This document shows, piece by piece, positions 1 to 64,000 of a DNA stretch of 64,000 bases. The notes below the pieces were generated by a model. The model ran no database searches and was not told the DNA's origin. It saw nothing but the letters and a program-made list of their open reading frames with translations. Within the stretch, counting starts at the first letter, position 1; each line of letters opens with the position of its first letter. The position numbers were made by a program, and so were the translations under genes. This DNA is from Chaetoderma sp. LZ-2023a (lineage: Eukaryota; Mollusca; Caudofoveata; Chaetodermatida; Chaetodermatidae), in NCBI GenBank assembly GCA_034401795.1, contig CM067366.1, positions 85,234,147-85,298,146 on the forward strand, in the 5' to 3' direction.

Positions 1-189
1 CACACTAGGCTTTTTTCTGATTGGTTGTAAAGTAAATCATGACAGCCATCATAGGTTGTAGAAATATAGCATCATTTAGCTACTAAAGCCTGAATATCTT
101 TCTTTAGCGTCATGATAAAAAGCTTAAAATTACCTGCATAGTTTTTGACTGGCATATTAGATCATCTGAATAGCTATCAAGAGTTCAGA

Positions 190-424
190 TTAGTTATCCT
201 TAAAGCTAAGCAGTGCAGACTCTGGAGGCATGTCGACCACTAACCCATCCTTATTAAATCGAGTCTGATGGTGTTCTACTATTCTATTATAAACAAGATC
301 GGCCGAGAAAATACCACAGGACATGCGCATTCTGTCGACAATACATTTTCCCACATTGACGTTATTACGCCGAGATTCCCTTAAATCAACGCTCAGAGGA
401 CACCTGCTGGCTGGTACTGCCGCC
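190..424 (-). CDS. possible C-terminal exon, unrecognised
   Basis: An open frame on the minus strand runs to a TAA and ends in the residues LLSFKDN. Possible splice acceptors (CAG) lie near its upstream end, around 420, so it could be the last exon of a minus-strand gene. The tail is hydrophilic (TRFNKDGLVVDMPPE) and has no motif I recognise. It lies about 800 bp downstream, in the minus direction, of the transporter-like exon at 1214-1488 and could belong to the same gene, but nothing in the sequence proves that. It may equally be a chance open frame. Confidence 0.2.
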
Positions 425-1213
425 AATAAGCAGCTGAGCCGCATTGAGTTAAAATATACCGCAATTTAAACCGTTCCTATGATAATCTAAAATTACTATA
501 TTATTTAAGTCACACATCATTGGAAAGCCCATTCAATCGCCTAAACATTAATTCATTGTTCTTTACTTTTTGTAACATCTTCACTCGGTTATTTGCGCAT
601 ATAAAATACACCATTATACATAGACTCTAGGGATATTTTAAAATCGCAAACAACTGTATTATTTTACCAGCCAGAAGCGATATGCGCAATGCATTCTGGG
701 AAGGTGTTTTCCCAAAATACGCTAATGTGGTAACGGTCTATTACTGAACTACGAAGATACATATGTGAAGACACTATGATCGATCTACGGTATTCATATT
801 TGTGGTAGGGTACGCGACTTTAAAGAAATCAAAAACACCCACCACGCCTGGGCCTATTGTCCACAACTGACGAGTTTCGAATATGAAATTTTGTCACGAA
901 TGTTCAGCAGGCAATATGCTACTTATCCTCACATGACGCATTACTGAAATCAAAACATCGGTAAATGACGTCTTTTGAATACCATCTATGTATGTGGATG
1001 GCGTATGAAGCTATCTTCTCGCTCACGAACATGTTCTTAAACACTTCGTAGGAGAATCTGATAACCCAATTAGTCCCTTCTCCAACACAAGCACGTGATA
1101 TCTTTGACATGGCAATTACAGACTAGCAACCTGATCGAGTCAGTAAGAGCAGACAATATCACCTCAGTACAATCGACTAATAGACTGGTCATCATAGATA
1201 GTGGTCAAGTTAC

Positions 1214-1488
1214 CAGTTCCACGAACCACTCTATCAGAGTCTGAATAAACAAGACATTAATGAAAAAGGCTAACATCCAAAACAGTTGTGTGGCTATAAA
1301 GTTTATCCCGTCCAAGACGGTACTAGAAAGACCGCGGTCTAAAGCACCGAATGAACCAGTTATGTTTCCGTGAAACGTGACGAGAACAGCAAATGGAATA
1401 GCCAGATTAATTTCAGAATGCGGTACGAGACACAGAGATACGTGCATCGAGTCAAACATGGCAAATATACACGCAAAACCCAGGCCGA
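1214..1488 (-). CDS. candidate internal exon of an MFS sugar transporter (SLC45-like)
   Basis: The minus strand shows a 275-bp open segment bounded by consensus-like splice sites: an acceptor ending TTCGTAG just above 1488 and a donor CTG|GTAACT at 1214. It begins VGLGFACIFAMFDSM, then NLAIPFAVLVTFHG, GLSSTVLDGINFIATQLF and a long hydrophobic run through FINVLFIQTLIEWF, which looks like two membrane segments. The pattern of a 'PFA' helix followed by 'GLS..VL...I..AQ' recalls SLC45/sucrose-type H+/sugar symporters of the major facilitator superfamily. That assignment is by eye only. The exon length is not a multiple of three, so neighbouring exons are required; they are not securely seen in this window. 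The plus-strand open frame over the same bases is a shadow. Confidence 0.35.
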
Positions 1489-1687
1489 CTACGAAGATGC
1501 ATTAGAATTAGGCAACAAAGATTGTTCTAAATCGTTGTACCCCTTCTGCAGGCAGACTGCCAGATCTGAAGTGACAGCTGACAACCGCAAAACAGATGAC
1601 CTTCTCGAAACTGCTTCGTCCTCTCTGTTCTCATCTATTCAGCAATTTAAAGAGGAATTTGCCTATTTTCGTGATGGAGGTGTGTTA

Positions 1688-1774
1688 TTTTGATTGTGAC
1701 GTCGGTTAACAAGTGATGACGTAATTGATTATGATGTCAGATACTTGAGTGATAGAGCGGATCCACCTATTGCG
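1688..1774 (+). mobile_element. CRE-MITE fragment (3' end only)
   Basis: Only the CRE-bearing end of the family is present: three TGACG/TGATG motifs, then the 'TACTTGAGTGATAGAGCGGATCC' type of terminus also seen in the copies at 11.4 and 39.0 kb. Confidence 0.7.
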
Positions 1775-2280
1775 CTTTGTTACCTTAGACCGGTATTTGT
1801 TAACAGCTTGCAAGATGCGGTATGGCACGCTGTGTTCCAAATATGTACCCAGCATGTCCGTCATTAGAAATCTACACTCTATGTAGAATCGTCTATTAGG
1901 CCTATGTCTAAGACATATATTATTCAAAACATTTTGGTGTTAATTCTACTTTTCACTTTCATGGTGATTTGAAAGTCATGCAACGGTCATTTTTTTAAAA
2001 GTGCGACTGCAGCTCACAGATCACAATATTCTTTTCATGTTCATGTTTTATTAGTGAAATATTCTGCTGAATATGTAATACGTATATCAGTGTTATACTG
2101 TATGATATGACGCTAAGTAAGAATTGAAAAAGTTAGCGTTAATATCTTCCCATCTACCAGAATATTTAAACACAACAATTTGACCGTGTACAAGTTCATT
2201 CTTTGTAGAATTTCACAAATTATCACCAATTTTAAAAGTAAGAAACAAAATCTTTTACAGAACATAAGCTACTGATGAGA

Positions 2281-2663
2281 GCGGATTCCGGTTTTAGCTA
2301 TGCCCCGCCCATCTCTAGCAAAGCTCCGCCCACACCTCGATCCCTTAACTCCATGACTATATCAATTTCCAGAAAAATATATAGATAGGCTGTTGAATAT
2401 TTGAAGCTAATTTGACTGGGGGCTGTTGCTGCCTATAGCAGCAACAGTACCCAGTCAAATTAGTTTCAAAATATTCAACATGTTTATTAGCCTAAATATT
2501 AAAGACACACAATTCGTACAACATATGCTTAGTCATTCATCAATTGTGCGTTCGTGCCGAACTTATTTACGTCATTCATGAGGTAGTTGATTATAACGTC
2601 ATCTTCACGTCACCTAGATGATCATGACGTCATATGATTGCTGGATGAGCTGGGAAACCCATT
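2281..2663 (+). mobile_element. CRE-MITE copy, full length
   Basis: The copy starts at GGATTCCGGTTTTAGC and the GC box. It has the central hairpin (CTGTTGCTGCC/GGCAGCAACAG type arms, 2400-2480) and ends with GACGTCATATGATTG and GATGAGCTGG. No transposase is encoded. Family orientation '+' is defined here as GC box to CRE end. Confidence 0.85.
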
Positions 2664-2835
2664 GCCCCGACCCTATGTGTGAGAGAGGGAATAGTAGTTG
2701 GTCTGTCTTATTGTATGCCTGTCTGAAGCTATTTCTTGGAAACTACTGATCCGATTTCACTCAAATTGTAACGGTGGTGGTCTGCGGTCTGCAAAGCCTG
2801 ATTTCTCTTGCTTATATATCCCAGATAACATGTAT

Positions 2836-3208
2836 ACGTTGTCCGAACGTTGGCAACAGGTTGGCAGATCGCAGTTGGTATTACAACGTTGGCCTAACGT
2901 TGGTCCAACGTTGGCTGTATCACTTGTTTGCCAACGTTGGGCCAACGTTGAGCCAACGTTGGGCCAGCATAGGAAATTTCACAATAAATCAAACAAAAGC
3001 AACATAATATTCAACTTTTAATTTTTAAATTGTTAACTTATGCTTTCTGGTGTGCTATTTTAAATATCTTCATAGATTTATGCCCGTTTGACTCAACGTT
3101 GGCCCAATAACGTATTGCCAACGTATGGTCAACCATGGGCCGATGAGCAAGATTACGTTGGCCCAACGTAGTGGTAAACGTTGGACCAACGTTGGGCCAA
3201 CGTTTGCT
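2836..3208. repeat. CCAACGTTGG palindromic repeat cluster
   Basis: Many copies of the self-complementary decamer CCAACGTTGG and its GGGCCAACGTTGG extension occur in two blocks (about 2836-2965 and 3095-3208), separated by unrelated AT-rich sequence. Short open frames across it are artefacts of the repeat. Confidence 0.8.
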
Positions 3209-3537
3209 TGCTATCAGGGTATATAAGGTCTGTTTTTCGGTCGGTCAACGTTTTGACATTTATCGCAAAGTCGCTTACGTCACACCTATAGCTTGTTCAC
3301 ACCTTTTGAGATTGTATGTTGATGATGTGCTAAATATATCTTATGAATTCAATTAATTTGTTTATAAAATATCCTCATGTCAATGATACTCAAATGCATA
3401 ATATCTTAGTACTAGTAGAGGTTTTAATGTTGCAGAAAAAATAAGATCCAACTTAATAATTTTTAACCGACAAACAGATAGGCAGACCAAATTATGTTAA
3501 TTGCGATTCGGCACTAAAAATAATAACTGAAAATGCA

Positions 3538-4382
3538 TTGACGACATCCGCCAATGGGTTTGAAAAAGACAACCCAGCAGCAAACTTTATTCTTGTCATG
3601 GATGGAATCTTGCGCATGCAGGTGTCGCATTCCGTAAATGCATGGGTGCCCGGGAATACTGCTGAAAGCTGTGGACCGGGACCGGTGTATGTAACACTTG
3701 GTTCCAATGGCAGCTTTTACCCGACGGTGTTTAACAAGTTATGGACAGTGAGATTATCTGATAATGTAAGAATAAGCCAATACGTGTCTGAAGAGATAAG
3801 GCCATTTTACAGTCCATCTTCTACTGCATCTGAAGCACGTAACTTAGTGACGGTGTCTGCTTCTTCCCGTGAAGGACACACACAGCTAGTGTCAGACTGG
3901 TTGAATTTAATGCCTTCAATTTTTTGCATTATGAAATGTTTTGAGACAGCTCATATGTTTGTTAAATCTTCTCAGAGCAGAGGAATATTGTTAACCTTTG
4001 CTTTGTTTCGGAATTCTTGATAAATCGCAGGAATGGGGGATTCGTAGACGTAGCATCGGCGCACACAGCGTACTTAGAAATTGGCTGTGATTTTTCGTCA
4101 GAATATATTCATACAATTTTCTGTCATGGGCCACGGGCCAAATCAATATTCATCCAGCGTTTTGAAACAACTGGTATATCGGTAAATAATGAATGGGGTT
4201 CTCCTCGTATCTCTGTTTCAATTTGCATCTTTTATTTTTTAATCTTCACCATTACAATTTTCATGGTTGAATCTTCTGTACAAAATGGCCCAGCCCACAT
4301 GTCTTCATACAATTTACTTAAAAAATACGAATTCTCCAATGCTGTGACTGTTAATAATAGCTTTCCGGATGACTTCAGGTAG
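3538..4382 (+). CDS. two overlapping open frames, unrecognised
   Basis: One frame runs 3538-4020 (about 160 codons) and a second, overlapping by four bases in another frame, runs 4017-4382 (about 121 codons). The first contains GNTAESCGPGPVYVTLGSNG, the second a single hydrophobic segment (ISVSICIFYFLIFTITIFMV). No family is recognised, no start context stands out, and splice sites could not be assigned. They could be exons of one gene, a decayed coding region broken by a frameshift, or chance frames in AT-rich spacer. Compared with the surrounding 5 kb this is the longest non-repetitive open stretch, which is the only reason for listing it. Confidence 0.2.
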
Positions 4383-4695
4383 GACATCTGAATAACAATT
4401 TTAGCAAGATAGACTTGCGAAGATTTGGATATTCAAGAATAACCCTAAGTTTACTGTCTCAAGGTTTTTGTCTTTATATGACTGCCTCTGATAATTAATA
4501 TTGATGTGTACGAAACAGTGTGGTTTGCAGAAAGTCAGCAGGCAAACTGATAAAGGCCCCAATCAGCTGTAGTAGTTAACGATTCTGATGTTCCAGGGAG
4601 TGATAAACTTCATTTTGAGCACTGTGTTAATGGCCGTAGTGTGTGATATTTACTCGAGCATCCATAGTGATTATACTTCGGTGGATTCTTGCGTA

Positions 4696-4818
4696 TCAAT
4701 ACAAAACGATTCGAGAGAAGGTAACTGTAAGTTTACGAGTCCTTGCCGGGCGACTCGGAGTCGCCCAGCAAGGACTCGTGGACTTACATTTGCCTTCCCT
4801 GGAATCGTTTTGTATTGA
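4696..4818. repeat. 123-bp foldback (inverted-repeat) element
   Basis: The left arm starts TCAATACAAAACGATTC and the right arm ends GAATCGTTTTGTATTGA. They are complementary over about 60 bp with a few mismatches and almost no loop (CGGGCGACTC/GAGTCGCCC at the centre). No coding content; a MITE-sized hairpin. Confidence 0.85.
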
Positions 4819-5739
4819 CATGAAACACTGACTCGTCAGAAGTATCCACACCATGGTCATTATCAAAGTTCATCATTTTATTTTAGATTTAATTCCCAGC
4901 TAAATATCTAGCATTTTGTCATTACACTCTCATTAAATTACTCTGTAACTACTAGGTTTTAAATTCAAGTGTTAGCAGATAACAGTTGCAATGCACGGGT
5001 GACTCTCGGATTCTGTTATTGGGAGGACCAAATCTAGTGCATGGTGTGTGAGGATAGCCAGTTCCTATAGCAGGAAGCACGGGTCGCGGTTTGGGTGGGG
5101 TAGGTGGGGTGGCCGGGGAGGGTGGCGGCGATCCTCCCCCCCCCCCACGCCGAAAAGAGTGGAGAATTTGATCCTCTGTGAAGCCATTTGCTGCTTTCTT
5201 GATGATAAATAATATATTTATTTGCATCCAAACATTGTTTATAATACATTCCCTATATTTGGTATTGCAATATACGTTGACAATTGATTTTCGCCGTAAG
5301 TCTTTCCTAAAGTCGGAAATTATTATCACTAACACATGCTTTGAACATTCAGCCATAAATAAACTTATGCTAACTTTTAATATTTCTTATCAATATATAA
5401 TATATAACTGGTGGTGTTTTTTAAAAGGATTATTTGGTTCTACTTGACCGTTTTCATGTTATAACCTCTAGTTGGCATTGATGTAAGCGTGAAAATGAAA
5501 ACAAAAATTAACATCAAAACTTTGAATAACATAGCTTATTAATTTACAGCGTGTGAAAATTTAACACGTGGTGCATGCTGAAGAACATATACCCTCAAAC
5601 TAATACGGTGATGACTTCATGAATGCCACGTGACTTCAATCTATCTTATCTCCACCCTATCCCTATTATCTGATACCGCCCAGCAGGACTGACACTAATG
5701 CGACTCTCATCTTCAGAAAGGAATACTGACTCTTGGCGT

Positions 5740-6600
5740 ACAGTAATTGGCATGTTTGATTACTGTATTCTAAGGCTGTAGTAGTAGAAACATCCTGCAG
5801 CTGCAATCAGTCCTTTTTCGCTTTTGACCACTGTGTCTTGTGTCCTCGGCCAAAATCTTTAGCTTCCTCAGGTCCATTCTTGATTTGATTGTACCGAGTC
5901 TTGCTTTCTTGAGCTATTAACAGCTCTATGTAATAACGTCCTCTCATGGCTTTCTATTTGCTGGCATAGAGTAAGGCGAACTGCAAGGCCCGCTGGTGTG
6001 TCTTCTGTCATCCAAACACAGACAGCGGCAATGTACTACACATCTTGTATTGTGCAGCGTTGGAAATTTTGTTGTCTGGCCATCCAACGATGGTGCGGAG
6101 GTGTTTGTGGTGGCAGACATCAAGTTTCACGAGATGCCTTTAGAGCTGCCCAGCTGTTATAGTTAAGGATGCGTTAGTTGCGAGTAAGGAGCGTCATTTT
6201 CTGTAGTTCTCTGCTCTTTCGATTGGTGTATGTGGGTGAACCTTGTTGTTGATTCATTCATAAAGATATTCTAAATTTTTAGTTTGCTTGCAACTATAGT
6301 GAGTAGTTCGTCAAGGGGTTTTACTCTTCTATGAAATCCACATCATGTCCACATACTATATCTAGCGGAGTAACCCGTATGGGCACAGGGGATTTGGTCT
6401 TGTGGAATTTTCCTGTACATATTTCAATGCAGCAGCAAGGTAGCGCGTGAAGAGCACATGGGATACACCATCTTCATGTAGGGAACTCATTGATCTTTCA
6501 AACTATTCAGAATTGGTTGGCTTGTCTCGTCTTCTCCGCCTTGTGTCTGCAAGTAGTAGTCTCACTGTGAGAGAAAGAGGACTCATACACGCCGGTCTCC
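5740..6600 (-). pseudogene. LINE family A fragment, RT C-terminal part and 3' end
   Basis: On the minus strand this stretch matches, segment by segment, the plus-strand LINE remnant at 34.5-35.6 kb. Shared blocks include GTGAGACTACTACTTGCAGA (RT palm-side residues VRLLLAD), the GCTGCATTGAAAT...AATTCCACAAGAC block, the 'GTGGATTTCATAGA' block (the VDFID following the catalytic motif) and the 3' block GACTGATTGCAGCTGCAGG. Stops and frameshifts abound. It is a dead 5'-truncated copy of an endonuclease-type non-LTR retrotransposon. Confidence 0.7.
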
Positions 6601-6719
6601 TCGGTAAGTACCAACTTTGTTGGGAAACTAAGTGATCAAAACTTGCGGGATGACATCCGCATACAGAGACAACTATGATTATTATGTCTAACCTTCTTCA
6701 AACTAGAAACTGTGTTCGA

Positions 6720-7150
6720 CATCCTCAGACAGCGCGATCTTCCCATGAACTTACCATAGCTACGTGGAATGTACCTGGTCTGACTGCGACAGCAAACTCG
6801 CAAATCTGAGGTGCCGAATGTGAATACTATGACATTGATATTACATGCATTCACAAGACTAAAGTAGCTACCCACTCAGAGCAGCAACTACAGACAGGCC
6901 ATAAGCTAGTACTCATGGAACAAAAGCAGGCCACATACCGGGGGTTTGGCTTCGTAATCGGACCACGGTTCTTGGACCATGCCATTAGTTTTTGGATATG
7001 TCAGTGATTGCGTTGAAGTCATCGACCTGGCTACAACAAACACGACTAAGTGTCGCATAGTCAACACAATATGGCCCAACTAAAAAGCCAAAGAGAATCC
7101 ATCAATATTAGATTCCTTCTCTGTAGAACTGAGCTCTACTATTATAACTG
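6720..7150 (+). pseudogene. LINE endonuclease-domain fragment
   Basis: The plus strand reads LTIATWNVPGL near 6750, then EYYDIDITCIHKTKVA and ATYRGFGFVIGPRF. This is the opening of an APE-type endonuclease of non-LTR retrotransposons (usual forms 'TWNV.GL', 'DI..IQET', 'YG.GF.I'). The catalytic E of QET is changed to K and several stops follow, so it is inactive. It lies head to head with the RT fragment at 5740-6600, and may derive from the same family. Confidence 0.6.
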
Positions 7151-7504
7151 TTCGTGTGTGGAGATTTCAAATCGGAGAAGAGGAAAGTAAGATTTTAATG
7201 AGAGGCAATAAGGTGGTATCAGCTGTAGACCTATATATATACGTAAAGTATGGATACGAATTTATAAATTTGGTGCAAATCAATAGAAATGCATTATACA
7301 ATTCAGAGACTTATTTTTCATATTTGGCTATAGATTACAATCCTTAATGTTATGAGGTCATATCTCCGCTTGCATTAGCGGATCGGAGCCCCTACCACCC
7401 TTTCATCCCACTAATAAATGTTGCGAATCTCAAAGCGGTTTCGAGGAAGTCAATACTTTAAAATAACTTTTAACATCATCAGGACGCTTAACACTTAACA
7501 CTGT

Positions 7505-7796
7505 TAATGGAGGAATCTAGTGTTAGCTATGCCCCGCCCATCTCGAGCTAAGCTCCGCCCACGATCGATCACAGCACTCCCTGAAATTTAATCCTTATGG
7601 CAGAAACAGCGAATTTGTTCCAAAATATGCAACATCATGTTTACTAAATAATAAAGACATAGATTTCGTACAACAACGCCTAAGCGTTCGTGACAAACTT
7701 AGCTACGTCATTCATGACGTCATCTTACATGTCATGTAGTTGATTATGACGTCATATGATTGATGGATAAACTGGAATCCGCCATTGTAGGAGTGC
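7505..7796 (+). mobile_element. CRE-MITE copy lacking the central hairpin
   Basis: Both ends are present (AATGGAGGAATCTAGTGTTAGC with GC boxes; TGACGTCATATGATTGATGG with AAACTGGAATCC). The palindrome is deleted down to a few bases near 7610. Confidence 0.85.
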
Positions 7797-8356
7797 AAAT
7801 AGGCCTATAGATTAATGACTTGAACATATAATTTGATAAATTTATCCTCGGCCCTTGAACTTGTCAAACCAAAACGGCATCTGTACATAGTGATCTTGAG
7901 AAATTTTTAATTGTACACCATTTGTACACAGACGACAACTTTCTACAACTGACAAATAAACATAGAAAATTTTTACTTGGCCCGCACATTGACATGACGT
8001 AGGCCCTAGACGAAAATGTACACAACCAATCTGGACCATTACTACATCGGAAAATGCTAGCAAGCACCACAAATCATGACTCTATATCCATCGATGCCCA
8101 CCCATGTATCCATAATTACTATGACAACGAGTCGTTTGTAGCTGTGATTGTTGACATCAGCAAATATACGTTATCACATAAATAAGCTCATATATCATTG
8201 CATAGCATTAATTAAAGCATTATGGGCAATTTTATATTTAACTCGTTACAATTCACGTAATTTAGTGACACGAAATAGTGACGTAAGCAGCAAACTATGT
8301 ATTACTCCGTTAATTGTTATCTCGCCGTCATGACGTCGCAATGTTGACTGTAAAGT
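7797..8356. other. AT-rich spacer, no gene seen
   Basis: Short open frames occur on both strands (about 60-76 codons) without recognisable motifs or splice structure. Nothing else seen. Confidence 0.5.
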
Positions 8357-8757
8357 TATGGATGAATCGACTTTTGGCGATGCTCCGCCCATTTATAGCT
8401 AATCTTCGCCCACGCTTTGTCCGTGTTTGGATCGATTGAACGCTGAATTCCCATAAGCACAATATCCAAGTAACTATGCAGGTAATATGTTGAGGATTTT
8501 GAAACTAATTTGACTGAGTGTTGTTGCTGCCTATGACCTATGGCAGCAACAGAGGCCAGTCAAATTAGTTTCAAAATTTTCAACAGAATGTTTATTAAAT
8601 GGCAAATCCATCAAAGACATACAATTCGTACACATGACGGACTATTCCAGCTCCATGACGGACTATTTCTGTCAAGAATGATTGTAATGTCATGCCTACA
8701 CGTAACGAAATTGTTTATGACGTCATATACTTGATCAACATATCGGATTCATTCATT
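8357..8757 (+). mobile_element. CRE-MITE copy, full length
   Basis: It has the GC-box end (ATGCTCCGCCCA), the central palindrome with CTATGACCTATGG at the tip (8485-8585), and a CRE end with one TGACGTCA. Confidence 0.85.
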
Positions 8758-9094
8758 ATTTTACTGATAGAATGTTGGAAAAATAAATATGTTAATAAGT
8801 TTGAATGAAAGACTGAAGTTATAAATCATGAAATAAGAATGGTTGTAAATGTGATGTAAAATAGTCAGAAACTTAACATAATCGACTTGAACATTAGAAA
8901 CCACGACATATTCATATAATACATTAATATTACATGTATTTCAGAGAAGCTCAAACTCAGTGCCAGTTCGTATAAAATATATCACATTTGCATAGAAAGA
9001 TTGTTGAAGTTCAGTTGCAGAGTTTTCTAAATTAGATCTCACAGAACTGGTGTGATAAAGCTGATGGTGGCTACTTTGTTCTCATACTGAATAA

Positions 9095-10690
9095 TATTGC
9101 TTCCCACCATCATCCACTCCAACAATGTTACTAACCCACCATCATCCACTCCCACAATGTCACCAACCCACCACCATCTACTCCCACTATGTCGCCAACC
9201 CACCCACCATCCACTTACACAATGTTACCAACCCACCATCATCCACTCGCAATGGCACCAACTCACCACCATCCACTCCCACAATGTCACCAACCCACCA
9301 TCATACACTCCACAATGTCATCAACCCACCATCATCCACTCCCACAATGTCACCACCCAACCACCATCGACTCCACAATGTCATCAACCCGCCATCATCC
9401 ACTCACACGATGTCATCAACCCACCATAATCTATTCTCACAATGGCAACAACACACCATCATCCACTCTCACAATGTCACCACCCACTATCATATACTCT
9501 GACAATGTAACCAACGCACCAACATCCACTCCACAATGTCATCAGCCCACCATCATCCACTCCGTCAATGTTACCAACCCACCACCATTCACTCCTACAA
9601 TGTCACCAACCCACCGTCATCCACGCCGTCAATGTTACCAACCCACCACCATCCACTCCTACAATGTCACCAACCCACCACCATCTACTCCTACAATGCC
9701 ACTAACCCACCACCATCTACTCCTACTATGTCGCCAACCCACCATCATCCACTCCCACAATATCATCAACCGACCACCATCCACTCACACAATGTCACCG
9801 AACCACCACCATCCACTCAAACAATGTCACCAAACCACCATCATCCACTCACACAATATCACCAAACCACCATCATCCACTCACACAATATCACCAAACC
9901 ACCATCATCCACTCCCACAATGTCACCACCCAACCACCATCCACTCCACAATGTCATCAACCCGCCATCATCCACTCACACGATGTCATCAACCCACCAT
10001 CATCTATTCTCACAATGGCAACAACACACCATCATCCACTCTCACAATGTCACCACCCACTATCATATACTCTGACAATGTAACCAACGCACCAACATCC
10101 ACTCCACAATGTCATCAGCCCACCATCATCCACTCCGTCAATGTTACCAACCCACCACCATTCACTCCTACAATGTCACCAACCCACCGTCATCCACGCC
10201 GTCAATGTTACCAACCCACCACCATCCACTCCTACAATGTCACCAACCCACCACCATCTACTCCTGCAATGCCACTAACCCACCACCATCTACTCCTACT
10301 ATGTCGCCAACCCACCATCATCCACTCCCACAATATCATCAACCGACCACCATCCACTCACACAATGTCACCGAACCACCACCATCCACTCAAACAATGT
10401 CACCAAACCACCATCATCCACTCACACAATATCACCAAACCACCATCATCCACTCACACAATATCACCAAACCACCATCATCCACTCGCACAATGTCACC
10501 AAACCATCATCATCCACTCACACAATATCACCAACCCACCATCATCCACTCACACAATGTCACCAAACCACCATCATCCACTCACACAATGTCACCAAAC
10601 CACCATCATCCCCTCACACAATGTCAGCAAATCACCATCATCCACTCATACACTATCACTAAGCCATCACCATCCACGGGCACCATTCCA
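9095..10690 (+). repeat. 33-bp minisatellite with 573-bp higher-order duplication
   Basis: About 48 units of a 33-bp repeat, consensus like CACAATGTCACCAACCCACC plus ATCATCCACTC. Because 33 is a multiple of three and the unit lacks stops, all three plus frames stay open and encode His/Pro/Thr/Ser-rich repeats of 11 residues. These are not convincing genes. A block of about 573 bp is duplicated in tandem: for example the CATCAACCCGCCATC variant occurs at 9382 and 9955, and the CACTATCATATACTCTGAC variant recurs with the same spacing. Confidence 0.9.
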
Positions 10691-11049
10691 AACACCATCC
10701 ATATGATATCCCATAAGGTGTGAATGATTTATTCAATAACTCATGGTTTGAATTAGACCGTATTTCTAAGACACGTGCTGAGATAAAGTTTCTTCTAATT
10801 TGAGGAAGTAACTGGTTCCATGAAATGTTGCTAACGAATTAGCCGTGGTCAGTTCGTGTCCATACTTAGAAGTGTGTAGGGGTACATGTTTATCCTTTTC
10901 ACCTTCGCTATAGAAGTACACATATAAGTTAAATTAAAAGTAAAACCGGTATATGTGTGGAGCGCTATCCACGTCCGTGTCACAGTGCTCATGTCAGATA
11001 ACAGGTTGATTTGTACAGCAGAAAACTACAGAACTATAATAGAGTAATA

Positions 11050-11422
11050 AACATGTCTAGCTTATGCCCCGCCCATTTCTAGCTAATACCCGCCCATATT
11101 TTACGTGTGTTGGAATCAATCCACATACTTGAATCCTGAATTCGCAGAATACAAAATTCAAGGTCATTATACAAGTAAGCTGTTGGATGTTTTGCGACTA
11201 ATTTGACCTAGCAACAGCGCCCAGTCAAATTAGTTTCAAAGTATTCACCAGAATGCGTATTAAGTAATAAATCCATCAAAGACATACAATTCGTGTACTT
11301 GACGGACTTTTGAATATTAAAGACGAAGCTAGATACGTCAATATGTATTATGACGTCAATCTACATGTGAGGTAATTGAGCATGACGTTGTATATTTGAG
11401 TGACAGATCGGATCCATCCATT
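11050..11422 (+). mobile_element. CRE-MITE copy, full length
   Basis: GC boxes are at the start, followed by a shortened palindrome (GCGACTAATTTGACCTAGC / AGTCAAATTAGTTTC, 11190-11245) and a CRE end with TGACGTCA and a GGATCCATCCATTG terminus. Confidence 0.85.
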
Positions 11423-11588
11423 GCCGTTGTCTGTTTTTATTTTCAAACTAAAGGTTATTTTTGGTTTTCGTCTGGTGCGTTAGCTAAGGTTGGAATCAAC
11501 AACGTTCCTGTCAAGACGTGTCATTCTATTTATACGTGGATAGATGTCGTCCACATCCATGGTACTACCCGCAAGAGTTATATTTAAA

Positions 11589-11681
11589 TCATGCTGATTA
11601 TTTTGAAACTAATTCGACTGAAATGTGCCGCTGCATTAAAGACAGCAACGCGTAGCAGTCAAGTTGTTTTCAAAATACCGC
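11589..11681. mobile_element. CRE-MITE palindrome fragment
   Basis: Only the central hairpin remains: ATTTTGAAACTAATTCGACT at one side and AGTCAAGTTGTTTTCAAAAT at the other. Confidence 0.7.
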
Positions 11682-12038
11682 TTGAATACGCGCTTGAAAT
11701 CAATTGTTTTCTGAGAAGTAAATCTGGCCGTGAAATGAGAGGTGTTTTTACCTGCGGCGTTTAGCTCCGGGAAACCGGGCCGTAGATGTTACAGTTAACG
11801 AAGAAGTTGTTGAAATAACACAAACTGACGAGATTATGAGAAGGGGTAGAGTGTGGGTGGAGCTGTGTGGGTGGGGCGCACCAGAATAGTTAGTAACAAT
11901 AACTGACAAACGGTGAAAGGGCGAATCATGTTAGAATTACAGGGCATGCTGAGAGTTGATAAAACTACACAGCGTGAACATAAGTGATAAACACTAACCC
12001 TTGTCTCGCTGGTAACAGTGACATATGTCGACGTAAGA

Positions 12039-12421
12039 AATGGAGGGATCCGATATGTCGCTCAAGTATCTGACGTCATAATCAAGTATGTCACTAGTTA
12101 GCTGGCGTCACAATCATAATGACGTATAGATCTATACGCCATGAAAATCGAATAGAGCATCACTGGTGTACGAATTGTATGCATTTGATAATGTTACAGT
12201 TTAATAAACATTCTGTTGAATATTTTGAAACGAATTTGACTGGGAGCTTTTGCTGCCATATGCAGCAACAGCCCTCAGTCAAAATAGTTTCAGAATATTA
12301 ATTAGTTAAATTTAGATGCCGCGAATTTTGATTCTGAGCAAATTTTCCAAATCCCTTTCAACTTGAGCTAGAAAATGGGCGGGGCCTAGCTAGAAATGGG
12401 CGTGGCCTGGCTAGAAATGGA
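12039..12421 (-). mobile_element. CRE-MITE copy, full length
   Basis: Read on the minus strand, the GC-box end (GGGCGGGGCC, with an extra GGGCGTGGCC) is at 12375-12420, the palindrome at 12215-12300 and the CRE end at 12039-12130. Confidence 0.85.
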
Positions 12422-12439
12422 TACCTTCATTACAATAAG

Positions 12440-12592
12440 TGGACCTATATGTCAGGCTAGCATTTTGATATATCAATTAAACATTTTGTTGGTCAATATT
12501 TTTTAAGATATTTTATTTTTAGAAGACTATTTTTTCTAAATTCACCACTGAATTTTTTTGGCCAGCTTGACCATTAAAGGGGTAATCGTAAT
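12440..12592. mobile_element. TTAACCC repeat, AT-rich family ('C')
   Basis: The block from TTTTGATATATCAATTAAAC to CTTGACCATTAAAGGGGTAA recurs inverted at 42418-42562. It shares the 'GACCATTAAAGG' terminus with the neighbouring hairpin family. Confidence 0.65.
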
Positions 12593-12815
12593 GAAAATTA
12601 AGTTTTTACATAGCCAGTGTCTATCTGCAGGCCAAGAGAAGATAATTTTTGACAATTTGCCACTAGAATGACCGGCCCTGGCTCGGCAACCGAGCCAGTC
12701 ATTCTAGTGGTAAATATTTAAAAGAAATACTCTTCTCTAGTCCTTTCAAATAGTCAGGTCTGAAGACCACTGCAAAGATGGTTTTTGGTTAGTTTGACCA
12801 TTAAAGGGTTAAGCT
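12593..12815. mobile_element. hairpin MITE with TTAACCCTTT ends ('B')
   Basis: A central palindrome of 50 bp (12660-12710, CACTAGAATGACCGG...CCGAGCCAGTCATTCTAGTG) is flanked by AGAGAAGATAA/TCTTCTCTAG blocks, ending TTTGACCATTAAAGGGTTAA. Related copies lie at 16740, 24945, 42285 and 42605. Confidence 0.7.
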
Positions 12816-13406
12816 GACACAAGGGGGGGTGGGTGGGGGCGGTTAATGAATAACGAAAGTTGTTGCAGCCGTAATTCGGAGTGAAAATGTGGGATAATTT
12901 TGCATTGTCTATAGTAACAGTGCGTCCATATTTAAAAACAATTTAAATAAAAACTGTTGCATCGTTAAGCCCGCTTTCAATTAAAATGCGTACATACCCT
13001 AGTTCAATAATCTATTCGTAATAAATGTACGTAAAATGTCTAATTCTTTCATACAGCTTTAACGAACATAAGATAGCATGCGTATAATTACGAACTTACC
13101 GATCAATATGAAAGCAAACTTCATTTTCTGCCTTTCAAGTGAATTCCTTTTCTTCGTGGGGGTAAAATGTCCAACGCTGTAGGTCTCAGAGTCGTTAGAG
13201 AAACCCTAACACGCGTTTGCTGCTAATAGTCACAGTCAATTTAAGAAATCTTAAAACAAAATTTATTCTCCTTGCAGTTGTACGTGGACTCGTTTGCGCT
13301 TCAAATTGTACAAATCTGTATAAAAGCAACAATGGTTATTATTTTAATCCTTTATGGTTTGACTTTCCGGCATCTCGAGTGCAAAACAACAATATACGTA
13401 AAAACT
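12816..13406. other. spacer, no gene seen
   Basis: A G-rich run (12821-12842) is followed by AT-rich unique sequence. No supported coding or RNA feature. Confidence 0.5.
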
Positions 13407-13491
13407 GCTAGATATTTAAACACTAATTTGACTGGAATCTGTTGCTGGCATAGACAGCAACAACCCCTAGTCAAATTACTTTCAGAATATT
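13407..13491. mobile_element. CRE-MITE palindrome fragment
   Basis: A solitary central hairpin: ACACTAATTTGACTGG and CTAGTCAAATTACTTTC flank GTTGCTGGCATAGACAGCAAC. Confidence 0.7.
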
Positions 13492-15050
13492 AGGCAAAAT
13501 GTCCCTTACATCATAAATAATCTGTCCTTTCTGGTCTCTTAGAGTTAAATGGTTAATCCGATATTAATTAAGCAGCAAATTATCATCGTATAAAAATATA
13601 TATCTCAATAAAAATAAACAAGAAACATCGATTATAGGCTCGCATAACAAACGTAAACAATAACAATGTTCTAAATCAGATTGTACGCGAATAGCAAAAA
13701 TGCAATCAGGGCGCAACTGTTTTTGACTGTCTGCTCTAAACTGATTTTTCATATTTCCTTGACCGTTGAACAGTCAAATTCTACTTGCATTGTTATCGGC
13801 CAGTGATGTGCTATATGATAATAAAGGACACCTTTATATTTCCCGGTCAATTTGTTCCAGGGGGGATCGAACAGTGGAGAGTATATTACACACAAGATAT
13901 CACTGTTATTTGCCTCGGGAGGCCTATATTTATACCAGAGCCGGTGAGAGCAACAATCGTGGCTTGCAGACACAAAACCTCGCAATCACACAGCGATAAT
14001 GATGAGGCTCCTGTGTCTGTTAGGATACTGCTACTACTGCTGATACTGAACGTGATGGGGTGGGTGGTGGTGGAGGTGATGATGATGCGGTGCTATTTGT
14101 TTTTAACGTTTTACTTCTGAATTATTACCTATTCATTTAGGTAAGATTTGAATTCATAAATGATGCACAATTTAAAACGGTTGTGTTTGATGTTGTTGCT
14201 GTCGTAAACAACAACAACATCAAGCAGAATCGGGTTTTTTCAAAACTTACATAAATTTCGTCAGTATTTCCTAATGTCATCGCCGTGAAACAAAACAATG
14301 TTTGCTAGACTATCGCCTGCAGCGGCTGGGCGAAGGTTAAGCCCCGGCGGCGTGTAGCCGGTGTGCCATTATTTAACAAGGGAACTGCTTGGCATCGATA
14401 CCAGAAAGACAGGAGAGAAATGGATGCGAGTTGTAATGGTAGTGGTGCGCGAAGGGAAAGGTGGGTTAGTGGTGGTGGTTGTAGTACATGTCAGTGCGTT
14501 GTGTTATTCCTTGACGCTCGCTGCCTGTTGCTGCACTTATACTGGAATATATCGTACGAGTGTCTGTCTGTTGGCGTTCTGCCGTCAGTATTCTTGTCAT
14601 TTTGCCTTTCTTTACGTTTACGCTGGAATTGTATAGTCTAGTAATATACTACAACAATTGTAGTTATGTAGTTGTGGTCTTGGAGACCCCCTCTACCACC
14701 GCCCAGCCTCTCTTTCGCCAATCAGCCAGACTCGGTATCTTTCTTGATGAACACTTAGACGTACCATTTACCTATATGTTTTTGTTTTCGGTACCGCTGT
14801 TATGCTAGGTAAGGATCGCTGGCCCATTGGCCCGGTACTTACCGAGAGTTGTTTATGCTACCTGCCACACACGCCTATTCTAAACAGACTTCTTTCAAAA
14901 TAGCAGGTTCTTTGTCACTCCGGGCAGATTACATGGGAGACGGAGATGAGAAAAAAACAGACTCAAAGTTTATTTTAAGAGAAGACAGGTTAGCATTGTA
15001 TCCTTGAAACTATAACAATTACTGTGCTACGAAACCAACATATATACTGG
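13492..15050. other. spacer without supported gene
   Basis: Several overlapping open frames of 60-110 codons on both strands near 13.75-14.8 kb have no recognisable motif. A degenerate hairpin (TTGATGTTGTTGCTGTC / AACAACAACATCAAGC, 14178-14225) looks like a decayed CRE-MITE centre. Confidence 0.45.
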
Positions 15051-15082
15051 CAAATTATTCTGCTATACACACATTATAGCAC

Positions 15083-15345
15083 GTCTTCATGGTTGTCGTT
15101 GTCGACGTAGACGGCGGCGTCGGTGGCGTCGTTGGCGTCGGCGCGTCGTCGTAGACGGAAGCGGTGGAGGTGTCGGAGTTTGCGTCAGAGTCGTTGTCGT
15201 CAGAGGCGGCAAGCTGCAGCAGTGGCAGCCGCGGCAACAGCCGCTGCAGCTGCAGAGGCTGTGGCGGCGGCGGCAGCAGCGGCAACAGCGGCGGCGGCGG
15301 CAGAGGCAGCAGCAGCGGTGGCGACGGCGGCGGCAGCAACATACG
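15083..15345. repeat. GC-rich imperfect trinucleotide tract
   Basis: Runs of GGC/GCA/GTC/GCG triplets with many CpGs. Every frame on both strands stays open and gives Ala-, Ser/Gly- or Leu/Pro-rich low-complexity peptides. It could be a CpG-rich regulatory or UTR sequence, but nothing flanking it confirms that. Confidence 0.75.
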
Positions 15346-15534
15346 AAGCGGTACATCCAGGCATCTCCAGCAGGACTTGACCAGGGCACCACCACAAACA
15401 TATATCCAACTTTTGGAAATAGCTTTGCCGAGTGACGGGTTGGCTAGTTGATAAATGAGACGTTTGCATAGAGATGTGTATGATCAGCACTGTTCGTGGA
15501 TTTATCATTGACTATAGGCAGTCCTTGAATCATG

Positions 15535-15900
15535 AGTGCCCGACATGTGGTTGAGGGGCGGACAATGTGCACGATTGTTGCGGCATGTGCTGAGTGCAGA
15601 CAGATTCCCATTGTCATGACATTTGCTGAGAGGCGAACAATGTGCAGTATTGCCGATTGCCATTGCATTTGCGGAGGGGCGGATAATGTGCAGGATTGAC
15701 CATTGCCATGCTATTCGCCGAGGGGCGGACGATGCACATGATTGCCGCAGCATTTGTTGAGCACGGACAATGTGCAGAATTGCTGCGACGTGTGCCGATT
15801 GCGGACCATGTTTAGGATCACTGTGGCTTGTGCCGATTGGGCACCATGCATAGGATTGTTGCGACATGTACTGAGCACCGACAACGTGCAAAGACTGCTA
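15535..15900. repeat. degenerate ~50-bp minisatellite
   Basis: Seven or so units carry the core GGGCGGACAATGTGCA followed by GATTGTTGCGGCATGTGCTG. Units diverge by 20-30 percent. The minus-strand open frame here is continuous with the coding-like segment at 15905-16429. Confidence 0.75.
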
Positions 15901-15904
15901 GGGT

Positions 15905-16429
15905 GCATGATCACGACTTCATTCCACGGACTGGCACTGGTCACGCCGCACGTGTATTGCCAGCTATTGGTCCACCGTGTGCAGCCGCATTCTTCCGTTT
16001 CCCTTCTGCAATCAGATTCGTAGACCTTCATAAATGAGCGTGTGCCTCTCAGGTTCTCTAGCTTACTATATATGTGTGTCTCAAGAGGTACAATTTGAAG
16101 ACTAAACCCTGTGTCTGTCAATGTCATACAACACGCATGCTTCTTGGAAATGTTCAACTGTCTCAGGAACTGACCCACCGGGACATTCTTGATTCTCCAA
16201 CTTTTAAGTTTTTGGTACATGTTCTGTTTCAGATGCTTGTATTCAGTTCTCAAGCAGAAGAAACATGTTTGACCTATACCAGGTATTTTGCAATGTGCAT
16301 CCTGCTTATTGTACGCTGCATGGATCCTCTTCCACTATTTCATGATGCTATCTTTGAAGTGTGTCTTCATTTCACAGTAGCTCACGTTATTTGCAATCTG
16401 GCTTTTGGGATCTACTCTCGTTAGTTCAT
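15905..16429 (-). pseudogene. unrecognised coding-like segment with one in-frame stop
   Basis: On the minus strand a frame begins just after a plausible splice acceptor (GTGACTACAG|ATGAATG at 16429). It stays open for about 175 codons except for one TAG at 16335-16337. The peptide is rich in Lys, Cys and aromatic residues (for example CKIPGIGQTCFFC, YQKLKSWRIKNVPVG, CCMTLTDTGFSLQ) and looks like genuine protein rather than random translation. It then runs into the 50-bp minisatellite, whose minus strand stays open. I do not recognise the family. Options are a decayed host exon, a transposon-derived protein, or a real exon with a sequencing or assembly error at the TAG. Confidence 0.35.
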
Positions 16430-16739
16430 TCATCTGTAGTCACGTTTCCTGATGACATACGGTATAATCAGAGATAATGTGAGCTCATTTATCTCATTGT
16501 TCTGGTGTGTTATTCAGAGCTTGAAGTACCGATCTATACATCACTGCGCATAACTACTTTGATCACAAAAGAAAATTAGAAGAATATTGTGTTGCCCCCG
16601 CCGGAAAGTAAGTTATTTAAATTAGGTTGTCAGAGTGTATTTTTAGGTTGCCCCATTTCTGTAAATTCTGTTGAAAATATGTATTTTTGTAGGCTATACA
16701 GACTACGTAATCCTTATAGATACCAACTCAAACATTATA

Positions 16740-16946
16740 TTAACCCTTTATCCCTTACTCCCTTACATCAGCCAAAAACGTCTTCTGGATTGGTGAGAAA
16801 TGTCCATTTGCAGACCAAGAGAATGCTATTTTTGTCAATTTACCACTGGAATGACTGGCTCGATAACAGTCTTCTCTTAGTCTGGAAATTGGCATTTTCT
16901 ATGAGAAAGTTTAAAATTTCTTGAACAAATTTGAGTGTTAAAGGGT
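16740..16946. mobile_element. TTAACCCTTT hairpin MITE ('B') copy
   Basis: It starts TTAACCCTTTATCCC and ends GTTAAAGGGTT. It carries the family block GTCCATTTGCAGACCAAGAG and TTTACCACTGGAATGACTGG; the second half of the hairpin is truncated. Confidence 0.65.
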
Positions 16947-16966
16947 TCAGAGTAAATAAAATAAAT

Positions 16967-17043
16967 ACTCACCATGAGTACATATACACGCCCTGAAAAT
17001 AACAACTCACCATGAGTACATATACACGCCCTGAAAATAACAA
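16967..17043 (+). repeat. tandem duplication, 36 bp x 2
   Basis: The 36-bp segment beginning CTCACCATGAGTACATATAC occurs twice in succession without visible mismatch, so it is a recent duplication. Confidence 0.85.
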
Positions 17044-17594
17044 ATTATCTAGGTTGTCCCCGAGGGCAATCAGCGTGTTATATTTTGGTTGGCCCAAAGT
17101 AAAATGTGGTTGCCCCGGACCGCAGGAATGTGCAATTTTCGTGGCCTGTCACATAAGCAAGTTGTATTCCATTGTATCGTATTCATTAAACTATTACATA
17201 TCATTTCATATCACACGAGTGTAATAAATGACGCATGGCGCGCTCAGACGTACTTCGCGATAAATATATTATTTACGCAGTTGTCGCCTGTTGCTTGTCA
17301 CGTTATTGACAAAACTATTGTTAAAACGCTGTATATTGAAACATTTGGATAATTTTTTAATAGAAAGCTTGGGGAATTTTTAAACAATGAATTAAAAATA
17401 ATTAAAAACCTGAGATAATATGATGTTTCTTGTAACTATATTTTGTTGTCAGAACTGGCAGTAGTGAAGCGCTTCAGTGATAGTAAAAAGATACTGTACA
17501 ATGACAGGGAAATGGTTAGAATCGGCGTGAAAATTCTAAGTAATAGCTTATGTGATAAATAGAATCTCGCACTCGTTGACATTTTAGATCAGAT

Positions 17595-17696
17595 TTATTA
17601 CACTCATTTAGTAATATCTCATTTGGATCTCGCTAAAGCTCGCTAAAACTGATTCCAAATGAGATATTACTCAACTCGTGTAATAAATTTGATATT
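17595..17696. repeat. inverted repeat hairpin
   Basis: TTATTACAC...AGTAATATCTCATTTGGA pairs with TCCAAATGAGATATTACT...GTGTAATAA across a loop of about 25 bp that itself contains a direct repeat of GCTCGCTAAA. Confidence 0.8.
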
Positions 17697-17998
17697 AGAT
17701 GACAACAGATCCTCTATGACAGCTTCTTGCGTCTTTGCGATTTCTGTTTCCTCAAGAATAGCTTCCATTTCTGCCTTTTAATTTGTGGAAGATTTTAGTT
17801 GTAGTTTTGACGCTTGAATGGTTATTTCAGTTGCAACCAACATTTCCAGAGTTGACCCCGTCCACGATGATTGTGGACTATGTTTACTATATTTTTTATA
17901 CACAATTGTTAGGGAAATGAATCGGAGAAACAGTAAAGTGCCTTGCAAGCGTCCCCAATTTTCAAAGAAAACAATGCTAACTGCGTGACCTTGAGGAA

Positions 17999-18334
17999 AG
18001 GAGGACTCCACCTATGCCCCACCCATCTCTATCTAAAGCTCCACCCACGCTTTGCCCGTGTTGGGATCGGTCGATCCCTGTATTCTCTGAATCTCAATTT
18101 TCAAAAAGCTATACAGGTAAGCTGTTGAATATTTTGAAACTAAGTTGACCGGGTGTTGTTTATTAAATAGTAACGACATACAATTCGTAAACCAACCCTT
18201 AGTCCGTTATCAATTAAGCGTTCGTGAACCACTAGCTACGCCAGTCATGCAATCATTGATTATGCCCTCATTCTACACGCCACGTAGTTGATTATAACGT
18301 CATATGATTGATGGACAAGCTAGATTCCTCCGTT
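17999..18334 (+). mobile_element. CRE-MITE copy with deleted hairpin
   Basis: Starts GGAGGACTCCACCTATGCCC, has one hairpin arm (TTGAATATTTTGAAACTAAG), then jumps to the CRE half. Ends GATGGACAAGCTAGATTCC. Confidence 0.85.
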
Positions 18335-18402
18335 GAGCAAGAGCAAGCTAGTCAGCTCACCAATGTGCAGCGCCTCCTACATTGCTACACGTTTCATCAT
18401 GG

Positions 18403-18404
18403 GA

Positions 18405-18461
<57 letters not shown>

Positions 18462-18520
18462 CTTTATTTAATGAGGGTAAACAACGTCAGTAAAATCTGA
18501 TCTTCCCGAGGCCCTCAGAA
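18403..18520 (-). mobile_element. LINE/SINE 3' end with (ATT)n tail
   Basis: Read on the minus strand: GAGGGCCTCGGGAAGATCAG, a TTTACCCTCATTAAATAAAG block with an AATAAA signal, then a 60-bp (ATT)n tail. The same 3' block is at 50300-50400 with a (CTTAT)n tail and at 54165-54270 with an (ATT)n tail, all on the minus strand. Confidence 0.65.
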
Positions 18521-18639
18521 AGAATGCACACACATGCATACACACGCACGCACACAGACAAACTGACAGAGAAAAAAAACCCACTGCAAGTCATGCAGTT
18601 GCCTTCTTGTCCTTGTGGAAACTGTAGAACCATGAATGA

Positions 18640-19190
18640 CACATCTATCTGACAAATGACTACTCAAGTGTGAAGCGACCACCTGCGTATCATTGATACT
18701 GTATTACAGCAACACCTGGGCGGCTCTGAAGACAGGGCTAGGTAAGCTTGATGTCTGTAACCGCAAACACCTTTTGGTACCATCACCCGATATCAATGGT
18801 CAGACAGTATAATCTCCAATAACGTCTTATATATCATGTGTAATACCATGACACTCTCGGTGAAAGTGGCCCAACAAAGGTCGTCTATGCTTACCTACGT
18901 TCCGCGAATGCCCACCTCATCCCCAACCCACCCACTCATCAGACACGCTTGCGCAGAGAGCCTTGGAGTATGCTGTAGGTCTACTCGGCATCAATGCTTA
19001 TAAAGCTGGTAGAAGCTAGCACTGTACAAACCTGTTACACGTGCTAAGTACCAACCTAAAATAAGTTGGACCTTATACACAGAAGACCAAGAAAACCCCG
19101 ATGGGGTTTAGGACACTGGCTGAGGACTAGAAATATTAGTTCATTGTCGAAGCAGGGTTGATTGCAGCTGTAGGTTAGCCACATAATGCA
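18640..19190 (+). pseudogene. LINE family A fragment, C-terminal region
   Basis: Decayed coding sequence parallel to 35.1-35.56 kb: a Cys/Arg/Lys-His block (LDVCNRKHLLV), GQT.., a long segment leading to ALEYAVGLLGINAYKA, and the 3' block GATTGCAGCTGTAGG. Stops occur throughout. A 5'-truncated, dead retrotransposon copy. Confidence 0.6.
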
Positions 19191-19377
19191 ATACATTATC
19201 ATTGCATTCTCGCATAGTAACAGTCTAGTACGTGAAAAAAACGTGAATATACTGCCCTGCGAATCGTTTATCAGGGGTTACTCTGAGAATGTCACGCCTT
19301 TCTAGGAAATATAATATCTGTGTTTTCATTCCTACACACCACATTAGAAAATCGCAGATTAATATCATACATATTCT

Positions 19378-19468
19378 GAAGGACATGTTGAAAGTAATTT
19401 GACTGAAAACTGTTATTGTCTAACACAACAACTTCTGTTTAAATTCATTTAAAATTATTCAATAGCTT
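19378..19468. mobile_element. CRE-MITE palindrome fragment, diverged
   Basis: GTTGAAAGTAATTTGACTG and TTTAAATTCATTTAAAATTATTCAA flank a CTGTTATTGTCTAACACAACAAC core. Confidence 0.55.
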
Positions 19469-20690
19469 TATTATTAGGTTGCCATAGAATTGAGATAATG
19501 GGATTTCCTGGGTAAAAGTGTAAATCCGTTTAACACTAATGTCAACACGTGTTCTCACTAGGCAACCGATATTAATTATTCTATTTGTTGCGAGCATCAA
19601 CAGATTAGATATTATTGGACCAGTTTCCGGTATTATTTGCACAACTCAAGTGTGCAATTTTGATGAAGTGAGTAATCGATGTCCAGGTGGGGGTACTGGT
19701 TGTAGTTAGCTGGGGTAGAGACAGACATATTTCACTCCTCGCGATTCACCTAGGGTCACTCTGGGTTGTGCGGCGTGGGGTGACGGAGGGGTTGGTGTGA
19801 GAGAGCGGTCCAGGTTTACATAGCCATGCATGGCAGTAAGAGGTAAGAAGATCATCTTACAGTCCTCCATGTTCTGGTGTCACAAGGCTACCGATAAGAC
19901 TGTTGAAGTAATGGCACAGGATAGACAAATCATCTCGTATTTCTGGACAACTGTTTGCTATACCATGGGGACAAAAATGTATTAAACGCTTGGTCGTGTA
20001 AAGGCATCATCATAATATTGTCTAGGAGTTGACTTAGTTGGGGAGGCATAATGCTCAGAATGGCAAACAAACAGCTGTTCTATTCTATTTGGAAGCATGC
20101 CAGCCGTTGAGCGCTTCTTCCCAAGAGAATGGCTAAAACCTTGCACTTGTGAAAGATATAGTAATTAAAATCTCTGACTGCCGTGGGCAGGCATATAATA
20201 ATGTGATCAATGTGCCAGGACAAGAATCAGGGAATACAGAACAGAATATCGGGACGTCAGATTCATAAATTTGAAACCTTTTTTCCACGCATTTGACGTT
20301 TTCACAATTTTGTTGGCAAAGATGTGGATGGTACATATGCCTACGGCTACTGCATGAGATTACGGGGTTAGGCATAGTTGACGCGGTCTATCCGTGGTGT
20401 CAGTGCTTTGCAGCTTCGTTTTGTGCGTGTGTAGTTCTCGGAAGCGATTTGTCCACTTTGTATTCGTTTCGATTGGCGAGGATGCGGGAGTTTCGTGCGT
20501 GTGTCACCTCGAATGCGTATCAAGTTTTCTTGAGAAATTCTGGGAAGCGAATGGTTACTTACAAGTGGATGACAACATTAAGATTTGAAGCGATTGAAGA
20601 GTTTATTTTGCGAGCGTGTACATATTATTGAACGCATTAACTGATCAGAGTAACTTGTATATATTGTATATATTAATTATCTTAATAACT
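19469..20690. other. spacer without supported gene
   Basis: The longest open frame (20293-20631, plus, 112 codons) is Cys/Phe-rich with no motif I recognise. Nothing else supported. Confidence 0.4.
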
Positions 20691-20699
20691 ACGGCAGGT

Positions 20700-21056
20700 G
20701 TCAACGGATTGGAACGCGAGTACGGCTGGCCGCGAATCTTCAAGGAGAGAAGGTACGTTCTTGCGTTGAACAAGTGGATCACAACATTCCTGACTGATAG
20801 AAAGCAATCACTTATTCACAGCATCAGCAAATCGGTTCCTCCATAATAATGTTCTGGGATCTGCCGCTTAATAATGACATGTCAGAATATCATATACATT
20901 GGATGGAAAGATGCCTGCGGATGACAGGAAGATCTGCTGACAATTTAGTGTTGAGCGAGTAGCCAAACTTATATAAGCTTTATAACTGTTCAGGTTAATG
21001 CCTGTTCAGGTTCCACCCAGGCAAGTACAAAGGTAGTGGGCAGAAAATTAGAAGAT

Positions 21057-21109
<53 letters not shown>

Positions 21110-22015
21110 GAGAGAGAGGGAGGGAGAGAGAGAGGAAGAGAGGGAGGGGAGAGAGAGGGAGAGGGAGAGAGGGAGAGAGGGAGAGAAAGAGAGAGAGAGG
21201 AGGGAGGGTGGGGGGGGGGGAGAAAGAGAGAGAAAATATGTTATGAAAGCGACTTCGTCCCGGATGAGATGCTAGATCACGAACTGGGCAGATTGGCCAA
21301 TGAGAAGGACCGGGAAGTGAACATCGACAGCAGGCTAGCCGTCGAAAAACATGGAAATGAATAAGCGAACAAGGTGACACAAATCATGGGGATGATCCTG
21401 AGATCGTTTGTGTACGTAGGCCCAGATAGCTTCAACTGACCGTACAAGGCACTGGTGTGAATGCACTATGTGACCCACTTAGAAAAAAGACCTAGTCGAC
21501 ATTGAACACCCACGGAGAAGGGCCAATAACCTAATTCCGGTGTTAAAGTACACGGTCGACGAGGATAGACTGACCAGACTGAAGCTAGCATCGTTGACGT
21601 TCCGTAAGGCTCAGACGTGATATGTTAGAAACAAACACGATGCTGACAGCGGTGTATTAAAGAAATATGTACTTACACATACGCCTCAGTACAACCAGAT
21701 GACACCTTAAGATCATCTTGTAACTTGTAACTTATCTTAACCTCCTATATAGGAGAACCATCTAGGCTGTCATCTCTCTAACTCTTATCACCAAGCATGG
21801 ACTGAAATGTAGACTCATACAGACACATTTTGCATTCGCGTGGCTGAATCAGAGTGCAATTTACACGAGGAACTTGGGAAGTCATGAAAGACCCAACAGT
21901 AAATGCCTACGAAGCATTCTTAGATAGGCAATGGTCGAGCCAGGTGATAATCGACAACTTCAAGGTATCTCTGAAAATATCTACTTAGAGACACAATGCA
22001 GAATTTTACTATACA
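20700..22015 (+). pseudogene. LINE family B reverse transcriptase remnant
   Basis: Near 20760 the plus strand reads LNKWITTFLTDRKQSLIHS, the RT segment seen as 'W...FL..RKQ.V' in CR1/Jockey-type LINEs. After a gap and a (GA)n insertion, the C-terminal part is recognisable: VTQIMGMILRSFVYVGP, then YKALV, the THLEK..P region, LTRLKLASLTFRKAQT and a final TRGTWEVMKDPTVNAYEAFL. These follow the order of the C-terminal 'YKALVRP.LEY', 'RL..L.L.TL..RR.RGD' and '.FF..R....WN' modules. Many stops and frameshifts; the catalytic YADD region is not visible. A dead 5'-truncated copy. Confidence 0.65.
21055..21236 (+). repeat. (GA)n microsatellite, partly interrupted
   Basis: A pure (GA)n run to about 21105, then GAGG/GGGA variants, and a G9 run near 21211. 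It interrupts the LINE remnant. Open frames across it are low-complexity artefacts. Confidence 0.9.
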
Positions 22016-22159
22016 GAGTATTGAAGATGAAGATCTGGACTCATATGCTTAGCCTTTCGTCCAGTGGCAACACACTATAACGTACGTGAAGCCATTTCAA
22101 GACGTTACAGTCTATTTAGCTCAATTTGAATAATGGATAATATTACATACCATAATACG

Positions 22160-22539
22160 AATGGCCTTTTCCAGGTTTAGCTATATCCCGCCCATCTTTA
22201 GCTAAGGTCCACTCACACCTGGCTCGTGCTGGGATCGATCTATCTCTGAACTCCATGACTATTAATTTCCAGTAAACTATACAGGCAAGCTGTTGAATAT
22301 TTTGAAACTAATTTGACTGGGTGATGTTGCTGGTGATGGCAGCAACAGCACCCATTCAAATTATTTTCAAACTATTCAACAGCATGTTTAGCAAAGAGCA
22401 AAGACATACAAAGAGCTTCTCGGACTATTAAGCGTTTAATAGGGACTATTCATGCCTTGCCTGATTATGACTTCATCGTACATGTCGCGTAATTGATTAT
22501 GACGTCATATGATGGATGGATAAACTGGAAAGGTCCATT
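22160..22539 (+). mobile_element. CRE-MITE copy, full length
   Basis: Starts AATGGCCTTTTCCAGG and ends AAACTGGAAAGGTCCATT, showing the terminal inverted repeat (AATGGacCTTTCCAGTTTa). The hairpin at 22285-22380 has few mismatches. Confidence 0.9.
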
Positions 22540-22844
22540 GTAAGCAGATTGAATTTCCCAATTATAGTCAAATTCAGAATAAAGCATTTAATTTTCAAAT
22601 GATCCCCCTGTGGATCCAGAAATTTGGTCATCAAAAGCTTGCCAGCTCTGAGGGACCCATGTAAGATTTTCAAAAAACTTGTAATGCGGTCTATGTGTCC
22701 TAAGTTCGTCCATGAGTGTCTCTATGGCGCCATCTGAAACGCAATAACTGATGCTTTGGTCAGTAGAAGTACAGGTGGTGAGTGGCCTTGTAGGTTTACA
22801 TCTGGATGTCTGAGAACCGATGGGAAGGGAATTACAGCAATGCA

Positions 22845-23617
22845 ATACAAGACAAAACAAGACAAGACCAGCCAAGACAGGGAACGGCAAGGCAAGGCAA
22901 GGCAATGCAAAACAAGACAAGACAAGTAAGGCCAAGACAGTACAAGAGAAGGACAGGACAAGACACAACAAGACAGGACAAAACACGACGAGACAAGACA
23001 AGACAAACACGACAAGAGAAGACAAGTCAGTACAAGACAAGACAAGACAAGACAAGACAAGACAAGACAAGGCAAGGCAAGGCAAGGCAAGGCAAGGCAA
23101 GGCAAGGCAAGGCAAGTCAACCCATGTCTTGTCTTATCTTATCTTATCTTGTCTTGTCTTGTCTTGTCAAGACAAGACAACACAAGTCATGCAATACCAG
23201 GCGAGACAAGACAAGACAAGACAAGACGACAAAAGACAGCACAGCACAACACAACACAACACAACACAACACAACACAACACAACACAACACAACACAAC
23301 ACAACACAACACAACACAACACAACACAACACAACACAACACAACACAACACAACACAACACAACACAACACAAGTCAAACGAGACGAGACAAGATAAGT
23401 CAAACACGACAGAACAAGACAAGGCAAGGCAAGGCAAGGCAAGGCAAGGCAAGGCAAGGCAAGGCAAGGCAAGGCAAGGCAAGGCAAGGCAAGGCAAGGC
23501 AAGGCACGAAAAGACAAGACAAGACATGACAAGACAACGCAATACAAGACAAGACAGGACAAGACAAGACAAGACAAGACAAGACAAGACAAGACAAGAC
23601 AAGACAAGACAAGACCC
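22845..23617 (+). repeat. pentanucleotide array (GACAA/GGCAA/CACAA) with strand switch
   Basis: About 150 tandem 5-mers are arranged in homogeneous blocks: GACAA (to 23065 and after 23510), GGCAA (23066-23115 and 23420-23505) and a long CACAA block (23240-23372). At 23125-23168 the array flips to TCTTG/TCTTA, the complement, then flips back. Open frames on both strands up to 275 codons (TRQDK, HNTTQ, CLVLS repeats) follow from a stop-free 5-mer and are not genes. Confidence 0.95.
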
Positions 23618-23920
23618 CCGTATACACCATTAAGTGCCAACGATTCAGTCAGTCCATATCCCTTACGGTCAGTTTATGCGCGCAATTACGTGCATGTCTA
23701 TATGCGCGTGTGTGTATATGCATGCGTGGGTGTCCGTGTATGTGTGCGTGCGTGCGTGCGTACGTACTTCTCAACTTCTCATTGGTGCCAACACTGCTCG
23801 ATCTTTAAAACAGGTGGGTCGAGATACCACATGTTTGAAGGAACCGCCATATTTGGCTACAAAATGTATATCCTATGTCAATTCACCTGTATTAAGTGGC
23901 CACATGTCAATATAGTGGCG

Positions 23921-24315
23921 AATGGAGGAATCCAGTTTTAGCTATGCTCCGCCCATCTCTAGCTAAACTCCACCCACACTTCGTCCGTGTTTGGTTCACT
24001 CGATCCCTAAACTCTTTGACTATTATTTTCCAGAAAGGTATACAAGTAAGCTGTTGAATATTTTGAAATTAATTTGACTGGATGCTGTTGCTGCTGATGG
24101 CAGCAAAAGCGACTAGTCTAATTGGTTTCAAAGGATTCAACAGCATGTCTATTAAATAGTAAAGACATACAACTCGTACAGCAAAGCTTAGTCCGTCATC
24201 AGTTAAGCAGTCATGACGAACTTATCTACGTCCTTCATGACGTCATTACTTATGAAGTCATCCTACACGTCACGTAGTTGATTATGACGTCATATGATTG
24301 ATGGAAAGGTTCATT
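23921..24315 (+). mobile_element. CRE-MITE copy, full length
   Basis: Complete GC-box end, hairpin (24050-24145, GTTGCTGCTGATGGCAGCAA tip) and a CRE end with TGACGTCAT repeated; ends GATGGAAAGGTTCATTG. Confidence 0.9.
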
Positions 24316-24696
24316 GTGAGTGTTCTATAAGGTGGACATTTAGGACAGGTTATGCTGTACATGACAAATATGCGCAGGTGCTCGCGTGCCGTCAGTACAC
24401 ACTCCACTGATGCGAATATAGTGTTCCTGAAAATAGTATAGTATTTTGCTTATACAATAACGATATTGTTGCTGGGGTCAATGTTACATTTTACAGTTAT
24501 TTTACAGTTACTGATGATATTGAAATGCAGAATGTGTAGCTCGTGCGTACCGCGATCTGGCAACTTACTACCTCCTGACATTATTTTGAATTGCGCATCC
24601 TTTGTTTGTTCTGTAAGCGTGCCAAAACATGTCACATTGATAGATACAGCACAGCTCAGAAATAGCCTGAAATATTTCCAAAACAAGCTAAAACAT

Positions 24697-24786
24697 ACTG
24701 TTGAATATTTTGAAGCTAATTGGATTGAAAGCATTGATGCCTAAACAATGTCTTCCAATCTAATTGTGTTCTAAATATTCTACAGA
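24697..24786. mobile_element. CRE-MITE palindrome variant fragment
   Basis: Variant hairpin CTGTTGAATATTTTGAAGC / GTTCTAAATATTCTACAG around ATTGAAAGCATTGATGCC. A similar CTTCCAATC.AATTA variant is at about 37320. Confidence 0.6.
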
Positions 24787-24944
24787 ACACTTATTACTTA
24801 CTAACATGTTTCTGTTTTTGTTTTGGAGTCAAATCAATGTATTTCTGAGCTGTAGTCTATAGTCCACGAGCCTATAGCCCATATGCACACACATATACTA
24901 CATGCATTTATCAGCAGCAACCGCGCCATTTTAACTCTCTTGTC

Positions 24945-25085
24945 TCAACTTGGCCCTTTAATGGTCAAACTGACAAATAAAACCTTTGCTGTGGTCTTCA
25001 GCCATGACTATCTGAACGGCCTAGAGAAGAGTATTTTTTTAATATTTACCACTTGAATGACTGGCTCGGTAACCCTTGGGCCTCT
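24945..25085. mobile_element. TTAACCCTTT hairpin MITE ('B'), half copy
   Basis: CCCTTTAATGGTCAAACTG, TGTGGTCTTCAG, CCTAGAGAAGAGTAT and ACTTGAATGACTGGCTCGG follow the order of copy 12593-12815 in reverse complement; it stops at the hairpin tip. Confidence 0.65.
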
Positions 25086-25313
25086 TGTTATAGCCCTGTA
25101 TAGGTGAGATATAAATCTTAAAGCGCCACAATAATGGTAGAATGCAATGGAATGCCGACGCTTCAAATTACCTTCCCTGAATGACTAGTTTGCAACCATG
25201 TAGCAAGTCAAATTATTTTACAAATATTTAACAGATGGATGCCAGAGGCACAGCTAAGTCTGGATACTACGAATTTGTCAGTAAAATGGTTAATGATGAA
25301 ATGGCCAAAAAAC

Positions 25314-25373
25314 TTTGATATGAGAGTGGTCTCAACCATGTCTCAGCATCAAACACCCTGGAACTGTGAGCTT

Positions 25374-25437
<64 letters not shown>

Positions 25438-25497
25438 AAGCTCACAGTTCCAGGGTGTTTGATGCTGAGACATGGTTGAGACCACTCTCATATCAAA
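25314..25497. repeat. perfect 184-bp palindrome with (AT)n centre
   Basis: The left arm runs from TTTGATATGAGAGTGG to GAGCTTGGTATAT. The right arm is its exact reverse complement, and the middle is about 60 bp of (AT)n. No mismatch was found in the roughly 62-bp unique arms. A diverged partial copy of one arm lies at about 25564-25603. Open frames over it are mirror images of each other. Confidence 0.95.
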
Positions 25498-25661
25498 AAA
25501 TTATATATATATATATACTATAGCCCCCTTTCATTATGTAAAGGAATAGTATCTATAGAGATCTCAAGCTCACAGATCCAGGGTGTTTTAGATTGAGACA
25601 TAGCTAATATATAGGCGGCGTATAGGGGATTTAGCCTGTGAATCTGTTACATGTCACGGTC

Positions 25662-26053
25662 ATTCACCTTTCCACAGTATTCATCTATCAATCTGTCGTC
25701 ATAAGACCTCATAATCAGCTAAGCGGCGTGTAGGATGACGTCATAATCATTACGTCATAAATGATTCTATATGGCCCGTCTTTAACTCTTAATAGTCCGA
25801 CACGTTGACGTTGTACGAATTGTCTGTCTCTACTATTTAATACACGTGCTGTTGAATATATATTGAACATAGGCAGCAACAGCATCCAGTCAAATTAGTT
25901 TCAAAATATTCAACAGCTTACCTGTATAGTTTTCTGGAAATCGATAGTCAGGAAGTTCATAGATCGATCGATCCTAACACGAGCGAGGTGTGGGTGGAGC
26001 TTAGAGAGAGAGAGAGATGGGCGGGGCATAGCTAAAAGCTAGAAAGGTCCATT
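25662..26053 (-). mobile_element. CRE-MITE copy, hairpin partly deleted
   Basis: On the minus strand the GC-box end lies at 26010-26053 (GGGCGGGGCATAGC) with one hairpin arm at 25865-25920. CRE motifs are at 25735-25770. An extra (GA)n is inserted at 26004-26017. Confidence 0.85.
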
Positions 26054-26579
26054 GCGTTAAACTGTTCTCCTGAATCACAGCATTAATTCTTTTCAACTAT
26101 CAAGAGTTTCGATTCAATGATGTAGACGTGTTGAATAATTTGAAACTACTTCAGTGTTGACTGAGATCTGTAGCTATTTGTGCAATGGTTCTCTGTGGAT
26201 TTCTCAAATGGACTAGGGTTATATACAGGACTGTATGGGTAGAGTGTATGCTAAAGATACTAACCCTTTGATATGATAGATACTGGAGTCGGCAGTTTAC
26301 ACTAGCTCTCTTCAGTACAATCATTACATCTCCCACATTATAACTATTTAAATTTTGAGGCAAAAATGGAATAATTTGACAACCATACTAAGGTCTATAT
26401 TTACATCCAGAAGTGCCGGAAATGACAACTGTGCGGTTCTAGATTTCAAATATTACGTGGAAAGACCCATGGACCCCAACCCGCGGGAGGACACCTCCCC
26501 CCCCCCCCGCCCGGCTTCACCCACCCCATTTTGACAGGGGATATGCTCCATGTGCCCAGGCCCCCCAAAATCTGTTAAG

Positions 26580-26720
26580 ACGGCCGTGAGCAGCAATAAT
26601 AAAATAATAAGGAAAATATTAAAACAGCAACAATAATATCAGCGGCAGTAATACAAACAACATCAGCAATAACAACAGCAACGTGTATCAACTGCAACAA
26701 CAACGGCGTGCGCAGCCCCA
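26580..26720. repeat. CAA/AAT/CAG-rich low-complexity tract
   Basis: Irregular CAA, AAT and CAG triplets immediately outside the left terminal repeat of the polymerase element. A similar CCA/CAA tract lies just beyond the right terminal repeat. Confidence 0.7.
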
Positions 26721-26732
26721 CCAGTGACACCT

Positions 26733-26869
26733 AGTAGTATAGCCGGTAGTAGAAAAATACCACCACCCTCCACAGGCAACCATTCCGTGATCCGCGGCTC
26801 CCACCGCCCTCTCGATTCCTGAGGCATAGGAATTGGAGACATGGGCCACACAAATACACACAAGATACC
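26733..26869 (+). repeat. left terminal inverted repeat of polymerase element
   Basis: The sequence from AGTAGTATAGCCGGTAGTAG to CACAAGATACC matches the reverse complement of 33134-33269 at roughly nine bases in ten. Similarity ends abruptly at the outer AGTAGT. The flanks read CACCT before it and CACCA after the right copy, hinting at a short target duplication. Polinton-type elements also commonly start with AG. Confidence 0.85.
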
Positions 26870-26911
26870 CAGGCCCAGGGTTTCAGATCCTTGATATAGA
26901 CTTTATCAAAC

Positions 26912-27241
26912 ATGCATTATAATACATGCAAATGGCTCATGCGCGGTAAGCCTGTTTGATGCTTAAGGAGCTGTGCTGGAGAATATTGTGAGACACACAA
27001 TGCTCAGTTTCGGAAGGGTGCTGTTGAGCCGAAGCCGTGCAGAGGTTGCGGGGTAGGTATTTATACAGACTGTGGACTATGTAAAGCATGCGGGGGTCGT
27101 AAACATTCTAACAGAATGAACTACAATCAGGCCTGTGCCAGGAGAAAGTTCGGTTTAGTTATGGACGAACTTAAACGCGTCATGCCATGCATTTGGGACA
27201 ACAACTCTTATATAGGCGCCTCGAAGATGGGCAGAAATTAA
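26912..27241 (+). pseudogene. small Cys-rich protein, one in-frame TGA
   Basis: An ATG at 26912 opens a 109-codon frame ending in TAA at 27239, with a single TGA at 26957-26959. The peptide has clustered cysteines: CLRSC, EYCETH, then PCRGCG, DCGLCKACGG and NQACARRKF. The CxxC spacing suggests a zinc-binding fold. It sits just inside the left terminal repeat and 43 bp before the SAP-like ORF, in the position of a first gene of the element. Function unknown; a DNA-binding or regulatory role would be a guess. If translation begins after the TGA, only about 90 codons remain. Confidence 0.6.
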
Positions 27242-27284
27242 GCATTTAGGGACAGTTTAAGATCTAATATATATACCTTGCATC

Positions 27285-27437
27285 ATGGTTACTATAACAC
27301 AGCTTCGAGTTATGGCAAAGCAATTCGGTCTTAGAGGCTATTCGAAGGCCTGCAAAGCCGACCTGCTCCAGATGATTGCACACGCCAATGCCGAGGAGTG
27401 CCGAAAGTACTCCCCGCCCTTGCCGAGGAGTGGCTAA
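27285..27437 (+). CDS. small SAP-domain-like protein of the element
   Basis: An ATG at 27285 gives an intact 50-codon frame to TAA. Residues about 3-32 read ITQLRVMAKQFGLRGYSK followed by KADLLQMI. This fits the SAP motif (two short helices; pattern 'LR..AK..GLRGYSK..KADLL..I'), a DNA-binding fold present in many eukaryotic chromatin proteins and some large DNA viruses and mobile elements. The ORF ends shortly after the domain (EECRKYSPPLPRSG), so it may be a stand-alone mini-protein, or the N-terminus of a longer protein cut by a frameshift before the polymerase frame that opens at 27500. It lacks any other domain. Confidence 0.6.
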   Translation: MVTITQLRVMAKQFGLRGYSKACKADLLQMIAHANAEECRKYSPPLPRSG

Positions 27438-27499
27438 AGCGACTCTCCCGAGCATAACAGACAGGAAGGTTTCCGGCGCTCACCTCTGGGGATCCATAG

Positions 27500-30400
27500 A
27501 ACCCTCACAAGAAAGCACAGCTGCACCGTGAGCTTCGTCAGTTGTATGAGGAAACGACTGTCAGCGTACAGGCCAAAGCTGTAGCAACTCGGATGGCAAG
27601 CCATCCACAAGAACGCCTACCTCTTCTACAGAGAATCAGAAGACGATTGCCGAGATCTGAAACCTTAGCCCGGAGTATGAGGCGAGAAGGTCAGCAGATT
27701 CTCAACGAGCGTCTCGGTGAGAGGGAGACAAAGGCGAGAGGATGGCGAACAGTATGCTGGACATTCTTCAGAGAACTAGAAGGAAACATTACAGGTCGGA
27801 TCATGGAGAGGATCCAGACCGTACAGAACGCCTTCTACCTTCGGTATACCCACACCTATCGAATCCGCCACATGGAGGATGGTAGGGTGATGGCCTTCCA
27901 CAAGAATGCTCGAGGAAGTCCCTGGATGAATACACTGGAAGCGGCCCAGACTTGGGAGAAGGGTAGAGAGCAAGCCCACCTCGACCCAGACATTATCGAT
28001 CGACCCAACACCGCGTGGATCTTCGTCAGATCAATCAACGTTGAGGTAAAGGTTTTCATTGACCACCAGCCTCTGCTAGGAACAGGTCCCCTCCCAGCCT
28101 GGCTCCGATGGAAGAAGGGAATGACAGCACTCGATACCTACAAGGACAACATGTGTCTCTGGAGATGTATAGCAGTCCAGCATGGTGCGAGAGCTGATAG
28201 AAGTACAGCTCCTGCACGAGAGCTTATTAAACAGTTCAACGGATTGAACAGGCCTGTGGCTGACGTCGCAAAGAAGTCCCTAGACCAGCTGGACAAGGTA
28301 GAGTTATATGCGAAGACAAGGATTCGTGTTTATGAGCCCACTGAAGAGGGCATCTGGCATCTGACCAAGAAATCGGCTGACTATCCGAGCATCATAGTCA
28401 TTGGAGTATACGACCACCACGCTTTCTTCATTAAGGACATCTCCAAGCTGACCCAGACTTTCAACTGCAGGCACTGTCAACAGCAGTTCACCCACGCATG
28501 TAGTCTCCATCGTCATGCTGACCGCTGTACTGGGGGGAAAACGACTATTGATTGCCCGAGGAAGAAGGTAGCGGTACCGCAGTCAGCATACAAGAAGGCT
28601 TTCTATCCAAACAAACTGGCTAGTTCAGCAGCTACTCGTTGGATTGAATATGAGTCGAGAAACAAAGGAATTCATATACACCACGCAAAGTATGGTCATG
28701 GTGGTGAGCGTTGGATCGAGGGGGCTCCCGTAGATGGCTATGATCTGACAACCGATACAATATACCAGTTCCATGGCTGTCACTGGCATGGTTGCTCACA
28801 ACACCAGCATGGTGAGGATGCCGAACAAAGATACCATAAGATGGTCGTGAGTGACGAGAAATTGAGAGCATCTGGACGCACACTTGTGGTACAGTGGGGG
28901 TGCTGTGTAAAATGCTTTACAAGCATCCATGCACCAGTGTGGACGGTACCATACCCACACTTTCTTGTCTATGACTTTGAAGCCCTTCTAGATGGGATCA
29001 AGACCCACCCTACAGAGGCTCACGATCGAGAGTGCCCACATACCAATCTTGATTTCAGTCGGCTGTTCCTTAGATGGTAGCACGAGCTCGCCAACTCACC
29101 TCTGCAATGCTAACTCCAAAATGCTGATCTCAGTGTTCATGCAGGAGAGCCATCTACGAGCCTCCACGACCTGTGCACGGGTTCGGTCACAGTATCTATC
29201 CACAGACTTGGACAAGTTACCTAAACGACAGCAGCGATTTATCAATGAGTTGTGTAACCAGGTGCCTGTGCTCGGGCTCAACTCTGGCCGGTACGACCTG
29301 AACCTCATCAAGAAGTACTTCGTGGAGGAGCTCACAAGTTCTGTGCTAGTGCAGGGATCAGCAGGTATGGTGAAAGTCGCCAAAAGGCTAGCCAGACAAT
29401 GTTTCTCATTACACCTGAACTAAGGTTTCTAGATGTGCTGAACTACCTCGGTCCTGCGGTCTCCTACGGGGCATAGATAAAAGATTATGGGTGCACACAG
29501 CAGAAGAGCTGATTGCCTTATCAATGGTTCGACATGCCTGGGGAGCTTGACTATCCTGGACTACCTGATTATCCGGCGTGGTGATCTAAGCTCAAAGGTT
29601 GTTACTTTTTTTAGTTGTCAGAGTAGAAGCAATGTAAGTAGACCTTCAGAGATCAAGGGATGAAGACATTTGCCGACTGGCTGTGATACTACAATAACCT
29701 GGATATCAGTCCATTCATCGGAGCTCTTGAGCAGATGCGACAATTCTACGCAGAACAAGGTATTGACATTTTGAAAGATGTGGGCTCTCCTCCGGGAGTG
29801 TCACTACAGTATCAACTTCATGGAACCACTCAACATATGCCAGATGTTAGCCTTTATTCCCCAGGCAAGGAAGCCTATGCGATTCTGAAGGGTGCCGTTG
29901 TCGGTGGACCCAACATCATGTTCACAAGATACCATGAGTCGGGTGTTACTCGAATTCGCCAAGGTAAGCGAGTATGTCAACGGCTCCTTGGTTATGATGC
30001 GAATGCGCTGTATTTGTCAACCATGGCCCAAGCAATGCCTTGTGATAAAGAAACTGTATGACGGTGGAGTGGTCATGTAAGCAGTGATATTGAATGCTTT
30101 AAGAAGGATCTGCTAGCAGATCGTTGGTTTGGGTTTGCCGAGGTCGACATTGAGGTACCTAAGGCATTATGGCCACAGTTCGAGGAGATGTCTCCCATCT
30201 TCTATAATCGTGAGATCCGAGAAGAGGCTATACCTTCGGAGATGATTGCATACCTTGATAAAACAGGTCGACAAAAGTCTACAACTAGCACTCTCTGGGA
30301 AGAAGAGGGTATTCTATGCACCAACTCTCAAGTGGTACCTTGCCCACGGGTTAGAGAATACTGCTATCTATCGCACTATAGACTACACCTCGCAGAAACC

Positions 30401-31332
30401 TTTTGAATGGTTTGTGGACTCTGTTACTGAGGCAAGTCGTACCGGGGATTGTGACAAAAGTAATGCCTTGTTGGCTGATCTCTTCAAATTCCTTGGCTGG
30501 CAACAGTGCATATGGGAAGCTGATCGCGGCATTAGAACGTCATACCAACACGAGCTTCACTAGGGATGAACGAGCGGTAGACAGAGCCTTGCATAGTGCA
30601 TGGTTCGATGATCTAGAGGAGATCGGTGATTCCTACGAGTTGCAGAGCTGTAAGGCTAAAATCACAATTCGTCGGCCCTTCCATGTGGGTATAGCAGTAT
30701 ATGAGCTCGCGAAGCTGCGAATGCTGGAGTTCTACTGCGACTTCCTCGACTGCTACGTAGCTCGTGATAGCTTCGAGTACCTGCAGATGGACACCGATTC
30801 TGCCTATATCGCCATAGCAGGCTCAAATCTCGATGAGGTGATATGCCCAGAGATGTGAATGGAGTATGAGGCCTGCAAACGGGACTGATTGGCATGGGAA
30901 AAATGGTCTGGCCACACTCCGGGATTGTTCAAGCTCGAGTTCGAAGGCACTCGTGGTATTGCTCTCTGCTCCAAGTGCTACTACGTGGAGAATACAGACC
31001 ACTGGAAAAGTAGGAACTCGCAAGTGAAATGCTCGACCAAGGGAATGTCTAAACAGCATTACGTCTCCTGGTAGAGGTTCGAGAGCGCCCTCCATGGTGT
31101 AGTGGACAGAGCCACGAATCGAGTCATCCGTCTGCACAACCAGGGTATGGTGACGTATGAGCAGGAAACACTTGGTCTCTTCACCTACTACGATAAGAGA
31201 TATGTGCTACCAGATGGTCTCCACACCGAGCCCATCGAGTATCACAGCCCAAATGCAGCACCGCCTACCAGGGTTCAACCAGCGCAAGCACAAGTCAGCG
31301 CTTATGATCTGGAGGGTGTCTACTTGACGTAA
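27500..31332 (+). pseudogene. type-B DNA polymerase (protein-primed class), frameshifted
   Basis: The frame opens at 27500; the first ATG in frame is 27590. Domains in order: a unique N-terminal region; a Cys/His finger (CRHC...HRHADRC, 28465-28530); an endonuclease-like segment with FHGCHWHGC (about 28770-28797), as in related viral-type polymerases; exonuclease I YDFEA (28970-28985); exonuclease II NSGRYDLNLI (about 29280-29310); a FLDVLNYLGP segment (about 29428); polymerase motif A GYDANALYLS (about 29990-30021); motif B GNSAYGKL (about 30497-30520); and motif C MDTDSAY (30787-30807). Lesions: frameshift near 29050, stops at 29078, between 29450 and 29690, and between 30060 and 30190, a shift near 30400-30500, then in-frame stops at 30856, 30886 and 31072. 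The catalytic residues survive although the frame does not. Family length is roughly 1,000-1,300 residues, matching this span. Confidence 0.9.
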
Positions 31333-31473
31333 GCACTCCAGGTGGCGGTAGCTGTAATGGTTTCATCTTGAAAGCGGTGTGGCCACCAACTGGTTTCTGA
31401 CCACTAAAGATGATCTGCTGGAGAATTTTACTAAACATTGCCGTTTAAACCTGTATATAGCTAGACGTTAAAC

Positions 31474-32560
31474 ATGCAGCAGTACGTGTGGCATCCTGAT
31501 GGAGTGGTTGAACCCACGACCTCGCACCACACCGATCTTCGGAAGGACTGTCTAACAGTCATTCGAGCTAGTATCCATGATGCGAAACCTCTCTCTGCTG
31601 CGGGGAAGTACATCGACTTCGCGATCTCGGGACAGATCCACGAGATTAGGAGCATGCCACTCAAGTTTAAGCTCGAGAGCACTGAGGAGAAGGATGTAGA
31701 GCTCGCGCAGATTGTGAGCAGGTGGGAGATTGTGCAGAACAACACCACCCTAGACACCACCTATATAAACGATGAGTATCGAGTCCTGGCTCCTCTAGCT
31801 CGTGAACTGGCCTACTATGCGAAGGAGAATGGGTACTATGCCATCCGATGTAATGAAGGTTTCACAGAATTCAACTTACAGCCAGACGTAGAAATGCCTG
31901 TTGTGGTGCCACTCTTCTCCCTCCTCGAGAACACGCACGTGAACCAGGCCTTGATGCAGGACAAGCTGTTCCATCGGGTGTACACTGAACATCTTCCAGA
32001 TGTAACGATGACCTCTCCACGACTTCACGTCTGGTATGATGAGAATGACCAGGAACTAAAAACGGGAGTGTTCTAGACAGCAAATCCTACATGTAGAGCG
32101 AAAGTACCAGCAGGTCCAGGCCATAGATAACCAGCGTCTAGAGTTGATATTGCAACGAGGTGTCTCAGATTGTGTAGCTGTGACAGTCCTGGTTGATAAT
32201 GGAGGGATGGTCCAGCAGGTGGGTGAGCTAAATGACTTCAAACCTATAGTGGTTGGGGCCAATGTTCTCGGTGAGCTATGCAATCTGGCTGATTGCTGTC
32301 TCTTTCAACAGGAGACGAAGTTGTATGGCTTACTGCGTCTAACCAGGGTCCCCGAGGCTCTGGAGATGGCACTTGAGGGTCAGTACCACCTCGGAGGTAA
32401 GAATATCTCACCTAATAATGGCAACCAGCTCAGCTTTTATGTTGGGAACCTGCTCGGAGAGCGTGTAGGCACTCGCACAGTAGGCGTGAAAGTACTGTAC
32501 TTTGGCTATGCCAAGGTTTGTGTATCACACACCACTGGTATTCAGCTTGAGCGCGTGTAG
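31474..32560 (+). pseudogene. unknown element gene, split by one frameshift
   Basis: An ATG at 31474 opens 200 codons ending TAG at 32074. In the next frame, coding-like sequence resumes at once (from about 32070, HVERKYQQVQAIDNQRLEL) and continues to TAG at 32560. The two parts therefore look like one protein of about 360 residues with a single frameshift near 32070. The first part has acidic/aromatic stretches (YVWHPDGVVEP, GKYIDFAISGQIHEI, HVWYDENDQEL). The second has VSDCVAVTVLVDNGGMV and LSFYVGNLLGERVGTR. No family recognised. Its position after the polymerase and its size would suit a structural or accessory protein, but that is inference only. Confidence 0.55.
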
Positions 32561-32616
32561 TGCATGATTCTGTCTCTAAAAATAGGTGATCACTAAAGAC
32601 AGGTCAGCACCTACAT

Positions 32617-32755
32617 CATCAATCATTATCAACAATCATCATCACCATCATCATCAATCATCACCATCATCAATCATCATCATATCATCATCATCAATCA
32701 TTATCAATCAACATCATCAATCATCATCATATCGTTATCATCATCATCATCATCA
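32617..32755 (+). repeat. (ATC)n microsatellite
   Basis: ATC/ATT trinucleotides with interruptions, inside the element downstream of its last gene. Confidence 0.9.
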
Positions 32756-33003
32756 AGTTGTCCAGCGTGCTCTACTATCTGGCAATACTGTTTCACATTT
32801 ACTAATAATACATAGCGAGATTTAAACGGGCGATTTTAAGTGTATCTCGGCTATGCATGCATTAATAGAAAATATTACCTAGATTTAGCTGATAACCTGT
32901 TATAGCTATCTTGTGTGCTTAGGCGCATCGCATATTTTCTCGGGACACAATCCCGAGTTGGAATGTGTGGAATGTATGTGCATAATTACTGTACGGTGTG
33001 GTT

Positions 33004-33117
33004 GTTATATCGCTATGGATACTTATCTCTAAATGGGCGTTCGGATCATGTAATGTGTATGTTCAGAAGTTGGCATATCACTGTGGATGCATGTCTCTAA
33101 ATAGGTGTTCGGACCTT
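33004..33117 (+). repeat. imperfect duplication, ~43 bp x 2
   Basis: CGCTATGGATACTTATCTCT..GGGCGTTCGGA recurs 69 bp later as CACTGTGGATGCATGTCTCT..AGGTGTTCGGA. It lies just inside the right terminal repeat, as subterminal repeats of replicons often do. Confidence 0.75.
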
Positions 33118-33133
33118 CCCATTTAGACACATG

Positions 33134-33269
33134 AGGTATGGTATGTATTTGTGTGGCCCATGTCTCGAATTTCTATGCCTCAGAAATTGAGAGGGCGGTG
33201 AGAGCTGCGGATCGCGGAACGGTTGCCTGTGGAAGGTGGTGGTATTTTTCTACTACCGGCTATACTACT
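33134..33269 (-). repeat. right terminal inverted repeat of polymerase element
   Basis: Reverse complement of 26733-26869: GTATTTGTGTGGCCCATGTC at the inside, GGTGGTATTTTTCTACTACC and CCGGCTATACTACT at the outer end. About 12 substitutions over 136 bp. Confidence 0.85.
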
Positions 33270-33479
33270 CACCACTACAGCCACGGCCGCTGACGACGAC
33301 GACTACCTGGATAATGACATGACAGTGATAGCATTAGAGAAAATAACGACAACAATACCAGGGAAAGTGATGACGATGATGGCTGTGAAAATTGTGATAG
33401 CCGAAGCAACACCATTAGAAGTGACAATAGCAGCCACGATAGGACCACAATTATCACCATCAACAACATATGTGTAGTA

Positions 33480-33668
33480 GTCCACACACCACCCCACCAC
33501 TACCACCAACACCACCACCACCACCACCACCACCACCACCACCACCACCACCACCACCACCACCATCACCACCACCACAGCAACAACAACAACAACTGTT
33601 GGCATCATCATCATCATCAGCAGCAGCAACAACAACAACAACAACAACAACAACAGCAGCAGCAGCAA
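33480..33668 (+). repeat. (CCA)n / (CAA)n / (TCA)n tract
   Basis: CCA triplets to about 33580, then CAA, TCA and CAG. Mirror open frames on the two strands encode Pro- or Val/Leu-rich runs and are artefacts. Confidence 0.9.
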
Positions 33669-33719
33669 GAATTGTTCTATAGGCACCATTACAAGACCTT
33701 CGTTTAAATAACCTTGCTA

Positions 33720-35620
33720 TTCAACAAGCATATTTTCTAGCAGATGAAATCATTGCAACGGATGACTGTCACAAGACTTTTCGGGTAGCCCGAGCCCTGG
33801 GGGTTACTGACTACACACCACCACTCACTGTACATAACTCTGAAGGACACTTAATCTGGACTGACCAGTGCAAAGTCCACGCAAATCGAATGTCGGTCAA
33901 GGAACAGTTGATTGAACATGATTATTAGCCACTGCCTCAGTACTCATGTGACCTCAGACCAGTACTAACACCAATTAAAACAGCAGAAGTTAAGAAGGCA
34001 CTCAAGGCCGTGAAAAATGAATGTACTTCCGGACCTGATGGCATGAGCAAAGCGCTATTCAAATACGTAAGTGATATTATGTCAAAACCGATTACATGCT
34101 TAATCAATTTAGCTTTTACACACCACCTTCCCATCGATGTTGTAGGTCAAGGCACCCTTATTGTGCTACCCAAGTCAAGAAGCCACCAGCTACATCACTA
34201 CTAACCCCACCCCACTCCCACCCCCGCCCTACCGCCACCCCACCCTCAGCCAATCTGCGGCCATTGTGCTCCTCAGCGGCATACGGAAAATATCTATACC
34301 GGATCTGAGGCAAGATCGATGACCTCTTTGGGTCATGTCAAAGTGGCTTTAATCGTCGACACATCTGTGCAGATATCGTATGGGTTTGATGCATGCTGGT
34401 GTCCGTAGTCATGTCCAAACACTGGGATTTCTACAAAATTGGCATGCCACTGGCTGTCGAAACAATTAAACGCTCAAAGATCCTAGATATACTACGCCAG
34501 GCCCGATGCAGTGAAGATGAGCTACCACTAGTGAGACTACTACTTGCAGACACCAAACTGAGAGTACGAGCCAAGCTATCAAGTCAGTAAAGCCTGAAGT
34601 GTGTGAGACATCAATCGTCTCCCGATAGGGAGATGCTCTATCCCCTGCGCTTGTCACCTGTTACATTGCCGCTGCATTGAAATCTGGACGGGGAAATTCC
34701 ACAAGACACCACCCCATCCCCACCCCTACCCCAGTGTCCATACGGGATATGCCGCTGGAGACGAAATATTCTGATGCTGTGGACTTCATAGACGAGAAAA
34801 CAACCGCTCTACGAATTACCCCCAATAGATGCAAGCACAATAAAAATTGAGAATCTCTTTATGAATGAATCGGAAACAGAGTTCACCCACATATACCTGT
34901 CAACCAAAGCGTGAAACTAATGAAATAAGCGATCCACTTCTTGGCGCCGAACGATGGAGGACAAATAAAGTCATGGACTCGCTGTTCTGCAGTACTGCTG
35001 ACATTGCTGCACTTTGGCCCAACCCTCCTTGAAGCTATAGTTTCGTAGATCGAAGATGTCCTTGATAAAAATACTACGTTTATACTACGCAACCTGCTTA
35101 TCCTTGATGTTCTATAACTCTAACAGCTAAAAGCTCCAGAGGCAGCTCCAGACATACTTGATGCCTGGCACCGCAAACACTTTCGTACCATAACTGGACA
35201 CAGATGGGCAGACAGCGTAGTTCACAAAGATGCACTATACACGATGCGTAATACATCATCGTTGTCTGTAAAACTCGCCTAGCAAAGATGGTCCATGTTT
35301 GGCCTTGTCTAAGGTTGCCAGAAGACACACCAGCACAGAAAGCCATGGAATTCGCCCTACTGGGAGTCAGCAGTTATAAAGCCACGGACGTCATTGCATA
35401 AATATGTTAAGCGTGCTTCGAGGTAACCTCAAGAACAGAGGACTCGGTACACTTAGATCAAGAAGGGGCCTGCAGAAGCTAACGAGTTTGGCTGAGGACA
35501 AGACACATTAGTCAAGAGCAAAAAATGACTGATTGCAGCTGTAGGCTGTTTCTACTACTACAGTCGCAGAATACTGTAATCATACATAGCAAGACCAGCA
35601 GACACCAACCCGTAGCCAAT
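33720..35620 (+). pseudogene. LINE family A remnant: linker, RT and C-terminal region
   Basis: The longest copy of this family in the window. Coding remnants in order: PPLTVHNSEGHLIWTD linker (33820-33880); EVKKALKAVKNECTSGPDGM (about 33985-34045), the RT 'K....GPDG' motif; ITCLINLAFTHHLPIDV; QSGFNRRHICADIVWV (about 34340); a DELPLVRLLLADTKLRVRA block (about 34520-34570); YSDAVDFID, the degenerate YADD catalytic box (34770-34795); AWHRKHFRTITGHRWAD (about 35155-35210); and the 3' block ACTGATTGCAGCTGTAGG (35528). The YADD box has lost its second Asp (YSDA) and there are numerous stops, so it is dead. Related pieces are at 5740-6600, 18640-19190 and 53690-53870. Confidence 0.75.
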
Positions 35621-36892
35621 TCGAAAGACAGAAACAGTGCAATTTCATTATACTTATTCACATTCTTAAGCTAGAAGCAATCCCAGAACCTGTGATTTAA
35701 ACTTTTCCAGCAGAGGTCACGGCACAGCAACACTTCCCACTATGCCACGCGGTTTCTAGGCGCATTTACTCCATCAAAAGTTATGTATTAGGTTGGCCTG
35801 TACCATGTCACTATACAACTCTGTCCCATTTGGTCATGTAATGAGTGACCATTGGCGTAGTAATTTCCTCGCGAATTGTGGGATATGGAGAATTTCATCT
35901 TGAAAGAACACGAGAGCTAAAAACGAGATAATATAAGGCCTATATCATTATAGTCTTTGGTATGCTGAACGCTTAACAGAAAATTAGCCTCTCTTACTTC
36001 GTCTTAAAATCGAAAACGCATTCGCGCAAAATAAGGACACGTATTTGTTGATATCGTGTAGATGCTGCTAGCAGATGAACCACTGGAGGGATCGAGTCTA
36101 TTTTGATATATATATATATAGCAGTCGTTTAGATGATATCAAGTAGTAACACGATACGCAGTGGTACGTTTACAGTCACACTGCGGAGATAGACTGGGTC
36201 CCCGCTCGTTGTAATGACGTACCAAACTGGCCGGTCATTACGTTATGGGCGTATTTCCGAAGCCACGCCTCGACTTTTAGCTTGGTGTTCAGTGACTTGC
36301 CTCTAACCAGCACAAGGTTCTATCAGTGAGTTAAATACTCGTCCATTGCTCTACATTCCTATTGTAGTACTTTACTATAGACTCAGATCCTAATGCCGTT
36401 GTGAATAGTCACCGTCAATGTGTGTTTATAATTTACATATAAATGAAAATAAACACCCATCAAAAGACCTTTACCTTGTGCTACCTAATAAAGACGACGT
36501 TCGGTCGTCCAGTGCCCATCAATGCACCGCCGTTAGTAGAAGCATTAGTGTATTTGCTCGTGAAAGGTTTATGCGCTGTATTATGGATAGCTATTTAGAC
36601 AGCGGAAACAGCCACTAAATCCCATGCATAGGTGCTAGAAGGTGTGCTTGCGCATACGATTTTGCAATCACGCGAAGACGCTGTCAGAATCATTAGTCAT
36701 CATATTACATTTCCAGATACAGGTCAGTGGTGTACTGTACCGTAGACAGAATAGAATGTGGTTATTTTGACAATGGGTTTCTTGAAAGATGTTGCTGTAG
36801 AAGTAATATTGTCATTGCTAGGTGACGACTTGCTGCTTTAGTAGTGTCATCAAGTCGGGCTCAGGTGAGAAAAAGTTCTTTCATAACTATAT
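35621..36892. other. spacer, no supported gene
   Basis: Unique AT-rich sequence with a short (TA)n run at 36106-36120. One 66-codon open frame (36418-36618, plus) has no motif. Confidence 0.45.
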
Positions 36893-37290
36893 AATTGAAC
36901 CCGTCTCATCCATTTCTAGCTAAGCTCCGCCCACTTTACACGTGTTAGTATCGATTTATATACTTTCAACCTGAAATCAACTATGGATTACCAAATTTCA
37001 AAGTAACTATGCACGTAAGCTATTGGATATTTTGAAACTAATATGACTGGGTGCTGTTGCTGCATATGGCGACAACAACGCCCAGTCAAATTAGTTTTCT
37101 AATATTCAATAGAATTCTTATTAAATAGTAAATCCATCAAAGACATGCAATTCGTACACTTGACGTACTTTTAAATGCCCATGCCGGAGCTTGATACGTC
37201 ATTCATCGCGCATTTAGATTTTGACCTCAGGCTATATTTGACGTAGGCCTAATTACTTATGACGTCATGTACTTGAATGGCGTCTCTTTA
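36893..37290 (+). mobile_element. CRE-MITE copy, full length
   Basis: GC-box end CATTTCTAGCTAAGCTCCGCCC, hairpin at 37015-37105 (TTGCTGCATATGGCGACAAC tip) and a CRE end with one TGACGTCA. Confidence 0.85.
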
Positions 37291-37522
37291 TTACGTGAAA
37301 TAATCTATAGCGGAAGTTTGAGACTTCCAATCCAATTATCTTTAAAATATTTAACAGTACGTTTTATTTTGTGTTTTAGAAATATTTAAAGCTATGTCTG
37401 AGCCCTAGTATTGTACGCGGTCACACGCCGAGACGTGGACACTGTTTGCGGTTTATGCATGCTTCTATCGGTAGATTGTCTCACCTCTCATATAGTCTGG
37501 TCTGTACGGTAGCGATATCTCA

Positions 37523-37551
37523 TCTATCTATCTATCTATCTATCTATCTAG
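37523..37551 (+). repeat. (CTAT)n microsatellite
   Basis: Seven tandem CTAT units. Confidence 0.9.
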
Positions 37552-37678
37552 TATTCAAATTATTAGTCTACGATCAAATCTTCTTTATTATTTATTATTA
37601 GTATTCCGCATAATTCTCGTAACCGCTCTATAGACACTTTTTGTTCTACGTCTTGAGAATGTAACTTTACAGTTTTCC

Positions 37679-37903
37679 ACATATCATATGATGTCATAAT
37701 CAACTGTGTAGGATGATGCCATAATCAATGACGCCATAGATAAGTTCGTCACGAACGCTTAGCTGATGACGGACTTAGCGTTGTTGTACGAATTATATTA
37801 TATGTCTTTACTATTTAATAAACATCCTGTTGAATATTTTGAAACTGATTTGACTGGGCGCTTTTGTCTTCTAATCCAATTATGTTCAAAATACTCAACA
37901 GTT
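37679..37903 (-). mobile_element. CRE-MITE copy, CRE half and hairpin only
   Basis: CRE half at 37680-37745 (ATGATGTCATAATCA), then hairpin arm CTGTTGAATATTTTGAAACTG. The second arm is the CTTCCAATC variant and the GC-box half is missing. Confidence 0.75.
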
Positions 37904-38545
37904 TCTTATTATTTTGTGTTTGAAACATGTTACGTTACCATGAGTCCTAAGTTCGGCACTGTACATGGCCGTGTTTAGGTTGTCTTTAATTAATCTTTAT
38001 CGAATTCTAAAGTGTTTGATTGCAAGATCAATCAGGCTTCACGCAACTGTTTGTTTCACTTACGCGGCCTCTTTGCGTGAAACGTGAAGATTTGGGTATA
38101 GTAAATTGCCTGATTATTCAAATTAGCCAGTAAGCCTTTCCCTCACGGCTAACCTTGAAATAGTCGATATTCTATCGTTAGATTTATTATCCGGTGATTC
38201 GGGGCGCTTCTTTCTCTTCTATTTCTTGTAATTCGTAATAGCCTATTCCAATCACGAGCAAATTTGCATAACTGCCTACTATTCCTAGATTCATTTGCAT
38301 AATCGATTGTAGTTATTTTCAACTCTGTTCGAGGTAGTTATCTTTTACGCCATATTTTGTGGCTTAGATTGGCATCTCTGGCTGACTTTATCTAAATGTC
38401 TGTAATTTGGTCTTCAATGCCAGTCACATTATTTATTGCTTTGCTGAGTCCGTGCTGGTCATCTGGTCTGCTGGTCTGAATGATGCACATCAATATCAAT
38501 TATATCTAGCAGGTTTTCTGTATAGCCTACACTATTAGGGTCAGA
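37904..38545. other. spacer, no supported gene
   Basis: AT-rich unique sequence; nothing recognised. Confidence 0.5.
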
Positions 38546-39057
38546 CGGATCCATTTCTAGCTATGCCCCGCTCATTTCTAGCTATGCCCCGCTCATTTCT
38601 AGCTATGCCCCGCTCATTTCTAGCTATGCCCCGCTCATTTCTAGCTATGCCCCGCTCATTTCTAGCTATGCCCCGCTCATTTCTAGCTATGCCCCGCTCA
38701 TTTCTAGCTATGCCCCGCTCATTTCTAACTAAGTTCTTCCACAATGTGCGCGTGTTGAAATCGCGTTATATGCATTCAATTCTGAATTCCCAGAATCCCA
38801 ATTTCAACATAACTATGCTATACAGGTAAGCTGTTCAATATCTCGAAACTAATTTGACTGAGTGTGTTTGCAAAAGATTCAGCAGAGTGTTTATTAAATA
38901 GTAGCGACATACAGTTCGTACACTTGATGAACTGTTCAATGTTCATGACGGACCTGATACTTTATTCCTTAGACTTTATGATTGTAGCATCAACTTACAT
39001 ATGACGTAATTGATCATGACAGCATATACTTGAGTGACATATCGGATCCATCCATTG
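38546..39057 (+). mobile_element. CRE-MITE copy with internal 21-bp amplification
   Basis: Starts GGATCCATTTCTAGCTATGC and ends ATCGGATCCATCCATTG. The hairpin is largely deleted (38830-38880). Its GC-box segment is amplified (see the separate repeat). Confidence 0.85.
38552..38730 (+). repeat. 21-bp x 8 tandem repeat of the MITE GC-box segment
   Basis: Eight identical 21-bp units, CATTTCTAGCTATGCCCCGC plus T, and a partial ninth. Single-copy in other family members. The repeating frames (MPRSFLA on plus, ARNERGI on minus) are artefacts. Confidence 0.95.
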
Positions 39058-39059
39058 AT

Positions 39060-40180
39060 GTCCTGAGTTGCCTGGTTGTCAGACTGTTTGGTAATATCGC
39101 ATGGTTATCAGCCTGTCTTGCCTTTTTGTGGGGGGTTGCCATATTACCTGATTTTTTATTAAATTGTCATTGCACTGTTGAATATGGTCGACATACTTTC
39201 TAACAAAAAGGTACTCATGGCTGTTATCATTAGTCGATCGTATTCCATGGTTGCCAGACTTTCTGAACTTGTCACAGTGTTATCAAATTCACAGATATTA
39301 TTGTATGATTGTCCGATTATATCTGACTTTCAGAACTCATTACATGGTTGCCAAACTATCAAATGTTACTACATGGTTGCCAGACCCTACTTTAATGCAT
39401 ATTTGTCAGACTAGATCTGAGATTAGTACATGGTTGCCTGACTGTCAAGGCATATTACTCTATGGTTGACAGACTGTTTAATCTATACATACATGTAGAT
39501 GCCAGACACGGCGATGTTGCCAGACTGTCAAATTTTATTACATGTATATCAATCTGTCTCCCCTTATCGCTTGGTTGTCAGACTGTCTGATTTCATTGCT
39601 TGGTTGCCAGACTGTCTGATCTCATTACACGGTTGCCAGACTGTCTGATCTCATTGCACGGTTTTTAGACCGTCTGATCTCATTGCACGGTTTTCAGACC
39701 GTCTGATCTCATTTCACGGCTGTCAGACTCTCTGATCTCATTGCACGCTGTCAGACTGTCTGATCTCATTGCATGGTTGCCACACTGTCTGATCTTATTG
39801 CACGGCTGTCAGACTGTCCGATCTCATTGCACGGCTGTCAGACTGTCTGGTGTCATTGCACGGCTGTCAGACTATCTGATCTCATTGCACGGCTCTCAGG
39901 CTGTCTGATCCCATTGCACAGCTGTCAGACTGTCTGATCTCATTGTACGATTGGGAGACTGTTTGATCGCATTGTTTAATTGCTAGAATCATTAAGTTTA
40001 TTATGTCATTCCGAGACTTCCTTATTTTATTACACAGTTTCCAGACTGTTCCTCTCTTATTTCATTGTTGCCAAGCTCATTGATCTTATAACATCATCGG
40101 CAGACGGGGCTGAATATATTACACGCTTGCCATACTCTATGATCTTATTGCATGCTTGCCAGATTATTGATTAGTTTTTA
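39060..40180 (+). repeat. degenerate ~29-bp minisatellite
   Basis: Units like GTCTGATCTCATTGCACGG followed by CTGTCAGACT, best preserved at 39580-39960 and decaying at both edges (ATTACATGGTTGCCAGACT variants). The short open frames within have no independent support. Confidence 0.85.
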
Positions 40181-40576
40181 GTATTTCATAGAGCATCGCA
40201 TTATTTTTTTATCAATGTGATTATTAGATCCTTTGATTATGTTCACTATGTTACCATATGATCTTCCACGCTATGCATCTAGCTTGACCTGACCACGACG
40301 TATTTGACCTATTCGCCTATTTTCTATATCTACCGTCCCTCTATGTCCATGAATAAACTGCAACTGAACTTATTGATGTTCTCCTTACATTCCATCTAGC
40401 AATGTCTGTTGCTGACGGATGAATTATTTATCTCGACAAGAATTCGAATCAATCTGGTTTTCTGACAGGAATATATAGGCAATAGCTGTAGTAGACTATT
40501 ATATTGACGGATTATGAAGTATTAGCAATATTGATATTTGATGCAGGAACAGATAGCAAAGAATTCGCCCATTAAT
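40181..40576. other. spacer, no supported gene
   Basis: AT-rich unique sequence between the minisatellite and the next MITE; nothing recognised. Confidence 0.5.
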
Positions 40577-40958
40577 AATGGACCTGTCCAGTTTATCCAT
40601 CCATCACCTGACGTCATACATCTGACGTCATATGACGCCATAATAAACTACGTGACACGCAGGATGACGTCAAATTCCATGACGTAGATAAGTTCGTGAA
40701 GAACGCATAATTGGTTACGGTCTAAGTCTAATTGTACGAATTGTATGGCTTTATTATTTAATAAACATGCTGTTGAATATTCTGAAACTAATTTGGCTAG
40801 GTGTAGGCAGCAACAGCACTCAGTCAAATTAGTTTCAAAATATTAAACAGCATACATGCATATTTTTCTGAAAATTGATAGTCAGGGAGTTCAGGGATCA
40901 ATCGATCGCAACACGTGCGCGGTGTGGGTGGAGCCTAGCTCGAGATGGATTCCTCCCT
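40577..40958 (-). mobile_element. CRE-MITE copy, hairpin partly deleted
   Basis: Starts AATGGACCTGTCCAGTTTATCC (terminal repeat), with three CRE-like motifs, hairpin 40770-40850 lacking one side of the tip, and the GTGGGTGGAGCCTAGC end. Confidence 0.85.
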
Positions 40959-41015
40959 TATAGGAGCTCACAGGATATAAGAGGAGCCAGCATCACACTA
41001 ATCGTCAAATCAATG

Positions 41016-41205
41016 AAAGAATCCGACCTGTCACTCAAATATATGACTCAAATATATGACAAATATCTGACGTCATATACATTTAATTCAATGGCTGACG
41101 TCATAAAACATAGTGACGTATCTAGCTACCTAGTTAACATTAAAAAGTTCATCAAGTGTACGAATTGTGTGTCTACTGTTTAATAAATATTCTGTAAAAT
41201 ATGTC
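41016..41205 (-). mobile_element. CRE-MITE fragment (CRE half)
   Basis: CAAATATCTGACGTCATATAC and GGCTGACGTCATAA, then AATAAATATTCTGTAAAATATG; ends at the start of the hairpin. A short direct repeat (ATATGACTCAAAT) is present. Confidence 0.7.
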
Positions 41206-42284
41206 GAAAATAAAGACTAATTCACTTACATAGTAAGTTACTTTGTTGTGTTAAGATTTGAGCTAATTTGGATCAGAAGTTGTTTAAGGTACAGCTGCGG
41301 ACAAACTGACTGCCACGCAGACAGACAGAACCATTTCCCCTTAAGGAGCGAGGGTAATTACAGTCCGTATATACATTCACATTTAGGTGTTGATACAATC
41401 CTGTTTTACAACAACTGAGGTAACTGTGGTACGCCATTAACCCTTGTTACTCTATTGTCAAAATTCAAATTTTCAAATTAAACTAAAAGATGAACTGGTG
41501 TTTATTTTTCAACAAATTTGGTGGAAGATGGTGCTGCCTCCTTATTGAATTACAGCCTAACTGTTAGATTAAAAATAATTTCAAGTCCAAACTAACGATG
41601 TTTCAAACGGATTTCAAGGACCAGATTTATTGGAAAAGTTGTCAAAATATGAGGTTAAATTTTAAATAGAATTTGAAAATCGGTATCATTTAATATCATT
41701 ATTATCAGCCTGGTAAAAAATTATCAAATTTCGCTCTCTAAAGCCCGTGCAATGTGATAATTTTCGAATTGGTTAATAAAAGTGATATGAAATGGGACCT
41801 CCTTTCAGATCCTCTATATATCAAAATTCCCGCTATATGCTTATATCCGCCACGCTGCAATATTCGTGATGATATTTGCCATTTGAAAGGTAATCATGAC
41901 ATTTTATATTTGAGTCAACATTATGATTAATGAATGGATAAAGTGCTTACACGGTAGTTGTGTATAGCCAACATTTAGGCCGAGATATCATAATTATTCT
42001 GAATGGATAAGGTCACCACTAATAGTATATCGTAATACAATAGTGTGCGTGCGTGCGTGCGTGCGTGCGTGCGGTGAAACAATCTATTCGGCTGAATTCC
42101 AAAAATCTACCTAGAAATGCTATGCAGTACCCATTTTCAGGGTGTGTGTGTGGGGTGTGTGGTGTGGGAGGGGGTTGGGGTAGGGCGTGTGTGGGTGGGG
42201 TGGGGTGTGGTGGGGGATGCTGAAAACTATTTTTCTAAGCAATACGTATGCCCATGTGTAGATTAACCCCTCTTGTGTAAACTT
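41206..42284. other. repeat-derived spacer
   Basis: Contains (GTGC)n at 42042-42072, GT-rich sequence at 42140-42220, and an 'ATGGGACCTCC..CAGATCCTCTATATAT' block also seen near 47065. No gene supported. Confidence 0.5.
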
Positions 42285-42400
42285 AACCCTTTAATGGTCA
42301 AACCCACCAAAAATCAACGTTGCAGTGGTCTTCTGACAAAGGCCTAGAGAAGAGTATTTTTAAATATTTACCAGTAGAATGACTGAGATAGACACAGGCT
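42285..42400. mobile_element. TTAACCCTTT hairpin MITE ('B'), half copy
   Basis: TTAACCCTTTAATGGTCAAAC, TGCAGTGGTCTTCTGA, CCTAGAGAAGAGTATT and TTTACCAGTAGAATGACTG in family order. Confidence 0.7.
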
Positions 42401-42417
42401 GAGTAAAAACGTTTTCT

Positions 42418-42562
42418 TTTAACATTACTCCTTTAATGGTCAAGCCGGCGAAATAAATTCAGTGGGAATTTACAAAAATATCAAAATATCTTTAAAAATA
42501 TTGGCCATCAAAATGTGTAATTGATATATCAAGTAGTATTTTGAGTGCTTTGTGGCGCTGTT
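42418..42562. mobile_element. TTAACCC repeat, AT-rich family ('C')
   Basis: Reverse complement of the 12440-12592 block: CTCCTTTAATGGTCAAGC, AAATTCAGTGGGAATTTA, ATTGGCCATCAAAATG, AATTGATATATCAA. Confidence 0.65.
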
Positions 42563-42604
42563 GGCACAAGAGGGGTTTAAAAAACAAGTTCTCACGAGCT
42601 GTGT

Positions 42605-42822
42605 GGCACATTAACCTTTAATGATCCAATCTGGTCAAGCAATCAAAACATTTCCTTATTGAATGTCCATTTGCAGCTCAAAAGAGGACAACTTTTGAAA
42701 ATTTACCACTGGAATGACTGGCTCGGTTATCGAGCCAGTCATTCCAGTGGTAAATTCTCAAAAATAATATTCTCTATTTTATTCTCGGTTTTGACCGGGT
42801 TCGTCGTGAAAGGGTTAATTAT
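42605..42822. mobile_element. TTAACCCTTT hairpin MITE ('B'), full copy
   Basis: Terminal inverted repeat ATTAACCTTTAATG...GTGAAAGGGTTAATT. The perfect central palindrome CCACTGGAATGACTGG...CCAGTCATTCCAGTGG is at 42707-42754. Confidence 0.8.
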
Positions 42823-43166
42823 ACACAGAACAAATTTTATACGCTGCTATTATTACGAAACGACGCTGTATCAAAGTTCATTATACGTAATGTTGTCGCC
42901 AATGCCCTGTGTATAGGCCTATTATATTCCCAGCACATAATCATTTATTAACATAGTTATGAAAGGCGTTTGTAAATGTGCCCGTTAAAGTTGGATTAAA
43001 AGTAAAAAAAAGGCATTGGCCGGTGATGTGTCCTAGAGACGAAAACGACCAGCTCAAAATTGTGAGGTTTCATGGATCGACTTTATTGGAAAATCTGTCG
43101 AAATATCAGTTTATATATGATAAATAGAATCTCTCACATTAGAAAAAGAAATGCCAACAATTTCTC

Positions 43167-43242
43167 ATCATTGAGGTCTTCTGAATAAGAATACATAGGC
43201 ACATATATAAATGATCAGATAAATCCAACCATATCACATATG

Positions 43243-43293
<51 letters not shown>

Positions 43294-43297
43294 CGAA

Positions 43298-43337
<40 letters not shown>

Positions 43338-43551
43338 CACACGCACACACGCACACACACCCCGTGCCCTCTCCCCGGACTACGCGTCGAAGATTTTCAC
43401 ATTGTACTCATTAAAGGTTGCGCTGCCGTGCAATGTGACAATTTTCGACTCATAGTCCGTTGTGGGTGGTGGGTGGCATATGTGATATGGTTGGCTTTAT
43501 CTGATTATTTATATATACCAATGCATTCTTATTCAGAAGACCTCATGATTG
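43167..43551. mobile_element. inverted-repeat element with (ACGC)n core
   Basis: The left arm (43167-43243, GAGGTCTTCTGAATAAGAAT ... CCAACCATATCACATATG) pairs with the right arm (43475-43551) in inverse orientation with few mismatches. Between them lie (ACGC)n at 43241-43350 and a short unique part. Confidence 0.8.
43241..43358 (+). repeat. (ACGC)n microsatellite
   Basis: About 27 ACGC units with one AACG variant. THAR- and CVRA-type open frames are artefacts. Confidence 0.95.
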
Positions 43552-44137
43552 GGGAAACAGTTTTTGGCAGCCATCTTGGTTATTTGGAGATCATTTGACT
43601 TTTTTCGATTGTCAGTTATAAATGTCTATATTTCTGCTTGTATGCAACATTTATAATTGATCTAAAAGTCCGGCTTATGGCTGTCTGACATGAGGGCTAC
43701 ATTGAAATAGCTGTTTTGCCAATGGCTAGTTCTTTCCTTTGTATAAATCCAATATGGCCGCCATCAAATCTTAATCAAAATATAAAATATGCATGTATGG
43801 CATGCTGTATCTCATAACAGGGAGCGTAGTCATTGCAATTGAGATTTGCTGCTTCTTCATTAAAATTAACAGTGGTTAGTCATTATGAAATGCATCATAT
43901 TCCCAAACTGTACACATTTAAACAGATAGTTTACCAAACACCTAAACTTAGTAGTCTTCAGCAGCATCGTTCAAGTCGCTCTCTACGTGCATGTATTCAT
44001 CTGGTTCACAATTTTCACATGGGACTTCCAGTGAATCACATTTACCGATCTCCGTACAAATAATGCCAGCCCGTTAGCATGAACACCAACCGTGTTTGTA
44101 CACACCCTTTCCACAGTCGCAGCTGACGAGTTCTAGT
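43552..44137. other. spacer, no supported gene
   Basis: AT-rich; a 76-codon open frame at 43833-44063 (plus) has no recognised motif. Confidence 0.45.
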
Positions 44138-44485
44138 ATAGACCTCCCAGTTTTAGCTATGCACCGCCCACCTCTAGCTAAGCCGTGTTTGGATTGATCG
44201 ATCCCCAAATGCCCTGAGTATTAATTTCCTGAAAACTATACAGGTAAGTTGTTGAATATTTTGTAACTAATTTGACTGGGTGCTGTTGCTGCCCGTGGCA
44301 GCAACAGCGCCCGGGTCAAATTAGTTTCAAGATATTCAACATGATATTTATTTAGTTATAAAGCCATACAATTTGCACAACAACGTATAATCCGGTTTTC
44401 AATTATGCGTTCGTGACGTGCCTATCTACGTCACGTAGTAGATTATTACGTCATTGTGATGATGGATACAGTGGAAAGGTCCATT
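44138..44485 (+). mobile_element. CRE-MITE copy, full length
   Basis: Starts ATAGACCTCCCAGTTTTAGC and ends GTGGAAAGGTCCATT. The hairpin at 44250-44340 is nearly perfect (CTGTTGCTGCCCGTGGCAGC tip). It abuts the transposon-protein remnant. Confidence 0.9.
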
Positions 44486-44507
44486 TCCTTGTGTGCTGGG
44501 GCCAGGT

Positions 44508-45600
44508 TATGAATGAGTGGTGAGTAGCATCCATCACCAAACGTCCAGCCATAGCCGGTTGGTGATAGACGAATTGGTTTGGCAATTATGCCATGATTGT
44601 AGACCTGCTACCGTGCCCAGTTCATGTGTTGTTCAAGTGTTCCTCTGGTTGGTGGTACGTTTTCCGATTCAGCAAGTGATTTTCTGAAGATTTCCGCTCT
44701 CACATCTGCAAGACCATTATGGCTTGTACGGGGAAAGTACAGGTGACGTACGTCGTTCCAGCAACTTATTGTTCTCCGTGGATAGTACTTCTGGGGGTAC
44801 AGTTTTAAAAAGGCATGAACTACTTCAGCATCGACTTTACAGAGTGTCCTCCAACATGTCAGCGTCCGCCTTCCTGTAAAACGCACAGTTGTGTAGCAGC
44901 CTGCAAAAGCATAGAATCCAGGTAATGTATTTACTATATTTTCACCAATTGCATCATAGATGCTTTTCAGGCGAATCTTATGCTTCTTACACCCCCCACC
45001 GCCCCCCGCCCCCCTTAACCCCCACCCCACACGCACGCACGCACGCACGCACGCACATGGTACATGTACTGAACATTGCGTTATATCCTAATTCGTTGAG
45101 CCTACACTCTGCAAGTATCATTACATCTGTATCAGGTGGAAGCATGCTGGTATTATCACCTGATACAGCAGCATGAAGACCATACAAAGTCAACATGGTG
45201 TCAACCTCTTCTTGCGTTATCCAGCATTGTTAGTTAGCTTGAGAACCACCGCTGGGTTGCCACTAAAATCCGTTTGAATTTGATCAAAGTCTTTTAGAGA
45301 TTTCCTGGTCAAATATTCCGTGAGAATTTCCTTTGCCTGGTCACTAGGCAAGAACTGCTACATTGATGTCCTGATGGGTGTTGCATTAGTGCAGATATAT
45401 GACTTGGCATGGGAGGTACTTGTGGACCTGCGGTTCCTCGTGTATTTCTTCAATGTTACTGGCACATTACACTGGTCAAACGCACTATAACAGGGTCATA
45501 TGGCAGCACAAATCTCTCAATCTGTTGGTTTAATAAGTCTGAGAACCGAAGGCATGATTTAGGGCCACTAGTGGCAGCAAGCTGTTGCACAAATTCCATC
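44508..45600 (-). pseudogene. transposon-associated protein (DTDV / G-C-x-T family), interrupted
   Basis: Minus-strand remnants in order: FVQQLAATSGPKSCLRFSD (about 45590-45535); LPSDQAKEILTEYLTRKSL (about 45350-45295); ITQEEVDTMLTLYGLHAAV (about 45215-45160) with LPPDTDVMILAECR; then a microsatellite/homopolymer insertion (44990-45058); then LPGFYAFAGCYTTVRFTGRR (about 44935-44875), RHLYFP, ENVPPTRGTLEQHMNWAR (about 44665-44610), a stop, and SPTGYGW. The order 'EE.DT', 'PDTDV', 'L.GF.AF.GCD', 'LPPT...L..H..R', 'P.GYGW' matches a large uncharacterised protein family common in invertebrate genomes, in which DTDV and GCD recall PIN/FEN-type nuclease acidic sites. Here GCD has become GCY and there are stops, so it is inactive. 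Confidence 0.6.
44988..45058 (+). repeat. poly-C and (ACGC)n insertion inside pseudogene
   Basis: ACACCCCCCACCGCCCC type sequence followed by eight ACGC/CGCA units, separating the DTDV half from the GCY half of the coding remnant. Confidence 0.85.
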
Positions 45601-45989
45601 AATGGATCTTTTCAGAGTAATGACGTCATCTGACGTTATAATCAGCTAAGCTGCGTGTGGGGTGACATCATAATCAATACGTCATAAATGATTCTATGCG
45701 ATCTGTATTCTTTAACTCTTAATAGTCCGACACGTTATACAAATTGTATGTCTCTATTATTTAATAAACATACTGTTGAATATTTTGAAACTAATTTGAC
45801 TGGGCGCTGTTGCTGCCATAGGCAGCAACAGCAGCAAGTTAAATCAGTTTCAAAATATACAACATCTTACCTGTATAGTTTTCTGGAAATTGATAGTCAG
45901 GGAGTTCAGAGATCGATCGATCCCAACACGTGTGGGTGGAGCTTAGCTAGAGATAGGCTGGGCATAGCTAAAAATGGAAAGATCCATTA
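45601..45989 (-). mobile_element. CRE-MITE copy, full length
   Basis: Starts AATGGATCTTTTCAG and ends GGAAAGATCCATT (terminal repeat). Hairpin at 45772-45865 has CTGTTGCTGCCATAGGCAGC at the tip. GC-box end at 45945-45989. Confidence 0.9.
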
Positions 45990-47560
45990 TAATGGCTTTC
46001 TGCCCAGTAATTCCAGCGTGATCATCAGAGTGAACACGCATTGATTTCTCTAGTGATTGCATAAATTTAGGTTTATTACGTCACGTGTGTAGTTTACCAT
46101 CTGCTGCAAACAGCAACCGGGCAATATTCGAGAGTTCAAAGGTGCCTACTCAGTTCTGCGTGCCAATGTCTGGTCGGGACATAGCGACAATGGCCACCCG
46201 ACAAAATGGCGATCAGCTCTCTTTCAGTTCATGTGTTCTTGTACTAACCATGACTTTAGTTTGTTTTCCTGTGGATGTCCAGGTTTTCAATTTCAGTTTT
46301 GACATTTTGTTTGACGTAAATTGGAAAGCCGCCGAGTTATGAGTGACTCCCTCCAATGATTTTCAATTTACGATTCTTTTTGCTCAAGTGCCTGGTCTAA
46401 ATCCACTCTTCTTTACACTGAAGCTCCCGTGATTGAAATACTGCCATATATATGGGTCACTAATTTCTAGTTGATACATCCTGGTTACCTACTCTGGAAT
46501 TCACTGATCTTACTCCAATCTTTTATATGGTTGAAGAAATATGGGTACGATTGTTTAAGTGAATATGATGTTGAGTCCGTTCTCCGTATTACGACGCCTT
46601 CATGAACTATGCATCTTCATAACCTTCAATGGTAGATATTGTTCCTCACGTGTGGAACCAAAGCTTTCAAGATTCACCTTCACTGAGAGCATCTTTGGAA
46701 ATATTCTGCACCTTGTCAACATCTTGTTCCATGCAGGTTTCACATAGAGTTTGCACTGGGTGCATGAAATCGCCAGGAACGGGGACTTTTGTTTTCTCCG
46801 ATTCAGCCAAGAAGAGGTCATTTAGAGCTTCCAGTGTTGCTGTATGTGCATTCATAGTAGTATGTTAAAACGATAAAATGTTAAATAAGATCAATGATAT
46901 GGATGTTTCTATTAAAAAATAAAGAGTTCAAGATGGTTGCTAACACCGCAAGATCACCACCAAAATGCCAACAATGTTCTTCTCAATCACTGATGTCTGC
47001 GGAATGAGAAGCAATTATCAGATATAAATTATCAAACAAAATCAACAATTCTACCAGTGATATAAAATGAGGCCTCGTTCCAGATCCTCTATATATTTTA
47101 TGATGGGACCTATCCCAGCGAAAAAATGACAGGATTTATTGCAATTAGCCTCCCGTTACCATCCAGATCACTGTCTGTAGGGGAGACCGGGGCACAATAT
47201 GAGATGGAATTTGTATTGCAAATAATTCTTATTTTAATTTGACACATTAGAAGTTTAGGTTTAGATTTCGTCTTTAAGTATCACCTTGTGACACGGTCTG
47301 TTGCACTATGTGAAAATGTTATATAACATACAAACACATTGGAATGACCTTTACGGTGGTCACTTTGAAGAATGTGCGGGTGGAGACGACACTGCAGTAG
47401 GTAAATAATCTAATGCCTTACATAATAAGAGTCTTAGCTAGCATGTTGACCTGTCAACACCCCCCCCCCCACACACACCCCTTCTGGCACCCTGACATGG
47501 CAGCGTGATAAAGCATTATCTACAGTAATCTCCATATCCAGGAATCTCACCAGGTCATCC
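45990..47560. other. spacer; weak coding-like segment on minus strand
   Basis: Minus strand 46667-46855 reads NDLFLAESEKTKVPVPGDFM and CETCMEQDVDKVQNISKDAL before a frame change. It looks coding-like but is unrecognised, and might be a further piece of the 44.5-45.6 kb transposon protein. A poly-C run lies at 47461-47470. Nothing else supported. Confidence 0.35.
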
Positions 47561-48330
47561 TTCTCTAATATTCAACGTGTCCCTAACGCTTAATATTCAA
47601 CAGACCTTCTGCCGATATGTCTAATCTTAAATTGTCCACTGACTTTACACTAACATTTAATTTGGCTGTATAACACAATCATGGTGCAATTGCTTTTTCA
47701 AATGTTTGAATCATCTGCTAATAGTCAATTTGTCCTTATGACATTGATCTAATACCACAACGACGAGTGGACAACGTGCCTATACAAACTGAATACAATA
47801 TTGGTCCAATGACAGTTTGACTGTGGCTGAATATCAAATAGGATATTATACCTCCTTGAAACAATCAATTGGGACAGAGGGTGTTGATGCAATATTCAAT
47901 TTGGTACCGTATCCAATTGGTCTTGTGTGATCTTGACCCAATATCCTATTACCCAATTTACATTTTGGTTATCTTCAAGTGGGTCTATGGCTTTGACCCA
48001 TTTTCTAATTGATCATTGGACCTTCAGTACATCTCCCATTAGGTCGCATGACCATGTCTCAATATTCAGTTGACCACAAGATAAATATCATATTAGGTCG
48101 TCGGCACGTAGCCAATGTCTGATTTAGAGACAGCCCCTATGATTTTGGCCTAATATAAATCTGCCATCGGATATTGAACAAATATGAAAATGGGACAAAC
48201 GCCAGTAGCATGTGCATGTGCGTGTATATTTAATTTAGTACTGCGTCATTCTCAGTTGTGATTGTGCCAATATCCAGTTACGCATTACGCCAGTATCAAA
48301 TTGGGTCGTATTAAGATCGCAATAGAAAAT
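47560..48330. repeat. very degenerate CAATAT/CCAATTGGT repeat region
   Basis: Motifs like CAATATTCAATTTGG, TATCCAATTGGTCTTG, GACCCAATATCC and GACCCATTTTCTAATTG recur every 30-50 bp in both orientations. It appears to be an old decayed tandem array. Confidence 0.5.
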
Positions 48331-49010
48331 GTGCTGGACCGTTGCCATGAAAGGGACACGTGTTTCGACTTCTACTTTACATCGGGTCATTTCATGGTAG
48401 GAAATTAGGAATACAAACACAATGCAGACATGATAATGCTTCAGTAACTTCCAATCGATCTGGCTGCTATTATTATTTATCATGTAGATGTATAGGGCGT
48501 GTCCATAGCACATACAATTAATATTGCAGCGAGTCATGGAAGCGACGGATTACATTTTTAGGAATACAAAAAGTTAAACGCTGCAAGTAAGAATATAGTT
48601 TTCTTGGTAATACAATTGAAGTAGAATTCCTACAATATGACGATCCGTCTGCTAGGATTATAGCAAGTATTACAAGAATCAGTCTGATTGCTCTGTTAAG
48701 TGTGCTGTCAATGGCCAACGTCGATTACCCAACGGGATCCCGTATCCGCCCCTATCATATTAGGGTTTCTATCGTATTGCCAGTTCTCATAGCCGCAAAA
48801 ATCGGTCCATGTTAACATTGCTTCATTACCATATAATCTCATTTCCTACACTTGCAGTTAACAGGACTCACTACATTTGCTGATTCAGGCGCTCAAGGTA
48901 TTCACTGAAAGGTTAATTAACCCTTGTTGTGTATCAGTCAACCATGATTGACGGAAGATGATGCACTCATAATATTATGAATTACTCTGCAACAAATCTC
49001 ACCCATAATC
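48331..49010. other. spacer, no supported gene
   Basis: Unique AT-rich sequence; short minus-strand open frames lack motifs. Confidence 0.5.
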
Positions 49011-49105
49011 ACTCCCCCACCCACCTACTCACCCACCCACCCCACCCCCTAACCACCAGCACCAGCACCAGCACCACTACCACCACCAACACCACCACAA
49101 CCGTA
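49011..49105 (+). repeat. (CCA)n-type low-complexity tract
   Basis: CCCACCCAC and ACCAGCACC/ACCACC triplets. Confidence 0.8.
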
Positions 49106-49454
49106 CCAAGATAGCGAAACCTACTCATCCCCTGAAAGCTAAACTTGCCATATCGTTACATCTAAATCTATCATTATCCTGCTTATGAAATAAATATACC
49201 CCTACCCTATAGGTAAGCACATGCCCCGGTGTGCCCCACCACCTGGGAGTGCGGGGAAGGAAAGGGGCGGTGGAGAGAATTTTGAAAACAACAAGCCTGG
49301 ATATATCATTTAGGTGCATAATTGGGGATGGGTTTAGGAGGGGTTGATGATTCCGTGAAGTAGGGGGTAGGGGGTTCATAAGAAATATTTTGAAAATTAC
49401 ACTCTCTGAGAAGCCATTTCAGACAGTATTTTTAATAAGTTGCCTAAATAACGT

Positions 49455-49620
49455 GTGTGGTGGTCGGGTGGGTAGGAGGGGGTGGGGTGGGGTTGGTGTG
49501 GTGTGTTGAGGTGGGCTGTGTGTGTTTGGTTCTGGCGCCGTCGCTTGCAAAGGCCAGTGTCCACTGTCCAGTGGGTGGTTTGTGGTTGGGGTTGGGGTGG
49601 GTAGCGAATTGACACCCCCT
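49455..49620 (+). repeat. G/T-rich low-complexity tract
   Basis: GGTGGTCGGGTGGGTAGG and GGGGTTGGGGTGGG runs. Three minus frames stay open with Pro/Thr/His-rich peptides. Confidence 0.7.
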
Positions 49621-49844
49621 GGATTGAGCTGGATACAAACCGCATCTCCTACCCCTGTTGTTAACACCCCTGCAAGGCTTAATTGATAACTAAGCTGACC
49701 AATAACCGCAAAATATGTGTTGTCATTCTATCACAATTGTTTCGTGAATGAAATGCAAAAGCTCTCGATGAGTATCCCCATGTCTCGAGACTGACAGCTA
49801 GATAACTGTAGAATCTACTCCTCTAGATCCAAACAGTCGTGGCC

Positions 49845-50124
49845 AATGGATGAATGTTCTGTCAGCTATGGTCCGCCCATTTCTAACTAAGCTCCGCCCA
49901 CGCTTTGCTCGTGCTGTGATTGATCGAACCCGTAATTCCCAGAATGCCAATATCAAGGTAACTATATAGGTAAGCTGTTGAATATTTTGAAACTAATTGG
50001 GCTAGGCGCTGTTGCTGCCTACTATTTAGGCAAATTACTTTCAAGATATTCAACATGATGTTTACCAAATATTAAATCCATCTGATGACGTCATATACTC
50101 GAATGGCAGATCGTATCCATCCAG
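49845..50124 (+). mobile_element. CRE-MITE copy, truncated
   Basis: GC-box end complete. The hairpin lacks most of its second arm (tip GTTGCTGCCTACTATTTAGG) and the CRE end is reduced to one TGACGTCA. Confidence 0.85.
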
Positions 50125-50299
50125 TTATTTTCATCTCTCCGCGCTAACATATTGGTAAGTGTCACGTGTTTACTAATGAACGACAATGTTTGTACCCAGC
50201 CGTGTTTCTAGATTTCTCTCCAGGACTTGGATCATTTTCAAGTAGAGCAGACGATAGAACATAAATGTATTGTTCGGAGCAGACAACACAGACGTTAGC

Positions 50300-50400
50300 T
50301 AAGATAAGATAAGATAAGAATCTTTATTTATCGAGGGTAAATCTTCAGAGCAATGCCCTGATCTCCCAGAGGCCCTCGCCAAATAACTATATAAACTAAT
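50300..50400 (-). mobile_element. LINE/SINE 3' end with (CTTAT)n tail
   Basis: Minus strand: GAGGGCCTCTGGGAGATCAG, TTTACCCTCGATAAATAAAG (AATAAA signal), then four CTTAT units. Same 3' block as 18403-18520 and 54165-54270 but a different tail. Confidence 0.65.
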
Positions 50401-50560
50401 TAGAATTATATTTACAAAATTTACAAATCATGCACAAAATATATACAAAACTATACATAATTGTTGCAATGAAAACCTATTTTCAACCATTTCAATATCA
50501 AATATCAAATGGCGGAAAGACGACAATAATAAGTATGTATTTGTAATTCTATGCTAATGT

Positions 50561-50790
50561 AATAAACATGCTGTTGAGTATTTTGAAACTAATTTTACTG
50601 GGTGTCGTTTCTGCCTTAGGCAGATACAGCACTCAGACAAACTAGCTTCAAAATATTCAATAGTTTATTTAGTTTTCTATAAAATGATATTCAAAAATCT
50701 TCGGAGATCGACCGATTCCAACACGAATGATGAGTAGGTGGAGCTTCGATAGAGATGGGCGGGGCATAGATAAACCCGGAGAAGTCCGTT
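50561..50790 (-). mobile_element. CRE-MITE copy, GC-box half and hairpin
   Basis: Hairpin at 50571-50668 (TTTCTGCCTTAGGCAGATAC tip) and the GC-box end GGGCGGGGCATAGATAAACC. The CRE half is missing. Confidence 0.8.
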
Positions 50791-50884
50791 AGTTTCGGGA
50801 GATTAATGAACACTGGGGCCCAGAAAGTTATTAGCCCTGGGCCCCGAGCAGGTTAAATTCGGCTCTTATGGTTAGATACTATTA

Positions 50885-51048
<164 letters not shown>

Positions 51049-51074
51049 CAGGTACGTTGAAACAAAGCATAAAA

Positions 51075-51708
51075 TCATTGAAAGTGTGTATGTATGTGCA
51101 TGTTGTGCTTAAAAGATGATAGCGTTTCTGAATTTATAACACACGTAGGAAGGGAATTCCAATTTTGACTAGCTGTGTATGTGAAACTGTATTTTCCATA
51201 GTTGGTTCGTATTTTCGGAGGCTTCAAATGGCTATTAGCTTTAGATCGTAGATGTAATGTGTGTGCTGTCTCTATGGGTGTAAGCATGTCACTGATGTAC
51301 TTAGGTGTATGGTTGTTTAGTGCTGTGTATGTCATAATGTTTGATTTAATAGTTATACGTTGTGATAGTGGCGTCAATTTTAATTCATCATATAATTGCC
51401 GTGATGGTGTTCTATGTGGGACGTCTAAGATGATTCTCGCTGCACGTTTTTGAAGTTTTTCTAGTTTGCTCAACAATGTTGGCATACCTGCGTAATATAC
51501 GAGAGAACAGTAATCAATGTGCGAAAGTATGTATGATTTGTAAAATAAGGTTCGTTGCTCAACATTCATGTACCGTTTATTTTTCTTTAACATAAAAATT
51601 AGGGTAGATATTTTGCTACAAATTTTGTTGATGTGTTGTTGCCAGGAGAGATTGTTGTTAATAGTTAAGCCTAAGAGTTTTGCATTACAGAAGATAGGTT
51701 CCCCTAGC
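51075..51708 (-). pseudogene. LINE family C, reverse transcriptase C-terminal region
   Basis: The minus strand has one uninterrupted frame of about 210 codons. It begins within the RT thumb: AKLLGLTINNNLSWQQHINK, then SKISTLIFML, LFYKSYILSHIDYCSLVYYA, LEKLQKRAARIILDVPHRTP, and ends with QNWNSLPTCVINSETLSSFK. These are the standard C-terminal modules of Jockey/CR1-superfamily LINEs. The stop is followed by a short 3' UTR and an (AAT)n tail. The 5' part, including the catalytic YADD, is absent, as in a 5'-truncated insertion. The frame is intact, so this is the youngest LINE copy here. Confidence 0.85.
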
Positions 51709-53084
51709 CATGGAATAATGTTCTACTGAATATTCTGAAAATATTTTCCTTTATAGCAAGGATTTCCAGTCACGTTACTCTCAAACTGTCCAAGATCAAT
51801 CCCGGATATTACATTGCTACGGGACAATCGGCTTTGATGGAAGCCATATTTAGCGCTGATATTTTAGGTACAACCCGATTTAGTAGAGACACCTTGTCTT
51901 AAGATGCATGGATGCGCAAACAGACAATCATTGAATGCCAAAGATTCAGACATTCAACTTGCTCTATGTTTTGACGTAGCGAAGACTGCTTTTTGTTGCG
52001 ACATGCAGTTAGCCTAAGTCTGTTTGTGGATCTGACTCGATGGTCGATCTGTCATGATAATTCGTGTTAAAGAGCCAGCATAATTTGTCCCGGAGTGCAG
52101 GTGTCCGGTATGGACAGGTTTGGGTGTAATGTGTACGAATAATTTGTTGACTTCAGCAAGAAACGCGCACTCACTAAATATGTTCTCATGAACATTGTAG
52201 CGGAGACAGAGAGCTATAGTTTCAAAAATGGGCTGGGAAAGAGAAAGTAGGACTCGAGCCCGGGGGAAAAGTTCAGAGTAACACATCATAAGATAAGTCA
52301 CCCCCTCCTTGTAAGATGAAATAAATAAGAACTTGAACAGTAGATGTACGAAAGTGTTAGCTCAAATTAGCTGTGCTCGGTAAAAGAGGAACCCCCGGAA
52401 GGAGAACACGTTATAAATCGAAATAGGAACGGCCGGATAGTTCACTAGATCTGATTGTTCCTATATATCTCCGGTGCTAAAGCGGAAGGAATCAACGTGT
52501 CCGCTTCTGGACAATCAATGAAAGGTACGTTTCTGACCTGCAAGTTATTCACGTACCAATAGATGTCTCTTATTTGAACATCAGTCCCAAAGATGTGGAC
52601 ATCATCAACCAGCAATAGTCAATAGACAACATCATTGTAGACCGTTCTCAGAAATGTATCGTTCCCAGAGAACATATAATATACCGTTCCATGAAAAAGA
52701 CGAGAGACCGTTGCGGCCGTGAAAATATGGATCATTGTGTACAGTGTTCCCGAGTTTGTATTTAAAGGTGCATATTCACACCAAAATGCTTGAAAATAAA
52801 ATAGCTAAAATTGAATACTTTTAAAGACTTATTTTGTGTGCCTAGGTGTGGTGAAACGAGCTAAGTCTTAACATATGATGATTTCACTACGAATCAATTA
52901 ACATAATAGTTAAGCTGCGAAATTCATTTACAGACATGATTCCTTACCTGACTCTCACAACTAAATAAATTATGTTAATTTATACGCAATGAAATCACTT
53001 AATCTGTGCGAATCAATCGCTGTTTTTCCGGCTGTTGTCCAACCGGAGAGTCAACAGAAGAGAATGGCAATTTTCGAAAGCCCA
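51709..53084. other. spacer without supported gene
   Basis: The longest open frame (52014-52301, minus, 95 codons) has no recognised motif. AT-rich otherwise. Confidence 0.45.
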
Positions 53085-53089
53085 GAAGG

Positions 53090-53185
53090 CTCATTCGAAA
53101 TTCAAAATTCAAAATTCAAAACTCGACTTCGAAATTCAAAACTCAACATCGAAATTCAAAACATGACTTCGAAATTCAAATTTCA
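53090..53185 (+). repeat. AAATTCAAAA tandem repeat
   Basis: GAAATTCAAAACTCGACTTC-like units with a 9-27 bp nested period. Confidence 0.75.
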
Positions 53186-53689
53186 GCCAATCAGATTTTA
53201 CGTCTGTGCAGTCTGAAACAATCATGACTGATGCAAGGTCAATGACGATTTCTGTTTCTTAAACAAATGGAGAAACGTTTACTCTCTTCTTGTTATTGCT
53301 TATTGCTGATGTGTATATATGCGCCACAATGCATAACATGGCAATGGTCACCATGTACTCCAAACTGATTGGCTGTACACTGCACATGCGTACTAATATA
53401 CCTATCACCTATCAGAATTAGAATAGAGAATTTTAGCTTCGTTAAGTTACCAATGCATTTCAATATTGTCATATCTAATTTTCACTCAGTTTTGGGCAAA
53501 ATCAGCTATACTTACATAATGAAAAATTTATAGAAGCTGCTAAAACGGAACAATAGAGAGGACATTTTTACTATGCATCTTTTCACAATTATGTATCAGT
53601 AAAACAGCCAATTTCTGTGACAGCAAAGATGCGCTATCATCATAGATTAAGTATGACTGTTAGTGCATGGTGGTAAACAGAGTGCGGGC

Positions 53690-53870
53690 AAGACTGAAAT
53701 CTTAGAGATTTTGTTACAACCTAAGTCACGTTCATGAGGAAGCTAAGGATTTTGGCTGAAGACAAGATACAGTGACCAAAAGTGAAGAAGCACTGATTGC
53801 TGCTGGATGTTTCTACAACTACAGCCGCAGAATATAGTAATGTAATCATACATAAGTCGCTATGGCAATT
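53690..53870 (+). mobile_element. LINE family A 3' end fragment
   Basis: TTTTGGCTGAAGACAAGATAC, GACTGATTGC-type block CACTGATTGCTGCTGGATG, and TTTCTACAACTACAGCCGCAG, parallel to 35490-35590. Confidence 0.6.
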
Positions 53871-54149
53871 ATAGACAGATTTGCATCTATTGTTGATTTG
53901 GTAAGCCTAATTTGCAGTTTGCACATAGATGAGGTCTTGTTCGATATTGTATGTTTGGTATTAGAGTTTATGATGATTCTTACTATTTCGTAGGCCCATA
54001 GTGTCTTTTTATAATCTTAAAACATGTACATATTATGGGCTGTATCTCTTGTTGAAATGGTTTGAATAAATAATTTTTGCGTAAGTGTCTTGTGCCAGCA
54101 GCAAAATAGGTGCACATCTAGTCAGGCGCACTTACACCCTTACCTACGC

Positions 54150-54166
54150 ACGCACGCACGCACATA

Positions 54167-54216
<50 letters not shown>

Positions 54217-54270
54217 CTTTATTTTAGGAGTGTACATCGTCAGTGGCCTGATCTACCCGAGGCCCTCACA
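54150..54270 (-). mobile_element. LINE/SINE 3' end with (ATT)n tail
   Basis: Minus strand: GAGGGCCTCGGGTAGATCAG, ACTGACGATGTACACTCC, AAATAAAGATT, then (ATT)n. Third copy of this 3' end in the window. Confidence 0.65.
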
Positions 54271-54479
54271 GAACAGCTTTGTTTACATTATGTACAATCA
54301 CGATATGATAATTACACTATGTACAGACATGAGAAGATAATAACACTATGGACAAATTAATAGCACTAAACAATACAATTTAATTAGTATTATTAATATT
54401 AATATTATTATCATTATTACCATGGCAATAATAATAATAATAATAATAATAACAATAATAATAATAATAATAAAAATAT

Positions 54480-54765
54480 TTTCTTTTTGTTTTTATTACT
54501 AATGGGTCTGTCTGTTTATCAGATCAATATCTCTAGAGACTAGGAAGTTAATATCATCAAATTTGGTACATAGATTCACATTTTAGATGGCTACAGATAC
54601 TAACTGAGTTTGAGGTCAAACAGTCAAATATCTAGATACGCATCTAGATATCTAGATGCTACATACGCACGTACGTACTCACTCACTCGCGCACGCGCGC
54701 ACACACCCGATCGCAATACCCTCATGCCCTTACGGGGTGAGGGTAATAATCCGGATCGGAATTTT
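54480..54765 (+). mobile_element. repeat family D copy ending in ACGC/GATCGC block
   Basis: GGGTCTGTCTGTTTATCAGA and CATCAAATTTGGTACATAG, then an (ACGC)-type tract (54663-54705), then CGATCGCAATACCCTC and CCCTTACGGGGTGAGGGTAA. The same order of parts occurs at 56860-57570. Confidence 0.6.
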
Positions 54766-55108
54766 GCAAAGATCCATGACAACTCTTACACAACTCCAGG
54801 AGAAATCCAGCAAATCTATTTTGAATAACATGTAATTTGTAATTACTGGAATTATAAATTTATATTAATTGCCTGCTAATAATTGGATAGCGTTAATTTT
54901 TTTAATCTTATTTATAAAATGGCAATCGAATACTCGGGAGAATCTACACGGATTCTCATGAAAACAGAATGGGCGAATCGTCGCAGGAATAAATACTCAG
55001 ATTTTTTTATTTTCATTTTTATTTTTTTATAAAGCCCAATGCTAGCAGCCCGTCCTACTAACCTAGTCTAGCGATTGCTATAATAGCGGCCGCGATGACA
55101 TAGACTAG

Positions 55109-55519
55109 AATTCACCTTTCCAGAGTTTCCATCTATCATCTGACCTCGTATGACGTCATAATCAGCTCAGCACGTGCATGGTGACGTCACAATCATTACG
55201 TCACAAAGGGTTCCATATAGACCGTCATCAAATCTCAAATGGTCCGACACGTTGTATGAATTGTATGTCTTTGTAGTTCTTTGCTATTTAAGAAACATGC
55301 TGTTGAATATTTGGAAACTAATTTGACTGGACGCTGTTGCTGCCTTAGGCAGCAACAGCACCCAGTCAAATTAGTTTCTAAATATTCAACAGCTTACTTG
55401 TGTAGTTTTTTAATTGATACTCATGGTGTTCAGAGATCAATCGATCCCAACACGAGCGAGGTGTGGGTGGAGCTTAGCTAGAGATGAGCGGGGCATAGCT
55501 AAAACTGGAACGGTCCATT
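55109..55519 (-). mobile_element. CRE-MITE copy, full length, well preserved
   Basis: Starts AATTCACCTTTCCAGAG and ends AACTGGAACGGTCCATT. Hairpin at 55299-55392 is almost perfect (GTTGCTGCCTTAGGCAGCAAC tip). Close to the copy at 61629-62040, so both are probably recent. Confidence 0.95.
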
Positions 55520-55909
55520 CACCTGGTTTCTGTAAAAAAAAAAAGAGAGAGAAAAAAAAGCTGGGTCAGAACTCTGGCTAAAATAAAAGGAAGAACAGCG
55601 TACCGATGACAGACGAGCTATAAACACGGCACTGTGGGTAATATTTCTTCCTGTAAAATCGTAGTTTGTTTTCAAGAAACTGCAAATAAAATGATTTATC
55701 AAGCTTTCAGCGAGGGACGAACGGCTTTTATCTGAGCTAATGGGTTCGGTGGGTGGGTGGATGGTGAAGAGGTGTTTCTGGGATGCTATATTGGAAACAA
55801 GAAAGTGCTTACGGTGCGGCACGGGAACGTTAGTGTCGATAGATTTAACTCTTCCACGACATTACTGAAAAATACAAACTGTAAAATGGTGTGTAGATAT
55901 TTAAATATT

Positions 55910-55995
55910 TGCTCAATATTTTTAAACCAATCTTACAGGAAGATGTTGTTGCCTATGGCAACAACATCTTTCAGTCAGATATGTTTCAAAATATA
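55910..55995. mobile_element. CRE-MITE-like hairpin, diverged
   Basis: GATGTTGTTGCCTATGGCAACAACATC perfect tip flanked by CCAATCTTACAGG / TTCAGTCAGATATGTTTC. Confidence 0.5.
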
Positions 55996-56321
55996 TAGTC
56001 GAATCATTCGATATCTTACACAGGCTTAAATTACCATCGCTTTCAGTCAGACGTGGATATATAATGAGTATGTTTTTATCAAATTATCAAACTTTCAATA
56101 AAAATGTTGTCCCATATTTGATGATGTAATGAATCGTCGGTTTGCAGTTGGGTGATCACGTTTCGGCTGTCAGCCTGAAATAGTTACACCTTTCAGAGGA
56201 AAAAACCTCACTGTCTGTAGGGCGCCTGTAATTTGTCATGGAATGGACGTGCACTGAGGATGACGCGTGGCGTGGTAGTGAGGTTTTACAGACAGTCAGA
56301 AACATAGACTACCGCATGGCC

Positions 56322-56612
56322 CATCGGGGAATCCGATCTATTGCTCAAGTATATGACGTCATGATCAAATACGTCACACGTAGGTTAACGTCACAATCAT
56401 AACAACGTATTATAACTCCGTCATGAAGTTCAAAAAGTCCATCAGGTGCACGAATTGTATATCTTTTGATGAATTTACAATTTTATATAAATATTCCTTT
56501 GAACATTTTGAAACCAATTTGACTGGGATTTGTTGCTGCTATAGGAAGCAACCGCCCCTATGGCAGCAACGGCCCTCGGCTAGACTAGTTTCAACAAATC
56601 CAACAGCGTACC
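56322..56612 (-). mobile_element. CRE-MITE copy, GC-box half replaced by repeats
   Basis: CRE end at 56322-56410 and hairpin at 56505-56605 with an imperfectly duplicated tip (GGAAGCAACCGCCCCTATGGCAGC). The sequence after it is a tandem array instead of the GC-box half. Confidence 0.8.
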
Positions 56613-56745
56613 TGTATCAGCTTATACCTGTACCAGCTTACCTGTATCAGCTTATACCTGTATCAGCTTACCTGTATCAGCTTACCTGTTTCATGTTATC
56701 TGTATCAGCCTATATCTGTATCAGCTTACCTGTATCAGCTTTTTT
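56603..56745 (+). repeat. ~18-bp tandem repeat of the MITE CAGCTTACCTGTAT segment
   Basis: About eight units of CAGCTTATACCTGTAT / CAGCTTACCTGTAT, a segment that is single-copy next to the hairpin in other family members (CAACAGCTTACCTGTATAG). Confidence 0.85.
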
Positions 56746-56859
56746 CAGATTTTGTGGATTTTTTTCCCCCGGATTTTATTGTATTTCCGGAGGGGTTTTA
56801 TTTACCACGACCAACTTTATGGAATCCTAGTGTATGGTGACACAGTTGAAATCCTGTGT

Positions 56860-57570
<711 letters not shown>

Positions 57571-57847
57571 AACGCGCAAAAGCACTCTTTGCTATGAAGA
57601 TATGTATTCAAACAATGTAACTGCATTCTCGTACAGAAAATACCGAACTCTGAAATGCCGTTTTTGAGAGGGTCATGTGACATCTATGTGGTGCACTATA
57701 GTTCGGATCGACCGGTCGGGTACCGGCCGTACCATCTAAGCTGGGTATGCGCCGCCCGTCTAGGATTCGTTTCCTGAACACGCCCCTCTGGGTAGAGCTA
57801 CAAGCGTATATAGGCCTATGGGAGAGAGAGTTCGTTAAAACGCATTA

Positions 57848-58174
57848 TGCGCATGCGCGCGCCGGGACGCTGTTTCTATGGAGCGTGTAGTTGTGACCTA
57901 GATAGGATGGCGCTTTTTTAGTGTACCGAGCTGGTACTCTGTAATCCTTATTGATCGACTGTTCCCGTTAAATCTGGCATTAATCAAGACCAGGGAAAAC
58001 GCTTCTTGATTATCTTTAAAAATATTGCCGTGACGTCATAACCACGTGGACGCAAAGCTTCTAGAATGTTCTAGAACGTTCGACTACGCTATTATTAGCG
58101 ACGCGCTGATTTGCTGTTGCTTGAACGATGATTGGATGGAGCCTGCGCCTGTGACGTCACGGAGAGTATAAAAG
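57848..58174 (+). promoter_or_regulatory. compact stress-type promoter: NRF1, CRE, E-box, HSE, TATA
   Basis: Elements in order: an NRF1-type palindrome TGCGCATGCGC (57848-57858); a CRE TGACGTCAT (58031-58039); an E-box CACGTG (58043-58048); a perfect five-unit heat-shock element TTCTAGAATGTTCTAGAACG plus TTC (58059-58081); an inverted CCAAT, ATTGG (58130-58135); a second CRE GTGACGTCAC (58151-58160); and a TATA box TATAAAAG (58167-58174). The HSE-to-TATA distance of about 90 bp is typical of hsp70-class promoters. The predicted start is near 58200. No heat-shock protein coding sequence follows; the plus strand downstream shows no long frame until about 60.9 kb. Confidence 0.75.
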
Positions 58175-58241
58175 GAGAAGCGATCCAGTGATCGAGAGCA
58201 TCCTCGGCCAGGGGTCGAACAGGTTGGAGCTGTACCAACTA

Positions 58242-58985
58242 CTACCAAGCACGATACACGTCTTCTTTCGCTATGTGTCGGATTTTTATCCCGTAGCGTG
58301 CAGTTCTCCAACCCACCGCATTAAAACAATTTTGTAACTCCCCATCTGCGGGAGTAATTTGGAACTTTTGATAATCGTTCACGAATACTACATCCACATT
58401 CGGAACACAAACTTGCGGTGAGGCCTTTGCGGCCTGAATATGTGAGTCTACAGATGTAGAGGCAGGATGTTCTTTGATGGATGACCCGCCGGATCTGCTG
58501 GCCATGCCTAAAAGTGGTATTTCAAATGTCTGCCGCACCAATCGTGTAGGTACTTTCGGCTTTCGACCATAGCAAGTAATCTCTGCCCGGTGCGTCTTCA
58601 GAGCTGGTTGACGTACCCAGCACCGTGAAGCCTTGTTTTGTATCTTCATTTGCCGCTAACAACCCCCGCTAGTGATCGGGTTGTTTACACCTTCCATCCA
58701 TGCCATCGGTGTACGGGAACATTCTTCACCACGTAGTACTATCATATCTTTTGCTGACTGCTCGTTAGACATTCTATTAGGTTTACAATGCTGAGCGATG
58801 TCCTTCCTCCGCCATGAACGTTCTTGCGGGAATCTTGATTGCGGACAACAGCTCGCGGGAATCAACCTGCGGGAACCAGCCTGCAGGAACTTTCCAGCTT
58901 CCGGAGAATGCATCATCTCATGTCGACTACGGATTGACGTGTCAATTTCAGTAACACGGTAGCCTAACTTGGGAATGACTACCAA
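58242..58985 (-). CDS. unrecognised minus-strand frame with a single UAG
   Basis: A minus-strand frame opens at 58985 (ATG; GTAG just upstream could be a splice acceptor) and runs 109 codons to a TAG at 58656-58658. It continues in the same frame for about 137 codons to TAG at 58242. The part after the internal stop begins QMKIQNKASRC and includes PNVDVVFVNDYQKFQITPAD, which reads like real protein. No family recognised. It converges on the heat-shock-type promoter, so it would be antisense to that transcript. It could be two ORFs, a pseudogene, a readthrough gene (context UAG CGG), or chance. Confidence 0.25.
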
Positions 58986-60885
58986 GTATTCAAGTAACTA
59001 TACTTCAAAGTTTAATTATTTCTCTATATAGGTTTTGTTAAATATATTGTATCCTCAATAGCGGTCCCGATGACTAAAAGGAACCATAACGGTCTTAGGA
59101 CCGATAGTTATAATTTCTGTATTTTGTTAATAGTTATTATCATTTTCTTCAATGTGTTGCTAACAGCACGATAGTAGGTTCGTTAACTTGTATTAATATA
59201 TATCTTAATCGTTTGACACCGTATTGTTTGTTCTGGTTAGATTATGTATGTATATGGCCAGTGGCCATCCGTTCACTTGTTTTGCTTAGTTATAGAAAAT
59301 ATAAGACTGCAGTGCAAGTAGGAAACACTATACAGCAACATTTATATATGCAGCACTTTCTCCCGCCACCAACAATTTTTCACTGAGGTCGCTGTCCGTG
59401 CTATAACTTTGTTTAGCCCGCCATGCTACTGACTAACCTGTTTTATACACAGCTCGATAGGATAGGTTCAAAAAGATTAGAGACACTTTCTTCATTACAT
59501 ACTGTGTATTATACTCTTCTCTTCCGGTAGTGCGATAATCTAGTCCCACACTCCGGTAAGACTCATAACTCTAAGATTTTGTCTCTCTTCATGCTCCACT
59601 CAGCCTTGTGGCTTCTTAATTGTTTGGATGTCCCTATCCGCACTATGGGCTGATCCGACTCTGGGAAACTATTGGGGTTTCCGAGCGGTGATAGCTAGGG
59701 TGCGGTATCATATACACTCCCGTGTATCTTCGGATACTTAGTAGATAATACTTTAAGCCAATGTAGGAAAGCACTGCGAAAAGACATGTATTAATTATTA
59801 TTTTATTTATTGACAATCCTCCCGCACTGCAGTGCAAAACTGGCAACTTGTATATATAAACCTAATGACAGGTTAAATGGTTAGTTCCATAGGACCCGGT
59901 GACGGGCGAGATACGTATTCCCACCTAATTCTGTTAAAATGTCTGGGCATGATATTTAGATCTGCCACGCCGTTGCAGGAAGGACATTCACGGTGTATAT
60001 TCGTCTCTCTTACCCCCACCATAACGATAAGAGAGATGGCCTAATGATACTTTCGTGAAATGTAAACCATGTCTTGTAATGTTTTCTGTGGTTACGAAGC
60101 GGAATGTCCGGATTCTTACCCAGTTCGGAGATCCTACTAAGTAACATGTATGAGTGCTGTCTACAGTATTGATGTCTTAGGGCATCTGTTCTCCGTGACA
60201 GCCGTGTCTAATAGCTAGGTAGATATCGGCCAGTTGCGACCTAAACTAATTCTTGTTTTGAAAACAACTGAAAGGAATTAAGCAAAGCAGACCACCCATA
60301 TTAGGAATCGCATAAGACGGTGACGAAGGAATCCATCGGGAATCTTCCGTTCCGTCTTCACGTAAAACAGTACGCACTCCTATAGTCATAAGCTCACTAG
60401 GTATGGTCTTTTCTTTCTACAGCATTTTTAATTGAAATATTAGAGTGGGCCCATTTTTGCCTACTATTCTTCTCCCGCTTTAAGCCGTGGTGACACCTTC
60501 CCGAGACGGAGGCCCACGCGAGGCACTTGCCTCTCGCAAGGATTCAGCGACGACGGTTCACGCCAGGATAATACTCCTCACCAAAACTAGCTCTAGGAGT
60601 AGTGCCCGCATGAGGCACATCACTTTTTCGTCTGATATAGCTTTCTTCCTTTCAGCTTAGAGGCATAATAACGTATATTAAGTTAAATAGCTATGTCTCG
60701 TGTACGGGAGCCTCCCTTGCGGGGATACCTCTGCGGGCCTACGAGTCTGTGTGGTACCTCCGAGAGCCCCATGTTTAAAAGTTCATCTACCTGCCTCTAT
60801 GTCTCGTATTTTGGTATGCTCTTACTGTAGGTTTATCTAGCATATTTTAATTGTTTAGGTAAACGCATTGTATAGACTTATATTT
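58986..60885. other. unique sequence, possible intron or non-coding transcript
   Basis: Little repeat content compared with the rest of the window and no long open frame. A short hairpin CGAGGCACTTGCCTCTCG sits at 60519-60536. It lies between the stress-type promoter and the candidate exon at 60889. Confidence 0.4.
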
Positions 60886-60888
60886 TTA

Positions 60889-61208
60889 GGTCACCAAATC
60901 AAATCTTGTAAGTCCATAGATCACGAAATTGCTATGGACAGACATACTGGTGACACACATTCTTGGGATGAGACCGTTGTGTTTAATGTTCGCGACGATG
61001 GTCGCACTGCCCCACCGGAACGATTGAGTTCCACCGGCTTTAGGAGCCGTTTTTTGTTTCCCGCAGGGCAGTCTCGTTCAAAGTCCGTCACCCCGAGACC
61101 GAATCCTAACCAGCGTCATCACTCGTCGTGCACTTGCGGCGCGGGGAGTCGACATGATACATCGGAACGGCCTGACACTACCCCGCGAGCTACAATACCT
61201 CAAAATGC
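60889..61208 (+). CDS. candidate exon of an unrecognised gene
   Basis: A pyrimidine-containing acceptor (CTTATATTTTTAG|GTCACC) lies at 60888/60889 and a possible donor (AATGCAG|GTGAAC) at 61208/61209. The frame between is open and hydrophilic: RHTGDTHSWDETVVFNVRDD, RSRFLFPAGQSRSK, a Cys/His/Ser segment HHSSCTCGAGSRHD and TTPRATIPQNAG. Composition differs from the AT-rich spacer on both sides. The frame remains open past the donor to 61467, but that part looks less coding-like. It is the first substantial plus-strand frame after the stress-type promoter, 2.7 kb away, and could belong to the gene driven by it. Family unknown. Confidence 0.35.
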
Positions 61209-61628
61209 AGGTGAACAAACAAAATTACCTAGAGTTAACGAAAAACCGGTCATGATTTTCCAGTCTACTACTCATATAGGCTCAGATAGGCCAGCTACAA
61301 TGCAAAGTGCTAAATTTGTGTCTCGAAGTTTCAGTTATTTGATGATAGCAAATCTTTATGCAAATTTTAACCCCAGAATTTTCAATAGAAACAGATGTAT
61401 CGCTTCAGTACTTCAGTGCAAACGGACAAAAGGGCTGGGATGGGATAGGTGGGGGTTGATGGTCTAATTTCTATTGGAAAGTTGCATGGCTATTTGGTGA
61501 TAGTTAAAGAGAATGGCAGTTTGTATGGTTGATTAAGGCATATAGTTCCTTATTTGGAGCGCAGTATTAACCTCTGCAGTTGGTCTCAATGCAATATTTG
61601 TACTTTTTCAGTTGCTAAAGTATTCTGT

Positions 61629-62040
61629 AATTCACCTTTCCAGAGTATCCATCCATAATCTGACCTCGTATGACGTCATAATCAGCTCAGCGCGTGTATG
61701 ATGACGTCACAATCATTACGTCACAAAGGGTTCCACATAGGCCGTCATTAAATCTCAAACAGTTTGTTGTATGAGTTGTATATCTTTGTAATTTTTGCAA
61801 TTTAATAAACATATGCTGTTGAATATTTTGAAACTAATTTGACTGGGCGCTATTGCTGCCTTAGGCAGCAACGGCACCCAGTTAAATTAGTTTCAAAATA
61901 TTCAACAGCTTACCTGTGTAGTTTTTTTTGGAAATTAATAGTCAGAGTCTTCAGAGATCTGTCGATCCCAACATGAGCAAGGTGTGGGTGGAGCTTATCT
62001 AGAGATGGGCGGGGCATAGCTAAAACCGGAAAGGTCCATT
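61629..62040 (-). mobile_element. CRE-MITE copy, full length, well preserved
   Basis: Starts AATTCACCTTTCCAGAG, has CREs at 61670-61725, hairpin 61814-61910 (TTGCTGCCTTAGGCAGCAAC tip), GC-box end, and finishes ACCGGAAAGGTCCATT. A good reference copy with the terminal inverted repeat intact. Confidence 0.95.
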
Positions 62041-62507
62041 GGCCCTTGGGCGATGACAACGTATCCTCGGCATAATTATTATGCTAAATATTGGTTTCAT
62101 TTTGAATTTATCTGATAATAATACAAAGACTGCTGTTAAGACTTACCTGTACACAAACCTTTGCATAAATTGACTGCCATTGGGCTATGTAATGAGAAAA
62201 CAGACATGATTTTTGTAAAGAAATATGTTGATATATTATTGGGAAAAATCATCATTCTCAGGGGGTCAGCATTCTGAGGGGCAGCACACCTGGCATTTTG
62301 GGAACATCAAGGGAAATAGTTACACAAACAGAACCAGTTTTATTCTAACTTGAAGAGAATTTCAAGATATTGAGACATTCCCAATTTTGAGTGGATTTGT
62401 TACGGTTCCTCAACAGTATTACCCAAATTGTTGACCAGCATTCTGAGGGACAAGTGGATATTCGCGTGTTATATTCAACCTTTAAAGGAAATAACAAAAA
62501 AACTGTG

Positions 62508-62571
62508 GATGGGGTGGGTGGAGCTTAGCTAGAGATGGGCGGGGAACAGCTAAAACTTGAAATATCCATAC
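62508..62571 (-). mobile_element. CRE-MITE GC-box end fragment
   Basis: GGGTGGAGCTTAGCTAGAG, ATGGGCGGGGAACAGC and TAAAACTTGAAATATCC only. Confidence 0.75.
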
Positions 62572-63319
62572 TGTTTATCTGCTAAATGGAACCTTAAGAT
62601 CATAACAATGTAATAACAATATTATCCATCAGGTTCGTACTTGGTTAATAACTGTGATATTAAATGGGACCTAGCCTGAGATCATATGGTTGCAGCGACC
62701 TTGAGAAATGGCCATTTGCAGACCTAGAGAAAACTATCTAGAATGACTTATAACTGGACTGCCTGAGTGGCTGGGCTCAAGGCGATATACAACCAATAAA
62801 TCATAACATCCATCCGGGATGCTGCCAGCGTCCATCTTCTTTAACCATGTTCATTCTGAATGCATGATGGCCTACTTGTGAGCAAACGAGAAAGACAATT
62901 AACCTGAACGGTTTGAAAATTATCTAACTGAAAGTTGTCTCTACCAAAGTCAAGCAACTGCCTTCGGTTAAATATTTTTCAAAATAGTCACTGGCAGTTT
63001 GAACGTAGAAAGTATTTGAACTAGCTAAATAAGAGGAATAGATCAAGCGGAACTAATTTTCTTTTTTATGACAGATGTAATCTTCATTTATCATCTTTTA
63101 TCTCGATAAGTCACGGTCATTGTAATAGATCCTTCACGCCCGCGAGACTGTGTGTAGTGGGTGGGTGAATAGTGGAGAACAATAGCTTGATCATAGCATC
63201 AGCACGTACCTTACCGTAGATGCAGTAAAACCTGTCTATAACGGACACTGCCTGAACCATAAAAGGTGGCCACTAAAAACAGCCGGCCGCTTAGCGCAAA
63301 ACATTTGCTATTTAATTCC
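62572..63319. other. spacer, no supported gene
   Basis: A decayed family B fragment is possible at 62695-62770 (GAAATGGCCATTTGCAGACC). Nothing else seen. Confidence 0.45.
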
Positions 63320-63392
63320 GGTTACTGGGCCGATACTGGGCCAATACCGGGCCTATGCGGCCAGGTATTGGCCCAGTACCGGCCCAGTAACC
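63320..63392. repeat. GGGCC-rich hairpin
   Basis: GGTTACTGGGCCGATACTGG ... CCAGTACCGGCCCAGTAACC is an imperfect palindrome of 73 bp built from ACTGGGCC/GGCCCAGT units, similar in style to the CCAACGTTGG cluster at 2.8 kb. Confidence 0.8.
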
Positions 63393-64000
63393 TACGTTAT
63401 CAGAGCAGAGGCTGATGGATGGCCCATCTATATAGTTTTATAACCACTTGTGTTCAAGAACAATCATATTTTGTCCCCAAAAGCAGGTGCCCGTTGTGAC
63501 CGGGTTAGAGATTCATGCCTTACACGGACGTTTGGTTGAGAGCCAGAAAACTGTTGCTGAAAACTGTTGCGCTGTAAGACAGCAACCTTATTCAGCAACA
63601 CGATCGTGCAGGTCAGCAGTTGTTCGTCCTGTGGATAAGAATGAAGGTTCGTATTCTCGTCTTATTTTGCGCTGCGTCGGTTACACTTAAATGTGTCCCT
63701 ATATTCGGAAGCAACAAAAATAAATCAAACAAATGGCCCGTTTCCTAGTCAATTCTCAGAGCCAGATGTCCAATATATGTTGTCGCTAACTGTGGTTTTG
63801 AGTAGGTAAGGAGTGCAGGAGGGTTCTAATGGCTGGGCATTACACGGCTCATTGACTGGTTCGTCCAAAGTTTCATTCTCTTAGTCGTCTTTCAGTCTCT
63901 TCCCGTCGGCGGGGTTCGTCTTTTATCTCCTTAGATGTGTAGCATACAGATGAAACAGCTACATCTAAAGATACATCTACGATGGTCCCGGACATTTAAA
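63393..64000. other. spacer, no supported gene
   Basis: An 80-codon open frame (63448-63690, plus) includes a short GAAAACTGTTGC direct repeat (63547-63571) and has no recognised motif. Confidence 0.4.

What the first reader, a model, noticed from the sequence alone, without database searches (positions are those of the whole stretch)
26733..33269. A 6.5-kb type-B DNA polymerase element with 137-bp terminal inverted repeats
Seen: inverted repeats at 26733-26869 and 33134-33269, about 90 percent identical, with abrupt outer ends (AGTAGT / ACTACT). Between them, all on one strand, are a Cys-rich ORF, a SAP-like ORF, a viral-type PolB and an unknown gene. Known: protein-primed PolB plus TIRs defines Polintons/Mavericks, adintoviruses, bidnaviruses and linear plasmids; Polintons are 15-20 kb with integrase, ATPase, protease and capsid genes. 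Inference: this is a compact replicon lineage or endogenised virus segment that differs from Polintons in size and gene content.
Basis: partly seen in the sequence, partly recalled or inferred. Interest (0 to 1): 0.88.

Follow-up and report, generated by a model that had tools for sequence, protein, structure and literature searches.

The report
Shortened Maverick transposon, amplified many times
The 6.5-kb element is a shortened and rearranged copy of a large virus-like transposon (a Maverick/Polinton) that is common in the same genome, and this short version has itself spread to many places, probably by borrowing enzymes from the full-length elements.

Summary
In detail: a 6,537-bp element (26733-33269) with ~137-bp terminal inverted repeats (124 of 135 aligned positions identical), a Rho_N/SAP-type N-terminus, a broken protein-primed PolB and an unknown gene 2. 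The reading as a lineage apart from Polintons is not. Copies with the same termini (5' TIRs: short-long 92.4%, short-short 91.7%) close at 13.5-16 kb and carry, on the strand opposite PolB, an rve integrase, an ATPase-like ORF and further genes, a Maverick-like layout. AGTAGT//ACTACT is a published Maverick end motif. The short form's PolB-gene2 junction is spanned by 34 of 40 scored genome matches (window included) and was not seen in long copies read. Of 18 elements with both flanks, 11 have exact 5-bp and 2 exact 6-bp target duplications; mispaired controls 0 of 306 for each. Integrase and eight other long-form queries find nothing in the window. Best reading: a rearranged, non-autonomous Maverick derivative, amplified with integrase supplied in trans (inferred). 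Side findings: PolB holds terminal-protein-like, OTU-like and Vsr-like folds; no relative of gene 2 was found in the protein database searched; duplications are mainly 5 bp, not 6.

The parts
26733..26869 (+). 5' terminal inverted repeat, outer end AGTAGT
26960..27238 (+). Cys-rich small ORF (93 aa stop-to-stop), putative zinc-binding
   Evidence: zf-CXXC E 0.0053, below cut-off
27261..27434 (+). SAP/Rho_N-type N-terminal piece of PolB
   Evidence: PF07498, 25.9 bits, cut-off 24.9; homologues P0001, P0002, P0033 carry Rho_N or SAP at their N-terminus
27542..29080 (+). PolB N-terminal half, 512-aa unbroken piece
   Evidence: 468 homologues at E<=1e-3
27734..28072 (+). Terminal-protein-like domain D1 (Y-family little-finger fold), model residues 65-177
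28097..28447 (+). OTU-like cysteine protease domain, model residues 186-302; Cys205 invariant, His293 at least 90% conserved
28466..28528 (+). C2H2-like zinc finger inside PolB
   Evidence: homologues (E 0.00028 to 0.061, below cut-off); conserved columns
28616..28927 (+). Vsr-like endonuclease domain, model residues 359-462
29735..30061 (+). PolB piece with palm motif A-like YDANALYLSTM (motif name recalled)
   Evidence: 57% identical to P0095, inside its DNA_pol_B_2 match
30403..30858 (+). PolB piece with NSAYG and MDTDSAY (motif B and C names recalled)
31075..31329 (+). C-terminal PolB piece
31354..31395 (.). Approximate interval of the short-form junction between PolB 3' end and gene 2; edges differ between copies
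   Evidence: PolB-side match ends at 31354 in 6 rows; gene-2-side match starts at 31346-31468
31465..32076 (+). Gene 2, first piece (203 aa stop-to-stop)
32060..32560 (+). Gene 2, second piece, in another frame in this copy
32614..32756 (+). CAT-rich tandem repeat inside the ~560-bp stretch 32580-33141 that some short copies lack
33134..33269 (-). 3' terminal inverted repeat, outer end ACTACT
26728..26732 (+). Left side of a probable 5-bp target-site duplication, CACCT (right side CACCA, 4 of 5 bases)
33270..33274 (+). Right side of the probable target-site duplication, CACCA

Best explanation
The element is a fossil copy of a non-autonomous Maverick/Polinton derivative. SHOWN: full-length Mavericks with the same ends exist in this genome, with PolB on one strand and integrase, gene 2 and an ATPase-like ORF on the other. 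The short form lacks integrase and ATPase-like ORF, joins the 3' end of PolB to gene 2 in the opposite relative orientation, and shares that junction across many sites. Short and long copies have the same ends and the same kind of short target duplication. INFERRED: one rearrangement (deletion plus inversion, or recombination between two Mavericks) made the short form; full-length elements supplied integrase, and possibly polymerase and particles, in trans; PolB would prime replication from a terminal-protein domain later cut free by the OTU domain. The window copy is dead.
For: Same 5' TIRs in short and long copies (short-short 91.7% over 21 pairs, short-long 92.4% over 21 pairs, long-long 95.7% over 3 pairs; 7 short and 3 long copies). 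Right TIR found in 5 of 7 far stretches, at 9.4, 13.5, 14.1, 15.6 and 16.0 kb. rve integrase PF00665 above cut-off in 2 of 3 integrase pieces scanned (E 1.1e-9, 4.7e-8; the third, a 165-aa fragment, had no rve match); integrase query 132 scored of 11,894 candidates, 84-90% identical apart from the query itself. Order PolB+, INT-, acidic-, gene2-, ATPase-like- in 6 of 8 long-type copies; L044 shows no ATPase-like match and L046 neither INT nor ATPase. In the window, tblastn with INT, both ATPase pieces and six other long-form ORFs finds nothing at E 1e-3, while PolB pieces and gene 2 match; INT also unmatched in the 6 short-type copies and in the 6 short-type 3' pieces L019-L023, L028 (L022 and L023 are one insertion). 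Junction query: 34 of 40 scored matches (of 3,047 candidates; window included) span it, 6 stop at window position 31354; 5 of 8 further junction loci show the 3' TIR 1.6-1.9 kb on, one of them only over 41 bp. Exact 5-bp TSD in 11 of 18 (8 short or deleted, 3 of the 4 elements of 13.5-16 kb), exact 6-bp in 2 of 18, mispaired controls 0 of 306 each. End motif (AGT)2//(ACT)2 published for vertebrate Mavericks (PMC8097293, passages and section 7).
Against: TSDs are mostly 5 bp, while intact vertebrate Mavericks have 6 bp (PMC8097293). Of 18 elements, 3 showed no TSD (one of the long copies among them) and 2 (the window copy among them) have one mismatch in 5. No long copy read carries the short junction, so the parent was not caught. 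Gene 2 of the short form is only about 73-76% identical in DNA to that of the main long family, and 80-88%, over 118-203 bp, to gene 2 in other long-type contexts, so a plain deletion and inversion of the main family does not explain everything. The selection test does not separate the readings well: PolB palm shows no third-position excess among shared changes in short copies (0.33), but none in long copies either (0.21); gene 2 of short copies does show one (0.48, Fisher p 0.0012; non-CpG 0.45, p 0.06), which could mean that it stayed functional. Capsid genes of the long form were not identified by sequence.
Confidence: 0.84

Rival explanations
1. The short form is a selected mini-replicon or satellite: PolB plus gene 2 (perhaps a structural protein) form a minimal set that replicates itself and parasitises full Mavericks only for integration and packaging.
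For: PolB and gene 2 both kept in many short copies; gene 2 shared changes in short copies favour third positions; open frames of gene 2 of 200 aa or more in several copies.
Against: PolB shared changes in short copies show no third-position excess, though the palm test is flat in long copies too and so has little power; PolB and gene 2 look broken in the copies whose frames were listed; the gene 2 signal weakens to p 0.06 without CpG sites.
Confidence: 0.12
2. The element is an independent compact virus lineage or endogenised segment (bidnavirus-like, linear-plasmid-like).
For: Size close to a bidnavirus segment (recalled); a terminal-protein domain fused to PolB also occurs in bidnavirids and cytoplasmic linear plasmids (PMC11071308, passages); viral fold matches 2 and 4 are records labelled parvoviridae, one of them a DNA polymerase.
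Against: Same TIRs on 13.5-16-kb integrase-bearing elements in the same genome; Maverick end motif and TSDs.
Confidence: 0.02
3. The short copies are several independent deletions of Mavericks that happen to look alike.
For: Other deletion forms exist: a 1.7-kb copy on C12, a 9.4-kb copy, L043 and L026.
Against: The same junction at 34 of 40 scored places, with distinct flanks at those examined.
Confidence: 0.02

Closest known systems
Polinton/Maverick elements (vertebrate Mavericks, PMC8097293)
   Same: (AGT)2//(ACT)2 ends; TIR length within the published 46-1,447 bp; protein-primed PolB; rve integrase and two opposed gene sets in the full-length relatives; their 13.5-16 kb within the published 12.7-24.6 kb
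   Different: Window element is 6.5 kb, without integrase or ATPase-like ORF; TSD mostly 5 bp instead of 6; in the long relatives the ATPase-like ORF lies on the integrase strand rather than with PolB; gene 2 unknown
Adintoviruses / MELD viruses (PMC11071296)
   Same: PolB with OTU-like domain; first and third viral structure matches of the PolB N-half are Drosophila-associated adintovirus 2 and a MELD virus PolB (TM-scores only about 0.2)
   Different: Hexon and penton not shown in the long form; integrase chromodomain not tested
Polinton pPolB architecture TP-vOTU-EXO-PALM (PMC11071308)
   Same: D1 little-finger-like, D2 OTU-like, then PolB
   Different: C2H2-like finger and Vsr-like domain lie between OTU and exonuclease here; that paper mentions varied homing endonucleases inserted in polinton PolB, so this may be one of them
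Tlr element of Tetrahymena
   Same: Once proposed to be a non-autonomous Polinton derivative (stated in PMC4028283, one passage)
   Different: That paper argues that Tlr diverged from Polintons long ago and has its own major capsid protein; the present short form shares ends with full-length elements in the same genome

Membership tests
[quoted passage not shown]
   Window pieces match P0095, which holds DNA_pol_B_2 E 2.6e-9; terminal-protein-like and OTU-like folds. The window pieces themselves reach no DNA_pol_B_2 match.
Polinton/Maverick (family of the element and its long relatives) | TIRs with Maverick end motif | tested here: met
   AGTAGT//ACTACT; motif published
Polinton/Maverick (family of the element and its long relatives) | Short target-site duplication | tested here: met
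   5 bp exact in 11 of 18, 6 bp exact in 2 of 18, controls 0 of 306 each; the window copy itself has 4 of 5
Intact vertebrate Maverick | 6-bp TSD as reported for intact vertebrate elements | tested here: not met
   Only 2 of 18 are 6 bp; I treat this as a lineage trait, so the element is not filed as a vertebrate-type Maverick
Autonomous Maverick (window copy) | rve integrase inside the element | tested here: not met
   No match of the long-form integrase in the window, no rve in the ORF pieces scanned; the window copy is filed as a derivative only
Autonomous Maverick (long copies) | rve integrase between the same TIRs | tested here: met
   PF00665 above cut-off in 2 of 3 pieces; integrase placed in 7 of 8 long-type copies
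Autonomous Maverick (long copies) | Packaging ATPase | tested here: inconclusive
   P-loop ORF with AAA_16 E 7.8e-4 and Pox_A32 E 0.0096, all below cut-offs; no solved structure matched by sequence
Autonomous Maverick (long copies) | Major and minor jelly-roll capsid proteins, protease | tested here: inconclusive
   No sequence match for the candidate ORFs scanned or gene 2; structures not predicted (no jobs left)
Adintovirus | PolB with N-terminal OTU-like domain | tested here: met
   OTU-like fold
Adintovirus | Hexon recognisable by BLASTp; integrase with C-terminal chromodomain | not tested
   No reference hexon was compared; chromodomain not looked for
Bidnavirus | Linear single-stranded DNA genome with PolB | not testable with these tools
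   Integrated copies only; integrase-bearing relatives with the same ends argue against

The most novel reading that the evidence does not exclude
A satellite of a Maverick: a 6-kb PolB-plus-gene-2 replicon, born by rearrangement, that copies itself with its own polymerase, keeps gene 2 under selection, and takes integrase and particles from full-length Mavericks, much as satellite viruses use helpers; its PolB would carry terminal protein, protease and a Vsr-like nicking domain in one chain.
Probability: 0.12. Interest if true: 0.7.

Novelty: new variant of a known kind. Interest (0 to 1): 0.36.

Why it matters
Deletion derivatives are routine for cut-and-paste transposons (general knowledge), but a search for five phrases such as 'non-autonomous Maverick' or 'nonautonomous Polinton' found none of them in the held open-access library (its 3 papers hold only 'Polinton-derived'). 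An amplified short form with its own TSDs suggests that Maverick ends can be mobilised without integrase in cis. That would allow a test of which Maverick parts act in trans, and it warns that a short TIR-flanked PolB element need not be a new virus lineage.

Tried and rejected
Rejected: independent compact lineage (long relatives with the same ends); unrelated MITE (short copies carry PolB and gene 2); a chance inverted repeat. Led nowhere: no confirmed hit in viral contigs with the PolB piece or its alignment (27 pattern matches, none confirmed); no homologue of gene 2 with one sequence (28 candidates, none at E 1e-3) or with an alignment (the 7,996 candidates sharing most words scored, none at E 1); single-sequence fold of gene 2 useless (mean pLDDT 30); the genome-wide count of TIR ends by pattern did not complete. 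No PDB match of the PolB model reached Foldseek E 0.001. Fisher tests treat changes as independent and used 6 to 11 copies after dropping those with too little aligned sequence (gene 2: L030 of 11 short and L046 of 7 long dropped; PolB N-half: L042 of 7 short and L035 of 7 long dropped; palm: none dropped); suggestive only. The 20 copies were picked for similarity to the window TIR, so type frequencies are not genome frequencies; the genome search counts are lower bounds. After rechecking, the odds were moved slightly (0.86 to 0.84, rival 0.10 to 0.12), because the palm selection test is flat in long copies too.
Full report
Observation. The inverted repeats, their ends and the four coding parts are there. 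The element spans 26733-33269. The four 2-kb bins it touches have G+C 0.45-0.49; of the other 28 bins two are as high (0.491, 0.499). Inverted pairs of 100-140 nt are frequent in this window owing to dispersed repeats, so the pair needed outside support. The TIR query gave 40 scored places out of 1,317 candidates in the host genome (2.44 Gb, 2,753 contigs), with the same outer end in 8 of 8 loci read first, one of them the window copy.

Short and long copies. Of 20 copies read from 1.5 to 8.5 kb inward (chosen from the list by closeness to the window TIR), 6 are short-type (PolB and gene 2 on one strand), 8 long-type (gene 2 on the opposite strand), 2 are read from the other end of a related element, 1 is another deletion and 3 are undetermined. 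Seven of the 8 long-type copies were read on to 18.5 kb: 5 of 7 showed the right TIR, at 9.4, 13.5, 14.1, 15.6 and 16.0 kb; one of the other two was partly masked. The 9.4-kb copy (L046/L054) lacks integrase and ATPase matches. The long form has, after PolB and on the opposite strand, an rve integrase (PF00665 in 2 of 3 pieces, E 1.1e-9 and 4.7e-8), an acidic ORF, gene 2, a P-loop ATPase-like ORF (AAA_16 7.8e-4, Pox_A32 0.0096, below cut-offs) and ORFs without matches, then + strand ORFs near the 3' end. The integrase query scored 132 places of 11,894 candidates and gene 2 scored 150 of 7,138, so this is a very large family here. In the window itself, integrase, both ATPase pieces and six other long-form queries find nothing at E 1e-3.

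Junction and integration. A 441-bp query over the short-form junction gave 40 scored matches of 3,047 candidates; 34, the window included, run through the junction and 6 stop at window position 31354. One pair of unplaced contigs is the same insertion (C707 and C587) and two further pairs may be. Of 8 further junction loci, 5 show the 3' TIR in the 1.1-kb stretch read. Of 12 gene 2 copies chosen for upstream reading, 1 has PolB sequence upstream, 8 have instead the upstream sequence of the long form and 3 match neither. Of 21 elements collected, 18 had both flanks: 11 have an exact 5-bp TSD, 2 an exact 6-bp TSD, 2 (the window, CACCT/CACCA, and C4) differ at one of 5 bases, and 3 show none (L043, L054 and the long copy L051, whose right end is unclean); 306 mispaired controls gave none at either length. 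Short and long copies therefore integrate alike. PMC8097293 (passages, section 7) reports (AGT)2//(ACT)2 as the commonest end motif and 6-bp TSDs for intact vertebrate Mavericks, so the ends agree and the TSD length differs.

Selection. Singletons spread evenly over codon positions in every set (third-position fraction 0.31-0.37), as expected of decay after insertion. Shared changes among short copies are even in PolB (palm 0.33, 11 copies; N-half 0.35, 6 copies) but favour third positions in gene 2 (0.48, 10 copies, p 0.0012; without CpG 0.45, p 0.06). In long copies the fractions are 0.21 (palm, 7 copies, p 0.30), 0.54 (N-half, 6 copies, p 0.017; without CpG 0.46, p 0.15) and 0.40 (gene 2, 6 copies, p 0.40). 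So the palm test has no power here; the N-half contrast mildly favours a passive PolB in the short form, and gene 2 remains open.

Mechanism, with status. Shown: same ends, same TSD kind, shared junction, no integrase in the short form, integrase-bearing elements with the same ends in the genome. Inferred: origin by rearrangement, integration by integrase in trans, protein-primed replication and OTU cleavage. The short form's gene 2 is nearer to gene 2 of other long-type copies (80-88% over 118-203 bp; 82-84% in L032 and L047) than to that of the main long family (73-76%), so its gene 2 may have come from another Maverick subfamily by recombination (inference).

Verdict. A real element, not a new virus lineage: an amplified short Maverick derivative, a modest variant of a known kind. 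Papers: PMC8097293 passages and section 7; PMC11071308 passages; PMC11071296 outline with abstract and section 16; PMC12721341, PMC4046053, PMC2836005 and PMC4028283 passages only. The statement that non-autonomous Mavericks are little described rests on the phrase search and the listing (51 papers, 12 listed) in the held open-access library only.

Noticed in passing
window 28616-28927 and homologues: Vsr-like endonuclease domain between OTU and exonuclease in this PolB family; no paper pairing these terms was listed (12 of 50 papers listed, 10 of 10) and PMC11071308 does not contain the word Vsr.
   Followed up: partly
G000 host genome: Mavericks are very abundant: 11,894 first-look candidates for the integrase, 132 scored at 84% identity or more.
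   Followed up: partly
L055:6532-7578, L050:1919-3007, L035:1124-2497: Long open frames of the long form, including gene 2, without a Pfam match; possible divergent capsid proteins.
   Followed up: partly
window 9103-10677: About 49 copies of a 32-bp tandem repeat with strong strand skew (GC skew -0.44 in 8001-10000) and a 505-aa open frame through it.
   Followed up: no
window 22843-23615: Array of about 155 CAAGA units.
   Followed up: no
window 38552-38731 and 12366-12420: 21-bp tandem repeats; the first is 99% uniform over 8.6 copies, suggesting recent expansion.
   Followed up: no
window 23968-25999 and about 8400, 12200, 18050, 22250: Family of dispersed ~120-130-bp repeats in both orientations, perhaps SINE or MITE.
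   Followed up: no
window 32580-33141: A ~560-bp stretch in the window copy and some others but absent from other short copies (L019, L020, L028, L041), marking two short subfamilies.
   Followed up: partly
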